NCBI GenBank assembly: GCA_021200315.1
Contig: JAJQGU010000073.1
Coordinates: 20,012-84,011, forward strand
Direction of reading: 5' to 3'
From: Akkermansiaceae bacterium
Lineage (GTDB): Bacteria > Verrucomicrobiota > Verrucomicrobiia > Verrucomicrobiales > Akkermansiaceae
Length of the DNA stretch: 64,000 bases
This document shows, piece after piece, positions 1-64,000 of the stretch. How positions within the stretch are numbered: position 1 is the stretch's first letter; each line of letters opens with the position of its first letter. The position numbers and the translations under genes were made by a program. The notes beneath the pieces are model-generated. The model made no database searches. It was not told the origin of the DNA and saw only the letters and a program-made list of their open reading frames with translations.

Positions 1-1
1 G

Positions 2-250
2 ACACTTGCGCCGTTCAGCGTTTCGGCCGTGATTCTTTCCATCGCTTCGCTGGACTACCTAGGGTTCGGCTTGCCGGACACTTGCGCAAGCTGGGGACGG
101 TTGCTCAATGACGGCCTTGCCAATCTTTCATCTCCGTGGATCGTCACTTCGGGCTTTGCCGCATTGGCGATCTCCCTTCTGCTCGTTACCTTCACAGGGG
201 AAGCAGTTCGGGAAGCATTTGATCCTAAAAGAATTTCATGTTACAAATGA
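2..250 (+). CDS. yejE: Peptide/microcin C-type ABC transporter permease (YejE-like), C-terminal part
   Basis: Only the last 82 codons are in the window; the frame is open from base 2. The visible part has the binding-protein-dependent permease region ending in LDYLGFGLP and a final GEAVREAFDP, which matches the end of YejE, the inner-membrane permease of the Yej importer. A hydrophobic helix (about FAALAISLLLVTF) precedes the end. Its TGA overlaps the ATG of the next gene (ATGA), so the binding protein is probably translationally coupled to it. Family call is from motif memory; assignment to Yej rather than Opp/Dpp rests on the next gene being YejA-like. Confidence 0.85.
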   Translation, partial: TLAPFSVSAVILSIASLDYLGFGLPDTCASWGRLLNDGLANLSSPWIVTSGFAALAISLLLVTFTGEAVREAFDPKRISCYK

Positions 251-2457
251 ATCTTCCGGGCCGTTCGTTTCTTCGCCTGCTTCCTTTCCTGCTTCTGCCG
301 GGGCTCTGTTCCTGCGGCGATTCAAAGAACGAACAGGGGTATGGCTGGAAACCTTCGGCAGATTCCGTGATGCCGCTTGCCTTTCCGCACGGAGAAGATG
401 GGGAGGGCGCACTGCCGGATTACGTGCGCGCTTGGCGCATGCCCCCCGGTTTTGCCGCCGCACAGGGCGCTCCCGATTTCCCCACCCGCTGGAATCGGCG
501 TGTGCGCCAGTGGGTGGCGGATGCTCTTGCAGAAGAGGACGCACGGGCCGCCCGTGCCGCTTCCTCCGCCGGGGACGGAAGTACGGCGGCGGAAGCGTCC
601 CGGAAACGCCGCGAACGGCTGCTTTCCCGCGCCGCCGGGCCGGATTACCTTCGCTTCCTCCCCAGCCGTGAACTTCCAGAGAATCTGACATGGGAAAGCA
701 ACTGGGGAGAACCTGACATCGGCGACCCCCGCGCCCGCAAAGGCGGCGTCATGCGCATCGCCTCCGCCCGCTCCTATCCGAACACCTTCCGAGTCATGGG
801 ACCGAACAGTGACAACAGCTTCAAAGGCATGCTGCACGACGACGTCAACATGGATCTCGTGATGATCCATCCCGGCACCGGACGGTTTATCCCTGGGTTG
901 GCCGATCGCTGGGCCATTGCCGACGGAGGAAGCACAGTTTACTTTCATATTGACGCCGCGGCCGCCTTTTCGGATGGACGCCCCGTGACCACGCGCGATT
1001 TCGTGGCGGCGCTTTTTCTGCGCACCTCGGAGCCCGCCGCCTCGTCCCGGTACACCAATTTATATCTTGCCACCATTTCGGGCATTACGATTTATGGGGA
1101 CAAGACGCTTGCCGTGCACTTCCCCGCGCCGAATCCCATGCCCTTGGCGAATGCCTGCATCCCCTGCGATCCCGCCCATTTTTACAGTGAATTCGGCCCA
1201 GATTTCGCGGAGAAATACCAGTGGCGCATTCCCCCCGTCACGGGCGGTTATGTGGCGGATCCCGAGGGGATCGTGTTCGGAAGACACATCCGCATGAAAC
1301 GCGTGCGCGAGTGGTGGGCCCGCGACCGCCGCTACACGCGTTACTCCTGCAATGTGGATTTCATTGACTACGCCTTTTACTCCGAGCTTCAGAAGATCAG
1401 GGAACTTTTCCGCATCGGTGAACTCGACGCCATCTCCGTCCGCGAACCGGAATACTGGTACGAGGGACTTGAAATCGCTGAAGTGCATCACGGCTACATC
1501 CGCCGCATCCAGTTTCACAACATCTGGCCGCGGTCACCTTATGGATTTTACTTGAATTGCTCGCGTCCTCCGTTCAACGACGTGAATATACGCTTGGGTT
1601 TTCAGCATTCGCTCAACATTGACCGTGTGATTGAAACCGTGTTCCGAGGGGACTATACACGCCTTCACACCAGCGCCACGGGATTCGGTGAGTTCACCAA
1701 CAATGAAATCCGAGCCCGCGAATATTCTCCGGCAAAAGCTCGGGAATACTTCGCCCGTGCTGGCTACACCGCTGTCGACAGGGATGGCCGGCTTTGCACC
1801 CCCGAAGGCAAGAGACTCGAGGCCGAGGTGTCGTGCATGCTCGATCCCTTCTACGCCAATTTCATGGCCATACTCAAGGAAGACGCCGCCCGATGCGGAC
1901 TTGAATTGCACGTGGAGCAGCTCGATAACACGGTGTTTTACCTCAAGACCATGGACAAAAAGGTGCAGGCCGCGGTATGGAACTGGGCTTTCACTCCGCC
2001 CATTCCCATCTTTCGGGAATACTTCCATTCGTCCCTCGCCTTCGATGAAGACGGCAGACCCGTCCTCGGCTCCAACAACATCACCGCCACAGCCGATGCT
2101 CAGATGGATCGTTTGCTGGATGACGAAACATTTGCCGTCACGGCCGAGGCGGCCCGCGATGCTTCCCGCGCCATTCAGCAACGTATACACGACCTCGGAG
2201 TCTGGGTGCCGGGGTGGACGACCACTTTCCGCCGTATTGCCTGCTGGCGCTGGGTACAGTGGCCGGACTGCCCAGGCAATCGGTTTTGTCCGCCCCGCTT
2301 CCACGATCCTCTCGACAGCCATCTCTATTGGATCGACGGAGATGAAAAGGAACGCACTTTTCGAGCCAAAGCGCGCGGGGAGCCTATGCCGGAGGAAGAA
2401 CTTCTCATCCCCGTTCCCGATACGGAAGGGCAGAGGGGCCCCGCCGATCGCGTTTAG
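247..2457 (+). CDS. yejA: Extracellular solute-binding lipoprotein, family 5 (YejA-like)
   Basis: Periplasmic substrate-binding component for a peptide importer, probably lipid-anchored. The ATG at 247 gives ATGA overlap with the upstream permease stop; an ATG three codons earlier is also possible. The N-terminus is a signal peptide ending LPGLCSC, with a plausible lipobox (LCS|C). A long N-terminal extension rich in Ala/Arg precedes the SBP_bac_5 fold, which begins near the LTWESNWGEP region typical of YejA. At about 736 residues it is longer than E. coli YejA (about 600). Downstream ATPases follow after 24 bases, forming one operon. The substrate could be oligopeptides or microcin C-like compounds; the sequence alone does not decide. 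Confidence 0.88.
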   Translation: MNLPGRSFLRLLPFLLLPGLCSCGDSKNEQGYGWKPSADSVMPLAFPHGEDGEGALPDYVRAWRMPPGFAAAQGAPDFPTRWNRRVRQWVADALAEEDARAARAASSAGDGSTAAEASRKRRERLLSRAAGPDYLRFLPSRELPENLTWESNWGEPDIGDPRARKGGVMRIASARSYPNTFRVMGPNSDNSFKGMLHDDVNMDLVMIHPGTGRFIPGLADRWAIADGGSTVYFHIDAAAAFSDGRPVTTRDFVAALFLRTSEPAASSRYTNLYLATISGITIYGDKTLAVHFPAPNPMPLANACIPCDPAHFYSEFGPDFAEKYQWRIPPVTGGYVADPEGIVFGRHIRMKRVREWWARDRRYTRYSCNVDFIDYAFYSELQKIRELFRIGELDAISVREPEYWYEGLEIAEVHHGYIRRIQFHNIWPRSPYGFYLNCSRPPFNDVNIRLGFQHSLNIDRVIETVFRGDYTRLHTSATGFGEFTNNEIRAREYSPAKAREYFARAGYTAVDRDGRLCTPEGKRLEAEVSCMLDPFYANFMAILKEDAARCGLELHVEQLDNTVFYLKTMDKKVQAAVWNWAFTPPIPIFREYFHSSLAFDEDGRPVLGSNNITATADAQMDRLLDDETFAVTAEAARDASRAIQQRIHDLGVWVPGWTTTFRRIACWRWVQWPDCPGNRFCPPRFHDPLDSHLYWIDGDEKERTFRAKARGEPMPEEELLIPVPDTEGQRGPADRV

Positions 2458-2481
2458 AAATCCCCACTCCGGAAAATATTC

Positions 2482-3456
2482 ATGAAAACTCTCCTTTCTA
2501 TTCGCAATCTCATCACGGCATTCCAGACAGGGAACTCCCTGCTCACCGCAGTGGATGGCGTTAGTCTCGATGTCCCCGAGGGCTCTTGCGTGGGTATTGT
2601 AGGGGAATCCGGCTGCGGGAAGAGCGTTGCGGCCATGTCCATCGTACGCCTGCTTCCCCGGCCTGCCGGGCGCATCCTCGGCGGAAGCATCAAGTTTGAA
2701 GGCCGCGATCTTGTCCCGCTCTCTTCCGATGAGATGAATGCCGTCCGAGGCGGGCGCATCGGCGTCATTTTCCAAGAACCCATGACGGCGCTGAATCCCG
2801 TGCACACCATAGGGCGCCAAATTGCCGAACCTCTCATGATCCACAATGGAATGAACTCCGGCGAAGCCCTTTCCGCGGCTGAAGATATCCTTCGCCGCGT
2901 CCGGATACCGGATCCCGTGAGGAGGCTCTCCGAGTATCCCCACCAGCTCTCCGGCGGCATGAGACAGCGCGTCGTGATCGCCATCGCCCTGGCGTGCAAC
3001 CCCCGGCTCATCATTGCCGATGAACCCACCACCGCACTCGATGTCACCGTGCAGGCGCAAGTGCTCTCCCTTCTTCGTGAGCTGAGAGAAGAGAGCGGTT
3101 CGGCCTGCCTTCTCATCACTCATGACATGGGCGTCATTGCACAGCAGTGCGACCGCGTGGCCGTGATGTATGCGGGGCGCATTGTCGAACTGGCTGATGT
3201 GGGCGAGCTTTTCTCGCATCCGCGTCACGCATATACACAAGGGCTTCTGCGGTCTATCCCATCGATGTCTCTCCCCCGCAAAACGCGTCTCTTCACCATC
3301 CCCGGCCACGTCGCGCCTCTCGATGAGCTGGTCGGGGGATGCCGTTTCTGTCAGCGTATGGGGCGTGCGGGTGAGACTCTTCATCGGCGGCCCCTCCTTA
3401 CCGAAATAAGCCCCGGCCACTGGGTCGAGGCCTGCCCCCTTTGTCTGTTGCCATGA
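2482..3456 (+). CDS. Peptide ABC transporter ATP-binding protein (DppD/YejF N-half type)
   Basis: Cytoplasmic ATPase of the importer. Visible motifs in order: Walker A GESGCGKS (about residue 41), Q-loop FQEPMTALNP, signature LSGGM, Walker B LIIADEPTTALD, switch His in LITHDMG. The C-terminus carries the oligopeptide-transporter extension with a Cys-rich segment (CRFCQRMGRAG). At 324 residues it is a single ABC unit. In E. coli the equivalent YejF is one polypeptide with two ABC domains, so this system is split. The TGA overlaps the next start by ATGA. Confidence 0.92.
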   Translation: MKTLLSIRNLITAFQTGNSLLTAVDGVSLDVPEGSCVGIVGESGCGKSVAAMSIVRLLPRPAGRILGGSIKFEGRDLVPLSSDEMNAVRGGRIGVIFQEPMTALNPVHTIGRQIAEPLMIHNGMNSGEALSAAEDILRRVRIPDPVRRLSEYPHQLSGGMRQRVVIAIALACNPRLIIADEPTTALDVTVQAQVLSLLRELREESGSACLLITHDMGVIAQQCDRVAVMYAGRIVELADVGELFSHPRHAYTQGLLRSIPSMSLPRKTRLFTIPGHVAPLDELVGGCRFCQRMGRAGETLHRRPLLTEISPGHWVEACPLCLLP

Positions 3457-4487
3457 ACGCATCCATCGCCTGTCAGCCGATTTTGCTGCGCGTCGAGCAC
3501 CTCCGAACACTCCTTCCTGTGCGCACGGGGATCTTCGGCCGGACCACCGATTGGGTGCGGGCTGTAGACGACATCAGTTTCGAGCTTTCTCCCGGTGAAA
3601 CCATCGGTCTTGTGGGTGAGTCCGGCTGTGGGAAATCCACCCTCGGACGCACACTCGTGCGCCTGTTGAAACCAGCTTCAGGCCGCGTTCTCTTCCGAGA
3701 CATCGATATCGCCGCCATGAGTGAACGCCGTCTGCGGCCGCTGCGAAGGCACATTCAGATGGTTTTTCAGGATCCGTCGGATTCCCTGGATCAGCGCATG
3801 AGCATCGGCCAGATTGTCGCCGAACCTCTCGTGATCAGGAAAATCGGCTCCCCCGGCGAACGCCGGCGCCTCGTGCTTTCGCTCTTGGAGCGCGTGGGGC
3901 TGCCCACCGGCGCGGCGGACCGCTTCCCGTTTGAATTTTCGGGTGGACAGCGCCAGCGCATCGGCATAGCCCGTGCGCTGGCTCTCAGTCCTGAAATTCT
4001 GATCTTGGATGAGCCTGTCTCCGCCCTCGATGTTTCCGTGCGTTCACAGATCCTGAATCTGCTGCTTGACCTGCAGGAGGAGAGAAACCTCGCCTACTTG
4101 TTCGTTTCGCATGATTTATCTGTGGTCCATCACGTCTCGGACCGAATTCTGGTCATGTATCTCGGCCGGATTGTCGAGAGCGCGCCGGCGGACGAGCTCT
4201 GCAGGCATCCGCTTCACGCCTATACCAAAGCTCTGCTGACTGCCGTCCCTAAAGCGGATCCATCATATCGCAGCGTGCCTCCCCCCCTTTCCGGCGATAT
4301 TCCGTCCGCTCTCGATCCTCCGTCGGGTTCCGCATTCGGATACCGCATCAATCATCCACGTTATCCGGAAACCAAGACCATGGATCTGACTCCCGTGGAA
4401 ATCTCTCCCGGCCACTATGTCGCTCCTGATCCCTGCGCTCTCGCGGAAGAGGATTGGAACAAAATAAAGCCCGCCGACCTGTTGTAG
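3453..4487 (+). CDS. Peptide ABC transporter ATP-binding protein (DppF/YejF C-half type)
   Basis: Second ATPase of the importer. Motifs: Walker A GESGCGKS, Q-loop FQDPSDSLDQ, signature FSGGQ, Walker B ILILDEPVSALD, H-loop FVSHDLSVV, then the oligopeptide C-terminal extension. The ORF track starts at a TTG (3441), but the ATG at 3453 forms an exact ATGA overlap with the preceding stop and is preferred. With its partner it would form the heterodimeric nucleotide-binding pair that drives uptake through YejB/YejE (YejB lies outside the window). A perfect 7-bp hairpin lies about 75 bases after the stop. Confidence 0.92.
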   Translation: MNASIACQPILLRVEHLRTLLPVRTGIFGRTTDWVRAVDDISFELSPGETIGLVGESGCGKSTLGRTLVRLLKPASGRVLFRDIDIAAMSERRLRPLRRHIQMVFQDPSDSLDQRMSIGQIVAEPLVIRKIGSPGERRRLVLSLLERVGLPTGAADRFPFEFSGGQRQRIGIARALALSPEILILDEPVSALDVSVRSQILNLLLDLQEERNLAYLFVSHDLSVVHHVSDRILVMYLGRIVESAPADELCRHPLHAYTKALLTAVPKADPSYRSVPPPLSGDIPSALDPPSGSAFGYRINHPRYPETKTMDLTPVEISPGHYVAPDPCALAEEDWNKIKPADLL

Positions 4488-4536
4488 ATCACGTCGGCAT
4501 GCGGAAATCATGCGCTCAATATGCCCGTAACGAGTG

Positions 4537-4610
4537 TATAATATGTTTGACCACAGGAGGGAGCCCGCGTTCGGTCTGCCGCGGGCAACGACTTTCCGAG
4601 AGCTTTCGGA
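4537..4610 (+). ncRNA. Candidate structured RNA or leader between the yej operon and the TIGR04073 gene
   Basis: A TATAAT (4537-4542) is followed by two hairpins: GCCCGCG/CGCGGGC with a 10-base loop (4563-4586) and TCCGA/TCGGA (4595-4610). No convincing -35 element or poly-U terminator is visible. The first hairpin could simply be a weak terminator for the yej operon. No known RNA family is recognised. Confidence 0.25.
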
Positions 4611-4652
4611 CAAGGGGAAATGGAAATATTTTGAGCCGATCTCAGTTTTTGC

Positions 4653-4681
4653 TTGCGTTTGAAGCGGGAAAATGCTATTTA
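4653..4681 (+). promoter_or_regulatory. Promoter of the TIGR04073 gene, near-leaderless
   Basis: TTGCGT (4653-4658), 17-base spacer, TATTTA (4676-4681). The start codon lies 9 bases after the -10, so the predicted leader is about 3 bases. Confidence 0.5.
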
Positions 4682-4690
4682 AAATCCACC

Positions 4691-5125
4691 ATGAAGCGCA
4701 CAGTTCTTTCAGCTCTGATTCTCTTGGGCACAGCGGCCGCGGCGTATGCCGACATTCAGGCTCCTCCCGCCTCGGAATATACGGCCACCCGCAAACTTGG
4801 CCGGGCCTTGGGCAATATTATTTATGCCGTCGAGGAGATCCCCACCACGATGGTTCGCTGGAATTCGAATGAGGGGGATTATGCGGGCTGGTCCGTGGGC
4901 ATTGTAGAGGGTTTTTCCCGCACATTTGAACGCATTGGCTATGGCTTTTATGAATTGGTGACTTTCTGGGCTCCCACCTACAAATGCACTTATCGTCCTC
5001 CTTATCAGGGCAGCTGCGGCCGCAACGGCCTCCGGGAATACAATACGTGGTCCGGCTTTACGGAATTTCCGCAGGAGCTGGGATTTCAAAGCTATTACCG
5101 ATATTCTCGAGTGACGACTGATTGA
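4691..5125 (+). CDS. Exosortase system-associated protein, TIGR04073 family
   Basis: Small exported protein of about 144 residues. The ATG at 4691 opens a clear signal peptide (ILLGTAAAAYA), and the mature part has the family pattern: KLGRALGNI, EIPTT, AGWSVGIVEG, and GYGFYELVTFWAP. This family is known from genomes with exosortase/PEP-CTERM sorting, mostly Verrucomicrobiota and relatives, but its function is unknown. The track ORF begins 79 codons upstream; that extension ignores the signal peptide and the promoter and is rejected. No exosortase is in this window. Confidence 0.8.
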   Translation: MKRTVLSALILLGTAAAAYADIQAPPASEYTATRKLGRALGNIIYAVEEIPTTMVRWNSNEGDYAGWSVGIVEGFSRTFERIGYGFYELVTFWAPTYKCTYRPPYQGSCGRNGLREYNTWSGFTEFPQELGFQSYYRYSRVTTD

Positions 5126-5189
5126 TGGCTTTCATGGCCGCTTTCGGGAAATATTTTGCTGTATAATTATAATGCGCTGAGAGAGGTAA

Positions 5190-5975
5190 ATGATTTTCCG
5201 GCAGATCCGTGGCGCCACAAGCATTATCACGTTTAAAGGCAAGAAATTTTTAATTGATCCGTTTCTTGCTCCGAGAGGAACAGTGCCTTCTGTTCCTTCT
5301 CCGTACAATGACTCACCCAATCCGTTGGTAGATTTGCCCGTTCCTGTCAGCGAGATAATTGCGGTGGATGCGGTCATTGTTACTCATATGCATCATTTTG
5401 ACCATTTTGATGATTGCGCCGCCAAGGCTTTGCCTGAAGGCATGCCAATGTTTGTCCAATCCGAAAAAGAGAGCGGGGATATGCGCAACTTGGGCTTTGC
5501 GGACGTGACGGTGCTGACAGAGAGGGGTGTGAACTTTCAGGATGTGACACTCTATCGGACAGATGCCTTGCATGGAGATGGAGTGACTGCGGCCTACTAT
5601 TACAGAAAATACGGTTTCCCTTCCGATGCTTGTGGAGTTGTGTTCAAAGCACTGGGGGAAAAGGTGTTCTATGTGGCGGGCGATACGCTTTGGTATGATG
5701 GTGTGCGTCGGGCCATCGAGAAGCATACCCCTGAGATCATTGCCCTAAACGCTGCCAATGCTCAGATGTATGACGGCACGCCAATTCTTATGGGAGTGGA
5801 TGGTGTAAAAGAAGTCGCATTGGCAGCTCCCGATGCCGTTCTCATTGCTACTCACATGGATGCGGTCAATCATGCCCGTTTAAGCCGGCGAGGCTTGAGG
5901 AAATTCGCAAAAGTTGCCGGATTGGAACAGCGGCTTTACATACCAGAGGATGGAGAATCCGTTTCCTTTTGTTGA
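5190..5975 (+). CDS. MBL-fold metallo-hydrolase, UlaG-like
   Basis: Cytoplasmic metallo-beta-lactamase-fold hydrolase of 261 residues. The metal-binding motif is HMHHFDHFD (about residues 67-75), followed by a later GDTLWYDG (metal-bridging Asp) and a histidine in ATHMDAVNHA. This pattern is usual for the UlaG/YtnP-like group, whose substrates vary. It has a purine-rich ribosome site (GAGAGG) 5 bases before ATG and TATAAT boxes at 5162-5173. A good terminator follows. Specific substrate unknown. Confidence 0.85.
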   Translation: MIFRQIRGATSIITFKGKKFLIDPFLAPRGTVPSVPSPYNDSPNPLVDLPVPVSEIIAVDAVIVTHMHHFDHFDDCAAKALPEGMPMFVQSEKESGDMRNLGFADVTVLTERGVNFQDVTLYRTDALHGDGVTAAYYYRKYGFPSDACGVVFKALGEKVFYVAGDTLWYDGVRRAIEKHTPEIIALNAANAQMYDGTPILMGVDGVKEVALAAPDAVLIATHMDAVNHARLSRRGLRKFAKVAGLEQRLYIPEDGESVSFC

Positions 5976-6305
5976 CCGTGAGTCAGAGCCCGGCAGGATT
6001 TCTGTCGGGGCTCGTTTTTACTTGGGCAGGGACGTGTAAGTGAGGAAAGGGGACTGAGTTCACATCAGAGACAATGGCTTATTTAAAGGCTCAAGCGGAA
6101 TTTGATTTGCGGGAGGAAAGGGAGCTCAGCCGCCTTCGGATTTGGGGGCTGTTTGGAAGCCATATTCCGTAATAACGTTAGGGTGAGACCGTTCCAATGT
6201 ATAAACCGTTTATGTCGGCATATTCTGCGAACGTGGCGCATTCTGTCACGGAGAAGGCTTTTTTCGATTCAGAGACGCTTTCCGGCAATTCTAGGCGGGT
6301 GTGCC
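5976..6305. other. 330-base gap: terminator followed by an undecided leader for the LysR gene
   Basis: The left 45 bases hold the terminator of the MBL gene. The rest is AT-richer non-coding sequence. One frame stays open into the LysR gene from 6102, but its translation (Cys- and Arg-rich, low complexity) does not look like protein. No convincing promoter with both hexamers was found. Confidence 0.5.
5986..6019 (+). terminator. Rho-independent terminator after the MBL hydrolase
   Basis: GAGCCC ... GGGCTC stem closing an internal GGCAG/CTGTC stretch, followed immediately by GTTTTT. Confidence 0.7.
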
Positions 6306-7217
6306 ATGTTTGAGAGTCTTTTCCAAGACCGTGGCCTGTCGCTCGATCGGTTGAGAACTCTCGCAGAGGTCTCTCGCGCCGGCTCGATCGTCGGCGCCGC
6401 CCCGGGAGACGCCTCCCGTCAGAGCCTTTTTTCGCGCCAGATCAAGGAGCTGGAGGAGTTTTTCGGGGTATCTCTCGCGTATCGTGCGGGCAGAAAGCTC
6501 AAGCTCACCAAGGAGGGCAGGGAGCTTGTGGCCGTTTCCAATGAGTTCTTTGTCGCTCTGGGAGATTTTCGCCGCCGCACGAAGAATGCGGCTTGTCATT
6601 TCATCATCGGCAGCGGGGAGAGCCTCCTTGCCTGGCTGGTCGCTCCGGCGCTGTCTTCTCCTGAGTTGCGCGGACAGCAGGCATCCCTTTCGTATCGCAA
6701 TATGCGCAGCCGCGAAGTGGCCGGTGCGTTGATCGACATGGAAATCGATCTCGGTATCTTGAGACGGGATGTCCTTCCGTCTTCCGTATTGGAAAGCCGG
6801 GAGGCGCCCGCTGTTTCGTATGCGCTTTACGTCCCCCGTGAAATGATGCCGGAAAAGGCCGACTTCGAGTGGCTGATCCGGAATCGCCCCGTGGTGTCGC
6901 TTGACGAGACCACCGCTTTTTACAAAAAACTTTCGGGAAATCTTGCGGGCGCGGGGCTTCAAATAACCTCATTCAGCGGAACGCCGTCATTCACTTGCGC
7001 CGCGTCAATGATGAAAAGCCGCGCCTTTGCGGCGATACTGCCCGATCTGGCCGAGATTGATCTTGATGAATCCTTTGTCAGAGTGGAACATCCATTGTTC
7101 CATGCCCTTCACCGCGATCTTGTGATCGCTTGGAATCCCCGCCTTCTGCGGGTGCGCCCCGGTGTGGAGAGATTCATCAATGCCTTCCACGAAGCCATCA
7201 GGAAGAGGGGCGCGTGA
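6306..7217 (+). CDS. LysR-family transcriptional regulator
   Basis: 303 residues. The N-terminal winged helix-turn-helix is visible (LDRLRTLAEVSRAGSI ... SRQIKELEEFFGVSLAYRAGR), followed by a LysR-substrate-like effector domain. The HTH recognition segment is atypical (AAPGDASRQSLFSRQ, with a short insertion relative to the usual AAxxLxxSQPAVSxQI). The ATG at 6306 places the HTH at the normal distance from the N-terminus; the longer ORF from 6102 is not supported. LysR proteins usually regulate a divergent neighbour, but the upstream gene here is codirectional, so its target is unknown. Confidence 0.85.
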   Translation: MFESLFQDRGLSLDRLRTLAEVSRAGSIVGAAPGDASRQSLFSRQIKELEEFFGVSLAYRAGRKLKLTKEGRELVAVSNEFFVALGDFRRRTKNAACHFIIGSGESLLAWLVAPALSSPELRGQQASLSYRNMRSREVAGALIDMEIDLGILRRDVLPSSVLESREAPAVSYALYVPREMMPEKADFEWLIRNRPVVSLDETTAFYKKLSGNLAGAGLQITSFSGTPSFTCAASMMKSRAFAAILPDLAEIDLDESFVRVEHPLFHALHRDLVIAWNPRLLRVRPGVERFINAFHEAIRKRGA

Positions 7218-7259
7218 CCTGATGCGCCGTTACAGACCCGCCTGTCGGGGACAGAGGCT

Positions 7260-8483
7260 TTATTGGGGCAGATTCTGCTGCTGTCGGCGCTGGATTCGGC
7301 GGTGACTCTCTGCCGCCTTGAAGTTGTAGACTGGTTTGAGGATGCAGCGGGTTTCCACACTATCGCCGATGTGGTTGAGAATGTCCTCCATGCTTTTGTA
7401 GGCCATGGGCGCCTCATCGAGCGTCTCGGGGCAGACGGAGCTGGTATAGATCCCTTGCATGGAGCCGCGAAAGTCCTCCATGGTGAGGTGTTCCAAGGCG
7501 GCGGTGCGGCTCATCACACGTCCTGCGCCGTGTGGGGCGGATTGATTCCAGTCTTCATTGCCGAGACCTGTGCCGAGAATGCAGCCGTCCCTCATGTTGA
7601 GGGGGATGAGCAGCCGCTCATTCTTCTTTGCGGAGATTGCCCCCTTGCGCACGATGTTCGATTCGTGGTCAATGTAGTTATGGATCGTGTGGAATTGATC
7701 CTGCACCTCCCATCCCATGCGTTCGACAATCGTGCGTGCGATGAGCTCCCGGTTCCGGTTGGCGAACATCTGGCAGATTTTCATGTCATGCAGATAGCGC
7801 ATACGAGCCTCTCCTTCGAGGTAGCAGAGCGCGGCAGGAATTGACGCAGGGGGCTCGATGGCGTCAATGGCCGCTTGAATTTCTGTGCGGCGGCCCGCGG
7901 CGCGGTATTCAGCAATGAGCGCCTTCACGAATTCGAGATAACGGGTATTCCCATGAAGAGTGACGACGGCCTCCTTTTGATAGAGATCCGCCACTTGTTT
8001 TCCGAGATTTCTGCTGCCCGTATGGATGATGAGGTACATATTCCCTTCTTCATCACGATCGAGCTCGATAAAATGATTGCCCCCGCCCAGGCTGCCGAGG
8101 CTTCGGCGGAGGTAGTCGGGTTTACTGAGCAGGGCTTTGCAGTGCATGGCTTCGAGCTCGTCGAAGGCGTCAAGCTCGTTTCGGTTCACTGCAAATCCCG
8201 AGGGGACGTTTCGACGGATGGTATCATCGAGTTCGGCGAGGTCAGCCTGCAATTTGCCGAGGCATGTGCAGAGCATTCCGCAGCCGATGTCCACACCCAC
8301 GATATTGGGAATCACCTTTTCTCCCAAATCCGCGGTAAAACCGATCACACAACCCTTGCCTGCATGAACGTCGGGCATGATGCGCACCTTGCAGTCGGAA
8401 AAGGCCGGCTGCTCCATGAGCGCGTCGATCTGTCTGCGGGACTTTTCATCGATCTGCTCGGCGAATATTTTGAGATCCTTCAT
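7260..8483 (-). CDS. rtcB: RNA-splicing ligase RtcB
   Basis: 3'-phosphate/2',3'-cyclic phosphate to 5'-OH RNA ligase, GTP- and Mn-dependent, acting in RNA repair. 407 residues, the usual size of the short bacterial form. Motifs in order: DVHAGKGCVIGFTA, GVDIGCGML (metal-binding Cys), GGGNHFIEL, HTGSRNLGK, and SAPHGAGRVMSR containing the guanylylated histidine. No archease, RtcA or RtcR gene is adjacent. It has its own promoter with the -10 hexamer exactly 6 bases before ATG. Confidence 0.96.
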   Translation of the reverse strand: MKDLKIFAEQIDEKSRRQIDALMEQPAFSDCKVRIMPDVHAGKGCVIGFTADLGEKVIPNIVGVDIGCGMLCTCLGKLQADLAELDDTIRRNVPSGFAVNRNELDAFDELEAMHCKALLSKPDYLRRSLGSLGGGNHFIELDRDEEGNMYLIIHTGSRNLGKQVADLYQKEAVVTLHGNTRYLEFVKALIAEYRAAGRRTEIQAAIDAIEPPASIPAALCYLEGEARMRYLHDMKICQMFANRNRELIARTIVERMGWEVQDQFHTIHNYIDHESNIVRKGAISAKKNERLLIPLNMRDGCILGTGLGNEDWNQSAPHGAGRVMSRTAALEHLTMEDFRGSMQGIYTSSVCPETLDEAPMAYKSMEDILNHIGDSVETRCILKPVYNFKAAESHRRIQRRQQQNLPQ

Positions 8484-8489
8484 GGAAAT

Positions 8490-8518
8490 AATCTACGGCA
8501 GTTTCCCGCAAATATCCA
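8490..8518 (-). promoter_or_regulatory. Promoter of rtcB, leaderless
   Basis: On the minus strand TGGATA, 17-base spacer, TAGATT; the ATG begins 6 bases after the -10, so transcription is predicted to start at or next to the A of ATG. Confidence 0.5.
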
Positions 8519-8662
8519 TGCCGATTTTTTCAGGAAGTCTTACTCCAAAGTCATGAACTGGCAAAAGAACGGGAGAGTGAAAACACGCTGCCGTAGAGGG
8601 ATGCCGAATCGTGGAATATCCTCCGCTCTTGGAGAACATCAGACTGCCTGTTGAAGAAATGA

Positions 8663-8690
8663 TTGACATGAAACTCACTCCTGCTACAAT
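8663..8690 (+). promoter_or_regulatory. Promoter of the small exported protein gene
   Basis: Consensus TTGACA (8663-8668), 16-base spacer, TACAAT (8685-8690). The start codon at 8704 lies 13 bases after the -10. This promoter also rules out the earlier in-frame ATG at 8668, which lies inside it. Confidence 0.75.
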
Positions 8691-8703
8691 TCCCCTTTGC
8701 ATC

Positions 8704-9168
8704 ATGAAAACAATCACGATACTTCCATTTGCCGTTGCATTGGGCGGTGCTCTTGCCGCACAGGAGGCTGCTCCCGCTCCCGCGAGCGAGCCGCAGATGA
8801 CGGTACAATCCCCCTCTTCCACGCCAGACAAGAATGCTGCGGAGGCTCTTGTGAAAGAAATTCTCGAGTGTTTCTCCGAATTGAGCGATGCTCTCAACAA
8901 CGTGACGGACAAGACCAGCGCGGATGCCGCCGCGGCTCGTGTGGAAGAAATTGCCGCAGCGCTGAAGAGCGTTCAGGAAAAAGGCCGGGCTCTGGGAGAT
9001 CCGACTCCTGAAGTGCAGGAAGAGATTAAGCAGAAGTACGCCTCCCAGTTTGAGGAGACTCTTGGGAAGTTCCTGCAGGCGAGCATCAAGGCGAGTATCA
9101 ACGATTTTTATGGTTCAGAACGCCTTTTGGAGGTTTTTCAAGAGCTGAACGCCGGGTTTGAACCCTGA
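8704..9168 (+). CDS. Small exported helical protein, unknown function
   Basis: 154 residues, not recognised. The first 20 residues form a signal peptide (FAVALGGALAAQ). A Pro/Ala linker follows, then an Ala/Glu/Lys-rich region with strong helical and coiled-coil character. There are no cysteines in the mature part except one in ILECF. Single-gene unit with its own promoter, diverging from rtcB. Probably periplasmic. The start is chosen from the signal peptide and promoter. Confidence 0.65.
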   Translation: MKTITILPFAVALGGALAAQEAAPAPASEPQMTVQSPSSTPDKNAAEALVKEILECFSELSDALNNVTDKTSADAAAARVEEIAAALKSVQEKGRALGDPTPEVQEEIKQKYASQFEETLGKFLQASIKASINDFYGSERLLEVFQELNAGFEP

Positions 9169-9212
9169 TTTTTTCTTGGCTCCTTCGGTGAAGTGGGCTT
9201 TGTTTCTTATTT

Positions 9213-11180
9213 CTACAACTCATTGCGGGCGATGGCTCGCGAGGTGCGCTCAATTTCTTCGCTGAGTTCGGCCCAGCGGGTGAACGAAGCCTCAAGTCCT
9301 CTGTCGAGCTCCTGAAATTCCTTCGTGAGAGCATTTAAGCGCTTGGCGTCCGAGAGAACATCCGGCTGTCCGAGTTCGGAGATGACGGCCGCCTTGCGTG
9401 CCTCTCTGGCGGCGATGCTTTGTTCGAGGCTTTCAAGTTCAGTTTGGAGTGGTTTCAGGAACCGGGTCTTCCTGCGGCGCAATTCGGCCTCGGCACGGCG
9501 TTTTTCCCGGCGGCCGCCGCCTCCTGTCGGCCGAGCAGCGGAAGAGGCAGAGAATGGAGCCGCTTCTCTTTCCGCGGTTTCCAAATAGTTGCTGACGTTG
9601 CCGTAGAAAAGGCGGGGGGGCAGACCCGGGCGGAATTCAAGCACTTTGTTGACGATGGGATCGAGAAAGGAACGATTGTGAGAAACGATGCAATATGAGC
9701 CCGGGTATTCGAGCAGAGCCTTTTGAAGCACGCTTTGCGACTGGAAATCAAGATGATTCGTCGGCTCGTCCATGATGAGGAAGTTGGCCGGCTTCAGCAG
9801 CATGCACACGAGCGCCACGCGGGAACGCTCGCCCCCCGAGAGTACGCCGATGCGCTTGAATACGTCATCTCCGCGAAAGAGAAAACACCCGAGAATGTTG
9901 CGCACGATGGGAGCCGTTCTGGCCGAGGCGGCGGCGGTGACGCATTCAAGTACAGTCTGCCCGGGGTCGAGCACATCGGCGTGAGTCTGTGAGAAAAAGG
10001 CCGTTTCGGTGTGGCTCCCGAAAGTGTGCGCACCTGAATCCGGCGCCTCCGCGGCGGAGAGGATGCGCGTAAATGTTGATTTTCCCGCGCCGTTCACGCC
10101 TACGATGGCAATGCGGTCGCCCTTTTCTATGACGAAAGAGAAGTCGCGCAGAAGTTCAATGCTGCCATATGCCTTTGACACCGAATCGAGCCGCACAACC
10201 ACATGCCCGCCCGGCGGCGGATCGGGGAAGCGGAAATTCATGACCGCGTCGTCATCTTCAAGCTCGATGAGTTCGATCTTCTCAAGCTGCTTGATGCGCG
10301 ATTGCACAAGCGATGCTTTAGTGGCCTTGGCACGGAACCGATCGATGAATTCGCGGGTTTTGGCAAGCTCGCGCTGCTGAGCCTTGTATTGGCGCCGGAG
10401 GATTTCCCGGCGCTCCCTGCTTTCTTTCAGAAAGGATGAGAAATTGCCGGAGTACTCTTCGGCTCGTCCATGGTGGAAGGCAATCGTGCGGGTGACGAGA
10501 GAGTCGAGCAGGGCAATGTCATGCGAAATGATTGCCACGGCTCCGCGGAATCCCTTGAGGTACTGTTCCATCCATCGCTGTGAACGGATGTCGAGGTGAT
10601 TGGTGGGTTCGTCGAGCAACAAGACATCCGGATTTCCCAGAAACAATTTGGCCAGCGCAATGCGCATCTGCCAGCCGCCGGAAAACTCGCCGCAGTCGCG
10701 TTCGAAGTCCTCCTCGTGAAATCCGAGCCCGCGCAGGATGGCTTCCGCGCGCGGCCGGAGTTTCGAGAGCTCGTTGTCGTGCAGTTGCAGTTCAAGTGTC
10801 CCGATCTGATCCAGCAATGAGGCGTATTCGGGAGAGTCGGCAGGCAGGACGCTCATCTGGTCGGACAGGGCTTCCACCCGTGCGGCCGCTTCGAGAAGAC
10901 CGCCGGCCGCGCTCAGCGTTTCCTCGTACAGAGAGCGGCCCGAGACGTGGATCCCTTCTTGCGGCAGGTAGCCCACGCGTGCGCCGGCAGACAGAAGCAC
11001 CCGCCCCGAATCCGGTTCCATCGTCCCAGCAATGCACTTCATCAGGGTGGATTTTCCCGCGCCGTTCTGCCCGGCAAAGGCAAGCCGTTCCCCCTCATTC
11101 ACCGTGAAGGACAGATCGTCGAACAGCACGCGGGCTGCGTACTGAATGTGCAGGTTCTGTACTGCGAATACCACTTTCAC
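9213..11180 (-). CDS. ABC-F family ATPase (Uup/YheS-like)
   Basis: Soluble tandem-ABC ATPase of 655 residues, the class that binds ribosomes and remodels stalled or antibiotic-bound translation complexes. First ABC: Walker A GQNGAGKST, signature FSGGW, Walker B VLLLDEPTNHLD. A basic linker helix follows (ESRERREILRRQYKAQQRE). Second ABC: Walker A GVNGAGKST, signature LSGGE, Walker B FLIMDEPTNHLD. The C-terminal part is a predicted coiled coil as in Uup. It has no membrane segments, so it is not a transporter. The start is GTG. Which ABC-F subgroup it belongs to cannot be fixed by eye. Confidence 0.93.
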   Translation of the reverse strand: MKVVFAVQNLHIQYAARVLFDDLSFTVNEGERLAFAGQNGAGKSTLMKCIAGTMEPDSGRVLLSAGARVGYLPQEGIHVSGRSLYEETLSAAGGLLEAAARVEALSDQMSVLPADSPEYASLLDQIGTLELQLHDNELSKLRPRAEAILRGLGFHEEDFERDCGEFSGGWQMRIALAKLFLGNPDVLLLDEPTNHLDIRSQRWMEQYLKGFRGAVAIISHDIALLDSLVTRTIAFHHGRAEEYSGNFSSFLKESRERREILRRQYKAQQRELAKTREFIDRFRAKATKASLVQSRIKQLEKIELIELEDDDAVMNFRFPDPPPGGHVVVRLDSVSKAYGSIELLRDFSFVIEKGDRIAIVGVNGAGKSTFTRILSAAEAPDSGAHTFGSHTETAFFSQTHADVLDPGQTVLECVTAAASARTAPIVRNILGCFLFRGDDVFKRIGVLSGGERSRVALVCMLLKPANFLIMDEPTNHLDFQSQSVLQKALLEYPGSYCIVSHNRSFLDPIVNKVLEFRPGLPPRLFYGNVSNYLETAEREAAPFSASSAARPTGGGGRREKRRAEAELRRRKTRFLKPLQTELESLEQSIAAREARKAAVISELGQPDVLSDAKRLNALTKEFQELDRGLEASFTRWAELSEEIERTSRAIARNEL

Positions 11181-11262
11181 TCATTTGGCGGGAGCCGGAT
11201 GTCCGGACAACGTGCCGGCGCTTTCCGCGGAACGGTTCACCAATCCCCCCGCATTCTGTTTC

Positions 11263-11787
11263 TCATTTCCCCAGAACCTTGTTCCACTTGGCAATACGCC
11301 CCTTCTGCTCATCAAATAAATCGGAGCAATCGTCCTGAATTTCAATCGTCTGAATCGTGTCGCCCTGGCGGATGGCGTTCACCACAGCCTGGTCTTCCTT
11401 ACCGTGCACCCTGCCGAAGACAGTATGCTTGCCGTCGAGCCACGGGGTCTCCGTGTGAGTAATGAAGAATTGCGAACCGTTCGTTCCCAAACCATCCCAT
11501 GCCTTGCCGGCATTGGCCATTGAGAGCGTGCCGGGGGCGTCGTGTTTCAGGTCGGGGCGGCATTCGTCGTCAAAGCGGTAGCCGGGGCCTCCCCGTCCGG
11601 TGCCTTCGGGGCAGCCGCCTTGAATCATGAAATCGGCGATCACGCGATGGAAGGAGAGTCCATCGTAAAAGCCATGCCGCGCCAAGTTGAGAAACGACGC
11701 GGCGGTGACAGGCGTTCTCGAGGCGAACACCGTCAGTTTGATGTCGCCCTTGGAGGTTTTGATCGTGATATTTTTGTCGGTGGCCAT
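11263..11787 (-). CDS. Peptidyl-prolyl cis-trans isomerase, cyclophilin type
   Basis: Single-domain cyclophilin of about 174 residues, no signal peptide, so cytoplasmic. Conserved features: [13 protein letters not shown] (catalytic Arg), [10 protein letters not shown], and [13 protein letters not shown] short C-terminal tail extends past the fold. The ATG at 11787 is preferred over GTG at 11793 because a promoter with 17-base spacing ends 6 bases before the ATG. Confidence 0.95.
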
Positions 11788-11793
11788 GCGCAC

Positions 11794-11822
11794 AGGGTAA
11801 CAAAGACGGGTATCGAATGCAA
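11794..11822 (-). promoter_or_regulatory. Promoter of the cyclophilin gene, leaderless
   Basis: Minus strand TTGCAT, 17-base spacer, TACCCT, then GTGCGC and ATG. The predicted transcription start coincides with the start codon. Confidence 0.65.
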
Positions 11823-11938
11823 GGCTTGATGAAGAACAGACGCATCACGGAGACATGCCCGACGGCGTTTTGCCCTGCCTCCCCCGCGTGAGGGGAAAGG
11901 CGTAGGCGGCGCTGCGCCCGTATAGCCGGGCTTGGCGG

Positions 11939-12709
11939 TCAGGAAGGAAGTGTGAGATGCGCTTTCCATGTGCGGACGGCATGGGCGATTTCTTCGGAAA
12001 CTTGAGCCTGCGGCTTGACGAAGGAGGGGGTGAACCATGGAAAGGCTCCCACGAGGTCGTGAATAACCACCACTTCGCCGTCGCTGGTGCCATGGCCGGC
12101 TCCGATGCCGATGGTGGGTATGGGGCTGCGGGCTGTGATGCGTCTGGCAGTGGAGCCTTTGGTGCACTCCACCACGGCGGCAAAGGCGCCGGCGGCGGCT
12201 ATGGCGGAGATGTCCTCCATCAAGGCGGCCGCTTCCTCTTCGCTTCTGCCTTTCATTTTATAGCCGCCCTCTTCGAGCACTTTTTGGGGGAGGAGGCCGA
12301 TGTGGCCCATTACGGGAATACCTGCCGCCCTGATGGCCGCGATGTGCGGCGCTTTCTCAACGCCTCCTTCAAGTTTCACGGCTCCTGCCCCGGTGGCCGC
12401 CAAAGTGCGTGCCGATTTCACGGCCTGATCAGGCGTATCGTAGGTGTGGATAGGCATGTCGACTACCACGAGCGCGGTTTTGACGGCGCGCGCTACCATT
12501 TCGCCGTGGTGAATCATGTGGGGGAGTGTGACGTGCGTGGTATCCGGATAGCCCATTACGACCATTCCGAGGGAATCGCCCACGAGGATGATGTCCACGC
12601 CGGTTTCATCGAGCAGGCGCGCCGTCGGATAGTCGTAGGCGGTCAGCATGGCAATGGGGCGCACTCCGCGAAGCGCCTGAATGCGTGCAATGGTTTCAGT
12701 GGTGTTCAT
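11939..12709 (-). CDS. panB: 3-methyl-2-oxobutanoate hydroxymethyltransferase
   Basis: First committed enzyme of pantothenate synthesis: transfers a hydroxymethyl group from methylene-THF to ketoisovalerate. 256 residues, normal length. Motifs: MLTAYDYPTARLLDETGVDIILVGDSLGM is the family N-terminus (metal-binding Asp in VGDSLG), and GHIGLLPQ and IGIGAGHGTSDGEV are further family blocks. Last gene of the dapA-dapB-folK-panB operon; ATGA overlap with folK. Confidence 0.97.
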   Translation of the reverse strand: MNTTETIARIQALRGVRPIAMLTAYDYPTARLLDETGVDIILVGDSLGMVVMGYPDTTHVTLPHMIHHGEMVARAVKTALVVVDMPIHTYDTPDQAVKSARTLAATGAGAVKLEGGVEKAPHIAAIRAAGIPVMGHIGLLPQKVLEEGGYKMKGRSEEEAAALMEDISAIAAAGAFAAVVECTKGSTARRITARSPIPTIGIGAGHGTSDGEVVVIHDLVGAFPWFTPSFVKPQAQVSEEIAHAVRTWKAHLTLPS

Positions 12710-13221
12710 GATTGCGAAAAAAGAATGGGTGCAGGCTCGGCGCCGTCCAGGGCGGCAAGCAGGGCGGCCACCGTATCGTTCTGTCCGGGAAGAACGAGCT
12801 TCGGCCGGATGTCCGCCAAGGGCTTCAGCACGAAGCGCCGGATGTGTGCCCGGGGATGAGGGAGGACAAGGCCGGGAAGATCGAGAGCGAGGGAGCCCAT
12901 GTAGAGAATATCCGCGTCAAGCGTGCGGGGAGCGCCATAAATGCCGGTGCGCATGCGTCCGGCCCGTTGTTCGAGGTCGTGACAAAAGGCAAGCAGAGTC
13001 AGGGGGCGCCAATCGCACTGTACTTCGGCCACGGCGTTGAGATAAGGGGGGGAGCCTGCCGGACAGCCTTGCGGAACCGTTTCGTAAACAGGGGAACAGA
13101 GCACCTGCCCGAAGGCGGATTCCAGCGCGGAGATCGCCTGCGCCAGATGTGCTGCACGGTCTCCCAGGTTGGATCCCAACGCGATCCCACAGGGAAGAGA
13201 AGCTGGGGAGAAACCAATCAT
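12706..13221 (-). CDS. folK: 2-amino-4-hydroxy-6-hydroxymethyldihydropteridine diphosphokinase
   Basis: HPPK of folate synthesis, about 171 residues. Motifs: ALGSNLGDR near the N-terminus, FLNAV-like YLNAVAEV, RTLDADILYMG with the metal-binding Asp pair, and LPHPRAHIRRFVLKPL. The ATG at 13221 starts the fold directly at IALGSNLG and clears dapB; the ORF-track start at 13302 would run into dapB by 41 bases. Overlaps panB by 4 bases. Placement beside panB joins two pteridine-linked steps, because PanB uses the folate cofactor. Confidence 0.95.
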   Translation of the reverse strand: MIGFSPASLPCGIALGSNLGDRAAHLAQAISALESAFGQVLCSPVYETVPQGCPAGSPPYLNAVAEVQCDWRPLTLLAFCHDLEQRAGRMRTGIYGAPRTLDADILYMGSLALDLPGLVLPHPRAHIRRFVLKPLADIRPKLVLPGQNDTVAALLAALDGAEPAPILFSQS

Positions 13222-13261
13222 GGCAATCAGGCTCCCGGGGCAGACCGGAAAAAAGGCGGAG

Positions 13262-14005
13262 TCAGGATTGCTCCCGCAGCCCCAACACGTCTTCCATGTC
13301 ATAGAGGCCGGTTCCTTTGCCTTGCAGCCAGAGGGCGGCGCGGACGGCGCCGGAAGCGAAGGTCATGCGGCTCGACGCCCTGTGTGTGAGCTCCACGCGT
13401 TCACCGTCGGCCGCAAATACAACGGTGTGATCCCCCACCACGTCGCCGCCGCGCATGCTGTGCATGCCGATTTCCCGCTGCTTCCGTGCGCCCACAAGAC
13501 CTTTCCGGCCGCAAGCCACATCCGCATCCGCACTGTAGCCGCGCGTTTTGCAGAGCTCTTCGGCCAGGCGTCGCGCCGTGCCCGAGGGGGCGTCAATCTT
13601 GTGGCGGTGGTGCATTTCGACAATCTCGATGTCGAAGGAGTCTCCGAGAATACGGGAAGCGTGCCGAGTCAGCCAGAAAAGGGTATTTACCCCTGCGGAA
13701 TAATTGGCGGCAAACACAATGGGAAGCTCTTTCGCCGCCTCGTCGATGGCCCGGCGTTCCTCCGCCGTATGCCCGGTGGTGCCGATCACCAGGGGTACCC
13801 GGCGCCGAATGGATTCCGCAAGCAGTTCCTTCGTGAAGCCGTGGAAGGAAAAGTCAATGGCGATATCGGCCTTCTCCAGGGCCGGGCCGAGCTCCTGCCC
13901 CGCATCGTGCGTGGCGGCCAGACGGGTGTCTGGGTTCTCTTCCACCGCCTGCCGCACAGCTTTGCCCATGCGCCCCGAAATACCTGTGACGAGAATGTTC
14001 AACAT
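13262..14005 (-). CDS. dapB: 4-hydroxy-tetrahydrodipicolinate reductase
   Basis: NAD(P)H reductase in the lysine/diaminopimelate pathway. 247 residues. N-terminal Rossmann motif VTGISGRMGKAV and the catalytic EIVEMHHRHKIDAPSGTA block are both intact, as is ANYSAGVN. It starts 5 bases after the dapA stop, so the two are cotranscribed. Confidence 0.97.
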   Translation of the reverse strand: MLNILVTGISGRMGKAVRQAVEENPDTRLAATHDAGQELGPALEKADIAIDFSFHGFTKELLAESIRRRVPLVIGTTGHTAEERRAIDEAAKELPIVFAANYSAGVNTLFWLTRHASRILGDSFDIEIVEMHHRHKIDAPSGTARRLAEELCKTRGYSADADVACGRKGLVGARKQREIGMHSMRGGDVVGDHTVVFAADGERVELTHRASSRMTFASGAVRAALWLQGKGTGLYDMEDVLGLREQS

Positions 14006-14010
14006 GGCGA

Positions 14011-14892
14011 TCAGAGCAAGTGAAAGCGGTTCAGAAGCCCGCGGAGCACATCCTGCTTCTCTTCATGGAGAGGAGCGAGCGGCAGGCGGATATCCCATGA
14101 GATTTCACCGCGCAGGGCGAGAGCCGCCTTGATGGGCACGGGGTTCGTGTCGAGCGTCATCAAGCCTTTCATCAGCGGGTAGAACTTTTTCTGCAAGGCG
14201 CGTGCAGCGTTCATGTCGCCGGAGAGCGCAGCGTCCACAAGCCGCTTCATGAAATCGGGGGCGAGGTTCGACGTCACCGAGACAAGCCCCTGCGCCCCGC
14301 ACGAAATAAATGGCACCGCGAGCCCATCGTCGCCGCACAGGACGGAAAAATCATCCGGCAGCGCCTCACAGAGGCGGTTCACTCGGTCCACGCTGCCGCC
14401 GGCTTCTTTCACGGCAATGACATTCGGACAATCGGCGGCCAGCCGGACGATGACCTCCACGGGAATTTCGATGCCGCAGCGGCCCGGGATGCTGTAGAGC
14501 ATGACGGGCAGAGAGGTCGCTTCGGCCACCATGCGGAAGTGGCGGTACAGACCTTCCCGGGAGGGCTTGTTGTAATAGGGGCATACCTGCAATGTGCCGT
14601 GAGCGCCCATTTTTTCGGCATCGCGCGTCAGGGCAACGGCCTCTTCGGTGGAGTTGGAGCCCGTGCCGGCAATCACCTGCACCCGATCCCGGGCGGTCTC
14701 AATGGCCAGGCGAATGACATCCGCATGTTCCTTGTGCGAGAGGGTGGGCGATTCGCCCGTCGTTCCCACGGGGACGATCCCATCGACTCCGGCGGCAATC
14801 TGGCGTTCGATCAAGGCCTGATAGGCTTCGGCGTCCACCCTGCCGTCGCGAAAAGGTGTGATCAGTGCTGTGTAAAGACCGCAGTATTTCAT
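14011..14892 (-). CDS. dapA: 4-hydroxy-tetrahydrodipicolinate synthase
   Basis: Class I aldolase condensing pyruvate and aspartate semialdehyde. 293 residues, normal. Motifs: GTTGESPTL, YYNKPSREGLYRHF (catalytic Tyr), YSIPGRCGIEI, and IAVKEAGG with the Schiff-base Lys. The ATG at 14892 gives the standard N-terminus (MKYCGLYTALITPF) and sits just after a promoter; the upstream extension in the track is rejected. First gene of the operon dapA-dapB-folK-panB. Confidence 0.97.
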   Translation of the reverse strand: MKYCGLYTALITPFRDGRVDAEAYQALIERQIAAGVDGIVPVGTTGESPTLSHKEHADVIRLAIETARDRVQVIAGTGSNSTEEAVALTRDAEKMGAHGTLQVCPYYNKPSREGLYRHFRMVAEATSLPVMLYSIPGRCGIEIPVEVIVRLAADCPNVIAVKEAGGSVDRVNRLCEALPDDFSVLCGDDGLAVPFISCGAQGLVSVTSNLAPDFMKRLVDAALSGDMNAARALQKKFYPLMKGLMTLDTNPVPIKAALALRGEISWDIRLPLAPLHEEKQDVLRGLLNRFHLL

Positions 14893-14904
14893 ATCTCGGC
14901 ATCG

Positions 14905-14933
14905 AGCATACCTCACCTGCCCGCGTTTGTCAC
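14905..14933 (-). promoter_or_regulatory. Promoter of the dapA operon, near-leaderless
   Basis: Minus strand GTGACA, 17-base spacer, TATGCT; ATG 12 bases further on, predicted leader about 6 bases. Confidence 0.6.
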
Positions 14934-15040
14934 GTCCATTTCCTCCCAATCTGCCGGAGAGCGGAGACATGGCAAGCCGGGCTTCCGAGTGCCCGTGCGT
15001 CCCGATGCGCTCCGCAGTTCCGAACCTCGCCGTTTTCCGT

Positions 15041-16690
15041 TCACAAGTAGTTTCCTATCGATCGAATCGTGCGATAAATTTCCCGGTGCTCGGCCAAGAG
15101 GGGGGCGAGCTGCTCCGTGTTGCGCGTCACTTTAAGACGCGGTTCGGTGAAGAGTTTGCGGTAAGCCGAGACGCGCGAGACGAGCAGTTGCTGCAGAGCC
15201 GGCCGCAGAATTTCGGTCACGGTCATTTGCAGCGGTGCGGAAAATTCTTCGATGCGGCGTTTCAGGCGCGCTTTCTCCCACCAGAGAATAGTGCAGCCGA
15301 TCAACCAAACCAGCGCACAGACGGAAAGACTCGCCAGCCCCAGCGTATGGTGGCCGAGTCCTCCGAAGATGCCGGCTGTGATGATGAAGAACAGAGTCAT
15401 GTAGATGATGCGCGTCATCCAAGTGATTTGCTCATGGCATATATTAATTAGAAACGGCTTGACGCCCAATTTATTCAGGGGTTTGTACATCATGTGCCCC
15501 AGTTCTCTGCGCAGTGTCTGCAATTCTTCTTCCAGCTGTTTCTCCGGGAATTCGCCTATATCGCATTCGAGCTTTTGTTTCATGCGGGGGCGAATCTGAA
15601 CCCAGTTTTCGCGGCAGGAAAAGATGAAAGCGCGGTCCTGCGCCTCTTGCCGCCTTTCAATCGCCCTGCGGACGAGATTGTAATATAATCCGTCGACCTT
15701 TTCTCCCAGGCGTTCGAGTTGAAGCATCTTGCCGGGCGTCACCAGAAAACCGAACCGCCAGGAGAGCATGTTCGACAAGTCGGGAACAAGTGACTGCACG
15801 ATATGCCCCAAGCCTTGAACCTGCCTGGGAATGCTTTCGGCCTGCTGGCGTTGAAAGACGTCGATCTCGCTGTCGATGCCGCTCAAAAAGCCGCTGTCTG
15901 TGCGAAGCATCTGATTGCGCCGCCGGAGTATGCTGGCCTGTTCGTCCAAGAGGTTCACTGCGGCCGTGTAGAGCCGGTGCAGATCACCCCTGAGCAGGGA
16001 GGGAGAATCGAGCGCATCCTGCACGCGCTCGGCGAAGACATCGAGACCCGTGCCTTGGATTGTCCCGCCGGGCGTTACTTGGTAGAGGGGCAGCTCTATG
16101 CCGAGGCGTTTCATACTCAGTTCCCGGATCTGCGCTTTGATCGTCCGGATGTCTTCGGGAGAGCGGCGGTCGCAGTGGGTCAGCGCAATGATGCGCAGAG
16201 TACGGAAGCCCTCCGGCAAGCCGGAGAGCAGCTCCCATGCGGAGGGGCACCAAGGGTTGTCGCCGCCCATGACCGCAATCACGAGATCGCTTTCCGCCAA
16301 AAGGGGAGCTATTGCCTGGCGCACGGCATTTTCGCGGCAATCGCCGGTGTCGACGAGCTCCAGCCGGTCGAGCTGGTAGTCCCCCAGAAACCGGGAATTC
16401 TCCGAATCGCCGTCGTCATTGCCGAGACGCCAGCGGATGAAGTGCGCTTTCATCTCATGGGCGGCGATGCAGGGAATGCCGAGCAGCCCGGCGATCAAAG
16501 ACGATTTGCCGCAGCCTTTTTCTCCGATGATGACAATGCGGCGCGTGCGCGCGACAAGAGCCAGCCTTTTTTCCACTTCGGGCGCCATGGCGGAAGGCTC
16601 GTCGGAGTCGATTTTCCGGCAAAGCTCCAGGGAGCGTCCGGCCCAATACCGCACGATGCTTTCTGTTCTTCTGAAATTGCGTTTCAGCAT
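15041..16690 (-). CDS. Dynamin-like / P-loop GTPase with C-terminal membrane hairpin
   Basis: 549 residues, specific family not recognised. G-motifs are visible in the first third: G1 GEKGCGKSS (about residue 56), G3 DTGD in LELVDTGDC, and G4 THCD in ALTHCD (a variant of NKxD). A long helical middle with coiled-coil character follows. Near the C-terminus two adjacent hydrophobic segments (about IIYMTLFFIITAGIFG and ASLSVCALVWLIGCTILWW) look like a membrane hairpin, then another helix. This GTPase-stalk-membrane layout resembles bacterial dynamin-like proteins, which remodel or seal membranes. Single gene, divergent from the MFS gene. G4 lacks the usual Asn, so nucleotide preference is uncertain. 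Confidence 0.7.
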   Translation of the reverse strand: MLKRNFRRTESIVRYWAGRSLELCRKIDSDEPSAMAPEVEKRLALVARTRRIVIIGEKGCGKSSLIAGLLGIPCIAAHEMKAHFIRWRLGNDDGDSENSRFLGDYQLDRLELVDTGDCRENAVRQAIAPLLAESDLVIAVMGGDNPWCPSAWELLSGLPEGFRTLRIIALTHCDRRSPEDIRTIKAQIRELSMKRLGIELPLYQVTPGGTIQGTGLDVFAERVQDALDSPSLLRGDLHRLYTAAVNLLDEQASILRRRNQMLRTDSGFLSGIDSEIDVFQRQQAESIPRQVQGLGHIVQSLVPDLSNMLSWRFGFLVTPGKMLQLERLGEKVDGLYYNLVRRAIERRQEAQDRAFIFSCRENWVQIRPRMKQKLECDIGEFPEKQLEEELQTLRRELGHMMYKPLNKLGVKPFLINICHEQITWMTRIIYMTLFFIITAGIFGGLGHHTLGLASLSVCALVWLIGCTILWWEKARLKRRIEEFSAPLQMTVTEILRPALQQLLVSRVSAYRKLFTEPRLKVTRNTEQLAPLLAEHREIYRTIRSIGNYL

Positions 16691-16707
16691 TCGCCCGCCC
16701 GGCGCAC

Positions 16708-16736
16708 ATAGTACTGAAAAGGACGGTGTCTGTCCA
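16708..16736 (-). promoter_or_regulatory. Promoter of the dynamin-like GTPase gene
   Basis: Minus strand TGGACA, 17-base spacer, TACTAT; start codon 17 bases after the -10. Confidence 0.5.
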
Positions 16737-16856
16737 CTCCAAAAGCGTTCTCTTCACCTGAAGAAGCGGCTTGCATTCCGTTCAGTCTGTGCACGCCTGC
16801 GCGGCAGCCTCCATGAAAAGCCCCGCTCTTCCGGCGGATTGGCGGGAGGATGTTCT

Positions 16857-16867
16857 CCCCCCCCCCC
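16857..16867 (+). repeat. Homopolymeric C11 tract upstream of the MFS gene
   Basis: Eleven consecutive C residues, 38 bases before the first possible MFS start codon and outside its reading frame (an in-frame TAG lies between). Confidence 0.9.
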
Positions 16868-16905
16868 TCCTCCGGCTCGGGCGAACAGTTGGAGTTTAGA
16901 TTTGC

Positions 16906-18171
16906 ATGAGGAGCGGGTTGGGCTTACATGTTTCGTTCATGCCTTCTCCTGTCGACGAACCGCCGTGGACTGCCTGCCGCGTGCATTTCCTGATCGTGTT
17001 TCTGCTGGTAAGCTTCAATCTGCGCATGTCGTTTGCGGCGGCAGATCCTCTGCTGCTGTACCTGGAAAGAGATTTGAAGCTGAGCCTGACGGACAGCGGG
17101 ATTTTTGCCGTGCTGCCGGTGATGGTGCTGGGGGTGGCTTCGACGCTGGCAGCGAGACTGGTGTCGGTCATTCGTCCGCGCATGGTGGTTTTGATTTTTC
17201 TGGCCGTGGCCGTCTTGGGTGTTTTGTGGCGCAGCTACGGCGGCATGGTCGGTCTCTTTGGAGGAATGGTGTTCATCGGACTGGGATTGGGGGTGGTCGG
17301 CTCGGCCATCCTGGGGGTGCTGAAGGATGTGTTCCCGTTCCGTTCTGAAATGATCATGGGGGGCTACACGGCGTTTGTCTGTCTGGGCACTTCCGTGGGT
17401 TCCGGGTGTTCTCTGCCACTGGCGTCAGCGCTGGGCGGGTGGAAACCCGGCCTGGCCTTTTGGGCCGTCCCTCTGGCCGTGACTCTTCTTCTCTGGCTGG
17501 GAATGATGCATTACGGGAAAGACATGGGAAAAACCACTCATCGCAGGCTTCAGGCGAGCATACGGCCTCTGTTGGGGCAGAAAAAGGCATGGACGGTGTC
17601 CATCTTTTACCTTTTTCGAGTGGCGGGAGCCTATCTGCTGACCATCTGGCTGGCCTCCCTGATGCGCAGGCGCGGCATGAATGCCGACGAATCGGGATTT
17701 GTCCTTGCCTTGGCCACCTTGTGTCAAATCCCTTCGTCGCTGCTTTCCGGCAAGTGCGTGCAATGGCTGGGAGGGCAGGCCCGGCTGATGTTCGTCACCA
17801 TCCCTTTGTCCATTGCCGCCTGCTGGGGGCTGCTCTTCGGCTCTCTGTCCTGGTGGCCCTGTTTTTCGGTGATATTCGGGTTGTGCATCGGCTTCATTTT
17901 CACCCTGGGCATGGGGCTGATCGTACAACGCGCGGCAGATGAGGCGACTGTTGTTGCGCTGTCGGGGATGTCGCAGGGCGTCGGCTTCATCGCGGGCGGT
18001 CTGCTGGCCTGGGTCGGCAATTTCTGTGTGGGCTCGCCGCATGCGGAGCTGTACATTGCCGTCCTTTATACAGTCTACGGACTGGGTGGATTGGTGTTCG
18101 GCCTTCTGGCCGCCCGTCCCGGCATGGTGTCCGGAGCGGGAGAAAAGACACACGGGCAGCCGCAGGAGTGA
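16906..18171 (+). CDS. MFS transporter, CynX/NimT-like
   Basis: Inner-membrane transporter of 421 residues (410 if the ATG at 16939 is used) with about 12 hydrophobic segments. The first segment (FLIVFLLVSFNLRMSFAAADPLL) carries the NxRxxF pattern seen in the CynX/NimT cyanate and nitroimidazole subgroup of MFS. Substrate cannot be inferred. The ATG at 16939 would trim a short N-terminal tail without changing the fold; both are possible. A C11 run lies in the promoter region. No linked enzyme gene. Confidence 0.8.
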   Translation: MRSGLGLHVSFMPSPVDEPPWTACRVHFLIVFLLVSFNLRMSFAAADPLLLYLERDLKLSLTDSGIFAVLPVMVLGVASTLAARLVSVIRPRMVVLIFLAVAVLGVLWRSYGGMVGLFGGMVFIGLGLGVVGSAILGVLKDVFPFRSEMIMGGYTAFVCLGTSVGSGCSLPLASALGGWKPGLAFWAVPLAVTLLLWLGMMHYGKDMGKTTHRRLQASIRPLLGQKKAWTVSIFYLFRVAGAYLLTIWLASLMRRRGMNADESGFVLALATLCQIPSSLLSGKCVQWLGGQARLMFVTIPLSIAACWGLLFGSLSWWPCFSVIFGLCIGFIFTLGMGLIVQRAADEATVVALSGMSQGVGFIAGGLLAWVGNFCVGSPHAELYIAVLYTVYGLGGLVFGLLAARPGMVSGAGEKTHGQPQE

Positions 18172-18201
18172 AGAACGGCGCGGGGATGCCTTCTTTCGGC
18201 C

Positions 18202-18231
18202 TTGACTTCCATCAAAAGCATTTTATATAGT
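18202..18231 (+). promoter_or_regulatory. Promoter of the M16 peptidase gene, near-leaderless
   Basis: TTGACT (18202-18207), 18-base spacer, TATAGT (18226-18231). The ATG at 18242 follows after 10 bases. Confidence 0.65.
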
Positions 18232-18241
18232 AGACAGCGGT

Positions 18242-21200
18242 ATGAAGCTGCGAATGTCTCCCATACGTTGTTCATTGATTCTCCTGAGCTTGTGTTCTCT
18301 GCTCCACGCGCAGGGGACGGCACCGGCCGAGCCGCCCGCGGAGCGGCGGACGCCCGAATTCGCCAAGGAAGAATCGCTCCGTCAGGATCCGGAACTGGTC
18401 GTCGGGACGCTCCCCAACGGCCTGTCCTACATGATCCGTCCCACGGCGGAGCCGAAAGGGCGCATGAGTGTGCGGCTTTATGTGGATGTGGGCTCTCTCA
18501 ATGAAAATGAGAGCAACAGCGGCATTTCCCATTTCATTGAACATTTGGAATTCAATGGCAGCCGAACATTCAAGCGGGGCGAGCTCATCCCGGCGATGCA
18601 GCGCCTCGGTCTTGGATTCGGGGGAGATGCCAATGCCTACACGAGCCTTGAGCAAACCGTTTATATGCTCGATCTGCCCAACCTGAAGGACGAGACGGTG
18701 GATTTTGCCATGAAAATCATGCGCGACTTCGGCGACGGCGCGACGATGGATGCGGAAGCTATCGAAAAAGAGCGCGGAATCGTGGTGAGCGAGCTCAAGA
18801 CGCGGGATTCCCTGGCCTATCGAGCCATGGTGAATATGCTGGATTTCCAATTGCCGGGCACCCGTGCGGCGCATTTCCTCCCGATTGGCAGGGAGGAAAT
18901 CATCAACAGCATCACCAAACAGCAGGTGGATGATTATTATGGTACGCATTATGTGCCGGAAAACATGACTGTGATTCTCGCGGGGGACATTACGGTGGAG
19001 CAGGGCCGGGCATGGGTGGAAAAATACTTCGGTTCCATGGAACGCAAGGCCAAGCCGAAACCGCGCGACATCGGGGAGCTCAAACTGCCGCGTGAACTTC
19101 GCGCCAAGGTCTTCCCCAATCCGGAAGACGGTTTGGTGACGATTTTTGTCAATTCCATTTCTCCCGCCCGCAATGAGAAAGACACGGAAGCGCAGCGCCT
19201 CAAAGATCTGCCGCTCGAAATGGCCAATCTGATGCTCAATCTGCGGTTCGCCAAGATGGCACGGAAGGGCGATGCGCCCTTTTTGCAGGCCAAAATGGAT
19301 CAGGACACTCTTTTCAAGACGGCGGACGTGGCCTCGCTTGTCATCCGCTGCAATTCGGAACAATGGAGAGAGGCTCTCGAAGTGGCGGAACGCGAGCGGG
19401 CCGGCGCCTGCGTCTATGGGTTCAGCGATGCCGAATTCAAGGAAGCCTGTGCGGTGGTTGAGAACGCGCTGCTCAATTCCATCTCTTCATGGAAGACAGC
19501 TCGCGCGGAAGCCGTTGCCGCGCAGCTTATCGAATCCATCAGCGACGAAACGGTGCACACCGCTCCCGAAGAAGATCTCCGCATTTTCCGCAAGGCCAGA
19601 GAAACCATGACGCCCAAGGAGTGCCAGGAGGCTCTCCGCGGGGTGTGGAGGCCGGAAGGCTTCATCCCCTCGCCGACGGTCATGGCCACGGGCAAGACGC
19701 CTCCCGACATGACGGACGAGGCGTTGTTCCAAGCTTACACGCATGCGGCGGCGAAAGAGCCGGCCCGGCCTGAGGCTGTGGAAGAGAAGCCTTTTGCCTA
19801 TGAATGGGTCGGGGATCCCGGACGCGTCGTCTCCAGCACTGATCTCGATGATTTGGGCGTGAGACAGCTTGTCCTGAGCAACGGCGTGCGCGTGAATTTG
19901 AAGCCCACCCCCTATTCTCAGGGAGAGATTCTTGTGGCGGCGGCCATCGATGGCGGCCGCATGAGCCAGCCCGCCGGAAAACCCGGCTTGAACGCGCTCG
20001 CCGCGGCCGTGATCAACCAAGGGGGGCTCGAAGCGCATTCCGTCACTGATTTGCAGCGCATTTTCGCCGGGCGTACAGTCGCCTCAAACTTTTCGGTGGA
20101 TGACGAACGCTTTTTCTTCCAAGGCGCGACTACGCCGCGGGATCTCGAGCTGCACCTGAAGGTGTTGGCGGCGCGCATTCTGCATCCCGGCTACCGCCCC
20201 GAGGCCGAAATACAGTTCCGCCGCATGCTGCCGGCCGCTTATGCCCGGTTGACGCACGAGGCTTCGGGCGTATTCCGGACAAAGGCTCCGAGCATTCTTT
20301 CAGCCGGGGATGAACGGTTCTCCCAGCCCGAGCAGCGGGAAATGGAGAAACGGACGTCGCAGGAAGTGCGCGAATGGCTTTCCCCCTGGCTGCGCGAAGG
20401 CGCCTTGGAGGTGACCATCATCGGCGATTTCGACCCGGAAGAGGCCGGCAAGCTCGTCGAATCGACGTTGGGCGCGATGCCGCCGCGCTCCGAAAATGCC
20501 GTTGAGGTGCCGGATGCCCGGCGGACCGTCCGGACGACCGGCTGGAAAGACGTCCGCACACTTACTTGCGAGTCGTCCGTCGACAAGACCGTCGTGGCAC
20601 AAATCCTCCCCTGCGGCAATGGGCGCGACAGGCTCCGCAACCGCCGCCTGCAGATTCTTGGCAGGATCGTCAAGGAACGCGCTTTTGACGCGATTCGAGC
20701 CGAATTGGGCGAATCTTACGGTCCGACGGTCAGCGTGCAGCCCCGCGACGCCTACGAAGGCTTCGCCACCATGACGATCGCCAGCTCGGGCGTGCTGCGC
20801 AACCGGTACAAGGTCAATGCGGCCATCAATGTCATTGCCTCGCGCCTGGCTCAGGGAACCATCACGCAGGATGAACTGGATCGCGCGTTGAAGCCCCGCT
20901 TGGCCGATGTGGAGAAGGCCAAGCGCAGCAACGCTTTCTGGCTTGCCTTGGCTGTGAGCCAGGCGAGGCCCGAAGACCTGGAGCTCATCCGCGGCATGGA
21001 GCGGGATCTCCGGAGTATCACTCTCGATGAGATCAATGCGCTTGCACGCGAGGTGTTCGGCAGCGACAGCGCGGCGTCCTTCTACGTTCTGCCCGATTCC
21101 GTGCCCGGCCATGAGATCGGGGAAGGCACGTCGACCCCGGCGGACGATCCCGCCATTCATCCCGAAGCGCCGTCTGAAGTGCAGGCCGAGGCGGGATCGG

Positions 21201-22705
21201 CTTCGGGCGCCGCTTTTGCGCCGGGGAAGGCGGGAAGTTCCGGGTATGCGGTTCTGATCGGCGCTGAGACGGCCCGCAAGTCCGGCTGGCTCGAAGTTGC
21301 CGTCGAGCTGGCGACTCGGCACGGCGGAAAGGTGCTCGTTTCGCCGGGCGGCATTGAGGACGGCGCCGAGCTGCTCGAACGCGAGGCTCCCCGCTATCTT
21401 GCGGTGGTGGGCCGCGCCGGGGAATTCAATCGGGAGACCGTCAATTTCCTGCATCGGGTGACCCGCCGGTTTGACGCAGACCCTTACGGCGATTGCATCT
21501 GGGGCATCGTCACAGGCCCCGACGCCTCTGCGGCCATGAGGCTGGCGGAAGAACGGCCTCCCCTCGTCGTCAAGCGGGCGGGCGGCACGACCAATCTCTC
21601 CCCCGGCCGCTTTGAAACGTGCGTGTGCATTACAGACTGGGCTCCTTTTCTGGTACAGCAGACGCGCGACGGCGTCACTTGCAGCGTTATGTACGACAAG
21701 CAGACAACCGGGGAAGAATTCTCCCGGCGCATTCCCAAGGAAGGCGTCGTGTGGAAATTCGCCGACATGCTCGAGAATGACGCGCTCCAGCTTCTCGTCA
21801 CTTCGTCGCACGCCACGGTCTACAATCTCGAAATGCCTTTTGAGAAGGGACTCATCATCTCGGGGAAGGGGCGCTACCATGTGCTGACCATGGCCGATAA
21901 GCCCGAATATGCGGGCGCTCTCGCCCGCGAAAAGAACGAAGGCGAGCAGCCCATTCTCGAGCTGATCGGGCGGAAGAACTACCCGCAGATAAAGCCGGAC
22001 GGCGAAACGCGCATTTGGCTTGCGGCGGGCAACTGCCTGTTCGGCGATGCTCACAGCTCTCCCAATTCGATGGCGATCACGGCTTTAGGCAGTTACGGGT
22101 GCCGTCAGCTCGCCGGTTACACGGTTCCTTCCTGGTATGGAGCCGCGGGGTGGGGCGCGCTTCAGCTTTTCTTCGGCAATCACGACGCGTCAAGCTTTGC
22201 CGAGGCGTGTTATCTGAACAACCAGTTCATTCTCGAGCGCACACTGCGGGAGTATCCCCGTCTCATGAGCGTGAATTTCGACTTGCCCGAGCTGGGAGCC
22301 GATCTGGGGGCGCAGAGGCAGTTCATCTTCTCTCTGCTGCAGACGGGCTGCAAGCTCGACAGGGATGCGATGGGGCTCGTGCATGATCGGGACGTCTTTG
22401 CCTTCTATGGCGACCCGAAATGGACGGCCCGCCTCGACGAGTCGCGTGAGCAGTCTCCCTGGCATATCGTCCCCGGAGAGCGGGGGCTCGTCATTACGGC
22501 CAACGCCGACGCGGAAGGGCGCGTCGCCTTCTGGTTCCCCGAGCGGCTGGCGCAGCTGCCCGCAAAAGCCGTGCTCCGCACGCCCGCGGGGGAGCGGCCC
22601 CTTGAAGAGGCCGGCGTGTTGACGAACGATTTCCTTCTCATCCGCGAGCTCAAGCTCGGGAAGGGAGAAGCCGCCATCGTGGAATGGGCGGGGCAGGAGG
22701 GGTGA
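18242..22705 (+). CDS. Exported M16 (insulinase-like) metallopeptidase fused to a clan CD-like cysteine peptidase domain
   Basis: 1487 residues, far longer than usual two-repeat M16 enzymes (about 900-950). A signal peptide (ILLSLCSLLHAQG) is followed by the first M16 domain with inverted zinc motif HFIEH (H97, E100, H101) and a downstream VVSELK glutamate. A second, inactive M16 repeat spans roughly residues 530-960, as is normal for the family. A Pro/Ala/Glu-rich linker follows near residue 985. The last 490 residues start with a beta-alpha unit (AVLIGAETARKSGWLEVA) and include a strand ending in SSH (H1190) and a strand ending in GNC (C1265, LAAGNCLFGD). That His/Cys arrangement is like gingipain/caspase clan CD enzymes (inference). 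Probably periplasmic. Standalone gene. Confidence 0.85.
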   Translation: MKLRMSPIRCSLILLSLCSLLHAQGTAPAEPPAERRTPEFAKEESLRQDPELVVGTLPNGLSYMIRPTAEPKGRMSVRLYVDVGSLNENESNSGISHFIEHLEFNGSRTFKRGELIPAMQRLGLGFGGDANAYTSLEQTVYMLDLPNLKDETVDFAMKIMRDFGDGATMDAEAIEKERGIVVSELKTRDSLAYRAMVNMLDFQLPGTRAAHFLPIGREEIINSITKQQVDDYYGTHYVPENMTVILAGDITVEQGRAWVEKYFGSMERKAKPKPRDIGELKLPRELRAKVFPNPEDGLVTIFVNSISPARNEKDTEAQRLKDLPLEMANLMLNLRFAKMARKGDAPFLQAKMDQDTLFKTADVASLVIRCNSEQWREALEVAERERAGACVYGFSDAEFKEACAVVENALLNSISSWKTARAEAVAAQLIESISDETVHTAPEEDLRIFRKARETMTPKECQEALRGVWRPEGFIPSPTVMATGKTPPDMTDEALFQAYTHAAAKEPARPEAVEEKPFAYEWVGDPGRVVSSTDLDDLGVRQLVLSNGVRVNLKPTPYSQGEILVAAAIDGGRMSQPAGKPGLNALAAAVINQGGLEAHSVTDLQRIFAGRTVASNFSVDDERFFFQGATTPRDLELHLKVLAARILHPGYRPEAEIQFRRMLPAAYARLTHEASGVFRTKAPSILSAGDERFSQPEQREMEKRTSQEVREWLSPWLREGALEVTIIGDFDPEEAGKLVESTLGAMPPRSENAVEVPDARRTVRTTGWKDVRTLTCESSVDKTVVAQILPCGNGRDRLRNRRLQILGRIVKERAFDAIRAELGESYGPTVSVQPRDAYEGFATMTIASSGVLRNRYKVNAAINVIASRLAQGTITQDELDRALKPRLADVEKAKRSNAFWLALAVSQARPEDLELIRGMERDLRSITLDEINALAREVFGSDSAASFYVLPDSVPGHEIGEGTSTPADDPAIHPEAPSEVQAEAGSASGAAFAPGKAGSSGYAVLIGAETARKSGWLEVAVELATRHGGKVLVSPGGIEDGAELLEREAPRYLAVVGRAGEFNRETVNFLHRVTRRFDADPYGDCIWGIVTGPDASAAMRLAEERPPLVVKRAGGTTNLSPGRFETCVCITDWAPFLVQQTRDGVTCSVMYDKQTTGEEFSRRIPKEGVVWKFADMLENDALQLLVTSSHATVYNLEMPFEKGLIISGKGRYHVLTMADKPEYAGALAREKNEGEQPILELIGRKNYPQIKPDGETRIWLAAGNCLFGDAHSSPNSMAITALGSYGCRQLAGYTVPSWYGAAGWGALQLFFGNHDASSFAEACYLNNQFILERTLREYPRLMSVNFDLPELGADLGAQRQFIFSLLQTGCKLDRDAMGLVHDRDVFAFYGDPKWTARLDESREQSPWHIVPGERGLVITANADAEGRVAFWFPERLAQLPAKAVLRTPAGERPLEEAGVLTNDFLLIRELKLGKGEAAIVEWAGQEG

Positions 22706-22830
22706 CGCCTTCGGTTTCTCCTTTCGGGGACAGAAGAGGAGGGCGTATGGGGAGAGTGATGCGCTTCTACGGCCGGCTCCTCCTCGGGAAAAAACGCAGC
22801 ATGCCCGCTTTGCTTCCGTTCGAGCCCGGC

Positions 22831-24165
22831 CTATGTGATTCTTTTGATGAAAGCTTGTTCGTTCGCCTGCATCTCTTTGCGGAAGGCACCATAATCGCCG
22901 ACGTCCTGCGGAATTACCAGACCACAATTAACAACCGTTACATCCTCTCTCGGTGAAACGTCACTATCGTAGGTTGAACCTCTGTTCAGCCGGTACACAA
23001 CGTCTTCCTTCGACTGTTTTTCGGGATAGAGGAGATATCCCTTCTTCGCGTCAAAGCGGAACATGTATGCTAGAAGCTGCTGATAGTCTGAATTCTTGAG
23101 CTTTTTTTTGTACTTGGCGTCCGCGATGATGCGCCTTTCCTTGTCCTTGCTGATAAAGTCCGGATAAATCTCCGGCTCTTTTTTGTTATTTTGTTGTTCG
23201 GTAAACAGATGTTGAGTGCCTCTATGACGGCGGTTATCCGGATGATGAAATAGCTCGCTGATGAGCTCTGCCACGTACTCTTCCCATAGCCATGCCCCGT
23301 CAAATAGAACTCCGTAGATGCGGTGTGAGCCCGAACCCGGCCGGTGCCATGCCTGCTTTAATATCCAAATGCACAGGCGCTGCAGATCGCGATATTCATG
23401 GTAATAGGCGTGCCTGACCGGCATGCGGACATTTTCAGCGACGACTCTCATCTTGTCACAGGGATCGTACTTGGGAGTGGCTTCTCTCACACGCTCCGCC
23501 TCATCTCGCACTCCGGCAAGAATGCGATTGCCGAACTTTCGTTTGATGAACTCAATGGTGTGACGCACCAGCTCCATCAGGTAATTGTCGTCAGAATATT
23601 CCCGCCGGCTGTATGCCACATTCCCGATGAACGGGATATTCCGTGCGATATGCCTTGCAATGTCTATCGTGCCTCTGACTTTGCTGTCATTGTAGTGGTG
23701 GCGGATATAGGTTTTAAAAATCCCTTTTCTCAGCGCTCTTCTCAGATAATCCGGGAACAGGAGCAGAGGCAAATTCAGAATCCTCTCTTCTTGAGAAGCA
23801 TCGGTCGGCAGATCGATCCCTTTTGCGGGCCCCTTGGTAAGCAAATAGTGCAAGAAAGCATTACTGTCATTGCCTGCGAAGCAGGATGTGATAACAAGCC
23901 GTTCATTCTCCAAGCCAAGAAACCCCATGATATTTCCTGAAAGGTAATCAGAGCCATTGCTCCGAAGGATACGCTGCTCCCCACTTGAAGATGGCTCCTT
24001 TGCAGAATTGAGTGGAAAAATGAGCACCCCCTCGCTCTCAAGATCACTCAGTTTCTTGTCCGCGATCTTGCTGGTCAGGGCTGGGATTACATCGAAATTT
24101 TTTTGCGGCTCCGGGGTGTTATCCTTGATTGTGAGATGGTTATCCGTTTTCATCGCCGCCGTCAT
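22831..24165 (-). CDS. mcrC: McrC, nuclease subunit of a type IV McrBC restriction system
   Basis: 444 residues. The C-terminal half carries the PD-(D/E)xK nuclease signature: EIYPDFI then RRIIADAKYK, followed by YQQLLAYMF. The N-terminal part is the McrB-interacting region of the McrC family. McrBC cleaves DNA carrying modified cytosines, using GTP-driven translocation by McrB. The ATG at 24165 overlaps the mcrB stop as TGATG; the track starts one codon earlier at a TTG. Base composition is visibly AT-richer than the flanks, consistent with transfer. Confidence 0.92.
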   Translation of the reverse strand: MTAAMKTDNHLTIKDNTPEPQKNFDVIPALTSKIADKKLSDLESEGVLIFPLNSAKEPSSSGEQRILRSNGSDYLSGNIMGFLGLENERLVITSCFAGNDSNAFLHYLLTKGPAKGIDLPTDASQEERILNLPLLLFPDYLRRALRKGIFKTYIRHHYNDSKVRGTIDIARHIARNIPFIGNVAYSRREYSDDNYLMELVRHTIEFIKRKFGNRILAGVRDEAERVREATPKYDPCDKMRVVAENVRMPVRHAYYHEYRDLQRLCIWILKQAWHRPGSGSHRIYGVLFDGAWLWEEYVAELISELFHHPDNRRHRGTQHLFTEQQNNKKEPEIYPDFISKDKERRIIADAKYKKKLKNSDYQQLLAYMFRFDAKKGYLLYPEKQSKEDVVYRLNRGSTYDSDVSPREDVTVVNCGLVIPQDVGDYGAFRKEMQANEQAFIKRIT

Positions 24166-25502
24166 CAATCTGACTTTTTATTATTTGCCCGCCGCATATC
24201 ATATGCATTTTTAAATTCATTCAGCACATCTTTTTTTTCTTCGCAATAGATGCCCTGAATATACATGCGCAGAAGCGGCTCAAGGTGGTCTTCCCACAGC
24301 CGTTTAAAGTCAAACTTGAGGCCTTCCAGTTTCAAAAAATATGCCGGGCCAATCTGATAGTATGCATTTAAGCCTTCTTCAGCCCTGATGCGATCATTCA
24401 ATGCCTTCATGCGGCTACGAGCTTCCGTTGCCTTATCGTCAAGAGTAGCCAGCATTTCATGGTTCTCGTCCGCTGGGAGCTCGATAAAGCGGAAGCGCCG
24501 CCGCATGGCAAAGTCGAAGCTGTCCACGGATTTGTCAATATCATTCATAGTGCCGATGATGTAGACATTCTCCGGTATGTAGAACTTCTCGTTAGGATCT
24601 GAATGAAGATTGGAATACTGCGTTTGGATCTCACATTTAGACCCCCGATAATCGGGATCTATGGCAAAGAACAGCTCCCCGAAGATCTTTGATATTTCCC
24701 CGCGGTTGATCTCGTCAATGATAAAGACGTACTCCTTTTCCTGACTTGTTTCGGGAGTCCGATTGGGATTCTCCTCTCGAATAGCTTTGCAGATCGCCCA
24801 ATAATAAGACAAGAGTTGATGGTTTCCTTTAAAGTTAGGAAGGACATTCTTAATGTCTTTGGGTTGTGGAAACTCTTTGCCGGATTCAAGTAGTTGCGCC
24901 ATATTCTTCATGTCTTTTTCGGTGAAGACTATATCAGATATTTTGTTATCTGGAACGTGGGCGGCATATTTCTCTTTGAAGATTGAGATTGTGAATTTTC
25001 TATTACGCTCCGGAGTATTTGTATACCGAGATAACTCCTGCCCACTTTCTTTCCATTTTTCAAGAAAATGTTCCAGCGTTTCTCGTGCTCCATACTCCCT
25101 TACATTTTCTCCGGTTTCCCGGGAATCTTTATCCTCTTTCTGGGCACGCTTAACAAATTCCATAAATATACCGTCCTTCCTTTCAAAGCCTATAGAACCG
25201 TCTTCTTTACCCTTTGTTGGCCGCAGCCCTTCCACAAAATCCGTATAATCATAGCTTGGGTGAAACTGGACGAATCCCGTCTGTTCCTTCTCCTGCTTGG
25301 TCAGCTCCCTCCAAACCTTGGTGCGACCCTGGCTGACAATATATGCGGCAATTTGGTTGGCCAGATAGGTCTTGCCGGTGCCCGGCGCGCCGTGGAAGAT
25401 GATGTTCTTCGAGGCGCGCAACATGTCAGAATAGCGAAGCACCGTGTTTCTTTCCGCAAGCGGTATCTTCTGCTGAGTGTTGTTCTTTTCTTGATCTTCC
25501 AT
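24165..25502 (-). CDS. mcrB: McrB, AAA+ GTPase subunit of a type IV McrBC restriction system
   Basis: 445 residues. Walker A is GAPGTGKT (about residue 40), Walker B IIDEINRGE, and the McrB signature appears as GTMNDIDKSVD, a variant of the usual MNTADRS. A sensor/arginine segment FAMRRRFRF follows. There is essentially no N-terminal DNA-recognition domain: the AAA+ fold starts within about 30 residues of the Met. An insertion of about 100 residues sits between Walker A and Walker B, as in McrB-type AAA proteins. It is translated just ahead of mcrC. DNA specificity is therefore unclear. Confidence 0.92.
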   Translation of the reverse strand: MEDQEKNNTQQKIPLAERNTVLRYSDMLRASKNIIFHGAPGTGKTYLANQIAAYIVSQGRTKVWRELTKQEKEQTGFVQFHPSYDYTDFVEGLRPTKGKEDGSIGFERKDGIFMEFVKRAQKEDKDSRETGENVREYGARETLEHFLEKWKESGQELSRYTNTPERNRKFTISIFKEKYAAHVPDNKISDIVFTEKDMKNMAQLLESGKEFPQPKDIKNVLPNFKGNHQLLSYYWAICKAIREENPNRTPETSQEKEYVFIIDEINRGEISKIFGELFFAIDPDYRGSKCEIQTQYSNLHSDPNEKFYIPENVYIIGTMNDIDKSVDSFDFAMRRRFRFIELPADENHEMLATLDDKATEARSRMKALNDRIRAEEGLNAYYQIGPAYFLKLEGLKFDFKRLWEDHLEPLLRMYIQGIYCEEKKDVLNEFKNAYDMRRANNKKSD

Positions 25503-25535
25503 CGCAGTTCTCTTGTAACAATGCCTATATGGGCT

Positions 25536-25563
25536 ATTCTAACACGCTTCCGTCAAGGCGCAA
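25536..25563 (-). promoter_or_regulatory. Probable promoter of mcrBC
   Basis: Minus strand TTGCGC, 16-base spacer, TAGAAT, then a leader of about 27 bases with an AAGAGAA ribosome site. This is a conventional leader, unlike most genes here. Confidence 0.45.
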
Positions 25564-25623
25564 GGTCAATCTCCACACTTGGCACGGAGGCTCCCCTGCA
25601 TGGAGCAACCGCATCGCCCGTGT

Positions 25624-26436
25624 TCACGGCGCGTCCGCCGTGGTGCGGGCGTTCTTGTATCGGCGGATGTTCTCCAGCATGGTTTGGTACTGCGGAGCCT
25701 TTTCGCTGCCTTTTTCGTACCAGGCGTGGTATTTCCCGTCTTTCCAGCGGATCATGTACCAATGGGCGAAGGAACGCTTGTGCCCTTCGGGGTAGATCAC
25801 AGAAAGGCGAGCCGCCATTTCGGGAAAATCTTTCCAGTTGTCCCCGATGTCCTCGGGTTCCTTGAACATCAAATACCCTCCGCGGGCCCAGGGGTCGAGC
25901 AGAATGCACTCCGGCCATTCGCGTTCCCGGGCGGTCACGTAGACGCAGTTGTGTTCCGCGGCGCGGTTCTGGTCGCGCACGCAGCATCCCACGCGGAAGT
26001 ATTTGAGCGGGCGCCGCCGCAGCTCCCGATAGAGATCGTGCTGGTAGTGCCAGCAGAGGCCGCGGTCGCGGAAATTGCCGTTGATGAGCATGTTGTTCAT
26101 CCAGTTGGGAAGCACGGTGCGATTGAGGCGGGCGATTTCCGCCGAGGCGATATAGGCCGTATCGGCCAGCCATTTCGCCTCTTCGCGGGCGGCGGGATCA
26201 TTTTTGCGCTCCCCGGGCAGAAAATCCATGAACTTCCGCGCCAGCTCGGCGCGCTTCTCCACCGCCTTGGGCGTATGGACATAGCCCACCCCCGGCGCGA
26301 AACAGGAATTGAGGCAAAGCATGCAGAAAAGACAGGCCAGCAGGGCGGAAAGAAGGCGCGGCGCGGCGCCTTCCCGCCCGCCGCAAGGAAGAACCGCGGG
26401 CGAACCCGCGGCAATGGAGACTCCGGGGGACATCAT
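25624..26436 (-). CDS. Lipoprotein with a Cys-His-Asp (transglutaminase/papain-like) motif, unknown function
   Basis: 270 residues, not assigned to a named family. A hydrophobic signal (LLSALLACLFCML) ends in the lipobox LNSC, so lipid attachment at C45 is likely. The mature part contains DRGLCWHYQHDLY (C128), AAEHNCVYV (H162) and ILLDPWARGG (D181). This order and spacing resemble transglutaminase-like or papain-like cysteine enzymes. It starts 16 bases after the secDF stop and is probably cotranscribed with it. The N-terminus before the signal is long, so a later start is possible. No terminator was seen before mcrB. Confidence 0.65.
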   Translation of the reverse strand: MMSPGVSIAAGSPAVLPCGGREGAAPRLLSALLACLFCMLCLNSCFAPGVGYVHTPKAVEKRAELARKFMDFLPGERKNDPAAREEAKWLADTAYIASAEIARLNRTVLPNWMNNMLINGNFRDRGLCWHYQHDLYRELRRRPLKYFRVGCCVRDQNRAAEHNCVYVTAREREWPECILLDPWARGGYLMFKEPEDIGDNWKDFPEMAARLSVIYPEGHKRSFAHWYMIRWKDGKYHAWYEKGSEKAPQYQTMLENIRRYKNARTTADAP

Positions 26437-26452
26437 GCGGCGCGAAAGTGAA

Positions 26453-28867
26453 TTATACGCCCGCCGCGCGGTCAGCCTGCTGCAGCTCCCTGCGCAGGCC
26501 GTGCCGGCGCGAGCAGAAGAGCACCACCGGGGAAGCGATGTAGACGGAGGAATAGGTGCCCACGAGCACGCCCAGCAGCATGGTCACCGAAAAGTCGCGC
26601 ATGGACGGGCCGCCGAAAAGATAGAGACAGACAAGAACCGCCAAGGTGGAAGTCGACGTCAGCAAGGTGCGCGACAACGTGGAGTTGATGGCCTCGTTCA
26701 TGATCTCCTCCACCGATTCCGACGGCAGAGCCGAGCGGAGGCGCTCGCGGATGCGGTCGTAAATGATGATGGTGTCGTTGATCGAATAGCCGGCCACCGT
26801 CAGAAAGGCGCCTATATGAATGATGCTCAGCTCGCTGCCGGTCAGAATCACCAGCCCGATCACCGCCAGCATGTCGTGCAGTGTCGAAACGAGCGCCCCG
26901 AAGGAGAAGGACCATTCATAGCGCAAGGCCAAGTAGAGCATGATGCCGAGCATGCCGGCGATCAGAGCCCAGATGGCGGTGCGGAAGAACGTGCTGCCCA
27001 GCGAAGAGCTCACGCTTTCGATGGAGGGTGGCGCGAGTTCCCGCATGCCCGGCAGCTCGCGGTTGAGCGCGTCGATCACCTTTCTCGAATCGGTCTCGTC
27101 GGCGCAGCGGATCTTGAAATTGTCGGCCGTCTGGTCGTTTTTGAATTCCTGCGCCGTGGGCGTCTTTGAGAGAGACAGGGAGTTGACCACGCGTTCCACG
27201 TCTTTGAAGCGGACGAGCTGTTCGTCGCCCACGGGGATCACGTAGGTGACCGTCGAGCCGCCCATGAAATCGATGCCCAGACACTTGTCGCCGCGGAAAC
27301 CGGCGTAGGCGACGCACAGGAAGATCAGGCTCACGGAGCCCCAGCCGGCCAGGCGGCGCTGCTTCATGAAGTCGATGGTCTTCATGTTCTTGAAAACGTT
27401 GAGGAACCTCGGGTGATCCATCAGGCCGATCTTGTCGCCCCAGAAGAAGAGCACGCGCGTGACGACCAATGCGCCGATCATCGAAGTGAGAATGCCTACG
27501 GAAGTGGTGACGGCGAACCCTTTGATCGAACCGCTGGCCAGCCAGAAGAGAATCACGGCGGTGATCAGAGAGGTGATGTTCGCGTCAAAAATGGCGGAAA
27601 ACGCCTTCTCATAGGCATTGCGCAGCGCCATGGCAAATGTGCGTCCCATTTCTTTCTCTTCGCGCATGCGCTCGTAGATGAGCACGTTGGCATCCACCGC
27701 CACGCCCAGCGTCAGCACGATGCCGGCAATGCCGGGGAGCGTGAGCACGAAGCCGAACAGCGACATCAGGCCGAGGAGAATCAAGGCGTTGATCGTCAGG
27801 CCGACCATGGCCACAATGCCCGCTGAGCGGTAATAAACGAACACGAACAGGAAGATAGCCGCCAAACCCGCGATGCCCGAGAAGGCGCCCTGCTCCAGTG
27901 CGGCCTGGCCGAGCTGGGCGGAGACGTTCTTTTGCCCGAGCACCTTCAGATCGCTGCTCAGGGGGTTGGCCAGCGCCTTGGCGAGATCTTCGGCCTCGCC
28001 TTTGCCGTCGAGCCCGGAAATCTGGAAGTCCTTGCCCAGCACGTCCTGCACGGTCGGGGCGCTTTTCACTTTGTCGTTGAGCACCACGGCCAGGCGGTCG
28101 CGGCCAATCTGCATCCGGGAGGTGCGCTGGCGCATTTTGCCGGCGCCGTCATTGCTCAATGTCACGGCCACGATGCCCTTGCGCGAATAGTCCGGAGAGG
28201 CGGACTTCACATCCTTGCCCGTGATGTAGGTGCCCTGCTGCTGGGCGGCCAGCGCCGTTTGAATCCAGAGATGCTCCACGACGGGCTTGCCCGTTTTCTT
28301 GTCGAGCAGAGGCGCGCCGTCTTCGTCGAGCAGCGGGTATTCCATTTTTCGGTAGCCTGGAACCACCTTGCGGTCTTCCGCCTCAAGCTGGGCGGAATCG
28401 GGATGAACCGGCAGCAGCTCCAGCTTGGCCATCTTGGTGATGGTGCGGACAAGGCGGTCGATCTTCTCCGGATCCGTCTCCGGAATCTGAATCAGGATCT
28501 TGTTGTTGGTGTGAAGCACCTGCACTTCGCTCGTGCCCGTGGAGTCCAGGCGTTCGTTCAGAATCGTACACGCCTGATTCATGTCCTCTTCGGTCGGCTT
28601 TATTTCCACGCCGTTCTCAAACTTCGACTGCACTTCGAGAGTCAGCTCCACGCCGCCTTTGATGTCGATGCCGTAATTGATCCCCTGGTGGAAGAGCGAA
28701 GCGAGGGAAAACACCGATATGCCCAGGATGAAAAAGGTGCCGGCCGTCCTTTTCACGCGATCCTTCTCGGCGGCGAGATACCAGAAGAAGAGCCCCAGAA
28801 GAATGATGCCCGTCAGAAAAATGTACAGGGGATTGCTGAAGAAGCCGGAGATGAGGTCGGAAATCAT
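26453..28867 (-). CDS. secDF: Protein translocase SecDF, fused SecD-SecF
   Basis: 804 residues combining SecD and SecF in one chain; the pair uses the proton gradient to pull preproteins through SecYEG. SecD half: an N-terminal membrane segment, GIDIKGGVELTLEV, a large periplasmic domain, then AAIFLFVFVYYRSAGIV and the VDANVLIYERMREE motif. SecF half: GIDFMGGSTVTYV, VAGYSINDTIIIYDRIRE and a final membrane block. Both conserved Asp-containing membrane motifs are intact. YajC and SecG lie elsewhere in the window. Confidence 0.97.
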   Translation of the reverse strand: MISDLISGFFSNPLYIFLTGIILLGLFFWYLAAEKDRVKRTAGTFFILGISVFSLASLFHQGINYGIDIKGGVELTLEVQSKFENGVEIKPTEEDMNQACTILNERLDSTGTSEVQVLHTNNKILIQIPETDPEKIDRLVRTITKMAKLELLPVHPDSAQLEAEDRKVVPGYRKMEYPLLDEDGAPLLDKKTGKPVVEHLWIQTALAAQQQGTYITGKDVKSASPDYSRKGIVAVTLSNDGAGKMRQRTSRMQIGRDRLAVVLNDKVKSAPTVQDVLGKDFQISGLDGKGEAEDLAKALANPLSSDLKVLGQKNVSAQLGQAALEQGAFSGIAGLAAIFLFVFVYYRSAGIVAMVGLTINALILLGLMSLFGFVLTLPGIAGIVLTLGVAVDANVLIYERMREEKEMGRTFAMALRNAYEKAFSAIFDANITSLITAVILFWLASGSIKGFAVTTSVGILTSMIGALVVTRVLFFWGDKIGLMDHPRFLNVFKNMKTIDFMKQRRLAGWGSVSLIFLCVAYAGFRGDKCLGIDFMGGSTVTYVIPVGDEQLVRFKDVERVVNSLSLSKTPTAQEFKNDQTADNFKIRCADETDSRKVIDALNRELPGMRELAPPSIESVSSSLGSTFFRTAIWALIAGMLGIMLYLALRYEWSFSFGALVSTLHDMLAVIGLVILTGSELSIIHIGAFLTVAGYSINDTIIIYDRIRERLRSALPSESVEEIMNEAINSTLSRTLLTSTSTLAVLVCLYLFGGPSMRDFSVTMLLGVLVGTYSSVYIASPVVLFCSRRHGLRRELQQADRAAGV

Positions 28868-28896
28868 GGATGAGGGAGGGAAATAGCTCGGCGGCT

Positions 28897-28924
28897 ATTC
28901 TACCCGAGTTTCCGCCGGGGTCAA
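28897..28924 (-). promoter_or_regulatory. Promoter of secDF
   Basis: Minus strand TTGACC, 16-base spacer, TAGAAT, about 29 bases to the ATG. No clear Shine-Dalgarno sequence in the leader. Confidence 0.65.
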
Positions 28925-29041
28925 GCGCTCAGCGCGCCATGCCGGAAAATCGGGAGCGGGGAGGGTATGGAGGAGGGCCGCCGCCGTCTTGTCGGGCGGA
29001 CGGGGGCATGCGCGTTTTCCCCGGCATGTCTTCTTTTAGGC

Positions 29042-29070
29042 TTGGAGGATCGGGAAAAGAGGGGCATACT
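29042..29070 (+). promoter_or_regulatory. Promoter of the LolC/E-like gene
   Basis: TTGGAG (29042-29047), 17-base spacer, CATACT (29065-29070), 14 bases to the ATG. Confidence 0.5.
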
Positions 29071-29084
29071 GGGCGAACCGATTT

Positions 29085-30755
29085 ATGAGGAAGCTCCTTC
29101 GCCGCCATTTGAGCCTGATGCTCGCGCTGAGGTATCTGAACCCGCTGCGCACGATGTTTTCCGTGATTACGTTCATTTGTCTGCTGGGGGTAGCGTTGGG
29201 GGTGATGGTGCTGGTGGTGGTGCTTTCGGTGATGAGCGGTCTGCAGCGCGAGATGGAATCGCGCGTGCTGGCGTTTGCCCCGCACTTTCTGGTTTCGTAC
29301 TACGACGGAGAGCGTCGGGGCGTTCTGACCGAAGAGGAGACCGGCTGGCCGCAGATTGTCGAAAACATCAAAAGCCTGCCGGGCGTGGTGACGGCCTACC
29401 CCCAGTTGGAATGCGAGGCGGTGGCTCAATCGGAACGGGGCAGGGTGTCGTGTATGTTTCGGGCGATCGACAGCTCGAACGTCAATCAGATGGAAGCCCT
29501 TCAACCCCTGCTCCGGGAAGGGAGCTTCGATTTCGGCGCGGGGCTGGACGAGCAGGCCGTGCTCTCTGCTCAGACGGCGCGTTCCCTGGGCGTGGCCGTG
29601 GGCGACGTGCTGCATCTCACCCCGATCGGGAGCATGGACGAGGTTGCCCGCATCTACGCGTTGATCCAAAAACCTCTGGCCACTCATGAAGACCATGAGT
29701 TTATGGAGGAGGCGCGCACGCTTGTGGGCGTGGCGCAGGATTATGAGGTGAAAGTGGGGGGAGAGCGGATCGCCTCCCTGCGCAGCCATATGCGCCGTTT
29801 TGAACGGGGGCGCCTTCGCGACAGCGAATATGACGAATTGGTCTCTCTGTGGGAGCTTTTGGAAGAGGCGGCCCCGATGGGGGTGGGGGCGGAGACGGAG
29901 GTCTCGTTGACGCCCGAATTCCAGAAGGCATGGACGAAGAGCGCGGACGCGCTGGCTTCCCTTGACCGCGACAGGGAGGATGGGCGCGCCGTCAAAAGCA
30001 TCAGCGAATTCATCATGCCGGTGGATCTCGAGGTCATCGGCATTTACCAGCCTCCGGAAAACATGCCGGGGCCTGCCGTCTACGTGCCCATGGAAATCGG
30101 GCAGCAAATGCTGGGGTTCAACGCAGATGGCTCCAACGCGGTGCAGGGCATCGCCGTGCGCGTTCAGGATCCCAACAATCCCGGAGATCTCGGACGGCGG
30201 ATTGCCGACTGCCTGCCTCCCGGAATGGCGCCCTCTCCCGAAAGGCCGCAAGGCACTTTCTGGTCGATCACTCCGTGGCAGAAGAGCTTCGAAACGTGGT
30301 TCCGCCTGATCGCCAATGAACGAACCATGATGAGCTTCGTCCTTTCGACGATTGCCCTGATCGCCGCTTTCTGTATTATGGCGGTCATGTTCACCATGTC
30401 CATGCAGCGCAGAAGAGAGATTGCGGTCATGCAGGCTTTAGGCGCCACGCCTGCGGCCATTATGCGGATTTTCATCTGGCAGGGGGTGATCATCGGCTTG
30501 GCGGGGGCTGCGCTGGGGATTGCCCTGGCTCTGTTGGTGCTCCATTATCGATTGGAGATCCAAGGCTTTCTTGCCGGAATCGGATTGGATCCCTTCCCGA
30601 TGGAGGCGCACGGACTGTCGCTTCCGTGCCGCATTGAGCCGCGCGTTTTGCTGAACCAAGCGGTGCAGGCATTTCTGATGGTGACCATTGCGGCGACGAT
30701 TCCCGCCTTCCTGATCGCTCGGCAGGATCCGTCGAAAACACTTAGAGCCAATTGA
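29085..30755 (+). CDS. Lipoprotein-releasing ABC permease (LolC/LolE-like, FtsX fold) with an enlarged periplasmic domain
   Basis: Inner-membrane permease that would extract lipoproteins for delivery to the outer membrane with a LolD ATPase (not in window). Layout: an N-terminal cytoplasmic stretch, a first membrane helix (FSVITFICLLGVALGVMVLVVVLSV), a long periplasmic MacB_PCD-like domain, then three C-terminal helices (FVLSTIALIAAFCIMAVMFTMS and later) with RREIAVMQALGAT, the FtsX coupling motif. 556 residues against about 400-415 for the E. coli proteins. The excess is mostly a charged insertion between about residues 185 and 315. The RDD gene follows after 4 bases. Confidence 0.87.
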   Translation: MRKLLRRHLSLMLALRYLNPLRTMFSVITFICLLGVALGVMVLVVVLSVMSGLQREMESRVLAFAPHFLVSYYDGERRGVLTEEETGWPQIVENIKSLPGVVTAYPQLECEAVAQSERGRVSCMFRAIDSSNVNQMEALQPLLREGSFDFGAGLDEQAVLSAQTARSLGVAVGDVLHLTPIGSMDEVARIYALIQKPLATHEDHEFMEEARTLVGVAQDYEVKVGGERIASLRSHMRRFERGRLRDSEYDELVSLWELLEEAAPMGVGAETEVSLTPEFQKAWTKSADALASLDRDREDGRAVKSISEFIMPVDLEVIGIYQPPENMPGPAVYVPMEIGQQMLGFNADGSNAVQGIAVRVQDPNNPGDLGRRIADCLPPGMAPSPERPQGTFWSITPWQKSFETWFRLIANERTMMSFVLSTIALIAAFCIMAVMFTMSMQRRREIAVMQALGATPAAIMRIFIWQGVIIGLAGAALGIALALLVLHYRLEIQGFLAGIGLDPFPMEAHGLSLPCRIEPRVLLNQAVQAFLMVTIAATIPAFLIARQDPSKTLRAN

Positions 30756-30759
30756 TCTT

Positions 30760-31635
30760 ATGGAAATTTATTGGATATCCGGAGGGAAAAAGTGCGGTCC
30801 GGCGATTGTGCCGGATCTTCTCCCCTTGCTTGAGAGCGGCGAGATTACCCCTGAAACCAAGGGTTGGCACAAAGGGTGCCCTGACTGGACTCCCCTGCGC
30901 GACCTGCCGGCGCTGGCCTTCTATTTTAAAGAGGATGGGAGGGAGGAATTCCCGCCGGTGGGAACGGACGACGCCGTCCCTTCAAGCGTCCGCGGCGCCT
31001 CTTTGCCCGATGCGGGCTCTGGGGAGACTGTGCCGACGGCGCCGATACAGGTGATCGCCGCGCCGCCGCCCGTTTTGAGGTTTCTGGCGCGCGTTCTTGA
31101 CAGCGTTTTGTATATGACGCTGGTTTTCGGACTGCTGCGTCTGCTGGGCGCACCATTTCATCCTCTTTACGGCACCCCGCTTTTATGGCTGCCCATGTAT
31201 TTTCTGGAAGGCTTCCTCCTGAGCCGTTACGGCGCGACTCCGGGCAAGATGCTTCTCGGCATTTCCGTGACGCGGCTTGATGGGCGCCGCCTTTCGGGAT
31301 CACAGGGGATCTATCGCGGCATTCAGGTGTTCCTGTTTGGCGTGGGGTTCATGTATTCCATTCTTCCTCTGTTTATGATGGCGATTTCATGGTACCAGGT
31401 GAGAATGCGCGGGGTGGCCACGTGGGACGCCCGGTTGGGTCTTGTGCCGCGCATGGCGTCCCATGTCGGCTCGGAACGCCTCTTGGCGGCTCTTCTGTTG
31501 GTTTTTGCCTGCATGGTCGCAGCCGGCATGTTGGTGCAGGCTTGGGTGCCGGACATGCTGGCCTGGATGAATGAGGCATTTGCCGGCGCGGGAACCGAAA
31601 TCCCCTCCTGGCTGAAAAACATGCTGAAGAATTGA
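30760..31635 (+). CDS. GYF-like (DUF4339) plus RDD-family membrane protein
   Basis: 291 residues. The first 60 residues look like a GYF_2/DUF4339 module (YWISGGKKCGPA ... GWHKGCPDWTPL). After a Pro/Ala linker comes an RDD-type membrane domain: RFLARVLDSVLYMTLVF with the Arg-Asp pair, GATPGKMLLGISV, and three or four hydrophobic helices. RDD proteins are inner-membrane proteins of mostly unknown role. It starts 4 bases after the LolC/E-like gene and is surely cotranscribed, which suggests an envelope role (inference). Confidence 0.82.
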   Translation: MEIYWISGGKKCGPAIVPDLLPLLESGEITPETKGWHKGCPDWTPLRDLPALAFYFKEDGREEFPPVGTDDAVPSSVRGASLPDAGSGETVPTAPIQVIAAPPPVLRFLARVLDSVLYMTLVFGLLRLLGAPFHPLYGTPLLWLPMYFLEGFLLSRYGATPGKMLLGISVTRLDGRRLSGSQGIYRGIQVFLFGVGFMYSILPLFMMAISWYQVRMRGVATWDARLGLVPRMASHVGSERLLAALLLVFACMVAAGMLVQAWVPDMLAWMNEAFAGAGTEIPSWLKNMLKN

Positions 31636-31715
31636 TTGGTTGATAACCGGCGGAGTGTGAACAGGAAAAGAAGGGCAGCGAAGCCCCGGCGCCTGAAAAG
31701 GTGCGATGAATTCTC

Positions 31716-31744
31716 TTGACCTTTCGGGCGAATGGGGCTTTGAT
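31716..31744 (+). promoter_or_regulatory. Possible promoter of panD
   Basis: TTGACC (31716-31721), 17-base spacer, TTTGAT (31739-31744), about 23 bases to the ATG. The -10 is weak. Confidence 0.35.
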
Positions 31745-31767
31745 TCCTTTCCCGTTATTCTGCAGAC

Positions 31768-32118
31768 ATGCTTATATCGCAGCTCAAGTCAAAAATTCAT
31801 CGGGCCATGGTGACGCGTGGCGATGTCGAATATGAGGGCAGTATTGAAATTCCGCGGGATCTGATGGACGCATCGGGGCTTTGGCCCGGAGAAAAAGTGC
31901 TCGTCGCTTCCGTCACCACGGGCAACCGCTTTGAGACCTACGTGCTCGAAGGCCCTCCGGGAACGGGGCAGATCATTGTGAACGGAGGCGCGGCTCACTT
32001 GATCAAGGCGGGGGAACGCGTTGTTATTATGAGTTTCGCCTTGGATGACAAGCCCATCGTTCCGAAGAAGATCATTTGCAACGAACTCAACGAAATCATT
32101 TCCGAGACTTTACATTGA
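31768..32118 (+). CDS. panD: Aspartate 1-decarboxylase proenzyme
   Basis: Makes beta-alanine for pantothenate. 116 residues, normal for the pyruvoyl-dependent form. The self-cleavage site is present in VEYEGSIEI (Gly-Ser bond, about residues 25-26). Other conserved parts are KIHRAMVTRGD, TTGNRFETYV and IIVNGGAAHL. Maturation factor PanZ is not expected here. It complements panB about 19 kb away. The next gene, secG, has its own promoter overlapping the end of panD. Confidence 0.95.
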   Translation: MLISQLKSKIHRAMVTRGDVEYEGSIEIPRDLMDASGLWPGEKVLVASVTTGNRFETYVLEGPPGTGQIIVNGGAAHLIKAGERVVIMSFALDDKPIVPKKIICNELNEIISETLH

Positions 32119-32137
32119 CGCGTCTTTGAGCTATCCT
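32109..32137 (+). promoter_or_regulatory. Promoter of secG, near-leaderless
   Basis: TTTACA (32109-32114), 17-base spacer, TATCCT (32132-32137), ATG after 10 bases. The -35 overlaps the panD stop codon region. Confidence 0.6.
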
Positions 32138-32147
32138 TTGCGCCGTC

Positions 32148-32642
32148 ATGCTTGATATCTGCATTTATCTTGTCTTTGCCATCCTTTTGATTGTTTGTGC
32201 CCTGCTGCTTCTCGTCGTGCTGATGCAGCGGCCGAAGCAGGAGGGTCTGGGGGCTGCCTTCGGTTCCCAGATGACGGATATGGCCTTCGGAGCCCGTACG
32301 ACGGACGTCTTGAAAAAGGGCACTGTGCTCTTCGGCACTCTGTTCATGGCGCTCAGTTTGGTGCTGACCATTCTGGTCACGAAGAAATTCTCCGGTGAGA
32401 AGTCGGATTTGGCGACTCGGGAGGTTCCCGCCGCCCAAGCGGCGGGAGAGGGTGGTGCGGCTGCGTCCGAGCCTGAGCCCGAGATCGATTTGAGTGCCAA
32501 GCTTGCGGCGCCTGAAGCGCAGGCGCCCGTTTCCGTGGATGCCGCCGTTCCGGCTGAGAGCGTGGAGAAGCCCGCCGAATCGGCAGAGAAAACCGCCCCC
32601 TCGCCTGAAGGCGCGCAGGCCGACATGCCTGCGGCGAATTGA
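32148..32642 (+). CDS. secG: Preprotein translocase subunit SecG
   Basis: Small subunit of the SecYEG channel. Two membrane helices are visible (ICIYLVFAILLIVCALLLLVVLMQ and FGTLFMALSLVLTILVT), with the family motif VLMQRPKQEGLGAAFG between them and FGARTTDVLKKGT. The C-terminal 80 residues are an Ala/Glu/Pro-rich tail not found in E. coli SecG and probably disordered. Has its own promoter; a weak terminator hairpin follows. Confidence 0.95.
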   Translation: MLDICIYLVFAILLIVCALLLLVVLMQRPKQEGLGAAFGSQMTDMAFGARTTDVLKKGTVLFGTLFMALSLVLTILVTKKFSGEKSDLATREVPAAQAAGEGGAAASEPEPEIDLSAKLAAPEAQAPVSVDAAVPAESVEKPAESAEKTAPSPEGAQADMPAAN

Positions 32643-32676
32643 TGCGGCGGGCTGTCCTTGTGTGATTGGGAAAGGC

Positions 32677-32703
32677 GCACCGCGGAAGGTGCTCTCCTTT
32701 TTT
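32677..32703 (+). terminator. Probable terminator after secG
   Basis: GCACC/GGTGC stem with a 6-base loop, then TCTCC and six T residues. The stem is short. Confidence 0.45.
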
Positions 32704-32779
32704 CAATGCGCTGGGGAGGCGTTTCTCCTCGGTGCCGGCGCCGTTCGTGTGCGCGGGCGGTCTTTTGCGGCCCCCTGCG

Positions 32780-33550
32780 TCACTGCGCGTAGCTGTGAAC
32801 GGACTCCATGCCCGGCATTAGATTGACCACAAGGAACGTGACGATCAGCGCGGCAAAAGCGGCGAGCAGCAGGAGGCGGCGCACATGGGGGGAGGCGCCC
32901 GTGTGAGCGAGATGGAAATAGCCGAGGTAGAGAGCCCAAGTGATGAGGGACCACACCTCTTTCACATCCCAGGCCCAATAGCCGCTCCATGCGGCGTCCG
33001 CCCAGATGGCTCCGGACCACAAGCCGAAGCTCAGCAAGGGGAAGGCGAGCTTCACCGTGTCGTGAGCCGCCTGAGTGAGCCGGGCCTCGCGATGCCGGCT
33101 CCAACAGGCGCTGAGCGCGAGGAAGGCCGCCACCGTCAGCAGACCGTAGGAGACGATGTAGGCGGTCACGTGGGGCACGAACCAGGGCGATTGCAGCGCG
33201 GGCATCTGCCGCCATGATGCCTGGAAAGGCATGCACATCGCGCCGATGAGCGCGAGTATGCAGGCCGCCGCGTAGTGCGGCAGAAGCCAGCCGTGCCCCT
33301 GCGCTTTCGCGGAATACAGGTATGCCGGCCCCATCAGCAGGGGCACCAGACACATGACGTGATGCATGTTCCCGAAAGGCGGAGCCTGTGCGGCCGTCCA
33401 GTTGCACACAAAGAGCAGCAGCGATCCCCCCCATGCGATCGTGTAGAGCGCCCCCGCGCCGCGCACGCGTTCCCGGAGGAAGAAGGTGGCGGCGGCGGCG
33501 TACAGCGTGAGCAGAAGGAACGGGAGATAATGAATCAGGAAAACGGACAT
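32780..33550 (-). CDS. ccsA: Cytochrome c biogenesis protein CcsA/ResC-like
   Basis: System II cytochrome c maturation: haem delivery to apocytochromes. 256 residues with about seven or eight hydrophobic segments. The tryptophan-rich signature AWSGYWAWDVKEVWSL is intact, and conserved histidines occur at NMHHVM and PWFVPHVTAY. Starts 15 bases after the ResB-like gene, its expected partner. The overlapping minus-strand ORF at 32703-33569 is a frame shadow. Confidence 0.92.
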   Translation of the reverse strand: MSVFLIHYLPFLLLTLYAAAATFFLRERVRGAGALYTIAWGGSLLLFVCNWTAAQAPPFGNMHHVMCLVPLLMGPAYLYSAKAQGHGWLLPHYAAACILALIGAMCMPFQASWRQMPALQSPWFVPHVTAYIVSYGLLTVAAFLALSACWSRHREARLTQAAHDTVKLAFPLLSFGLWSGAIWADAAWSGYWAWDVKEVWSLITWALYLGYFHLAHTGASPHVRRLLLLAAFAALIVTFLVVNLMPGMESVHSYAQ

Positions 33551-33565
33551 GGCGCGTGAGTGGGA

Positions 33566-34738
33566 TCATTCATGGGGAAAATTGTCTCGCTGCTCCCGCG
33601 CGCGGCCTCGGCGCGGCGTCCAGCACCAGAATGCGGTGGAGACGAGGAGTGCGCCCATGCCGCCGAGCATCCAAGGCCGCCCGGGAGCGTACCGGGCCGT
33701 GAGATACACGCCGGGTCTGCCGTGAACCTCGCGGTAGTCCGCGAGGTAAAAGAGCCAGCCGCCCTGGGCGAGCGGCTCGTTGACGCGCACATGGCGTTTT
33801 TCATCCCGCCCGTTGGTCGTGACTGTGCAGAGAGCGTCATAGGACTTCACGGGGGCGGCTCCCTTCAGCAGCACGCGGCCGTCTTCCAGCACATACATCG
33901 GGTGCGGCATGCCGGAGAGCGTCTTGAGCCGGCCGAGCGGCACGTCGATCCCTTCTTCCACGTGCAGTACGCCCTCCCGCGGGGTGAGCTCCCGTTTCAA
34001 TTTCCACTGTCCCTCCTCGTAGGCGTAGAGGCCGCATGGCGCGTCGTCGTAATACTCCACCGAAAACCCGAGCAGACCGATCGAGAACCCGAACGGGTAC
34101 GAACGGCCTTCCTGATGCAGCCCGTGCTGCATGGGCACGGGGGCTCCCTCTTCGGCGGTGGTGAGAAACAGGGTGCCCTTCACCTCGCCCGCATAATCCG
34201 AAAAACAGCCTATTCCCATGACCGCCAGCGAAAAATGCGCAGCGGCCAGCCAGAGGCGCGCATCCATCAGGCGATGGACTCCCGCGGCGGCCACCCCCGC
34301 GATGCCCAGCAGAGCCAGAGCCGTCACCCACCGCCCGAGGCTGCCCAACCACTTCCACTCCCCGCTGAGGGCAAATTCAATGCCCGCTTTGGCGTACATC
34401 CACGCCCCGCAGAGACAGCCGGCCGCGATGAAGGCCAGCAAAGCCGCGGGGAGTAGCCGCAGCCACCGTTTCCCCGCCATTCTCGCCCCGGCACAGAGGC
34501 ACAGCAGGCCGATCAGCGCTCCCAGCGACAACAGAAAGCCGCTGTGATAGACCGCCGGAGCCCCGCCCAGGGGCCATGCCCCGGCGATCAGAATCACCAC
34601 CGCCGCGGCCTTCGCCGCGATGCCCGCCTTCAGCAATTTCCCATGCTTCCCCTGCATCGAGCCGGAACTGCCCGTTCGGCCCGGCTCCTCCGGAGCGGAA
34701 GTTTTCATCCCGATGCCCGTTTTCGAGGTGTTTTTCAT
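33566..34738 (-). CDS. resB: Cytochrome c biogenesis protein ResB/Ccs1-like
   Basis: 390 residues, partner of CcsA in system II cytochrome c assembly. Four or five hydrophobic segments in the first half, a periplasmic region, then the family ending: GGWLFYLADYREVHG (typical ResB block) and a last helix. The ATG at 34738 overlaps the kefB stop as TGATG; the track's first residue is a TTG. The N-terminal 35 residues before the first helix are polar and low in complexity. Divergent for the family, but the neighbour CcsA supports it. Confidence 0.82.
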   Translation of the reverse strand: MKNTSKTGIGMKTSAPEEPGRTGSSGSMQGKHGKLLKAGIAAKAAAVVILIAGAWPLGGAPAVYHSGFLLSLGALIGLLCLCAGARMAGKRWLRLLPAALLAFIAAGCLCGAWMYAKAGIEFALSGEWKWLGSLGRWVTALALLGIAGVAAAGVHRLMDARLWLAAAHFSLAVMGIGCFSDYAGEVKGTLFLTTAEEGAPVPMQHGLHQEGRSYPFGFSIGLLGFSVEYYDDAPCGLYAYEEGQWKLKRELTPREGVLHVEEGIDVPLGRLKTLSGMPHPMYVLEDGRVLLKGAAPVKSYDALCTVTTNGRDEKRHVRVNEPLAQGGWLFYLADYREVHGRPGVYLTARYAPGRPWMLGGMGALLVSTAFWCWTPRRGRAREQRDNFPHE

Positions 34739-36447
34739 CAATCCAATTCGGTGTGAATGCGGTTGCGCTCCTGCTCGATTTGCTCCTCCGACGCGCCGAA
34801 CTGTTCCAACAGATGCGTCGCCATGGAGAGCGCCACCTCTTTTTCTCCCGAGAAGACCAGCGTGCCGAGTTGCCGTCTCATTCTGCGCGCGTCGGCCAAG
34901 TACACCGTGTGCACGAGAATCCGCAGGGAGCTGTTGAGCGAGCGGGCGGCGTCGATCACATCCCGCGCCAGGGCGCCGGAGGTCGAAATGATGAGCCCTT
35001 CGGCTTTTTCCGCTCCCGCCGCCTTGAGCACCTCCGACTGCGCCGCGTCCCCGTACACGGCCCGGACTCCGTCTCGGTGCAGCCTGCGCACCGTATCTAT
35101 GTTCATCTCGATCACGACCACCTCCACATGATTGTCCGTCAATATTCTGCTGATCACCTGCCCGGAAGGGCCGTACCCCACGATGATCACGCGCTGCCGG
35201 TCTTCCTCCTCGTCGGCGGGTTCGGGCGCGTCGTCACACGGCGCCGTTTCGCGGAACCCTCGCTTGCACAGAAAGCGGCAGATTTTCGGCAGACGTCCGT
35301 ATATCAGCGAATTGAGAGCGATGGAGACCACCGAGGCCGCGATCACTGCATGGTGCGTTTCGGGGGCAAGGAGCCCGTATCGCGTACCCATGGCCACCAG
35401 AATGAAAGAAAATTCGCCGATCTGGGCGAGCGCGGCGGCCACCGAAAGCGAGAGCCTCAGAGGCTTGCGGAGAAGGCGCACCACAGCGAACGCGGCCAAG
35501 GGCTTGCCGGCCATCACGATGCCCAGCGTCACCAAGGCGAGAGGCCACCCATCGAGCAGCGAGACGGGATCGAACATCATGCCCACGGACACGAAGAACA
35601 GCACCGCGAACGCGTCCCGCATCGGCAGAGCGTCCGCCGCCGCCCGCGCGCTGAAGTCCGATTGCCCCACCGCCATGCCGCTCAGGAAGGCTCCCAGCAC
35701 CATCGAGGCTCCGAAAAATTCCGCTGAAATCACCGCGATGCCGATCGCCAGCACGAGCACGGCCAGTGTGAAGAGATCGCGCGTACCCGTTCGGGCCACC
35801 CACGTCAGCAGCCGGGGGATGAGATGCCGCCCCGCCCACAGCATGACCGCCAGCAGCAGGACGAGCTTCGCCAGCATCGCCCCAGCCGAGCCCGCCAGGC
35901 TCCATGCGCTCCGCGCCTCGCGTCCGGGCTCAAGGAGCAGGGGCAGAAAGACCATCAGCAGAATCGTGAACAAGTCCTCCACAACCAGCCACCCCACGGC
36001 CACATGCCCCCCCGGAGTGTGAAGCTCCCGGTGGTCGGAGAGCACGCGCGTCAGAACTACGGTGCTGGCCACGGAAATGGACATGCCGTAGACGACGCCG
36101 GCCTCCCATCCCCAGCCGAATGCGTGCGCCGCTGCCGCGCCCAGAGCCGTGGAGGCGGCGATCTGCGCGATCGCCCCCGGCAGAGCCACCCGCTGCACCG
36201 CGATCAGATCCCTCAGATGAAAATGCAGCCCCACGCCGAACATCAGCAGAATCACGCCGATCTCGGCAAACTGGTTCACCGTGTCTTGGTCGATCTGGAT
36301 GCCCGGCGTGTGAGAGCCGACGAGCATCCCGGCCACCAAGTACCCCACCAGGGGAGAACATCGCAATTTCCGGGCGATGTATCCCAGCAGCAGCGCGGCG
36401 GTCAGACCGCCGGCCAGCGCGTAAATCAAGTCGAGATTGTGAGACAT
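34738..36447 (-). CDS. Monovalent cation:proton antiporter with RCK/TrkA-N domain (KefB/YbaL-like)
   Basis: 569 residues. N-terminal Na_H_Exchanger domain with about 12 membrane helices (LVGYLVAGMLVGSHTPG, LLMFGVGLHFHLRDL, VAVGWLVVEDLFTILLM), then an NAD-binding TrkA-N domain starting at VIIVGYGPSGQVI (about residue 420). This is the CPA2 layout of YbaL and KefB/C. It probably exports K+ or other cations. First gene of a unit with resB and ccsA; the link with cytochrome c maturation may only be positional. Confidence 0.92.
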   Translation of the reverse strand: MSHNLDLIYALAGGLTAALLLGYIARKLRCSPLVGYLVAGMLVGSHTPGIQIDQDTVNQFAEIGVILLMFGVGLHFHLRDLIAVQRVALPGAIAQIAASTALGAAAAHAFGWGWEAGVVYGMSISVASTVVLTRVLSDHRELHTPGGHVAVGWLVVEDLFTILLMVFLPLLLEPGREARSAWSLAGSAGAMLAKLVLLLAVMLWAGRHLIPRLLTWVARTGTRDLFTLAVLVLAIGIAVISAEFFGASMVLGAFLSGMAVGQSDFSARAAADALPMRDAFAVLFFVSVGMMFDPVSLLDGWPLALVTLGIVMAGKPLAAFAVVRLLRKPLRLSLSVAAALAQIGEFSFILVAMGTRYGLLAPETHHAVIAASVVSIALNSLIYGRLPKICRFLCKRGFRETAPCDDAPEPADEEEDRQRVIIVGYGPSGQVISRILTDNHVEVVVIEMNIDTVRRLHRDGVRAVYGDAAQSEVLKAAGAEKAEGLIISTSGALARDVIDAARSLNSSLRILVHTVYLADARRMRRQLGTLVFSGEKEVALSMATHLLEQFGASEEQIEQERNRIHTELD

Positions 36448-36458
36448 GGGGCACTTCG

Positions 36459-36487
36459 AGTGTATCCTCCCTCCCCGTCGCTGTCAA
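36459..36487 (-). promoter_or_regulatory. Promoter of the antiporter-resB-ccsA unit
   Basis: Minus strand TTGACA, 17-base spacer, TACACT, 11 bases to the ATG; predicted leader about 5 bases. Confidence 0.7.
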
Positions 36488-36569
36488 GGCGCCGCGGCGT
36501 CACTTCCCAGACTTCCCGGCGGCGGCGTCCGTTCCGCTGATTTTTCTTTTTTCCCCGGGCGGGGGCATT

Positions 36570-36575
36570 TATACT
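36570..36575 (+). promoter_or_regulatory. -10 element of pyrC, leaderless
   Basis: TATACT exactly 6 bases before ATG. No good -35 at the usual distance. Confidence 0.5.
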
Positions 36576-36581
36576 GGCGCC

Positions 36582-37616
<1,035 letters not shown>

Positions 37617-37696
37617 ATGAAATCAGTTGGATTTGCCATTCAACGCTCGGGCGCGGAAGGTCGTCCCACTTCCGAAACACACCCCCGTACGACACC

Positions 37697-38005
37697 ATGC
37701 CCGAATTCGCTACAGCCTTCTCCGGCCTGCAGGCCGATAGAAAATTGACCCATCAGGAGCTCGTCCGCGCCGTTCGTTTCATGATCGCCGCGGAATACGA
37801 AGCCATTCAGCTCTACACGCAGCTGGCAGACTCGACCGACAACGGCCTTGCCCGGGCCGTCCTGCGGGAAATCTCCGACGAAGAGCGCGAACACGCCGGG
37901 GAATTCTACCGCCTTCTTCAGGAGCTGTCCCCCGATGAAGAGTCTTTCTACGAAGAGGGGCGCCATGAAACGCAGGAGAAGATCGACCGGCTGAAGGCGC
38001 AGTGA
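37697..38005 (+). CDS. Small ferritin-like protein, EncFtn/two-helix type
   Basis: 102 residues, two main helices. Iron-ligand pattern: Glu in AAEYEAIQLY (E33 or E35), then DEEREH (E63 and H66), spaced like the E32/E62/H65 ligands I recall for encapsulated ferritin. A single polypeptide would supply half a di-iron site and so needs to dimerise. Encapsulated ferritins normally sit next to an encapsulin shell gene; none is adjacent. The start at 37697 is chosen from the conserved domain size; the 226-codon track ORF overlaps pyrC. Could instead be a stand-alone rubrerythrin-like domain. Confidence 0.75.
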   Translation: MPEFATAFSGLQADRKLTHQELVRAVRFMIAAEYEAIQLYTQLADSTDNGLARAVLREISDEEREHAGEFYRLLQELSPDEESFYEEGRHETQEKIDRLKAQ

Positions 38006-38093
38006 CGCCGCCCGTGAGGGGGCGGCTGCCGCGCCGGCTCCGGGTGGGCTCGCCAGGGCTTGCCCGCCGCCTGCGGAGATTGTGCGGTACTCT

Positions 38094-39170
38094 CTACGCA
38101 CGGAAGAAGACGCCGTGCCGGTGGAGCGACGCCATCAGAGCCCAGACGAGAAGAATGGAGGCGGCAGCGAGCGCGGCGCCCTGCCATTCGGCCGGCGCGA
38201 GCAGGCGGCAGACCCCCGCGAAGAGGCGGTGGGTGAGCGCTCCGAAGTCGATCAGGTGCGTGACCAGGTAGCAGGCGAGCGCGTTCATGCCGATGACGCG
38301 CAGGGGGAATGTGGCCTTGGCTCCCAGCGGGGCGGCGTCCGCCAGCAGCCGGAAGAGTGCGAGCAGCGCGATGGAAATTCCTGCGGAGGCCAGCACGAAA
38401 GAGACTGTCCAGATGTTCTTGACGCAGGGGTAGCCCAGTTGCGGCAGAACGAGATAACCGAGGCAGAAGAGCGCGCCGCCGGCGAGCGGCAGCGCGAGTG
38501 CGCGCTGCGTCGGACCAGCCGCATGGCGCAGCCAGCAGCCGCTCAGCAGACCGAGCAGGTTGAGGGCAATGGACGAGACGACGCAGAGCACGCCTTCGGG
38601 ATCGTAGCTGCCGCTGTGCAGCCGGCCGGGCAGAAGGGCTTGGTCGATGCGGGCGTTGAGGCACCCCTCCGGCGTGAAGTCGCCGTAGAGGCATTGCCCA
38701 ATGCCGACGAACGCCAACGCCAGCGCCGCTCCGGCCAGTGCGCCGCGCCAGCCTGCGAGGAGGTACGCGAGACCCCCGCCGAAACAGGAAAGCCCGATGA
38801 GCCCGAGCACGGAAGCGCAGCGCATGCCGGCGTCGAGTGTCACTGCGCCGTTGACCGCCCAGCCGAGCGCGATCAGCGCCGCCGCGCGCCGGGCGAGCCT
38901 CCATGCCGCCTCCCGCCGCGTTTTGCGGCGCGCCAGGGAGAAGGACATCGACACGCCCGCGAGAAAGGTGAAGAGGGGGAAGATGAGGTCGTAGAGCCGC
39001 AGCCCCTCCCATGGGCTGTGGGAAAATTGCTCTGCCAGTGCGTGTGCCCAGCCGCTCCCGGGGTTGGCTTCCGCCAGCGCAAAGGCCAGTGCATCCAGCC
39101 CGGCGATGCAGAGCATGTCCAGCCCGCGCAGGGCGTCGAGAGATGCAAGCCGGCTTGTCGTCGCGTTCAC
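38094..39170 (-). CDS. NagX/DUF5009-like multi-pass acyltransferase (HGSNAT-related)
   Basis: 358 residues with about ten hydrophobic segments. N-terminal LASLDALRGLDML and LRLYDLIFPLFTFLAGVSM are the hallmarks of the heparan-alpha-glucosaminide N-acetyltransferase/NagX family; the latter carries a conserved Asp-Leu-Ile-Phe-Pro motif. Members transfer acetyl groups to amino sugars across the membrane, but the substrate here is unknown. The start is GTG at 39170, fixed by a promoter whose -10 lies 6 bases upstream and by the family N-terminus. The 546-codon track ORF is an upstream overextension. Confidence 0.82.
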   Translation of the reverse strand: MNATTSRLASLDALRGLDMLCIAGLDALAFALAEANPGSGWAHALAEQFSHSPWEGLRLYDLIFPLFTFLAGVSMSFSLARRKTRREAAWRLARRAAALIALGWAVNGAVTLDAGMRCASVLGLIGLSCFGGGLAYLLAGWRGALAGAALALAFVGIGQCLYGDFTPEGCLNARIDQALLPGRLHSGSYDPEGVLCVVSSIALNLLGLLSGCWLRHAAGPTQRALALPLAGGALFCLGYLVLPQLGYPCVKNIWTVSFVLASAGISIALLALFRLLADAAPLGAKATFPLRVIGMNALACYLVTHLIDFGALTHRLFAGVCRLLAPAEWQGAALAAASILLVWALMASLHRHGVFFRA

Positions 39171-39176
39171 CGCGGC

Positions 39177-39205
39177 AGTATAGACCGCGCCGCGCCGGAA
39201 GACAA
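39177..39205 (-). promoter_or_regulatory. Promoter of the NagX-like gene, leaderless GTG start
   Basis: Minus strand TTGTCT, 17-base spacer, TATACT, 6 bases, then GTG. Confidence 0.65.
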
Positions 39206-39354
39206 GCCCCGGAACTCCCGTCCGGGCGGCAGGGAGCAGGCGTCTCTCCTTTCGAAAGGATGCGGAATTTATGATGGACGCGGGTGCAAAATCCGCTGAA
39301 CTTGCTCCCCGTTTTTCTTGCGGAGCGGCTGCGCGTTCCCAATCAACTGTCAAA

Positions 39355-39683
39355 ATGAAAAATTCCTTGAAAAGAAAGCGCACTGCGGCGTTTGCCGTGC
39401 TCCATGCGTTTCCGCCGCCCGGTATCGTCTGGGCTGTTGCTGGATCTCTGGAGAAGGCGTGGAGCATGACTGCACGAAAGCGGTGCGTTGGTACCGCAAA
39501 GCTGCGGAACAGGGACATGCTGGTGCGCAGTGCAATCTGGGATGTTGTTATTTTAACGGATATGGTGTAAAACAGAATAGGGAAGAAGCGGTGTGCTGGC
39601 GGCGGAAGGCTACGGAACAGGGACATGCTCATGCAAAGGAATTCTTGAAGCTGAGGGAGCGGCCGGGCATGGCGCCGACCTGA
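39355..39683 (+). pseudogene. Broken Sel1-repeat protein gene
   Basis: An ATG at 39355 starts a basic, signal-like segment (KNSLKRKRTAAFAVL), but the frame then changes: from about 39420 the Sel1 repeats continue in a different frame. Two repeats are clear (SGEGVEHDCTKAVRWYRKAA and NGYGVKQNREEAVCWRRKAT, each followed by EQGHA). The second ends shortly after. Sel1 proteins usually have several repeats, so this is a frameshifted and truncated remnant. It lies between the NagX-like gene and tRNA-Pro; no function is expected. Confidence 0.7.
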
Positions 39684-39798
39684 AATTTCCCGTGAGCAGA
39701 GAGGGGCTTTTTGGCGGAGCTCGCCGTGCTGCATTGAATGAATATGGCAGGCGCCTCGTTTCGATTCGGGCTTGGCTCACCCTCCGGCGCGGAAAGCG

Positions 39799-39830
39799 AA
39801 ACCGCCGGCGGCTCATGCCGCCGGCGGTTT
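39799..39830 (-). terminator. Terminator of tRNA-Pro
   Basis: Perfect 14-bp inverted repeat (AAACCGCCGGCGGC) around a 4-base loop, 5 bases beyond the tRNA 3' end, followed on the minus strand by a T-rich stretch. Confidence 0.8.
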
Positions 39831-39835
39831 CCAAA

Positions 39836-39912
39836 TGGTCGGGCTAGCGGGATTCGAACCCACGACCCCTTGCACCCCATGCAAGTGCGCTACCAGACTG
39901 CGCTACAGCCCG
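39836..39912 (-). tRNA. tRNA-Pro (anticodon GGG)
   Basis: 77-nt cloverleaf on the minus strand. The acceptor stem pairs CGGGCT with AGCCCG, the D-arm contains AGTCTGGTAGCGC, the anticodon stem is CTTGC/GCAAG with loop ATGGGGT (anticodon GGG), and the T-arm contains GGTTCGAATCC. The 3' CCA is encoded. It reads CCC and CCU codons. A strong terminator follows. Confidence 0.96.
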
Positions 39913-39972
39913 TCTTTCATCTCCGGAGGGGAAGCCTGCGGAGCACGGGGGATCCTACCTTCTTTTTTACTC

Positions 39973-40004
39973 TTGTCAATACATTTTTTTCGTGGCAAGA
40001 TAAT
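39973..40004 (+). promoter_or_regulatory. Promoter of the argC operon, near-leaderless
   Basis: TTGTCA (39973-39978) and AAGATAAT ending at 40004, 7 bases before ATG. Spacing depends on which -10 register is used (17-20). Confidence 0.45.
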
Positions 40005-40011
40005 TTTTGCC

Positions 40012-41055
40012 ATGAAACGAGTGAAAGTCGCCGTCGCAGGAGCGAGCGGATATACCGGGCAGGAATTGCTCAGAATACTTTTGCGCCATCGCGGGGCGGA
40101 GCTCGTGTGCGCCACCTCCCGCCAGTATGCGGGCCGTCGATTGGGAGAAGTCTTCCCCCGATTCCGGCAGGTGCCGGGCGCGGAGCTCCCCTTCACGGAT
40201 TCGGATGTGCGGGCCATCGCGGCCACGGGAGCCGAAGCCGCCTTTCTGGCTCTGCCTCACGGGGTGTCCTCGTCATATGCGCGCGGGCTGGTGGACGCGG
40301 GCGTGAAAGTGATTGACCTGAGCGCGGACTTCCGGCTGAACGATCCCGCCGTTTACGAGGAATACTACGGCAAGGCCCATCCCGATCCCGACCTGCTGAA
40401 GGAGGCCGTCTACGGCATGCCCGAGTGGCGGAGCGGGGAAATCCGCACGGCGCGGATCATCGCTTCGCCCGGCTGCTACCCCACGAGCATCCTCCTGCCC
40501 CTGATTCCGCTGCTCAGAGCGGGGCTTCTGAGGACGAAAGGCATCGTGGTCAATTCGGCCAGCGGCGTGACGGGAGCGGGCCGCAAGGCGGACATTTCGC
40601 TGCTTTTCTGCGAGTGCAACGAAAGCATGCGCGCCTACGGGATACCCAAACATCGGCACCTCAGCGAGATCGAGCAGGAGCTCGGCGCGGCGGCCGGGGA
40701 GGCGGTCAGGATCTCCTTCACGCCGCATCTCGTCCCGCTCAATTCCGGAATATGCACCACCATCAGCGCGGAGCTCCGGGAGGGGGCCGATCCCGCCCTC
40801 GTCGGCCGCGCCTTGGAGGAAGCCTATGCGCGGGCTCCGTTTGTGCGTTTGTTGGGGCGGAACGCGTGTCCGGACACCAAGAATGTCTCGAGAACCAACT
40901 TTGTGGACATAGGGTGGGCCTGGGACGAGCGCACCGGCCGCGTGCTGCTGCTGAGCGCCGAGGACAACGTGGTCAAGGGCGCAGGCGGCCAGGGCGTGCA
41001 TGCGTTCAACGTGCTTTTTGGCTTTGACGAGACGGAGGGGCTCTGGATTCTGTGA
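40012..41055 (+). CDS. argC: N-acetyl-gamma-glutamyl-phosphate reductase
   Basis: Third step of arginine synthesis, NADPH reduction of acetylglutamyl phosphate. 347 residues, normal for the long type. N-terminal AVAGASGYTGQELLR, LALPHGVSS, the catalytic Cys in ASPGCYPTS, and SGVTGAGRKAD are intact. The ATG at 40012 starts the fold directly; the 427-codon track ORF reads through the tRNA and is rejected. First gene of a run with the NtrC-like regulator, GT-C protein, xseB, dxs and recO. Confidence 0.97.
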   Translation: MKRVKVAVAGASGYTGQELLRILLRHRGAELVCATSRQYAGRRLGEVFPRFRQVPGAELPFTDSDVRAIAATGAEAAFLALPHGVSSSYARGLVDAGVKVIDLSADFRLNDPAVYEEYYGKAHPDPDLLKEAVYGMPEWRSGEIRTARIIASPGCYPTSILLPLIPLLRAGLLRTKGIVVNSASGVTGAGRKADISLLFCECNESMRAYGIPKHRHLSEIEQELGAAAGEAVRISFTPHLVPLNSGICTTISAELREGADPALVGRALEEAYARAPFVRLLGRNACPDTKNVSRTNFVDIGWAWDERTGRVLLLSAEDNVVKGAGGQGVHAFNVLFGFDETEGLWIL

Positions 41056-41090
41056 GGAGCGGGCGGTTGAAAGAGAGTTCGCCTTTCCCG

Positions 41091-42494
41091 ATGGCCACGA
41101 GCGGCACACTCAAGCCCGTTCTTCTGATCGTCGACGACGAGTCGTCGACGCTGCGGGCGCTGAGCATGGCTCTGGACGCGCATTACGACGTCTATACGGC
41201 TTCGAGCTGTCAGCAGGCGAAAGCCGTGCTGGAGAGCGAACCGGTGGAGCTCGTGCTCACCGATCTGCGCCTGGGCGGGGATTCCGGCATGGATATACTC
41301 GAAATGACGCGGGAGTTCCCCAAGCCTCCGCAATGCATCATCATGACGGCCTACGGTTCCGTGGACGCGGCCGTGGAGGCCATGAAGCGCGGCGCCTACA
41401 CGTTCGTCACCAAGCCGCTCAATCTCGACGAGGTGGAAATGCTCCTCCTCCGCGCCTACCGCGCCTCCGCGCTCGAAGAGGAGAACAAGGATCTTCACCA
41501 CCGCCTCGCGCCCTCGGGCGGGCTTGACAAACTGCTGGGGAATACGCCCTGCATGGAGGCCATCTTCAACAAGATCAGGCGCGCGGCGCCCAGCAGATCC
41601 ACCGTCCTCATCGAGGGAGAAAGCGGCACCGGCAAAGAACTTGTCGCCCAGGCCATTCATGTCCTTTCCGGCCGGCCGAAGGAAAAATTTGTGGCGGTCA
41701 ATTGTTCGGCTCTTTCTCCGCAGCTGCTGGAGAGCGAACTCTTCGGCCATGAGAGAGGCGCTTTCACCGGCGCCGCCCAGAGACGCATCGGGCGCTTTGA
41801 GCAGGCGAGCGGCGGGACGCTTTTTCTCGACGAAATCGGCGAGATCGAGCCGTCGGTGCAGGTGAAGCTGCTCCGCGTCCTGGCGGAAAAGAAGATCGAG
41901 CGGGTCGGCTCCAACGATTCCGTGCCCGTGGACGTGCGCGTGGTCGCAGCCACCAACAAGCGGCTGGAGGAGCTGGTCGCTGCCGGCACCTTCCGCGAAG
42001 ATCTCTTCTTTCGTCTGAACGTCATCACGATTCAGATGCCGCCCCTGAGGGAGCGCCGGGACGACATCGTCCTGCTCGCCCAGGCTTTCCTGAAGGAATT
42101 CTGCGCGGAGAACGGCAAAAAGGGCAAGACGTTTTCCCGGGAGACGCTGGACGTCCTGCGAGCCTGCGACTGGCCCGGGAATGTCCGGCAGCTCCGCACG
42201 GCCGTCGAGCACGGAGTGATCATGTCCGACGGGGATACGATCACGCCCGAAGACCTTCCCGCGCTGCCTTCCGTCCGGGAGGAGTGGGAGAATAGCGGCG
42301 CCCGGGGGGAATTTGGGCTTGAAACCCGCCCTGATTTCAATCTACAATCACTCGAGAAAAAAACCATCTACGCGGCTCTGCGCTTTGTCGGGGGCAGCCG
42401 TACACGCGCCGCAGAACTGCTGGGAATCAGCCGCCGCACTCTCCAAAGAAAGCTGAACGAATACATCGAATCAGACAAACAATCCTCACCCTGA
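41091..42494 (+). CDS. Sigma-54-dependent response regulator, NtrC/AtoC type
   Basis: 467 residues from the ATG at 41091; a GTG at 41052 overlapping the argC stop (GTGA) is an alternative. Domains: receiver (VLLIVDDES, phosphoacceptor Asp in LVLTDLRLGG, Lys in VTKPL), AAA+ sigma-54 activator (Walker A GESGTGKE, ERGAFTGA loop, Walker B GGTLFLDEIGEI), and a C-terminal Fis-type HTH (SRTRAAELLGISRRTLQRKL). No histidine kinase is adjacent, so it is an orphan. Targets would be sigma-54 promoters elsewhere. Confidence 0.95.
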   Translation: MATSGTLKPVLLIVDDESSTLRALSMALDAHYDVYTASSCQQAKAVLESEPVELVLTDLRLGGDSGMDILEMTREFPKPPQCIIMTAYGSVDAAVEAMKRGAYTFVTKPLNLDEVEMLLLRAYRASALEEENKDLHHRLAPSGGLDKLLGNTPCMEAIFNKIRRAAPSRSTVLIEGESGTGKELVAQAIHVLSGRPKEKFVAVNCSALSPQLLESELFGHERGAFTGAAQRRIGRFEQASGGTLFLDEIGEIEPSVQVKLLRVLAEKKIERVGSNDSVPVDVRVVAATNKRLEELVAAGTFREDLFFRLNVITIQMPPLRERRDDIVLLAQAFLKEFCAENGKKGKTFSRETLDVLRACDWPGNVRQLRTAVEHGVIMSDGDTITPEDLPALPSVREEWENSGARGEFGLETRPDFNLQSLEKKTIYAALRFVGGSRTRAAELLGISRRTLQRKLNEYIESDKQSSP

Positions 42495-42502
42495 GCAGAA
42501 TT

Positions 42503-44314
42503 ATGTCAACACAATCCGGAAATCAGAACGTCATCCGCATATTGATCGCCATTCTCGCGCTCTTTCTCACGGCCTTCCAGCTGATCTTCACCTTCCGCGG
42601 CCTCGATCAGCCCGCCGCGATGGATCAGGCGCAGATCGCCCGCGAGCTTGCCCGCGGCAATGGGCTGACGACAAAAATGCTGCGTCCCGTCGACGTGGTG
42701 GAGTCGTCGCAGGCGAACGAGGAATACAACCCGCTGCACGCCCGGGACACCACCTATGCGCCTCTTGCGATTCTGGCGGATGCGGTGGCCTTGAAGGTGA
42801 CCGGGATGGACGATCCCAAGAACATCAATATGACGGAGGCGAGCGGCAATATCTATGCCCCCGATCGAGTGATCGCCGCCGTCTCGTCCCTGTTCTTTCT
42901 GTTGGCTCTCGTGCTGATGTTCTTTTTCCTGCGGGATTTGTTCGACGAGCTGATCGCGTCCATTTGCGTCATATTCGTCACATTGAGCAATCTGTTCCTT
43001 CAGTTCGCGGTGAGCGGGCTGCCGCAGATGCTGATGCTCTGTCTGTTCATCGGCTCCTGCCACGCTCTTCTGATGGCGGTGCGCGCGTCCGTCGCACAGC
43101 GCGGCGCCGAGCAGCTGCAATGGCTCTGCGCGAGCTCGGTGCTCATGGCTCTCGTCTGCCTTTCCGGCTGGCTCGGAGTCTGGCCCCTGATCGGGCTGGC
43201 CATTTTCATAGGCATCTATTTCCGCCCCCGGGGGGTATACAGCCTGATTCCGATTGCGGCGGTCGTTCTTCTTTCCGGCTGGTTTCTGATCAGAAACAAA
43301 ATATGGACGGGATCGCTGTTCGGGAACGCCGCGTACAGCATCTACAACACCTTCGGCGTGGGAGAGGAGAACATCATGCGGGCGTCGGAGCAGAGCGCCG
43401 TGCCTTTCCAGGCTTCGGATTTTATACTGAAGCTTCTCGGCTTCTCGCTGTCTCAGATGGACAATCTCTACGCCAACCTGGGCTCCATCGTCGTCACGCC
43501 GTTCTTTTTCCTCGCGCTGCTTCATTCTTTCAAGAAGCCCGAAGTGCAGGCCATCAAGTGGGCCACCTTCAGCATGTGGACGGCGGCCACGATAGGAATG
43601 ACGCTCTACGGCACTCATCAGGCGTTTTCCGCCGGGCAGCTGAATGTTCTGTTCGCGCCTCTCATGAGCGCGTTCGGCCTTTCTCTCGTGCTGATCATGC
43701 TGGCGCGGCTCCGAATGGGCGAAGGCGAGAAATTCGCCCGCAATTTCGTCATTTTCTGCCTCATCCTCATTTCTTCCGGCTCCTTCCTGTTCCGTCTGCC
43801 GGGCGAGCTGCGCATCGGCCTGTGGACTTCGGAAAAGGGCATCCCCCAATGGCCGCCCTATTATCCGCCCGCTCTTTCAGGGAAACTCAACAGCATGACC
43901 GACAGCAAGAAAATCATCATGTCCGATATGCCTTGGGCCGTCGCCTGGTATGCGGACCGGCACGCCCTGTGGCTCCCCAAGCGCATCGAGGAGCTGGAAA
44001 GCAAAATCATGCCCGTTCTTGAGAGAAAACATACCGATATTCAGGGGATAGTGATTTCTCCCGTCTCTCACTCCACGACAGGCATGAGCGGCATTTACAC
44101 CAATTACGGGGATTTCGCTCCCCTGGTCATGGAAGGCATGCTGCTGGCTCTTTCGCCCAAGCACAACTTCCGCTACGTGGAGCTCTTCCACGAGAAGGAG
44201 GGCGCCGACACACCTCTCGGAACATGGGTGTCCAACACGGGGAAGTTCAACGATATCACCAGCCTTCTGGGAGCCCAGCTTCTTTACTATGGAAAAAAAG
44301 AAACCGCATACTGA
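42503..44314 (+). CDS. GT-C-like multi-pass membrane protein, putative glycosyltransferase (ArnT/PMT-like)
   Basis: 603 residues, about ten hydrophobic segments, then a C-terminal soluble periplasmic-type domain of about 150 residues. The N-terminus has one helix followed by an acidic loop (GLDQPAAMDQAQIARELARG), the position and style of the catalytic-loop Asp in ArnT/PMT lipid-sugar transferases. That loop and the topology are the only support; acceptor and donor are unknown. It starts 8 bases after the regulator gene and overlaps xseB by 26 bases, so it is inside the operon. Confidence 0.65.
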   Translation: MSTQSGNQNVIRILIAILALFLTAFQLIFTFRGLDQPAAMDQAQIARELARGNGLTTKMLRPVDVVESSQANEEYNPLHARDTTYAPLAILADAVALKVTGMDDPKNINMTEASGNIYAPDRVIAAVSSLFFLLALVLMFFFLRDLFDELIASICVIFVTLSNLFLQFAVSGLPQMLMLCLFIGSCHALLMAVRASVAQRGAEQLQWLCASSVLMALVCLSGWLGVWPLIGLAIFIGIYFRPRGVYSLIPIAAVVLLSGWFLIRNKIWTGSLFGNAAYSIYNTFGVGEENIMRASEQSAVPFQASDFILKLLGFSLSQMDNLYANLGSIVVTPFFFLALLHSFKKPEVQAIKWATFSMWTAATIGMTLYGTHQAFSAGQLNVLFAPLMSAFGLSLVLIMLARLRMGEGEKFARNFVIFCLILISSGSFLFRLPGELRIGLWTSEKGIPQWPPYYPPALSGKLNSMTDSKKIIMSDMPWAVAWYADRHALWLPKRIEELESKIMPVLERKHTDIQGIVISPVSHSTTGMSGIYTNYGDFAPLVMEGMLLALSPKHNFRYVELFHEKEGADTPLGTWVSNTGKFNDITSLLGAQLLYYGKKETAY

Positions 44315-44591
44315 CACCGAAATGGATGTTCACGCCCACGACAAATCCGCGCTCAGTTTCGGGCAGATCATCTCCCGCATCGAGACCATCAACGAGAAAA
44401 TGGATGATCCGGCCATTGAGCTTGAAGAAATGATTTCCCTGTACGAAGAGGGTCTCAAGCTGATCCGCCGCGGGCGCGAAATACTCTCGCAAGCCGATCT
44501 GCGAATCCAAAAGCTCGAATTGAGTCAGAAGGAGGAAGAGTCCCGGCAGGAGCCCGCGCAGGCAGATGACGATGAGTTCACCCTCCTTTGA
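44289..44591 (+). CDS. xseB: Exodeoxyribonuclease VII small subunit
   Basis: 100 residues. The core SFGQIISRIETINEKMDDP followed by ELEEMISLYEEGLKLI is the conserved XseB helical hairpin that binds XseA. N- and C-terminal acidic tails make it a little longer than the usual 75-85 residues. It overlaps the preceding gene by 26 bases and dxs by 20-26 bases. The xseB-dxs linkage is common in bacteria, often with ispA between them; ispA is missing here. XseA is not in the window. Confidence 0.93.
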   Translation: MEKKKPHTDTEMDVHAHDKSALSFGQIISRIETINEKMDDPAIELEEMISLYEEGLKLIRRGREILSQADLRIQKLELSQKEEESRQEPAQADDDEFTLL

Positions 44592-46488
44592 GCTTCCGCC
44601 CCTTCTTGCGGGAATCTCCGCCCCGGAAGACGTGCGGAAGCTCGCCCCGGAGCAGCTGCCCCGTCTGGCTGAGGAGATCCGCACGGTGCTGATCCGCACG
44701 CTGTCGCAGACGGGGGGTCACCTCGCCCCCAATTTGGGGATTGTGGAGCTCAGCATCGCCCTGCATATAGTTTTTGAGACGCCGCGCGACAAGATCCTCT
44801 TCGACGTCTCCCACCAGTCGTATGTCCATAAACTCTTGACGGGGAGGGCGCCGATGCTGCATACAATCCGCCAGTTCGGCGGGCTTTCCGGATTTGCGAA
44901 GAGGAGCGAATCCCCCCATGACGCCTACGGGGCGGGGCATGCCGGCACGGCTCTTTCCGCCGGGCTGGGCATGGCGGCCGCGCGCGACCTTCAGGGCGAC
45001 GATTACCACGTGGTCTCCGTGGCGGGGGACGGCGCCTTCACCTGCGGCACCACGCTCGAGGCTCTCAACAACATCTCCACCACCACGCGCCGCTTTATTG
45101 TCATTCTCAACGACAACGAATGGTCCATCGATCGCAATGTCGGCGCTTTGGCACACTATTTTGCCGGCCTTCAGGCCACGGAGACATTCACCTGGCTGCG
45201 CGACAAATCCCGGCAGTTTCTGGAGCGTCTGGCCGGCGCCGAGGTCAAGAAACAGGCGGAAAAACTGATTGTCGCGGCACGGGGCCTCATTTCTCCATCC
45301 AGCTTCTTTGAACATCTGGGGCTTACATACTACGGGCCCATCGACGGGCACGATCTCGGGAAGCTCTGCAAGATTCTTCGTATCATCAAGTCGAGGAACG
45401 AACTCGCCATTCTGCATATCATCACGGAGAAAGGGCGTGGCTACAAGCCGGCTCTCGACAATCCGAGCAAGTTCCACGGGGTGGGGAAATACGAGATCGC
45501 CAACGGGAATGTCTGCGCTTCGCCTGTTCCCACGTATTCCGAGCAATTTGCCCGCTGTCTGATCCGCATGGCGGAAGACGATCCCAAAATCACGGCGATC
45601 ACGGCGGCCATGCCCACCGGCACCATGCTCAATCTTTTCCGCGAACAGTTCCCCAAGCGCTTTTACGATGTCGGCATCGCCGAGGAGCATGCGGCGCTGT
45701 TCGCCTGCGGTCTCGCCGCCCAGGGGTTCAAGCCCTATGTGGCCATTTATTCCACCTTCATGCAGCGCTGCGTCGATATGATCGAACATGACGCCGCCCT
45801 GCAGGCGCTGCCCGTCAAGTTCTGCATGGACCGCGCGGGACTTTCGCCCAATGACGGCCCCACTCATCACGGCCTTTTCGACATCGCGATGCTCCGCTGC
45901 ATTCCCGGTCTCGTATTGATGCAGCCGAAGGACGAAGCTGAATTCGCCCGCATGCTCAAGACGATGAACGAATACAACGACGGCCCCTCGGCCATCCGCT
46001 ACCCCCGAGGCGCCGGAGAGGGCGTCCCCGTGCCCGGCCGCCCGGAATCCATTCCCGTCGGGCGCGCCGAGATCCTTCACGATGGTGCGGGGGTGGCCAT
46101 TTTCGCGCTGGGAAACCAGTGCAGGACAGCGGAGAAGGTGCGCGGACTGCTCCGCGGGCGGGGAGTGGATGCCGCCGTCGTGAACGCCCGCTTTGTCTCC
46201 CCGCTTGACGGGGAGTGCCTGCGGGCCTTCGCCGCTAAATGCGCTTTGTTCTGCACTCTCGAAGATCATGTCGTCTCGGGAGGGTTCGGCTCCGCCGTGC
46301 TCGAATATCTCAATGCCTGCAATCTCCGCGTTCCTCTGGAAATCGTCGGCTGGCCGGATGCGTTCGTCGAGCATGGCTCCGATCGCCTCCTTCGTGAAAA
46401 ATACGGACTTACTCCGGAAGCCATTGCCGAGAGGCTTCTCGGGCGGCTTGAGGGCGGCTCCCCGGCCGCGCCGCCTCCCTCCGCCTGA
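44566..46488 (+). CDS. dxs: 1-deoxy-D-xylulose-5-phosphate synthase
   Basis: First enzyme of the MEP isoprenoid pathway, TPP-dependent condensation of pyruvate and glyceraldehyde-3-phosphate. 640 residues. N-terminal TPP domain: SHQSYVHKLLTGR, GDGAFTCGTTLEALNN and LNDNEWSID. Middle pyrimidine domain: VGIAEEHAALFACGLA and MDRAGLSPNDGPTHHG. C-terminal transketolase_C domain follows. The start may be ATG 44566 or 44572; both lie inside xseB. The large opposite-strand ORF over this gene is a shadow. Confidence 0.96.
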   Translation: MTMSSPSFELPPLLAGISAPEDVRKLAPEQLPRLAEEIRTVLIRTLSQTGGHLAPNLGIVELSIALHIVFETPRDKILFDVSHQSYVHKLLTGRAPMLHTIRQFGGLSGFAKRSESPHDAYGAGHAGTALSAGLGMAAARDLQGDDYHVVSVAGDGAFTCGTTLEALNNISTTTRRFIVILNDNEWSIDRNVGALAHYFAGLQATETFTWLRDKSRQFLERLAGAEVKKQAEKLIVAARGLISPSSFFEHLGLTYYGPIDGHDLGKLCKILRIIKSRNELAILHIITEKGRGYKPALDNPSKFHGVGKYEIANGNVCASPVPTYSEQFARCLIRMAEDDPKITAITAAMPTGTMLNLFREQFPKRFYDVGIAEEHAALFACGLAAQGFKPYVAIYSTFMQRCVDMIEHDAALQALPVKFCMDRAGLSPNDGPTHHGLFDIAMLRCIPGLVLMQPKDEAEFARMLKTMNEYNDGPSAIRYPRGAGEGVPVPGRPESIPVGRAEILHDGAGVAIFALGNQCRTAEKVRGLLRGRGVDAAVVNARFVSPLDGECLRAFAAKCALFCTLEDHVVSGGFGSAVLEYLNACNLRVPLEIVGWPDAFVEHGSDRLLREKYGLTPEAIAERLLGRLEGGSPAAPPPSA

Positions 46489-46519
46489 CGTTGAACGGAT
46501 CGCTCCGCAGCAAAGACCG

Positions 46520-47050
46520 ATGATCACCGACGACGGCACGATTCTCAGAACGCACGCGCTGGGGGAGAGCGGCCTCATCGTCGTCTGGAGCACCTATGAG
46601 CACGGCGTCATGCGCACGGCGGCGCGGGGCGCGCTGCGCCCCGGCGGCGCGTTTTCCGGCCGGCTCGATCTCTTCCACGCGTGCGAACTCGAATGGACTC
46701 CGCCCCGGCGCGGAAATCTCTGCGCTCTGACGGGAGTCCGGCTGAAATCCCCCCGCCTGAATCTGCGGAAGGATCTTTCCGCTTTGCGCCTCGCCGGGTA
46801 TATGGTGCAGCTGCTCGTCGGCACCGTCGAGCAGCGGACTCCCATTCCGGAATTCCATGTACTGCTCGAGCGCGCGCTGGATTACCTGGACGCCCATGGG
46901 GCGAGTCTGCGCCTGATGACGCATTTTGAAAAGCGTCTGGCGGAAAAGCACGGCGTCCTCGCGCCCGGGCGGAATCCCGCCGATTGTCTGGAGGGCTGTT
47001 TCGGCCGCCTTCCCTCCGGGCGGGACGCCCTGATGCGCCTTCTTTCCTGA
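46520..47050 (+). CDS. recO: DNA repair protein RecO, short form
   Basis: About 176 residues. The N-terminal OB-fold pattern ILRTHALGESGLIVVWSTYEHGV and a following helical half (RLMTHFEKRLAEKHGVLA) match RecO, which loads RecA with RecR. At 176 residues it is clearly shorter than typical RecO (about 240); the C-terminal part, including the usual zinc-finger Cys cluster, is reduced to two cysteines (CLEGCFG). The ATG at 46520 starts at the OB fold; the track ORF extends back into dxs. 31 bases separate it from dxs, likely the last gene of the operon. Confidence 0.8.
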   Translation: MITDDGTILRTHALGESGLIVVWSTYEHGVMRTAARGALRPGGAFSGRLDLFHACELEWTPPRRGNLCALTGVRLKSPRLNLRKDLSALRLAGYMVQLLVGTVEQRTPIPEFHVLLERALDYLDAHGASLRLMTHFEKRLAEKHGVLAPGRNPADCLEGCFGRLPSGRDALMRLLS

Positions 47051-47132
47051 AGGGATGCCGCGCGCTGATCGGCCGGCTCTTGCCATTTCATGCCGCATGT
47101 GATAAATTGAGGGCTCACCCGCATTAACCACA

Positions 47133-48683
47133 ATGGCTGATCAAGTACGTTTCTTCGATACGACCCTGCGAGACGGGGAACAATGTCCCGGAGCCTCCAT
47201 GAACCTCCGCCAGAAGCTCGAAGTGGCGCGTCAGCTTGAAAAGCTGCGCATCGACGTCATCGAGGCCGGCTTCCCCTGCATTTCCGACGGAGACTTTGAG
47301 GCGGTGCACACCATCGCCGCCGAAATAAAGGGGTGCGTCATTGCCGCTCTTGCCCGCTGCGTTCCGTCGGATATCGAGTCGGCGGCGCGTGCCGTGGCTC
47401 CGGCCGGCGGACGGGGGCGCATCCATACCTTTCTGGCCACCAGCCCTCTGCATCGCGAATTCAAGCTCAGGAAGAGCAAGGAAGAGATCCTGCGGATGGC
47501 GGTGGAGGGGGTTCGGCTGGCCAAGTCGTTTGTCGATGATGTGGAATTTTCGGCGGAAGACGCGACGCGCACCGAGCAGGAGTTTCTCGCCCAAGTCGTT
47601 GAAGCCGTGATCGAGGCCGGCGCGACCACGGTCAATATTCCCGATACGGTCGGCTATACGACGCCCGGCGAGTATTTCGGGATGATACGCCGTCTGAAGG
47701 AGCGCGTCCCCAACATTGAGCGCGCGGTCATCTCCGTGCACTGCCACAATGATCTCGGCCTCGCCGTCGCCAATTCCCTGGCGGCCGTCAATGCCGGGGC
47801 CCGCCAGGTGGAGGGGACGATCAACGGCATCGGGGAACGGGCCGGGAACGCCGCCCTCGAAGAAGTGATCATGGCCATCAGCACCCGCCCGGGATCTTTT
47901 GGCGCCGTCACCCACAATATCGACATCCGCGAAATCGTCAAGACCTCCCGGGTCGTCGCCCGGATGAGCGGCCTGTCCGTGCAGCGGTCGAAGGCCATCG
48001 TGGGCGAAAACGCTTTCGCCCACGGATCCGGCATTCACCAGCACGGCATTCTCGCCAAGCGCGAAACCTATGAAATCATAGACCCCGCGTCCATCGGCTG
48101 GGGAGAAACGGAGCTTCCTCTCACCAAGCACTCGGGCCGCGCCGCCGTAAAGCAGCGCCTCGAGAAGCTCGGGCATGTGCTCACCGAGACGGAACTTCAG
48201 CATGTTTTCGAACGTTTCAAACGGATCGGCGATTCGAAAAAATTCGTTTACGACGACGATCTCTCGTCCCTCGTGAACGATTCTCTGGATATGCACGACG
48301 GCCTCTGGAGCATGGATTTCATCCAGTTTGTCGCCGGCACGAGCGCTCGTCCCACGGCCACGGTGCGCCTCGTCAAGGCCGGCAGGAGCATGGAGGAGTC
48401 CTCGACGGGGAACGGCCCGGTGGATGCCGCGTTCAAGGCCATTGACCGCATTACCCGGACGAAGGGCACGCTGGCGGAATATCAGGTGCGGGCCACCTCC
48501 CAAGGGCGCGATGCCCTCGGAGAAGTGACGCTCAAAATCGATTTCGGCACGGGCCGCCCCATCCCCGGCAAGGGCGCCGCCACGGACGTGGTCGAGGCGT
48601 CCGCCCGCGCCTACCTGAATGCCGTGAACCGCTCCCTGTCCGCCTCCGTGCAGGCGGAACGCCCCTGCCGGCCGGACGCTTAG
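47133..48683 (+). CDS. leuA: 2-isopropylmalate synthase
   Basis: Commits ketoisovalerate to leucine synthesis. 516 residues, full length: N-terminal HMGL-like TIM barrel beginning with FDTTLRDGEQCPGASM, metal-binding HCHNDLG, HQHGILA, and the C-terminal LeuA regulatory dimer domain for leucine feedback. It shares its substrate with panB. Separated from recO by 82 bases and followed 20 bases later by pth. A possible promoter (TTGCCA and GATAAA) lies upstream. Confidence 0.97.
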   Translation: MADQVRFFDTTLRDGEQCPGASMNLRQKLEVARQLEKLRIDVIEAGFPCISDGDFEAVHTIAAEIKGCVIAALARCVPSDIESAARAVAPAGGRGRIHTFLATSPLHREFKLRKSKEEILRMAVEGVRLAKSFVDDVEFSAEDATRTEQEFLAQVVEAVIEAGATTVNIPDTVGYTTPGEYFGMIRRLKERVPNIERAVISVHCHNDLGLAVANSLAAVNAGARQVEGTINGIGERAGNAALEEVIMAISTRPGSFGAVTHNIDIREIVKTSRVVARMSGLSVQRSKAIVGENAFAHGSGIHQHGILAKRETYEIIDPASIGWGETELPLTKHSGRAAVKQRLEKLGHVLTETELQHVFERFKRIGDSKKFVYDDDLSSLVNDSLDMHDGLWSMDFIQFVAGTSARPTATVRLVKAGRSMEESSTGNGPVDAAFKAIDRITRTKGTLAEYQVRATSQGRDALGEVTLKIDFGTGRPIPGKGAATDVVEASARAYLNAVNRSLSASVQAERPCRPDA

Positions 48684-48703
48684 TTCTTTTCTCTTCTCCA
48701 GCC

Positions 48704-49270
48704 ATGAATCCGCCGCTTCCGCGCATCATCGCCGGCCTGGGCAATCCGGGCAGGTCCTATGCGCTCACGCGCCACAATGTCGGATTCATGGCGCTCGATC
48801 GTCTGGCGCGCTACTGGGGGTGCGGATTCAGGGAAGACAAGGCGCGCGGGGGCGAGCTCGCCGCCGGACCGGGGGTGCTGCTCGTCAAACCGCAGACTTA
48901 TATGAATGAATCCGGCCGGTGCGTGGGGCCGCTGGCCCGCTATTTCAAAATCCCGCCGGATCAGGTGTTTGTGATCTACGACGACATGGCCTTTCCGCTC
49001 GGCAAGCTGAGGCTCCGTCCGGGAGGCTCCTCCGGCGGGCATAACGGCATGAAGTCGATCATTTCCCATTTGGGAACCGATCGGTTCCCCCGGCTGCGCA
49101 TCGGCATCGGCGCCGCCGAAGGGCGGGGAATGGTCTCGCACGTGCTCGGCGACTTCCGCCCGGAGGAACGCGGCCTTCTCGAACTCGCGCTCGATCGTGC
49201 GCTCGAAGCTTCTCTCTTCGCCGTGAAACACGGGATCGAAGCCGCCGCGAACAAGTATAATCCGGATTGA
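48704..49270 (+). CDS. pth: Peptidyl-tRNA hydrolase
   Basis: Recycles stalled peptidyl-tRNA. 188 residues. Conserved blocks are present: IAGLGNPGRSYALTRHNVGF (catalytic His), LVKPQTYMNESG, VIYDDMAFPLGKLRLRPGGS with the catalytic Asp, and GHNGMKSI. Cotranscribed with leuA (20-base gap). A perfect hairpin terminator starts 1 base after its stop. Confidence 0.97.
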   Translation: MNPPLPRIIAGLGNPGRSYALTRHNVGFMALDRLARYWGCGFREDKARGGELAAGPGVLLVKPQTYMNESGRCVGPLARYFKIPPDQVFVIYDDMAFPLGKLRLRPGGSSGGHNGMKSIISHLGTDRFPRLRIGIGAAEGRGMVSHVLGDFRPEERGLLELALDRALEASLFAVKHGIEAAANKYNPD

Positions 49271-49271
49271 A

Positions 49272-49297
49272 CGCGGCACCGGCGGGCCGGTGCCGCG
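49272..49297. terminator. Bidirectional-type hairpin between pth and a minus-strand small ORF
   Basis: Perfect 11-bp stem CGCGGCACCGG/CCGGTGCCGCG around CGGG. No strong T tract on either strand. It sits between pth (+) and the small minus-strand ORF. Confidence 0.6.
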
Positions 49298-49301
49298 CAT
49301 G

Positions 49302-49442
49302 TCACCGGCGTTTCGGTTTGGTCTCTTTCCGTTTCACCTCCTTGGCGCCGGGGCCCGTTTTGGAACGTCCGGCGGTGGAGCCGTCCGGGTTGTAATGGGT
49401 GATGGCGGCGCCGTTCGGCCCGGGTTCGTGTTTGAAAAACAT
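49302..49442 (-). CDS. Small basic protein, unknown (46 residues)
   Basis: Too short for the ORF track. ATG at 49442, TGA at 49304-49302. The product begins MFFKHEPGPNG and ends in a strongly basic tail (KEVKRKETKPKRR). The codons are well-formed, and the ORF stops 5 bases before a perfect hairpin. These make it more than random, but no family is recognised and no promoter is clear. It lies head-to-head with lipA; it could be a nucleic-acid-binding peptide or a false call. Confidence 0.4.
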   Translation of the reverse strand: MFFKHEPGPNGAAITHYNPDGSTAGRSKTGPGAKEVKRKETKPKRR

Positions 49443-49464
49443 ATTCCGCGCGCCACTGCACGGA

Positions 49465-49494
49465 TTGACCGGAAAGGGCGGTTCGTGCTATACT
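49465..49494 (+). promoter_or_regulatory. Promoter of lipA, near-leaderless
   Basis: TTGACC (49465-49470), 18-base spacer, TATACT (49489-49494), 11 bases to the ATG. Confidence 0.7.
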
Positions 49495-49505
49495 CCCTCC
49501 CGGAT

Positions 49506-50468
49506 ATGGGATGCAACCCCCGCGAAGAAACGCACACGGCCGCACACGAACGCAAGCCTTCATGGATCAAAGTGCGTCTGCCCAACGGACGCGCCTTTCA
49601 GGAGGTCCGCCGCATGGTCGAGGGCAAAAGCCTTTTCACCGTGTGCGAAGAGGCGCTTTGCCCCAACCGTTACGAATGCTGGAGTTACGGTACGGCCACT
49701 TTCATGGTGTGCGGCGATATCTGCACGAGAGCCTGCGGGTTCTGCGCCGTCAAGACGGCCCGGCCCCGTCCGCTTGATCCCGGCGAGCCGGAGCGCGTGG
49801 CCGATGCCGTGGCCCGCATGAAACTGCGCCATGCCGTGATCACCATGACCACGCGCGACGATCTCCCCGACGGCGCTTCCGGCCATATCGCCGCCACCGT
49901 CCGGGCCATTCGCAGAGCCAGTCCGCGGACGATCATAGAAGTGCTCGTCTCCGACATGAAGGGCGAAGAGGCTTCCATCCGCACGATCATGGCGGCGCAC
50001 CCCCATATTTTCAACCATAATCTCGAGACCGTCGAACGCCTTTCTCCCCTCGTGCGTTTTCGCGCCAAATACCGGCTCTCTCTCAAAGTGCTGCAAATGG
50101 CTCTCGAAATCGCGCACGGGAAGGTCGCCACCAAGAGCGGCATCATGCTCGGCCTCGGCGAAACGAGGGAAGAGGTGCTCCGGACTATGGACGACCTTCT
50201 CCTCCATGGCGTTACGGTGCTCACTATGGGGCAGTATCTGCGTCCCAGCGCAAAGCATCTTCCCGTGATTGACTACATACGCCCCGGACAATTCGACGAA
50301 TACCGCGCCATTGCCCTTGCCAAAGGCTTCCGGCACGTGGCCGCCGGGCCTCTCATTCGCAGTTCGCATCACGACGCCAATTTCGCCCCCGAAGCCGACG
50401 TGCTGGACGCGATCAACGAAGAGCTCCGCGCCTCGGGCGAGCTGCCGGCAATGGATGACGGGGCCTGA
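49506..50468 (+). CDS. lipA: Lipoyl synthase
   Basis: Radical SAM enzyme inserting two sulfurs into octanoyl groups of E2/GcvH proteins. About 320 residues. Both 4Fe-4S motifs are complete: the auxiliary cluster CEEALCPNRYEC and the SAM cluster CTRACGFC. MTTRDDLPDG and NHNLETVERL are conserved. The ATG at 49506 is set by the promoter; the track ORF extends 72 codons upstream through the promoter. No lipB nearby. Confidence 0.97.
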   Translation: MGCNPREETHTAAHERKPSWIKVRLPNGRAFQEVRRMVEGKSLFTVCEEALCPNRYECWSYGTATFMVCGDICTRACGFCAVKTARPRPLDPGEPERVADAVARMKLRHAVITMTTRDDLPDGASGHIAATVRAIRRASPRTIIEVLVSDMKGEEASIRTIMAAHPHIFNHNLETVERLSPLVRFRAKYRLSLKVLQMALEIAHGKVATKSGIMLGLGETREEVLRTMDDLLLHGVTVLTMGQYLRPSAKHLPVIDYIRPGQFDEYRAIALAKGFRHVAAGPLIRSSHHDANFAPEADVLDAINEELRASGELPAMDDGA

Positions 50469-50547
50469 CCCGGCCTCGTTTCGTCTCCGCCCGGCGCTCC
50501 CTGCTGGCCGCATGCGCCGCGAAGTCATGTCCGCGGAAGATTCCGTC

Positions 50548-50575
50548 TTGACATTGATTTCTGTTTCCGTAGAAT
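50548..50575 (+). promoter_or_regulatory. Promoter of rpmE
   Basis: TTGACA (50548-50553), 16-base spacer, TAGAAT (50570-50575), 36 bases to ATG. One of the few units here with a real leader. Confidence 0.75.
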
Positions 50576-50585
50576 CTCTCCCGCC

Positions 50586-50602
50586 CTGCGTCGGTAACGC
50601 AG
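50586..50602 (+). promoter_or_regulatory. Hairpin in the rpmE 5' leader
   Basis: Perfect 6-bp stem CTGCGT/ACGCAG with a CGGTA loop between the predicted transcription start (about 50582) and the rpmE start codon. A possible L31 autoregulatory leader (inference). Confidence 0.4.
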
Positions 50603-50611
50603 CACCAGTTT

Positions 50612-50884
50612 ATGAAAGCAGACATCCATCCCAAGTACAATCCCGTTGTGTTCGTGGACATCACCACGGGCCGCCGCTTCGTCACCCGTTCCACGGTCAG
50701 CTCTTCCAAGACGGAAATGATCGACGGCGTGGAGCACTATGTGGTTTCCTGCGGCATCACCTCCGATTCGCACCCGTTCTTTACGGGAAAGAGTCAGTTT
50801 GTCGATACGGAAGGGCGCATTGATAAATTCCAGAAGCGCTTCGGCGCTGTGCGCCGCACCAAGAAGCCGACGCTCAGCAAGTAA
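50612..50884 (+). CDS. rpmE: 50S ribosomal protein L31, type B
   Basis: 90 residues. Begins KADIHPKYNPVVFVD and contains SHPFFTGKSQFVDTEGRIDKF, the type B (zinc-free, C-minus) form: no CxxC zinc motif is present. A strong terminator lies 16 bases after the stop. Single-gene unit with its own promoter and a leader hairpin. Confidence 0.97.
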   Translation: MKADIHPKYNPVVFVDITTGRRFVTRSTVSSSKTEMIDGVEHYVVSCGITSDSHPFFTGKSQFVDTEGRIDKFQKRFGAVRRTKKPTLSK

Positions 50885-50900
50885 TCCCGTCCGCAGACCG

Positions 50901-50927
50901 AAGCCCGCCCGAAGGAAGGCGGGCTTT
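50901..50927 (+). terminator. Rho-independent terminator after rpmE
   Basis: AAGCCCGCC/GGCGGGCTT stem, 8-base loop, only a short T run at the 3' side. Confidence 0.8.
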
Positions 50928-51017
50928 CCGCGTCCGCGTGACTGCCGGGGTGAACCCCGTGGGAAGGGGATCCCGGGTTTTGGTCTGCAATGTGTTCAGA
51001 ATCACATTGTTTTGTTT
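50928..51017 (+). ncRNA. Candidate small structured RNA ending in an intrinsic terminator
   Basis: After the rpmE terminator comes a GC-rich stretch with a CGGGG-TGAA-CCCCG stem-loop and GGGGATCCC, then a second, separate terminator: CAATGTG/CACATTG stem with T-rich tail TTTTGTTT (50988-51017). A terminator with no ORF before it suggests a short transcript. No known RNA family is recognised and no promoter is visible; it may be rpmE read-through. Confidence 0.35.
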
Positions 51018-51069
51018 ATCCGCCGGAGGGAGCGCGCCGTCCCGTCTTTCCGCTCTCCCTCAAATAGCC

Positions 51070-51098
51070 TTGATTTAAGAGAGGCGATTCGGTATCTT
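51070..51098 (+). promoter_or_regulatory. Promoter of coaE-rho, leaderless GTG start
   Basis: TTGATT (51070-51075), 17-base spacer, TATCTT (51093-51098), then GTG after 7 bases. Confidence 0.65.
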
Positions 51099-51105
51099 AG
51101 CGCTC

Positions 51106-52989
<1,884 letters not shown>

Positions 52990-53034
52990 ACCGCAGGCGG
53001 GGCGGGGGGGAAGCGGACATCCCCCGGCGGGGAG

Positions 53035-53065
53035 AAAAAAGAGCCCGCCCGCCGGGCGGCGGGCC
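53035..53065 (-). terminator. Terminator of the GH29 gene
   Basis: On the minus strand a GC-rich inverted repeat of GCCCGCC type is followed by TTTTTT. Confidence 0.7.
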
Positions 53066-53074
53066 GCGGAGGAA

Positions 53075-55138
53075 CTACTCGCCCAGGACGTCGATTTCCG
53101 CGGCTGTCACGCAGCTGCCTTCAATGGCTCTTGCGGCGGTGAAGCGAAAGAAGCGGATGCCGGCGTGAGGCGCGGGGAATGTGACATCCAGCTTGATCGG
53201 GTTGGCGCGGAGATTGGAGAATTCGCCTTCGGCCGCTTTTGTCCATGACCTGCCGTCGCGGCTGACTTCGAAGATGTAGCGGTCCGTCATCCCCTCCGGG
53301 GATGCGTCTTGGCGGGGCAGATAAGAAAAGCCCGTGACCTTGTGGGGCCTGCCCATATCGACCGTGAAGGATTGGGGTGCGGCTCCCTTCGATTGCCAGA
53401 ATGTCGTTTCCGAATCGTCCAACGCGGCCGCGGGGCTGCCGGAGGTGGCCGATTTCACTTTCCAGCCTGTTTTGCAGAGGCCGAAGGACGCCTCGGAGAC
53501 GGGGCCGAGTTTTCCCCCGCTGAAAACGCAGCGGGCCTTGACGACGCCGCTCCTGTTGAATTTTTTCCCCGGCGTGTACGTCGGGGAGCCGGCGTTGGGT
53601 TCGCTGCCGTCGGTGGTGTAGACGATCCTGCTCCTGCCGGCGGCCGAAATGCGCAGGTCGGCGCCTTTGCGGGCGATCACCGGCCCGGCCAGCGGGGCGG
53701 GGCGGCGGAAAAGCGAGAGTTCGGAAATGCAGGGCGTCGCCTGGCTGCCCGTGATGTTCAGGCGGATTTTGCCGGTGGTCACCGGTTTTTTCAGGCGGCG
53801 GAGCACTTGGTTGCCGATGGTCCGGCCGCCGTTGTCGATCATGATCCATTTTCCGTCTACGAACGCCTCGATCGTGAAGGAGTCGACGCGCTGGCCGAGG
53901 CGGATCTGTTCCCGCAGGCGGACGACGTCGAACGTGGCGGGAGCCGGCAGAGTGATCTCGGCCGAGGGAGTGAGGTTGTCGTCCTCCACGGCCCAGTAGC
54001 TTTCGATGTCGCCGTCGGTCAGGTTCGAGGCCGAGAAGCGCTTGTCGCCGCCCCGCACCTGAGTCGGCTTCACCGCGGCACCCAAGGCGAAATCCTTTGC
54101 GTAGAGCTGATCCCGCGCTTCCTTGAATTCGAGCAGCCGGCTGACGTCGGCCGGGTCGAGCCTGCCGGAGCGGTCGGCCGCCACGTTGAGAATCAGGTTG
54201 GCGCCCCGGCCCACGGAATCGAACCATACGTCCATCAGCGTTTCGAGGGATTTGACTTTTGACGCCTGATCCGGATGCCAGAACCATCCCGCGCCGTTGA
54301 TCGGGGTGTCGGCTTCCGCGGGCGTCCAGCGTTCTCCGCCGCGCACGCCCGTCCCGCCGCCTCCGCCGCCGGATCCCACTGTGCTCCAATGAGGATAGTT
54401 CACGTGCCCTTTCTCGGAACCGCCCCAGCGGGCGTCGCCCCGCGAGCCCGCGCCCCAGATGATGCAGTCGGGCTGGAGCTCCCGGATCATGGAGACGATT
54501 TTTTCAAAGTTGTAGTACTGGTCGGCGCTGCCGATGCTGCGCTTTTCCTTTGCCCCGCCGTAGTACCCGTCGCCGCCGTTGGCGCCGTCGAACCAGATCT
54601 CGAATATGGGGCCGTAGAGAGTCAGCAGTTCGCGGATCTGCCCGTAGTAGACGTCCAGATAGCCGGGACGCCCGTATTCGGCGTTGTTGCGATCCCAGGG
54701 GCTGAGATAGGTGCCGAATCGGATGCCCTGTTCTCTGCACGCGTCGGCGAATTCTTTCACCACGTCGCCCCTGCCGTTTTTCCACGGGCTTTTGGTGATG
54801 TTGTGTCCGGTCGTTTTCGTGGGCCAGGCGCAGAAGCCGTCGTGATGCTTGGCGGTGTAGATCATGCCCTTCATGCCGGCTTTCCGGAACGTCGCGGCGA
54901 TGTCCGAGGCGTTGAATTGGTCGGGCCTGAACAGTTTGGGACTTTCGTTCCCGTATCCCCACTCGCGGCCGGTGTACGTGTTCAGGCCGAAGTGGATGAA
55001 TGCGTAATACTCCATCCTCTGCCACGCCACCTGCTGATCCGTGGGCACGGCGCCGAAAGGTTCCGGCGCCTCGGCGGCTTCGCTCGGAGAGGCGAGAAGA
55101 AGGAAAACGGCCAGAACCGACACGCGGCAGATTTTCAT
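53075..55138 (-). CDS. Exported GH29 alpha-L-fucosidase with C-terminal F5/8-type C domains
   Basis: 687 residues. Signal peptide (VLAVFLLLASPSEAA). The GH29 barrel shows YYAFIHFGLNTYTGREWG, YTAKHHDGFCAWPT and the nucleophile Asp in FEIWFDGANGGDG. After the barrel, near residue 350, comes a discoidin-like domain, then a chitobiase/HEX-type segment (RIVYTTDGSEPNAGSPTY), then a second discoidin-like domain at the C-terminus. Releases fucose from host or dietary glycans in the periplasm or at the surface. It has its own promoter. The acid/base residue was not identified by eye. Confidence 0.93.
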   Translation of the reverse strand: MKICRVSVLAVFLLLASPSEAAEAPEPFGAVPTDQQVAWQRMEYYAFIHFGLNTYTGREWGYGNESPKLFRPDQFNASDIAATFRKAGMKGMIYTAKHHDGFCAWPTKTTGHNITKSPWKNGRGDVVKEFADACREQGIRFGTYLSPWDRNNAEYGRPGYLDVYYGQIRELLTLYGPIFEIWFDGANGGDGYYGGAKEKRSIGSADQYYNFEKIVSMIRELQPDCIIWGAGSRGDARWGGSEKGHVNYPHWSTVGSGGGGGGTGVRGGERWTPAEADTPINGAGWFWHPDQASKVKSLETLMDVWFDSVGRGANLILNVAADRSGRLDPADVSRLLEFKEARDQLYAKDFALGAAVKPTQVRGGDKRFSASNLTDGDIESYWAVEDDNLTPSAEITLPAPATFDVVRLREQIRLGQRVDSFTIEAFVDGKWIMIDNGGRTIGNQVLRRLKKPVTTGKIRLNITGSQATPCISELSLFRRPAPLAGPVIARKGADLRISAAGRSRIVYTTDGSEPNAGSPTYTPGKKFNRSGVVKARCVFSGGKLGPVSEASFGLCKTGWKVKSATSGSPAAALDDSETTFWQSKGAAPQSFTVDMGRPHKVTGFSYLPRQDASPEGMTDRYIFEVSRDGRSWTKAAEGEFSNLRANPIKLDVTFPAPHAGIRFFRFTAARAIEGSCVTAAEIDVLGE

Positions 55139-55148
55139 ACCTGCCGCA

Positions 55149-55176
55149 GTTTATCCGATTCTCCAGAGGATGGCAA
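55149..55176 (-). promoter_or_regulatory. Promoter of the GH29 gene, near-leaderless
   Basis: Minus strand TTGCCA, 16-base spacer, TAAACT, 10 bases to the ATG. Confidence 0.6.
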
Positions 55177-55279
55177 GAAGAATCGGCGCTCCGCGCGGGA
55201 TGCGCCCTCCCGTGCGCCCGCGCCGCCGCGGGCGGCCGAACGGTTTGAGCTAACTTCTCGCGGCGGGGCGCAGCGGGCG

Positions 55280-55285
55280 TATGCT
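55280..55285 (+). promoter_or_regulatory. -10 element of the OsmC gene, leaderless
   Basis: TATGCT exactly 6 bases before the ATG at 55292. No good -35 at the usual distance. Confidence 0.4.
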
Positions 55286-55291
55286 GGAAAC

Positions 55292-55699
55292 ATGACCAGC
55301 GAATTCGAAATACAGACCGTTCAGGAGAGACAGTTCCGCTGCATTTCCCGCCACAAGGGCTCCGGGGAGGCTTGGAACACCGACATCCCTCTGAAGCTCG
55401 GGGGATTGGGCTTTTTCGCCTCGCCCGCCGATACGCTTGCCGCGGCGGCGTCTTCATGCATGATGAGCATGATGACGTTTCTGGCGGCTCGGAAAAATGC
55501 CGACCTCACCGGCATGAAGATCGACGCCGCAGCCGGGGGCGAGGACGGCATGATCAGGCACCTCGCTTTCCGCATCACCGTGCCGCTTGAAGGTACCCAT
55601 CCCCTCCGCCGCGTGCTCGAAGAGGCGGCCGGCGGCTGCCCCGTCCGCAAGTCCCTTCATCCGGATGTCGAAGTGCGGACGGAGTGGGTGTGGAAATAG
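55292..55699 (+). CDS. OsmC family protein
   Basis: 135 residues. Start at 55292 inside a longer shadow ORF. Family features: GLGFFASPADTLAAAASSCMMSMM with the first redox Cys, a long helix, and GGCPVRKSLHPDVEV with the second Cys. OsmC/Ohr proteins use a Cys pair to reduce organic peroxides, though many OsmC-like members are uncharacterised. It lies between the two fucosidase genes on the opposite strand and has its own leaderless-type promoter, so it is not part of their unit. Confidence 0.88.
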   Translation: MTSEFEIQTVQERQFRCISRHKGSGEAWNTDIPLKLGGLGFFASPADTLAAAASSCMMSMMTFLAARKNADLTGMKIDAAAGGEDGMIRHLAFRITVPLEGTHPLRRVLEEAAGGCPVRKSLHPDVEVRTEWVWK

Positions 55700-55737
55700 G
55701 CGGGAAATCCGGCGGCCGCGCCCCGGCGGATCTCCTT

Positions 55738-58173
55738 TCAGGCGTTTTCGGGAGCCGCCGGGCTCCGCCGGGCCGGGGCGGAGGAGGAGGGAACGATCCT
55801 CTTCTCTTCGCCGTTGACGATGACTGTGACGGCTTCGGGAGCGGCGTCCGGCGACAGGATCCTGTAGCCGGTGACTCTGCCGTCCTTCCATGTGATGTCG
55901 ACCGTGAGGCTGCCGCGGGCCTTGAGTCCCTTGACCGATCCATGATTCCATGCGGAGGGCAGGGCAGGCAGCAGCTCGATCTTGCCGGCGTGGGACTGCA
56001 GAAGCATTTCGGTCATGCCTGCGGTGATGCCGTAGGTGCCGTCGAACTGAAGCGGCGGATGGGTGGTGATCATGTTGTCGAGCATGTTGAAGCGGATGAG
56101 ATTCCGCACCATTTCATAGGCGTTTTCCCCGCTGCGGAGGCGGGCCCAGAGAGCCGTGCGCCAAGGCCAGGTCCACGAACGGCGGCAGTCGCCGGTCGTG
56201 CCGCGCAGTTCGAGGGATTTTGCCGCGGCTTTCGCGATTTCGGGCGTTTTCTCGTACGAGATAATCGCGCCGGGATACACGCCGAAAAGATGCGAAGTGT
56301 GGCGATGCCCCGAGACGAGGCGGGGGCGGTCGATCATCCATTCCTGAAGATAGCCCTGCGGTGAAATCCTGTGCAGATGGAGGCGGTCGCGCTTCCGTGC
56401 GAGCTGGGACGCCCAGCCGCTGTCCGCCTTGAGCGTGTTGGCGGCGTTGATGGTGATGTCGAAAAGTTCCCAGATGAGCTGCTGGTCGTGGGCGACGCCG
56501 TCCTCATGAGGCCCCTGCTCGGGAGACCAGCCGTTGGGGGCGACGAGAGTGCCGGCCTTGATGCCCTTGAGCTGGCCGAGGTCGGCGCGGCGGTCGGAGG
56601 AGGAGAAACCGGCGCCGTCCGTGCCGAGCTCCTTCAGGTAATCTTCCCAGAATTGGCAGACTTCCTTCATCATGGGGTATGCCTGGTTTTTGAGGAACGC
56701 CTTGTCTCGGGTGAAGAGGTAGTGTTCCCACATGTGGAGGGCGTACCAGGCGGAAGAGCCGATGTTCCACTCCCAGGCGCTGCCTCCCCAGATGTTCTGA
56801 GAAGTGCGGGCCGTCCAGCCGCGCACGGGGCCGCCGGCGGAGGTGCGGAAGGCCGCGCTGCTTCTGGTGGCGCCGCGCAGTATGGGCGCCATGGCCGTAA
56901 TGTAGTTCAGCAGAGGTTCGTGGCACTCGGACAGATTGGCCGCCTCGGCGCCCCAGTAGCACATCTGGAGGTTGATGTTGTTGTGGTAATCCGAGGCCCA
57001 GGCCGGGGTGACGCTGTTGTTCCAGATGCCCTGGAGGTTGGCGGGCAGATTGCCGGGGCGCGAACCCGCGATGAGCATATATCGGCCGTATTGGTAGACG
57101 GTGGATTCGAGTTCGGGGTCGGCGGGGTCGTCGGCGTAGGCTCTGATGCGCTGATCGGTGGGCAGAGCCGCCTTCGCGCCGGAGGATTTGCCGAGGTCGA
57201 GCTTTACGCGGTCAAAAAGACTCCTGTAGAATGCGGTGTGATCTTTTTGCAGATCTTTGGGGGATTTTTTGACGGCCTTGGACAGAATGGCCTTATTGCG
57301 CACGTGCGGGGAGGTCCCTTTCCAGTTTTTCGAAGCGTCCATCACGTAGTTGGTGGCCATGGAAATAATGATCGTCAGGCTCTGCGCGCCTTCGATCTCG
57401 AGGAAGGGCGCGTTGGAAAGGTCGGCCGAAACTTCCCCCCTGGCGCTCGCGGGGGTCAGAGTCCGTTTCCCGCCTTTGGCGGTGATCCTGCCTTTTTGGG
57501 GAATAGCCGCGGCCACGGCTTCGAATTCGAGTCCGTTGCTGAGAGTTCCGGACATGGTCAGCGTGCTGCCGGCGGCGGAGACGGCGGATTTTACGGACGG
57601 TTTGAAGGCGAGCCTCGCATTGAGTTTGCCGGGAGCCGTCTCGCAGTGCATGACGATCACTTGAGCGGGTTCGCTGGCGAAGATGGTGCGCTTGAAAGGA
57701 ATGCCGGCCCTTTCGTAGTTCACGCGGGCGATGCCGTTTCTGAGGTCGAGCGAGCGGGTGTAGTTCCGCGTCTCTCCCCCGCCGCCGAAGTCAATGAGCA
57801 GATCTCCGAAGGGCAGGTAACAGCCGAATTGGTCTTTCCCCGCTTCCGGACCGTATTTGTAGGCGAATCCCGAGGACGAACCTCCGCTCCAGAGGCTTAT
57901 TTCGTTCAGGGCGAGGCGCTCCGTCGTGTCGCCGCCGAACACCATGGCGCCGATGCGGCCGTTGCCGATGGGCAGAGCCTGCCGTTCCCACGGATTGTCG
58001 GGGTTGTTTTGTTCGTCGCCGAGGTTGTTCGCTTTGTCCGTTCCCCAGGGGAGCTTCATATCGCGTACGCGCGCGGGCCGGTCGTACCAGAGAAAATTGC
58101 GCGAGGGGTTGTTCTCCGCGGAGTCCGCGGCCGGGACGAGGCCGGCCAGGAGAAGAAAAAGGGAAGCTTTCAT
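55738..58173 (-). CDS. Exported GH95 alpha-L-fucosidase
   Basis: About 811 residues from the ATG at 58173, which begins a signal peptide (KASLFLLLAGLVPAADS); an ATG at 58206 gives an 11-residue extension. N-terminal domain with ALPIGNGRIGAMVFGG and LNEISLWSGG, then the (alpha/alpha)6 barrel with NLQGIWNNSVTPAWASDYHNNINLQM and the C-terminal ITAGMTEMLLQSH. These are GH95 hallmarks. The family removes alpha-1,2-fucose (or galactose) from mucin- and milk-type glycans. Together with the nearby GH29 it points to host-glycan use. The large opposite-strand ORF is a shadow. Confidence 0.94.
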   Translation of the reverse strand: MKASLFLLLAGLVPAADSAENNPSRNFLWYDRPARVRDMKLPWGTDKANNLGDEQNNPDNPWERQALPIGNGRIGAMVFGGDTTERLALNEISLWSGGSSSGFAYKYGPEAGKDQFGCYLPFGDLLIDFGGGGETRNYTRSLDLRNGIARVNYERAGIPFKRTIFASEPAQVIVMHCETAPGKLNARLAFKPSVKSAVSAAGSTLTMSGTLSNGLEFEAVAAAIPQKGRITAKGGKRTLTPASARGEVSADLSNAPFLEIEGAQSLTIIISMATNYVMDASKNWKGTSPHVRNKAILSKAVKKSPKDLQKDHTAFYRSLFDRVKLDLGKSSGAKAALPTDQRIRAYADDPADPELESTVYQYGRYMLIAGSRPGNLPANLQGIWNNSVTPAWASDYHNNINLQMCYWGAEAANLSECHEPLLNYITAMAPILRGATRSSAAFRTSAGGPVRGWTARTSQNIWGGSAWEWNIGSSAWYALHMWEHYLFTRDKAFLKNQAYPMMKEVCQFWEDYLKELGTDGAGFSSSDRRADLGQLKGIKAGTLVAPNGWSPEQGPHEDGVAHDQQLIWELFDITINAANTLKADSGWASQLARKRDRLHLHRISPQGYLQEWMIDRPRLVSGHRHTSHLFGVYPGAIISYEKTPEIAKAAAKSLELRGTTGDCRRSWTWPWRTALWARLRSGENAYEMVRNLIRFNMLDNMITTHPPLQFDGTYGITAGMTEMLLQSHAGKIELLPALPSAWNHGSVKGLKARGSLTVDITWKDGRVTGYRILSPDAAPEAVTVIVNGEEKRIVPSSSAPARRSPAAPENA

Positions 58174-58230
58174 GAAATGATTTGAGATGCGGTGAGCGGT
58201 GCTCATTAAAGTACGGAGGAGCGGGACGGC

Positions 58231-59235
58231 TTATTTCATCGGGGTATTGAGAAAGCGGCGGAGCATTTTGCGGTCCGGCGAGGCCATGGGAAGTTTTTCG
58301 AGCGTTTCCGTGCCGATCCATTCCTCGCCGGGACGAGCCTGGGCGGGATCGCCGGACGCGTAGAGAAGGCGCGTGATTTTGTAGCGGGTGACGCTGTATT
58401 TCTGCCTGCACAGCAGGGGAAGGCCGCGCGTGCTCTCGGCGTTTCGGCGGGGAAGGCGGTACATGCCCTGGTGCCTTTTGCCCTCGGCCTGTTTTTCGAC
58501 GAGTACGCCTCGGGGGGTGACGCAGAGAAGGTCGTGATGCGTCTCTTCCACGTGCGGAGGGCGTGCGGTCTTGACGGGAAGCGCCTCCGGATTTTCGGCG
58601 AGGCAGTGTTCCCGGCAGGGGCAGAGCAGGCAGTCCGGCCGATGAGGCAGGCAGAAGGTCTGCCCCAGCTCCATGAGGGCGGAGTTGAAGACGCGGGGGC
58701 GCCGGCGGTCGAGCAATTCCTCCGCCCGCCGCCGGAGCCGCCGGCGTCCCTCGGCGGAATCCGCGGGCGTGAAGTCGTTGTCCAGGCGGGTCAGTACGCG
58801 GGCCGCGTTGGCGTCGACGAGGGGTGCGGGCAGATCGAACGCGAAGGAAAGCAGCGCGCCCGCCGTGTATTCGCCGATGCCCGGCAGGCGGCGCAGCAGT
58901 CCGGCGTCGCGGGGGAACGCGCCGCCGTATTGTTTGCAGACTGCCCGCGCAGCCGCCCGCAGCGAGCGCACGCGGGTGTAGTAGCCGAGTCCCTCCCACG
59001 AGCGGAGAGCCTCTTCCTCGGTGGCGTCGGCCAACGCGGCCGGGGTGGGGAAACGAGCCATCCATGCCGCATAGCGGTTGAGAACAGCCGGGATAGTCGT
59101 CTGCTGCAGCATGACCTCCGAGACGAGGATGGCCCAGGGATCCCGGGTCTCGCGCCAGGGGTAGCTCCTGCCGGAGGTCTCGAACCAGCGCGTCAGGGCG
59201 CGGGTGATGGCGGAGCTGCGTTCGCTCTCTGTCAT
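58231..59235 (-). CDS. mutY: A/G-specific adenine glycosylase MutY
   Basis: 334 residues. Removes A mispaired with 8-oxoG. Visible: RSYPWRETRDPWAILVSEVMLQQT, the HhH region LRRLPGIGEYTAGALLSFAF with the catalytic Asp later in PLVDANAARVL, and the 4Fe-4S motif C-x6-C-x2-C-x5-C (CLPHRPDCLLCPCREHC). The C-terminal NUDIX-like domain is present. The ATG at 59235 overlaps the aroE stop by ATGA; the 628-codon track ORF runs through aroE in another frame. Confidence 0.95.
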   Translation of the reverse strand: MTESERSSAITRALTRWFETSGRSYPWRETRDPWAILVSEVMLQQTTIPAVLNRYAAWMARFPTPAALADATEEEALRSWEGLGYYTRVRSLRAAARAVCKQYGGAFPRDAGLLRRLPGIGEYTAGALLSFAFDLPAPLVDANAARVLTRLDNDFTPADSAEGRRRLRRRAEELLDRRRPRVFNSALMELGQTFCLPHRPDCLLCPCREHCLAENPEALPVKTARPPHVEETHHDLLCVTPRGVLVEKQAEGKRHQGMYRLPRRNAESTRGLPLLCRQKYSVTRYKITRLLYASGDPAQARPGEEWIGTETLEKLPMASPDRKMLRRFLNTPMK

Positions 59236-60134
59236 GATTCGCTTGCGGCGGCGAGCGCCTTTGCCATGGCGTCGGCGTCGGGCTCCCGGTTCGGAAACCA
59301 GAGCCGGAAGGCGCCGATGCCCTGATGCAGCAGCATGCCTTCTCCGCCGGCCACCCTGAGGCCGCGCTTGCGGGCGAGCCTTTGCAGGGGCGTGTCGTGC
59401 GTCACGAGGTCGTAGACCGCGAGGCCGGGATGAAGAGCTTCCTGAGGCAGGGGCAGGGGGTCGTCCTCCCGCAGGCCGAGCGAGGTGGCCTGGATGAGCA
59501 GCTCGGCCTTTTTCGCGGCCCTGATCACCCCGGCGGCGTCTTCGGAGGACAGGCGGGATACCGCGCCCGGCCGATGCCGTGCCAGCTGCGCGCAAAGCCC
59601 GTCGAGCTTCTCCAGCGTGCGGTTGACGAGAACGAGGCCGGCGCAGCGCTCGAGCGCGCACTGACAGGCCAGAGACGTGCCCGCGCCCCCGCCTGCGCCC
59701 AGAAGCACGATGCGGCGGCTGTGCAGGGTGAGGTTCATTTCCTGCCGCAGCGCCGTCGAAAAGCCGGGGCCGTCTGTGTTGGCGCCTTCGATTTCGTCCC
59801 CCCGGAAAATGAACGTGTTGACCGAGCCGCTGAGCTCGGCGAGGGGATCGAGGCGCATGGCCATAGCCCAGGCCCGCTTCTTGAAGGGCACAGTGACGTT
59901 GGCGCCGAAAAAGCCCAGACCGCGGAGGCGGTGCACGACGGTCTCGAATTCGTCTTCCCCGGCCAGGACGCGGATGTAGGAGACGGGGATGCCGGCCGCG
60001 TCGAGGGCGGCCTGCTGCAATTGGGGGGATTTTGAATGGGCGATGGGATTGCCGATCACGGCCAGACGAGCCCGCGGCTCTCTTCGCCGGAATTCCTCCG
60101 ACAGGAGGTCGGAGCATGTGTAATAGCCATTCAT
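59232..60134 (-). CDS. aroE: Shikimate dehydrogenase
   Basis: Reduces 3-dehydroshikimate in aromatic amino acid synthesis. 300 residues. Features: VIGNPIAHSKSPQLQQAAL, FFGANVTVPFKKRAW with the catalytic Lys, GANTDGPGF, and the Rossmann LLGAGGGAGTS. It starts 28 bases after the EF-hand gene and is coupled to mutY by ATGA. Confidence 0.96.
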   Translation of the reverse strand: MNGYYTCSDLLSEEFRRREPRARLAVIGNPIAHSKSPQLQQAALDAAGIPVSYIRVLAGEDEFETVVHRLRGLGFFGANVTVPFKKRAWAMAMRLDPLAELSGSVNTFIFRGDEIEGANTDGPGFSTALRQEMNLTLHSRRIVLLGAGGGAGTSLACQCALERCAGLVLVNRTLEKLDGLCAQLARHRPGAVSRLSSEDAAGVIRAAKKAELLIQATSLGLREDDPLPLPQEALHPGLAVYDLVTHDTPLQRLARKRGLRVAGGEGMLLHQGIGAFRLWFPNREPDADAMAKALAAASES

Positions 60135-60162
60135 ATGAGAATGGAAACGCGTTTGCCGTGCG

Positions 60163-60954
60163 TCATCCGCGGTCGTCGAGCGAGCGGATGATTTCCATGT
60201 CGTAATGAGTGTTCAGATAGATGTCGATGGGATCCGGGCAGGGGCACTCCTTTTCCAGCCTGCGCTCTTCGCGCAGAGTGCGGCGGGCGGTTTCGGCCTC
60301 TTCCCGGCCGAGTTTGCCGTCGCCGTTCCGATCGAACCGTTCGAGCAGTTCCCTGCGGAGTTCGGTGAACAACTTTTCCGCCTCGCTCATGAGCGCCCTG
60401 TTCTCTTCGGGGCCGATTCTGCCGTCGCCGTCCGCGTCGAATCGTTCCAAAAGGAGCTTTCCCGTCAGCAGCGCGAGAGGCCCTCCCCGTTCCGGGGGAG
60501 GAGGGGACGAGGGCCGCCCGGACTCCCCGCCGCGCGGCTTCGGGCGGTGCGCCTCCTTCCCCTGCCGTCCGCGCAGGGCTTTCATCATGGCTGCGTGTTC
60601 GTCTTCGCCGAGCCTGCCGTCGCCGTTCGTGTCGAAGCGGCGCAGCAGAGACATTTCGGCGTCTTTGCGCGCTTCCTCGGCATCGCGGATGAGACGCATC
60701 GCTTCGCTTTCGTCGATCAGGCCGTTGCCGTCCAAATCGTATTTGTCGAGCAGCAGCTGGCGGATCAGCATGGTGCGCGCCGTATGCGCCCGGGAGGAAG
60801 GGGGCGGTTCGTCTCTCCGATGTTCGCCCCGCTGGTCGCGCGTCTCCCGTACGCCCGCGGCCGGCCCGCCCGTTCCGAAGGGAACCGCCGCGGCGATATC
60901 CTGCACGGGCAGCGCGAGCAGCCCGAGGGCGGCCATGGACAAGACAGGCTTCAT
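60163..60954 (-). CDS. Exported protein with four EF-hand-like loops
   Basis: 263 residues. A signal peptide starts at the ATG at 60954 (PVLSMAALGLLALPVQDIAAA), preceded by an SD-like CAGGGAAG. Four canonical calcium-loop sequences occur: DLDGNGLIDESE, DTNGDGRLGEDE, DADGDGRIGPEE and DRNGDGKLGREE, in two pairs separated by an Arg/Pro-rich stretch. Probably a periplasmic calcium-binding protein of unknown role. It sits between yajC and aroE in a co-oriented run. Confidence 0.85.
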   Translation of the reverse strand: MKPVLSMAALGLLALPVQDIAAAVPFGTGGPAAGVRETRDQRGEHRRDEPPPSSRAHTARTMLIRQLLLDKYDLDGNGLIDESEAMRLIRDAEEARKDAEMSLLRRFDTNGDGRLGEDEHAAMMKALRGRQGKEAHRPKPRGGESGRPSSPPPPERGGPLALLTGKLLLERFDADGDGRIGPEENRALMSEAEKLFTELRRELLERFDRNGDGKLGREEAETARRTLREERRLEKECPCPDPIDIYLNTHYDMEIIRSLDDRG

Positions 60955-61010
60955 ATTCTTCCCTGAAACACCGCGGGAAGGGCAAAGTTGCGCCGCTCTC
61001 CCGCCGGTTC

Positions 61011-61559
61011 TCATTTCTTCTCCGCGTTCAGCACGTGGGCGATCGCCTCCTTCTGGAGAGTGATCTCCAAGCCGCTGGCGATCTCGAGTCCGACTGTCGC
61101 GTCGCTCACTTTGCGGACGACGCCGTGGATGCCGGCGTTCGTGATCACCTTGCTGCCGACCTTGAGCGAGTTGATGCGGGCCTGCTGCTCCTTCTGCGCC
61201 TTGCGCTGGGGACGGATGAAGAGCATGTAGAGGATGATGAAGAGCAGCGCGAAAGTGATGAGACCGCTGTATTGTTCGTAGCCCGAGGGCTGCGGGGCGT
61301 CTCCCCTGGCCGGCCGGGCGGCGGCGCCCTGCGCGGACTCGGGCACGGGAGCCGGCGCGGTGCCGGTTTCCGCCAAATCCGCGGGCGCGGAGGCTCTCTC
61401 TGATGAATTCGCCGAGTCCAGGCTGGGGACGCCTGCCGTGGCGGCGCTTTGCTGCTGTTCGGGCTGCTGTTGTTCCGCGGGGGCGGCTTCCTGGGCGGCT
61501 GCGGGGAACGCGATTCCGAGCGCGATCGCGGCCGCGGCGAGATGACGGATTTTTTTCAT
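61011..61559 (-). CDS. yajC: Preprotein translocase subunit YajC
   Basis: 182 residues. The usual YajC core is in the second half: one membrane helix (LITFALLFIILYMLFIRPQRKAQKEQ) and a following small domain (LKVGSKVITNAGIHGVV, LEIASGLEITLQKEAI). It is preceded by an unusual N-terminal signal peptide (LAAAAIALGIAFPAAAQ) and a 70-residue Gln/Ala/Pro linker, so it is about 70 residues longer than E. coli YajC. ATGA overlap with tgt. It assists SecDF. Confidence 0.93.
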   Translation of the reverse strand: MKKIRHLAAAAIALGIAFPAAAQEAAPAEQQQPEQQQSAATAGVPSLDSANSSERASAPADLAETGTAPAPVPESAQGAAARPARGDAPQPSGYEQYSGLITFALLFIILYMLFIRPQRKAQKEQQARINSLKVGSKVITNAGIHGVVRKVSDATVGLEIASGLEITLQKEAIAHVLNAEKK

Positions 61560-62686
61560 GATATGTTGTTTGCTTGATATTGCGAGATGAAGGCGCCCTT
61601 GAAGGCGCCGAATTCGCCGGACTCGATCGCGCTTCTCGCCTGCGCCATCAGCCGGAGGTAGAAGGAAAGATTTTGGAATGAGAGGAGCCGCAGAGCCAGA
61701 ACCTCTCCCGCGCGGAAGAAATGCCGCACGGCCGCGCGCGGGAAGCGGGAGACGTGGGGCGGGGACGCGGGGTCGAGAGGCCGTGTGTCGAGTTCCCATT
61801 TCTTGTTCCTGATGTGGACGGGGCCGTCGGGGGTGAGCGCGATGCCGTGCCGGGCGAGGCGCGTGGGCATGACGCAGTCGAACATGTCGATGCCCCGTTC
61901 GATCATTTCGAGCATCTGGACGGGGGTGCCCAGTCCCATTGCGTAGCGGGGTTTGTCTTCCGGCAGCCACGGGACGGAGTTATCGATGGCCCGCAGCATT
62001 TCGCTTTCCGGTTCCCCCACGGAGACGCCGCCCACCGCATAGCCGTCGAAATCCATGGCGCGCAGTTCGAGAGCGCATTTTTTGCGCAGGTCGGCGTAGG
62101 CAGAGCCCTGCACGATGCCGAAGCGGCTCTGCGCACACGCGCCCGAGGCCGGCTTGTGCGCGTCCGCCCAGCCGCGGCAGCGCTCCGCCCAGCGCAGGGT
62201 GAGCCCGAGGGATTTCTCCGCGTAGTCCCGTCCGCAGGGATAGGGAGGGCACTCGTCGAAGAGCATGGCGATGTCGCTGCCCAGCAGAGCTTGAATTTCC
62301 ATCGATTTCTCGGGCGTGAGCAGCATGTGCGCGCCGTCGATGTGGTTCTGGAAGCGCACGCCCTCTTCGGTGATTTTGCGCAGCCGTGCGAGAGACCACA
62401 CCTGAAAGCCTCCGGAATCGGTGAGTATGGGGCCGTCCCATCCCGTCAGGGCGTGGAGGCCGCCCAGCGAGGCGATTTGTTCCGCGCCGGGGCGCAGGGA
62501 AAGATGATACGTGTTGCCGAGGATAATCTCCGCGCCGAGTTCGCGCAGTTCTTCCGGGTGGAGCGTTTTCACCGTGCCCTGCGTGCCCACGGGCATGAAA
62601 GCCGGTGTTTGGACGTCGCCGTGGGGCAGATGGAGCACGCCCCGCCGCGCTCCGCTCGGATCGGTCTGAAGAAGGGAGAAACTCAT
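61556..62686 (-). CDS. tgt: tRNA-guanine (queuine) transglycosylase lacking the zinc-binding site
   Basis: 376 residues. Exchanges G34 for preQ1 or queuine in GUN tRNAs. Catalytic parts are intact: TDSGGFQVWSL (general acid Asp), HIDGAH, AVGGVSVGEPE, GLGTPVQMLEMIERG and the nucleophile Asp in DMFDCVMPTR. The C-terminal zinc site is not: where E. coli has PLDPECDCYTC, this protein has PLDPASPPHVS, and the later zinc His (in TIHNL) is Gln (SFQNL). All four ligands are therefore replaced (S308, P310, S313, Q339). Length and the rest of the fold are normal. Middle gene of trmB-tgt-yajC, ATGA overlaps on both sides. Confidence 0.93.
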   Translation of the reverse strand: MSFSLLQTDPSGARRGVLHLPHGDVQTPAFMPVGTQGTVKTLHPEELRELGAEIILGNTYHLSLRPGAEQIASLGGLHALTGWDGPILTDSGGFQVWSLARLRKITEEGVRFQNHIDGAHMLLTPEKSMEIQALLGSDIAMLFDECPPYPCGRDYAEKSLGLTLRWAERCRGWADAHKPASGACAQSRFGIVQGSAYADLRKKCALELRAMDFDGYAVGGVSVGEPESEMLRAIDNSVPWLPEDKPRYAMGLGTPVQMLEMIERGIDMFDCVMPTRLARHGIALTPDGPVHIRNKKWELDTRPLDPASPPHVSRFPRAAVRHFFRAGEVLALRLLSFQNLSFYLRLMAQARSAIESGEFGAFKGAFISQYQANNIS

Positions 62687-63276
62687 GCCGCGTCAGCTTT
62701 CCGGAAGCGTGCGCGGAAGATTTCCCTCCCTTTCGCTTCCCATTGCCGTTGAAAGTCCGTTTTGGGGTAGAAAAAGGCGTCTTCGCTCCATTCGAGGCGG
62801 AGGAAGAGCCCGCTCCCCGCCATGCGCTCGTTCACCCATTCGAAATATTCCCGGTGATCCGTCTTGAAGAGAAACTCGCCGCCCGGCGCCAGAGCGCGGT
62901 GCAGCACGGGCGGAAAGTCGGCCTGCACCAGGCGTTTCTTGTGCTTCTTCTTTTTCGGCCAGGGATCGGGGAAAAGGTAGTGCAGACGGGTGATGAGGCC
63001 CGGTTTCAGGAACCATTCGAGAAAGTACCGGCTTTCGATCCGAAGCACCCGCACATTGCGGAGCCCCGCGCGCTCCGCCGCGCGGCACGCAATCTTCGCC
63101 CGCCCCTCCAGACGCTCCACCCCCAGGAACAGCCGCTCCGGATGGCGCCGCGCCATTGCGCTCAAAAACCCGCCCTCTCCGCAGCCCAAATCGACTTCGC
63201 ACACTTCGCCGTCCCCGAAAATTTCGGCGGCTGAATGCGTGCGGAAGTAGTCGTCTGGCACAAATGAGGCGTTCAT
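62683..63276 (-). CDS. trmB: tRNA (guanine-N7-)-methyltransferase
   Basis: 197 residues. Methylates G46 of tRNAs. SAM-binding motif EVDLGCGEGGFL, then LHYLFPDPWPKKKKHKKR, the family catalytic/RNA block, and FKTDHREYFEW. First gene of the unit trmB-tgt-yajC, all coupled by ATGA overlaps. Confidence 0.96.
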   Translation of the reverse strand: MNASFVPDDYFRTHSAAEIFGDGEVCEVDLGCGEGGFLSAMARRHPERLFLGVERLEGRAKIACRAAERAGLRNVRVLRIESRYFLEWFLKPGLITRLHYLFPDPWPKKKKHKKRLVQADFPPVLHRALAPGGEFLFKTDHREYFEWVNERMAGSGLFLRLEWSEDAFFYPKTDFQRQWEAKGREIFRARFRKADAA

Positions 63277-63285
63277 CGGCGCGCC

Positions 63286-63314
63286 ATTCTAGGAAATGTG
63301 CGGGATAAAGTCAA
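63286..63314 (-). promoter_or_regulatory. Promoter of the trmB-tgt-yajC unit, near-leaderless
   Basis: Minus strand TTGACT, 17-base spacer, TAGAAT, 9 bases to the ATG; predicted leader about 3 bases. Confidence 0.7.
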
Positions 63315-63456
63315 AAATTATCCGCGGCTGTATTGGATTCAGTGCTGAGAGCTGAGTTTGGAGTTGGAGGTGATGCGGGCCGGGGAGAAGTGGAGTGGGA
63401 GGGGAAGGGAAATTCGGGAGGTGAGGGGGAGGAGCCGGAGGGAGCGGCGATGCATG

Positions 63457-63473
63457 GCGGATTTTGAATCCGC
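63457..63473 (+). repeat. Palindrome copy A
   Basis: GCGGATT-TTG-AATCCGC. Its loop is the reverse complement of copy B's, so the two copies are inverted relative to each other. Confidence 0.7.
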
Positions 63474-63636
63474 TGTCAACCCGAAAATTCAAATTCTTTT
63501 GAAGGCAAACTATCTGCGCCCCAATTTCATTTCGTGAATTTCAGCCTGAATTTATATAATGGCGTTATGTATTTTTAGGAAGAAATGTTGTATTCGGAAT
63601 GAATTACATGCGAATTTCAGGAGGCGTTTCTGTATG

Positions 63637-63653
63637 GCGGATTCAAAATCCGC
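63637..63653 (-). repeat. Palindrome copy B
   Basis: GCGGATT-CAA-AATCCGC, inverted with respect to copy A about 180 bases away. Both copies are preceded by ATGGC or ATGG-type flanks. Confidence 0.7.
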
Positions 63654-63779
63654 TATGCTTTCTTTCGTCCTTTGGGCGCGGGGAGCGGTTTTCTCCCCGC
63701 TCTCCCTCCTCCGCCGCGGGATGCGGCGCGGGTGCGCGGACACTCACATAACCCCATCCCAATAAAAATTAACTCATTT

Positions 63780-64000
63780 ATGAAGAAGTCCATTATTGCT
63801 CTCGCTCTCCTCTCGTCCGCCGCCCTGGCCGCCGAGATCCCCACGACTACTGATGTCACCTACTATACGGGGGACACAAACGGCACCGTCAACTGGACAC
63901 CATCCCTCTCCGGAGATGATCCAGACTCTCTCGACTCGTGGGCGTTTACGTTCACGGTGAGCGTGACGACCACAGATTCGAGTACCAAGCCGCTCATCAG
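63780..64000 (+). CDS. Exported protein, N-terminal fragment
   Basis: Cut by the window end; 73 codons are visible. ATG at 63780 begins a clean signal peptide (KKSIIALALLSSAALAAE). The mature start is rich in Thr, Ser and Asp (TTTDVTYYTGDTNG), in the style of large autotransporter-like or PEP-CTERM surface proteins in this phylum. Which of these it is cannot be judged without the C-terminus. Confidence 0.6.
   Translation, partial: MKKSIIALALLSSAALAAEIPTTTDVTYYTGDTNGTVNWTPSLSGDDPDSLDSWAFTFTVSVTTTDSSTKPLI

Follow-up and report, generated by a model that had tools for sequence, protein, structure and literature searches.

The zinc domain is treated as a hallmark of the tRNA guanosine(34) transglycosylase Tgt (PMC6165067; PMC4425180). 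In an Akkermansiaceae bacterium, the 64,000-nucleotide stretch of contig JAJQGU010000073.1 analysed here (the window) carries a tgt gene whose product has lost every canonical ligand of this domain. The locus raises the question of whether such a protein is a decayed enzyme, a metal protein with other ligands or a Tgt that works without zinc.

The tgt gene and its neighbourhood

The tgt gene (61556..62686, minus strand) is an intact open reading frame of 376 codons with an ATG start, and it is the sole Tgt of the genome. In profile searches the 376-aa protein scored 463.4 bits (cut-off 306.75) with the equivalog TIGR00430 over residues 7-373 and 495 bits with PF01702, which bears out the original prediction of an undamaged gene. 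Upstream, trmB (62683..63276, minus strand; TIGR00091, 126 bits) overlaps the start of tgt by 4 bases. Downstream lies yajC (61011..61328, minus strand; conserved part tested; TIGR00739, 82 bits), so that the tgt-then-yajC arrangement matches the E. coli order queA-tgt-yajC-secD. The window is located near one end of an 84-kb contig in a genome of 2.22 Mb and 98% completeness. For comparison, 76 genomes of the genus were available in the collection, and tblastn yielded named relatives from the Akkermansiaceae and Verrucomicrobiaceae; the genus itself is probably Akkermansia.

Some other Verrucomicrobiae genomes departed from the single intact copy. In the single-contig genome G217, tgt (L079, G217:C1:1782461-1783541) is split between two frames and is either a pseudogene or the product of a sequencing error. 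Three highly complete genomes (G036, G057 and G119), two of them 0.9-Mb genomes of family f7, gave no Tgt match.

Replacement of the zinc ligands

The canonical zinc ligands correspond to C302, C304, C307 and H333 of the E. coli enzyme, and none of the four is left in the window Tgt. The former CxCxxC zinc knot was located by alignment with relatives at residues 305-316 (DPASPPHVSRFP; 61739..61774, minus strand), within a region that reads RPLDPASPPHVSRFPRAA...SFQNL; residues 302-317 are R302-P-L-D-P-A-S-P-P-H-V-S-R-F-P-R317. The fourth ligand, a histidine, aligns with Q338 (codon 61673..61675, minus strand). Both P309 and P316 are private to the window among the 69 genus sequences compared.

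The knot loop of the window Tgt and its relatives is one residue shorter than that of E. coli, and the assignment of ligands to residues is ambiguous because the position of this gap is variable. The residues facing the cysteine ligands were S/P/S when the alignment was anchored on LDP and A/P/V when it was anchored on RF(S/P)RA, while two MAFFT alignments gave S/P/V or S/P/S. The original prediction had read the site as Ser-Pro-Pro-His-Val-Ser and Gln; these residues are present, and other assignments of them to columns are equally defensible. Its claim that all four ligands are replaced stood firm. None of these gap placements brings a cysteine or histidine to a ligand position or restores any ligand, and residues 298-345 contain no cysteine.

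Distribution of the loss

The canonical ligand set was absent in all 70 genus genomes with a readable site and in all 15 other members of the family. Q338 occurred in every readable genus site (70/70; 69/69 in the near-full-length set). The usual genus motif is RP(L/I)(D/H)xx(G/S)HPHV(T/A/N)RFSRA...FQNL; residue 305 is D in 57 members and H in 12. All members but the window, which has proline, keep H309 (69 of 70), and three relatives have Leu, Ser or Phe in place of H311. The other genera of the family mostly show C-E-S-S-H-P-H-V...HN. In the sister family the ligand set is incomplete in six of six members, five of which read D-T-H-P-L-C...HN and the sixth V for the last C. Judged from these sequences, ligand replacement in the lineage and its relatives is graded, advancing from partial to complete; the series runs from D/T-x-H-x-x-C...H through S/A-x-H-x-H-V...H and G/S-x-H-x-H-V...Q to the state of the window.

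In other parts of the class, the motifs of f3, f5, f9, f10, f12, f19 and f20 are mostly GLDNYTC...HN or NYTT...HN, and that of families f13/f21 is L-x-(A/P/C)-x-x-S...HN. Families f4, f6, f8, f11 and f14-f18 retain the CCCH set, as do those members of other classes that were sampled. When the zinc columns were removed before tree building, the non-CCCH sequences of the class fell into three or more separate clades, and no fewer than four changes were needed; the CCCH family f14 was placed inside the clade of the order with weak support (82). A clade-wide loss, envisaged in the original prediction, is thus seen in the genus, in the family and in several clades of the Verrucomicrobiae, and it stops short of the families that keep CCCH.

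Several genomes encode an additional Tgt that carries a long extension at its C-terminus (L213, L219, L221, L224, L225, L227 and L229-L232 in f5; L159 in f41). This additional copy keeps all four zinc ligands, and in most cases the other Tgt of the genome lacks them. In the two extensions scanned (L219 and L159), an MnmC2/MnmD-like methyltransferase domain (PF05430) was recognised, and that of L219 also matched NF033855 below its cut-off. Both halves of these two proteins are therefore of wobble-position tRNA enzymes.

A scan of named genomes, picked by similarity to the query so that its counts are not phylum-wide frequencies, extended the comparison to other phyla. All 13 sampled Bacteroidota Tgts (L278, L283, L284, L290-L292, L297, L305, L308, L311, L312, L318 and L319) were without the CxCxxC ligands; the ligand histidine was kept in 12 of them and was Asn in L290. 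The zinc site was missing in two of six Pseudomonadota, both of them Alphaproteobacteria, while all 25 Bacillota kept it. The premise of a near-universal site among bacterial Tgts has to be given up, because its loss is recurrent in separate clades, namely in all sampled Bacteroidota and in several clades of the Verrucomicrobiae. Given this repeated loss, zinc is probably less essential to Tgt than usually stated. A literature search, with subscription papers mostly outside its reach, returned no report of a zinc-less Tgt; database curators may already have an implicit record of the loss.

Active site, substrate and queuosine pathway

The catalytic Asp90 (Z. mobilis D102; 62417..62419, minus strand) and the catalytic nucleophile Asp270 (Z. 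mobilis D280; 61877..61879, minus strand) are invariant in 215 aligned sequences. The same holds for the equivalents of Z. mobilis D156, C158, Q203 and G230, so that, as originally claimed, the catalytic aspartates and the base-binding residues (Asp156, Gln203 and Gly230) are kept in the window Tgt. The assignment of this protein to Tgt, as made from its sequence, is one that rests on features other than the zinc site.

The base-pocket motif GGVSVGE (62012..62032, minus strand) retains Val223, the equivalent of Z. mobilis V233, which is conserved in 212 of the 215 sequences; together with C146 (Z. mobilis Cys158) it makes the pocket of the preQ1 type. Queuine-salvaging bacterial Tgts carry GG[LS][AS]G (PMC10723273), with Gly for Val233, and in human QTRT1 glycines at the pocket give queuine room (PMC6165067). 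As the retained valine excludes queuine, preQ1 is the likely substrate of the window Tgt. The VSVG variant had been taken as a possible hint at a change of substrate; this suggestion lapses with the finding that V at position 231 (170/215) and S at 232 (197/215) are the majority states of the phylum sample.

The genome provides the preQ1 synthesis genes queC, queD and queF as well as queA, all among those that the original prediction had proposed to check. The products of queA, queC, queF-II and queG scored above the NCBIfam cut-offs; that of queD passed Pfam and scored 67.4 against an NCBIfam cut-off of 89.25. QueH was absent from the genome. A Bacteroides control genome contained queA, queC, queF and queG. 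By eye, QueD keeps its HGH motif, with the metal-binding histidines apparently retained, and zinc use is therefore not visibly dropped from the whole queuosine pathway. With regard to a general zinc economy, S14 was found, and L36 was unrecognised by a simple motif scan of the stretch examined.

The median NG86 dN/dS over 472 genus pairs was 0.083, and the mean dN within the genus was 0.042 for the zinc subdomain vs 0.060 for the whole gene. The nearest pairs of the window had dS values of 0.8-0.9, dN of about 0.2 and a ratio of about 0.2, which is above the genus median and still purifying.

Predicted fold and dimer interface

AlphaFold2, run with 70 sequences, modelled the window Tgt with a pLDDT of 93.3 and a pTM of 0.92; the block means over residues 301-350, the zinc subdomain, were 95-98. 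The model superimposed on the solved Z. mobilis Tgt 1q2r_A with a Z of 54.1 and an rmsd of 1.2 Å over 371 residues and thus reproduced the Tgt fold. By this prediction the fold can accommodate the sequence; AlphaFold ignores metals, and its high confidence says nothing on metal-free stability.

The Z. mobilis residues Trp326, Tyr330 and His333 are turned towards the other subunit of the dimer (PMC5395182). Residues 319-323 of the window Tgt (AVRHF; 61718..61732, minus strand) carry a coupled change at this interface, Tyr330 to Ala and Leu334 to Phe in Z. mobilis numbering. The two replacements always come as a pair, in 56 members of the genus, among them the window; neither is found in the other 14, which have Tyr/Leu like almost all Verrucomicrobiota examined. 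The 56 counts are not independent events, and the pair may be one inherited double change. This distribution suggests a rebuilding of the interface in most of the genus, later than the loss of the zinc ligands, and it lends partial support to the altered subunit interface that had been proposed beside zinc independence.

Explanations for the loss of the zinc site

Evolved zinc independence appears to fit these observations best. The window most probably encodes an active, preQ1-inserting Tgt whose C-terminal subdomain has exchanged its structural zinc knot for a metal-free packing of the same fold. Such a protein would bind no zinc, would dimerise as a homodimer and would exchange guanine for preQ1 in GUN tRNAs. 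The loop deletion, the replacement of His by Gln and the Tyr330Ala and Leu334Phe changes would bring back the stability and the dimer/tRNA surface for which other Tgts rely on zinc. The Garcia group reportedly found in the 1990s that ligand mutations of the E. coli enzyme harm zinc binding and activity; compensation must therefore be assumed if zinc independence has evolved. H311 and D305, which remain near the old site, and the QueD score below the NCBIfam cut-off count against this reading. A wider proposal is offered tentatively, at less than even chances: the Tgt zinc site may be dispensable in evolution and have been lost many times, with the window lineage recording a stepwise path of ligand swaps, perhaps via a transient re-ligated C/D/H-x3-H-x-H site, towards metal-free packing and a rebuilt interface (Tyr330Ala/Leu334Phe). 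The lineage would then be a natural series for finding the role of zinc in Tgt. A persisting metal site of this kind, in which the relatives would bind metal via (C/D/H)305-x3-H309-x-H311 and H338 and the window would have a weakened or degenerate version, is unlikely. Its appeal lies in the other members of the family, where Cys305, His309, His311 and His338 co-occur (C305 with H309 in 11 of 15), in the sister family, where H and C may be assigned to the positions of C304 and C307 and H333 is kept, and in the genus, where residue 305 is of a metal-ligand type and H309 is nearly constant. However, H338 has become Gln throughout the genus, H311 is lost in the three relatives mentioned, and the window has also exchanged H309 for Pro, leaving D305, H311 and Q338; moreover, no such pattern accompanies the losses in Bacteroidota and the Opitutales-like clade.

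That the window tgt is a non-functional or decaying allele is quite improbable, in keeping with the original view that the gene is not in decay. The private changes P309 and P316, a score that is the lowest among the complete Tgts of the genus (494.6 bits) and the split tgt of the relative G217 would agree with decay. Yet the reading frames are intact across the genus, active-site residues and queuosine genes are present, the predicted fold is confident and dN/dS is low; the loss is also common to the whole genus and predates it. Still less credible is an altered substrate, queuine rather than preQ1, tied to VSVG. The replacement of L231 and A232 (Z. mobilis numbering) by V and S speaks for it; the frequency of both residues in the phylum sample, the retention of V233 and C158, the different motif of queuine users (PMC10723273) and the presence of preQ1 synthesis genes and QueA speak against it, and the idea was rejected. 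An equally slight chance is given to misalignment or assembly error. One gap does shift the ligand assignment and P309 is known from a single genome, but no cysteine occurs between residues 298 and 345, and Q338 and the missing cysteines recur in about 70 genomes.

Comparison with known systems

Should entire clades, among them all the Bacteroidota sampled, function without zinc, the metal would be a replaceable scaffold. What is assumed about the dimer interface from the Z. mobilis enzyme may then fail to apply in many gut bacteria; queuosine formation there would not need zinc at its tRNA-exchange step, QueD acting at an earlier one.

The window Tgt resembles the bacterial enzymes of Z. mobilis (1pud/1q2r) and E. 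coli (TIGR00430, PF01702) in its predicted fold, catalytic Asp pair, base pocket with the preQ1-type valine and adjoining yajC. It differs from them in the missing CxCxxC...H, the knot shortened by one residue and Tyr330Ala/Leu334Phe at the interface. The zinc-less Tgts of Bacteroidota and of Opitutales-like Verrucomicrobiota have likewise lost cysteine ligands, all three in the former and two or three in the latter, and kept the rest of the enzyme; unlike the window, nearly all of them retain the ligand histidine (H333). Since the replacing residues differ between clades, being G/S-x-S/A-x-x-D in most Bacteroidota and either LDNYTC or NYTT among the Opitutales-like sequences, the losses look independent. 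The zinc site does not delimit the Tgt family, as all sampled Bacteroidota Tgts are without it. Eukaryotic QTRT1 and the queuine-type Tgt of C. trachomatis share family and catalytic mechanism with the window Tgt; they are queuine users with Gly at the position of Val233, whereas the window keeps the valine, and QTRT1 keeps its zinc site (PMC6165067). A precedent among tRNA enzymes, unrelated to Tgt, is bacterial GluRS, whose zinc-binding motif is described as missing in many bacteria and dispensable (PMC4381286); the case was made there by experiment and is made here from sequence.
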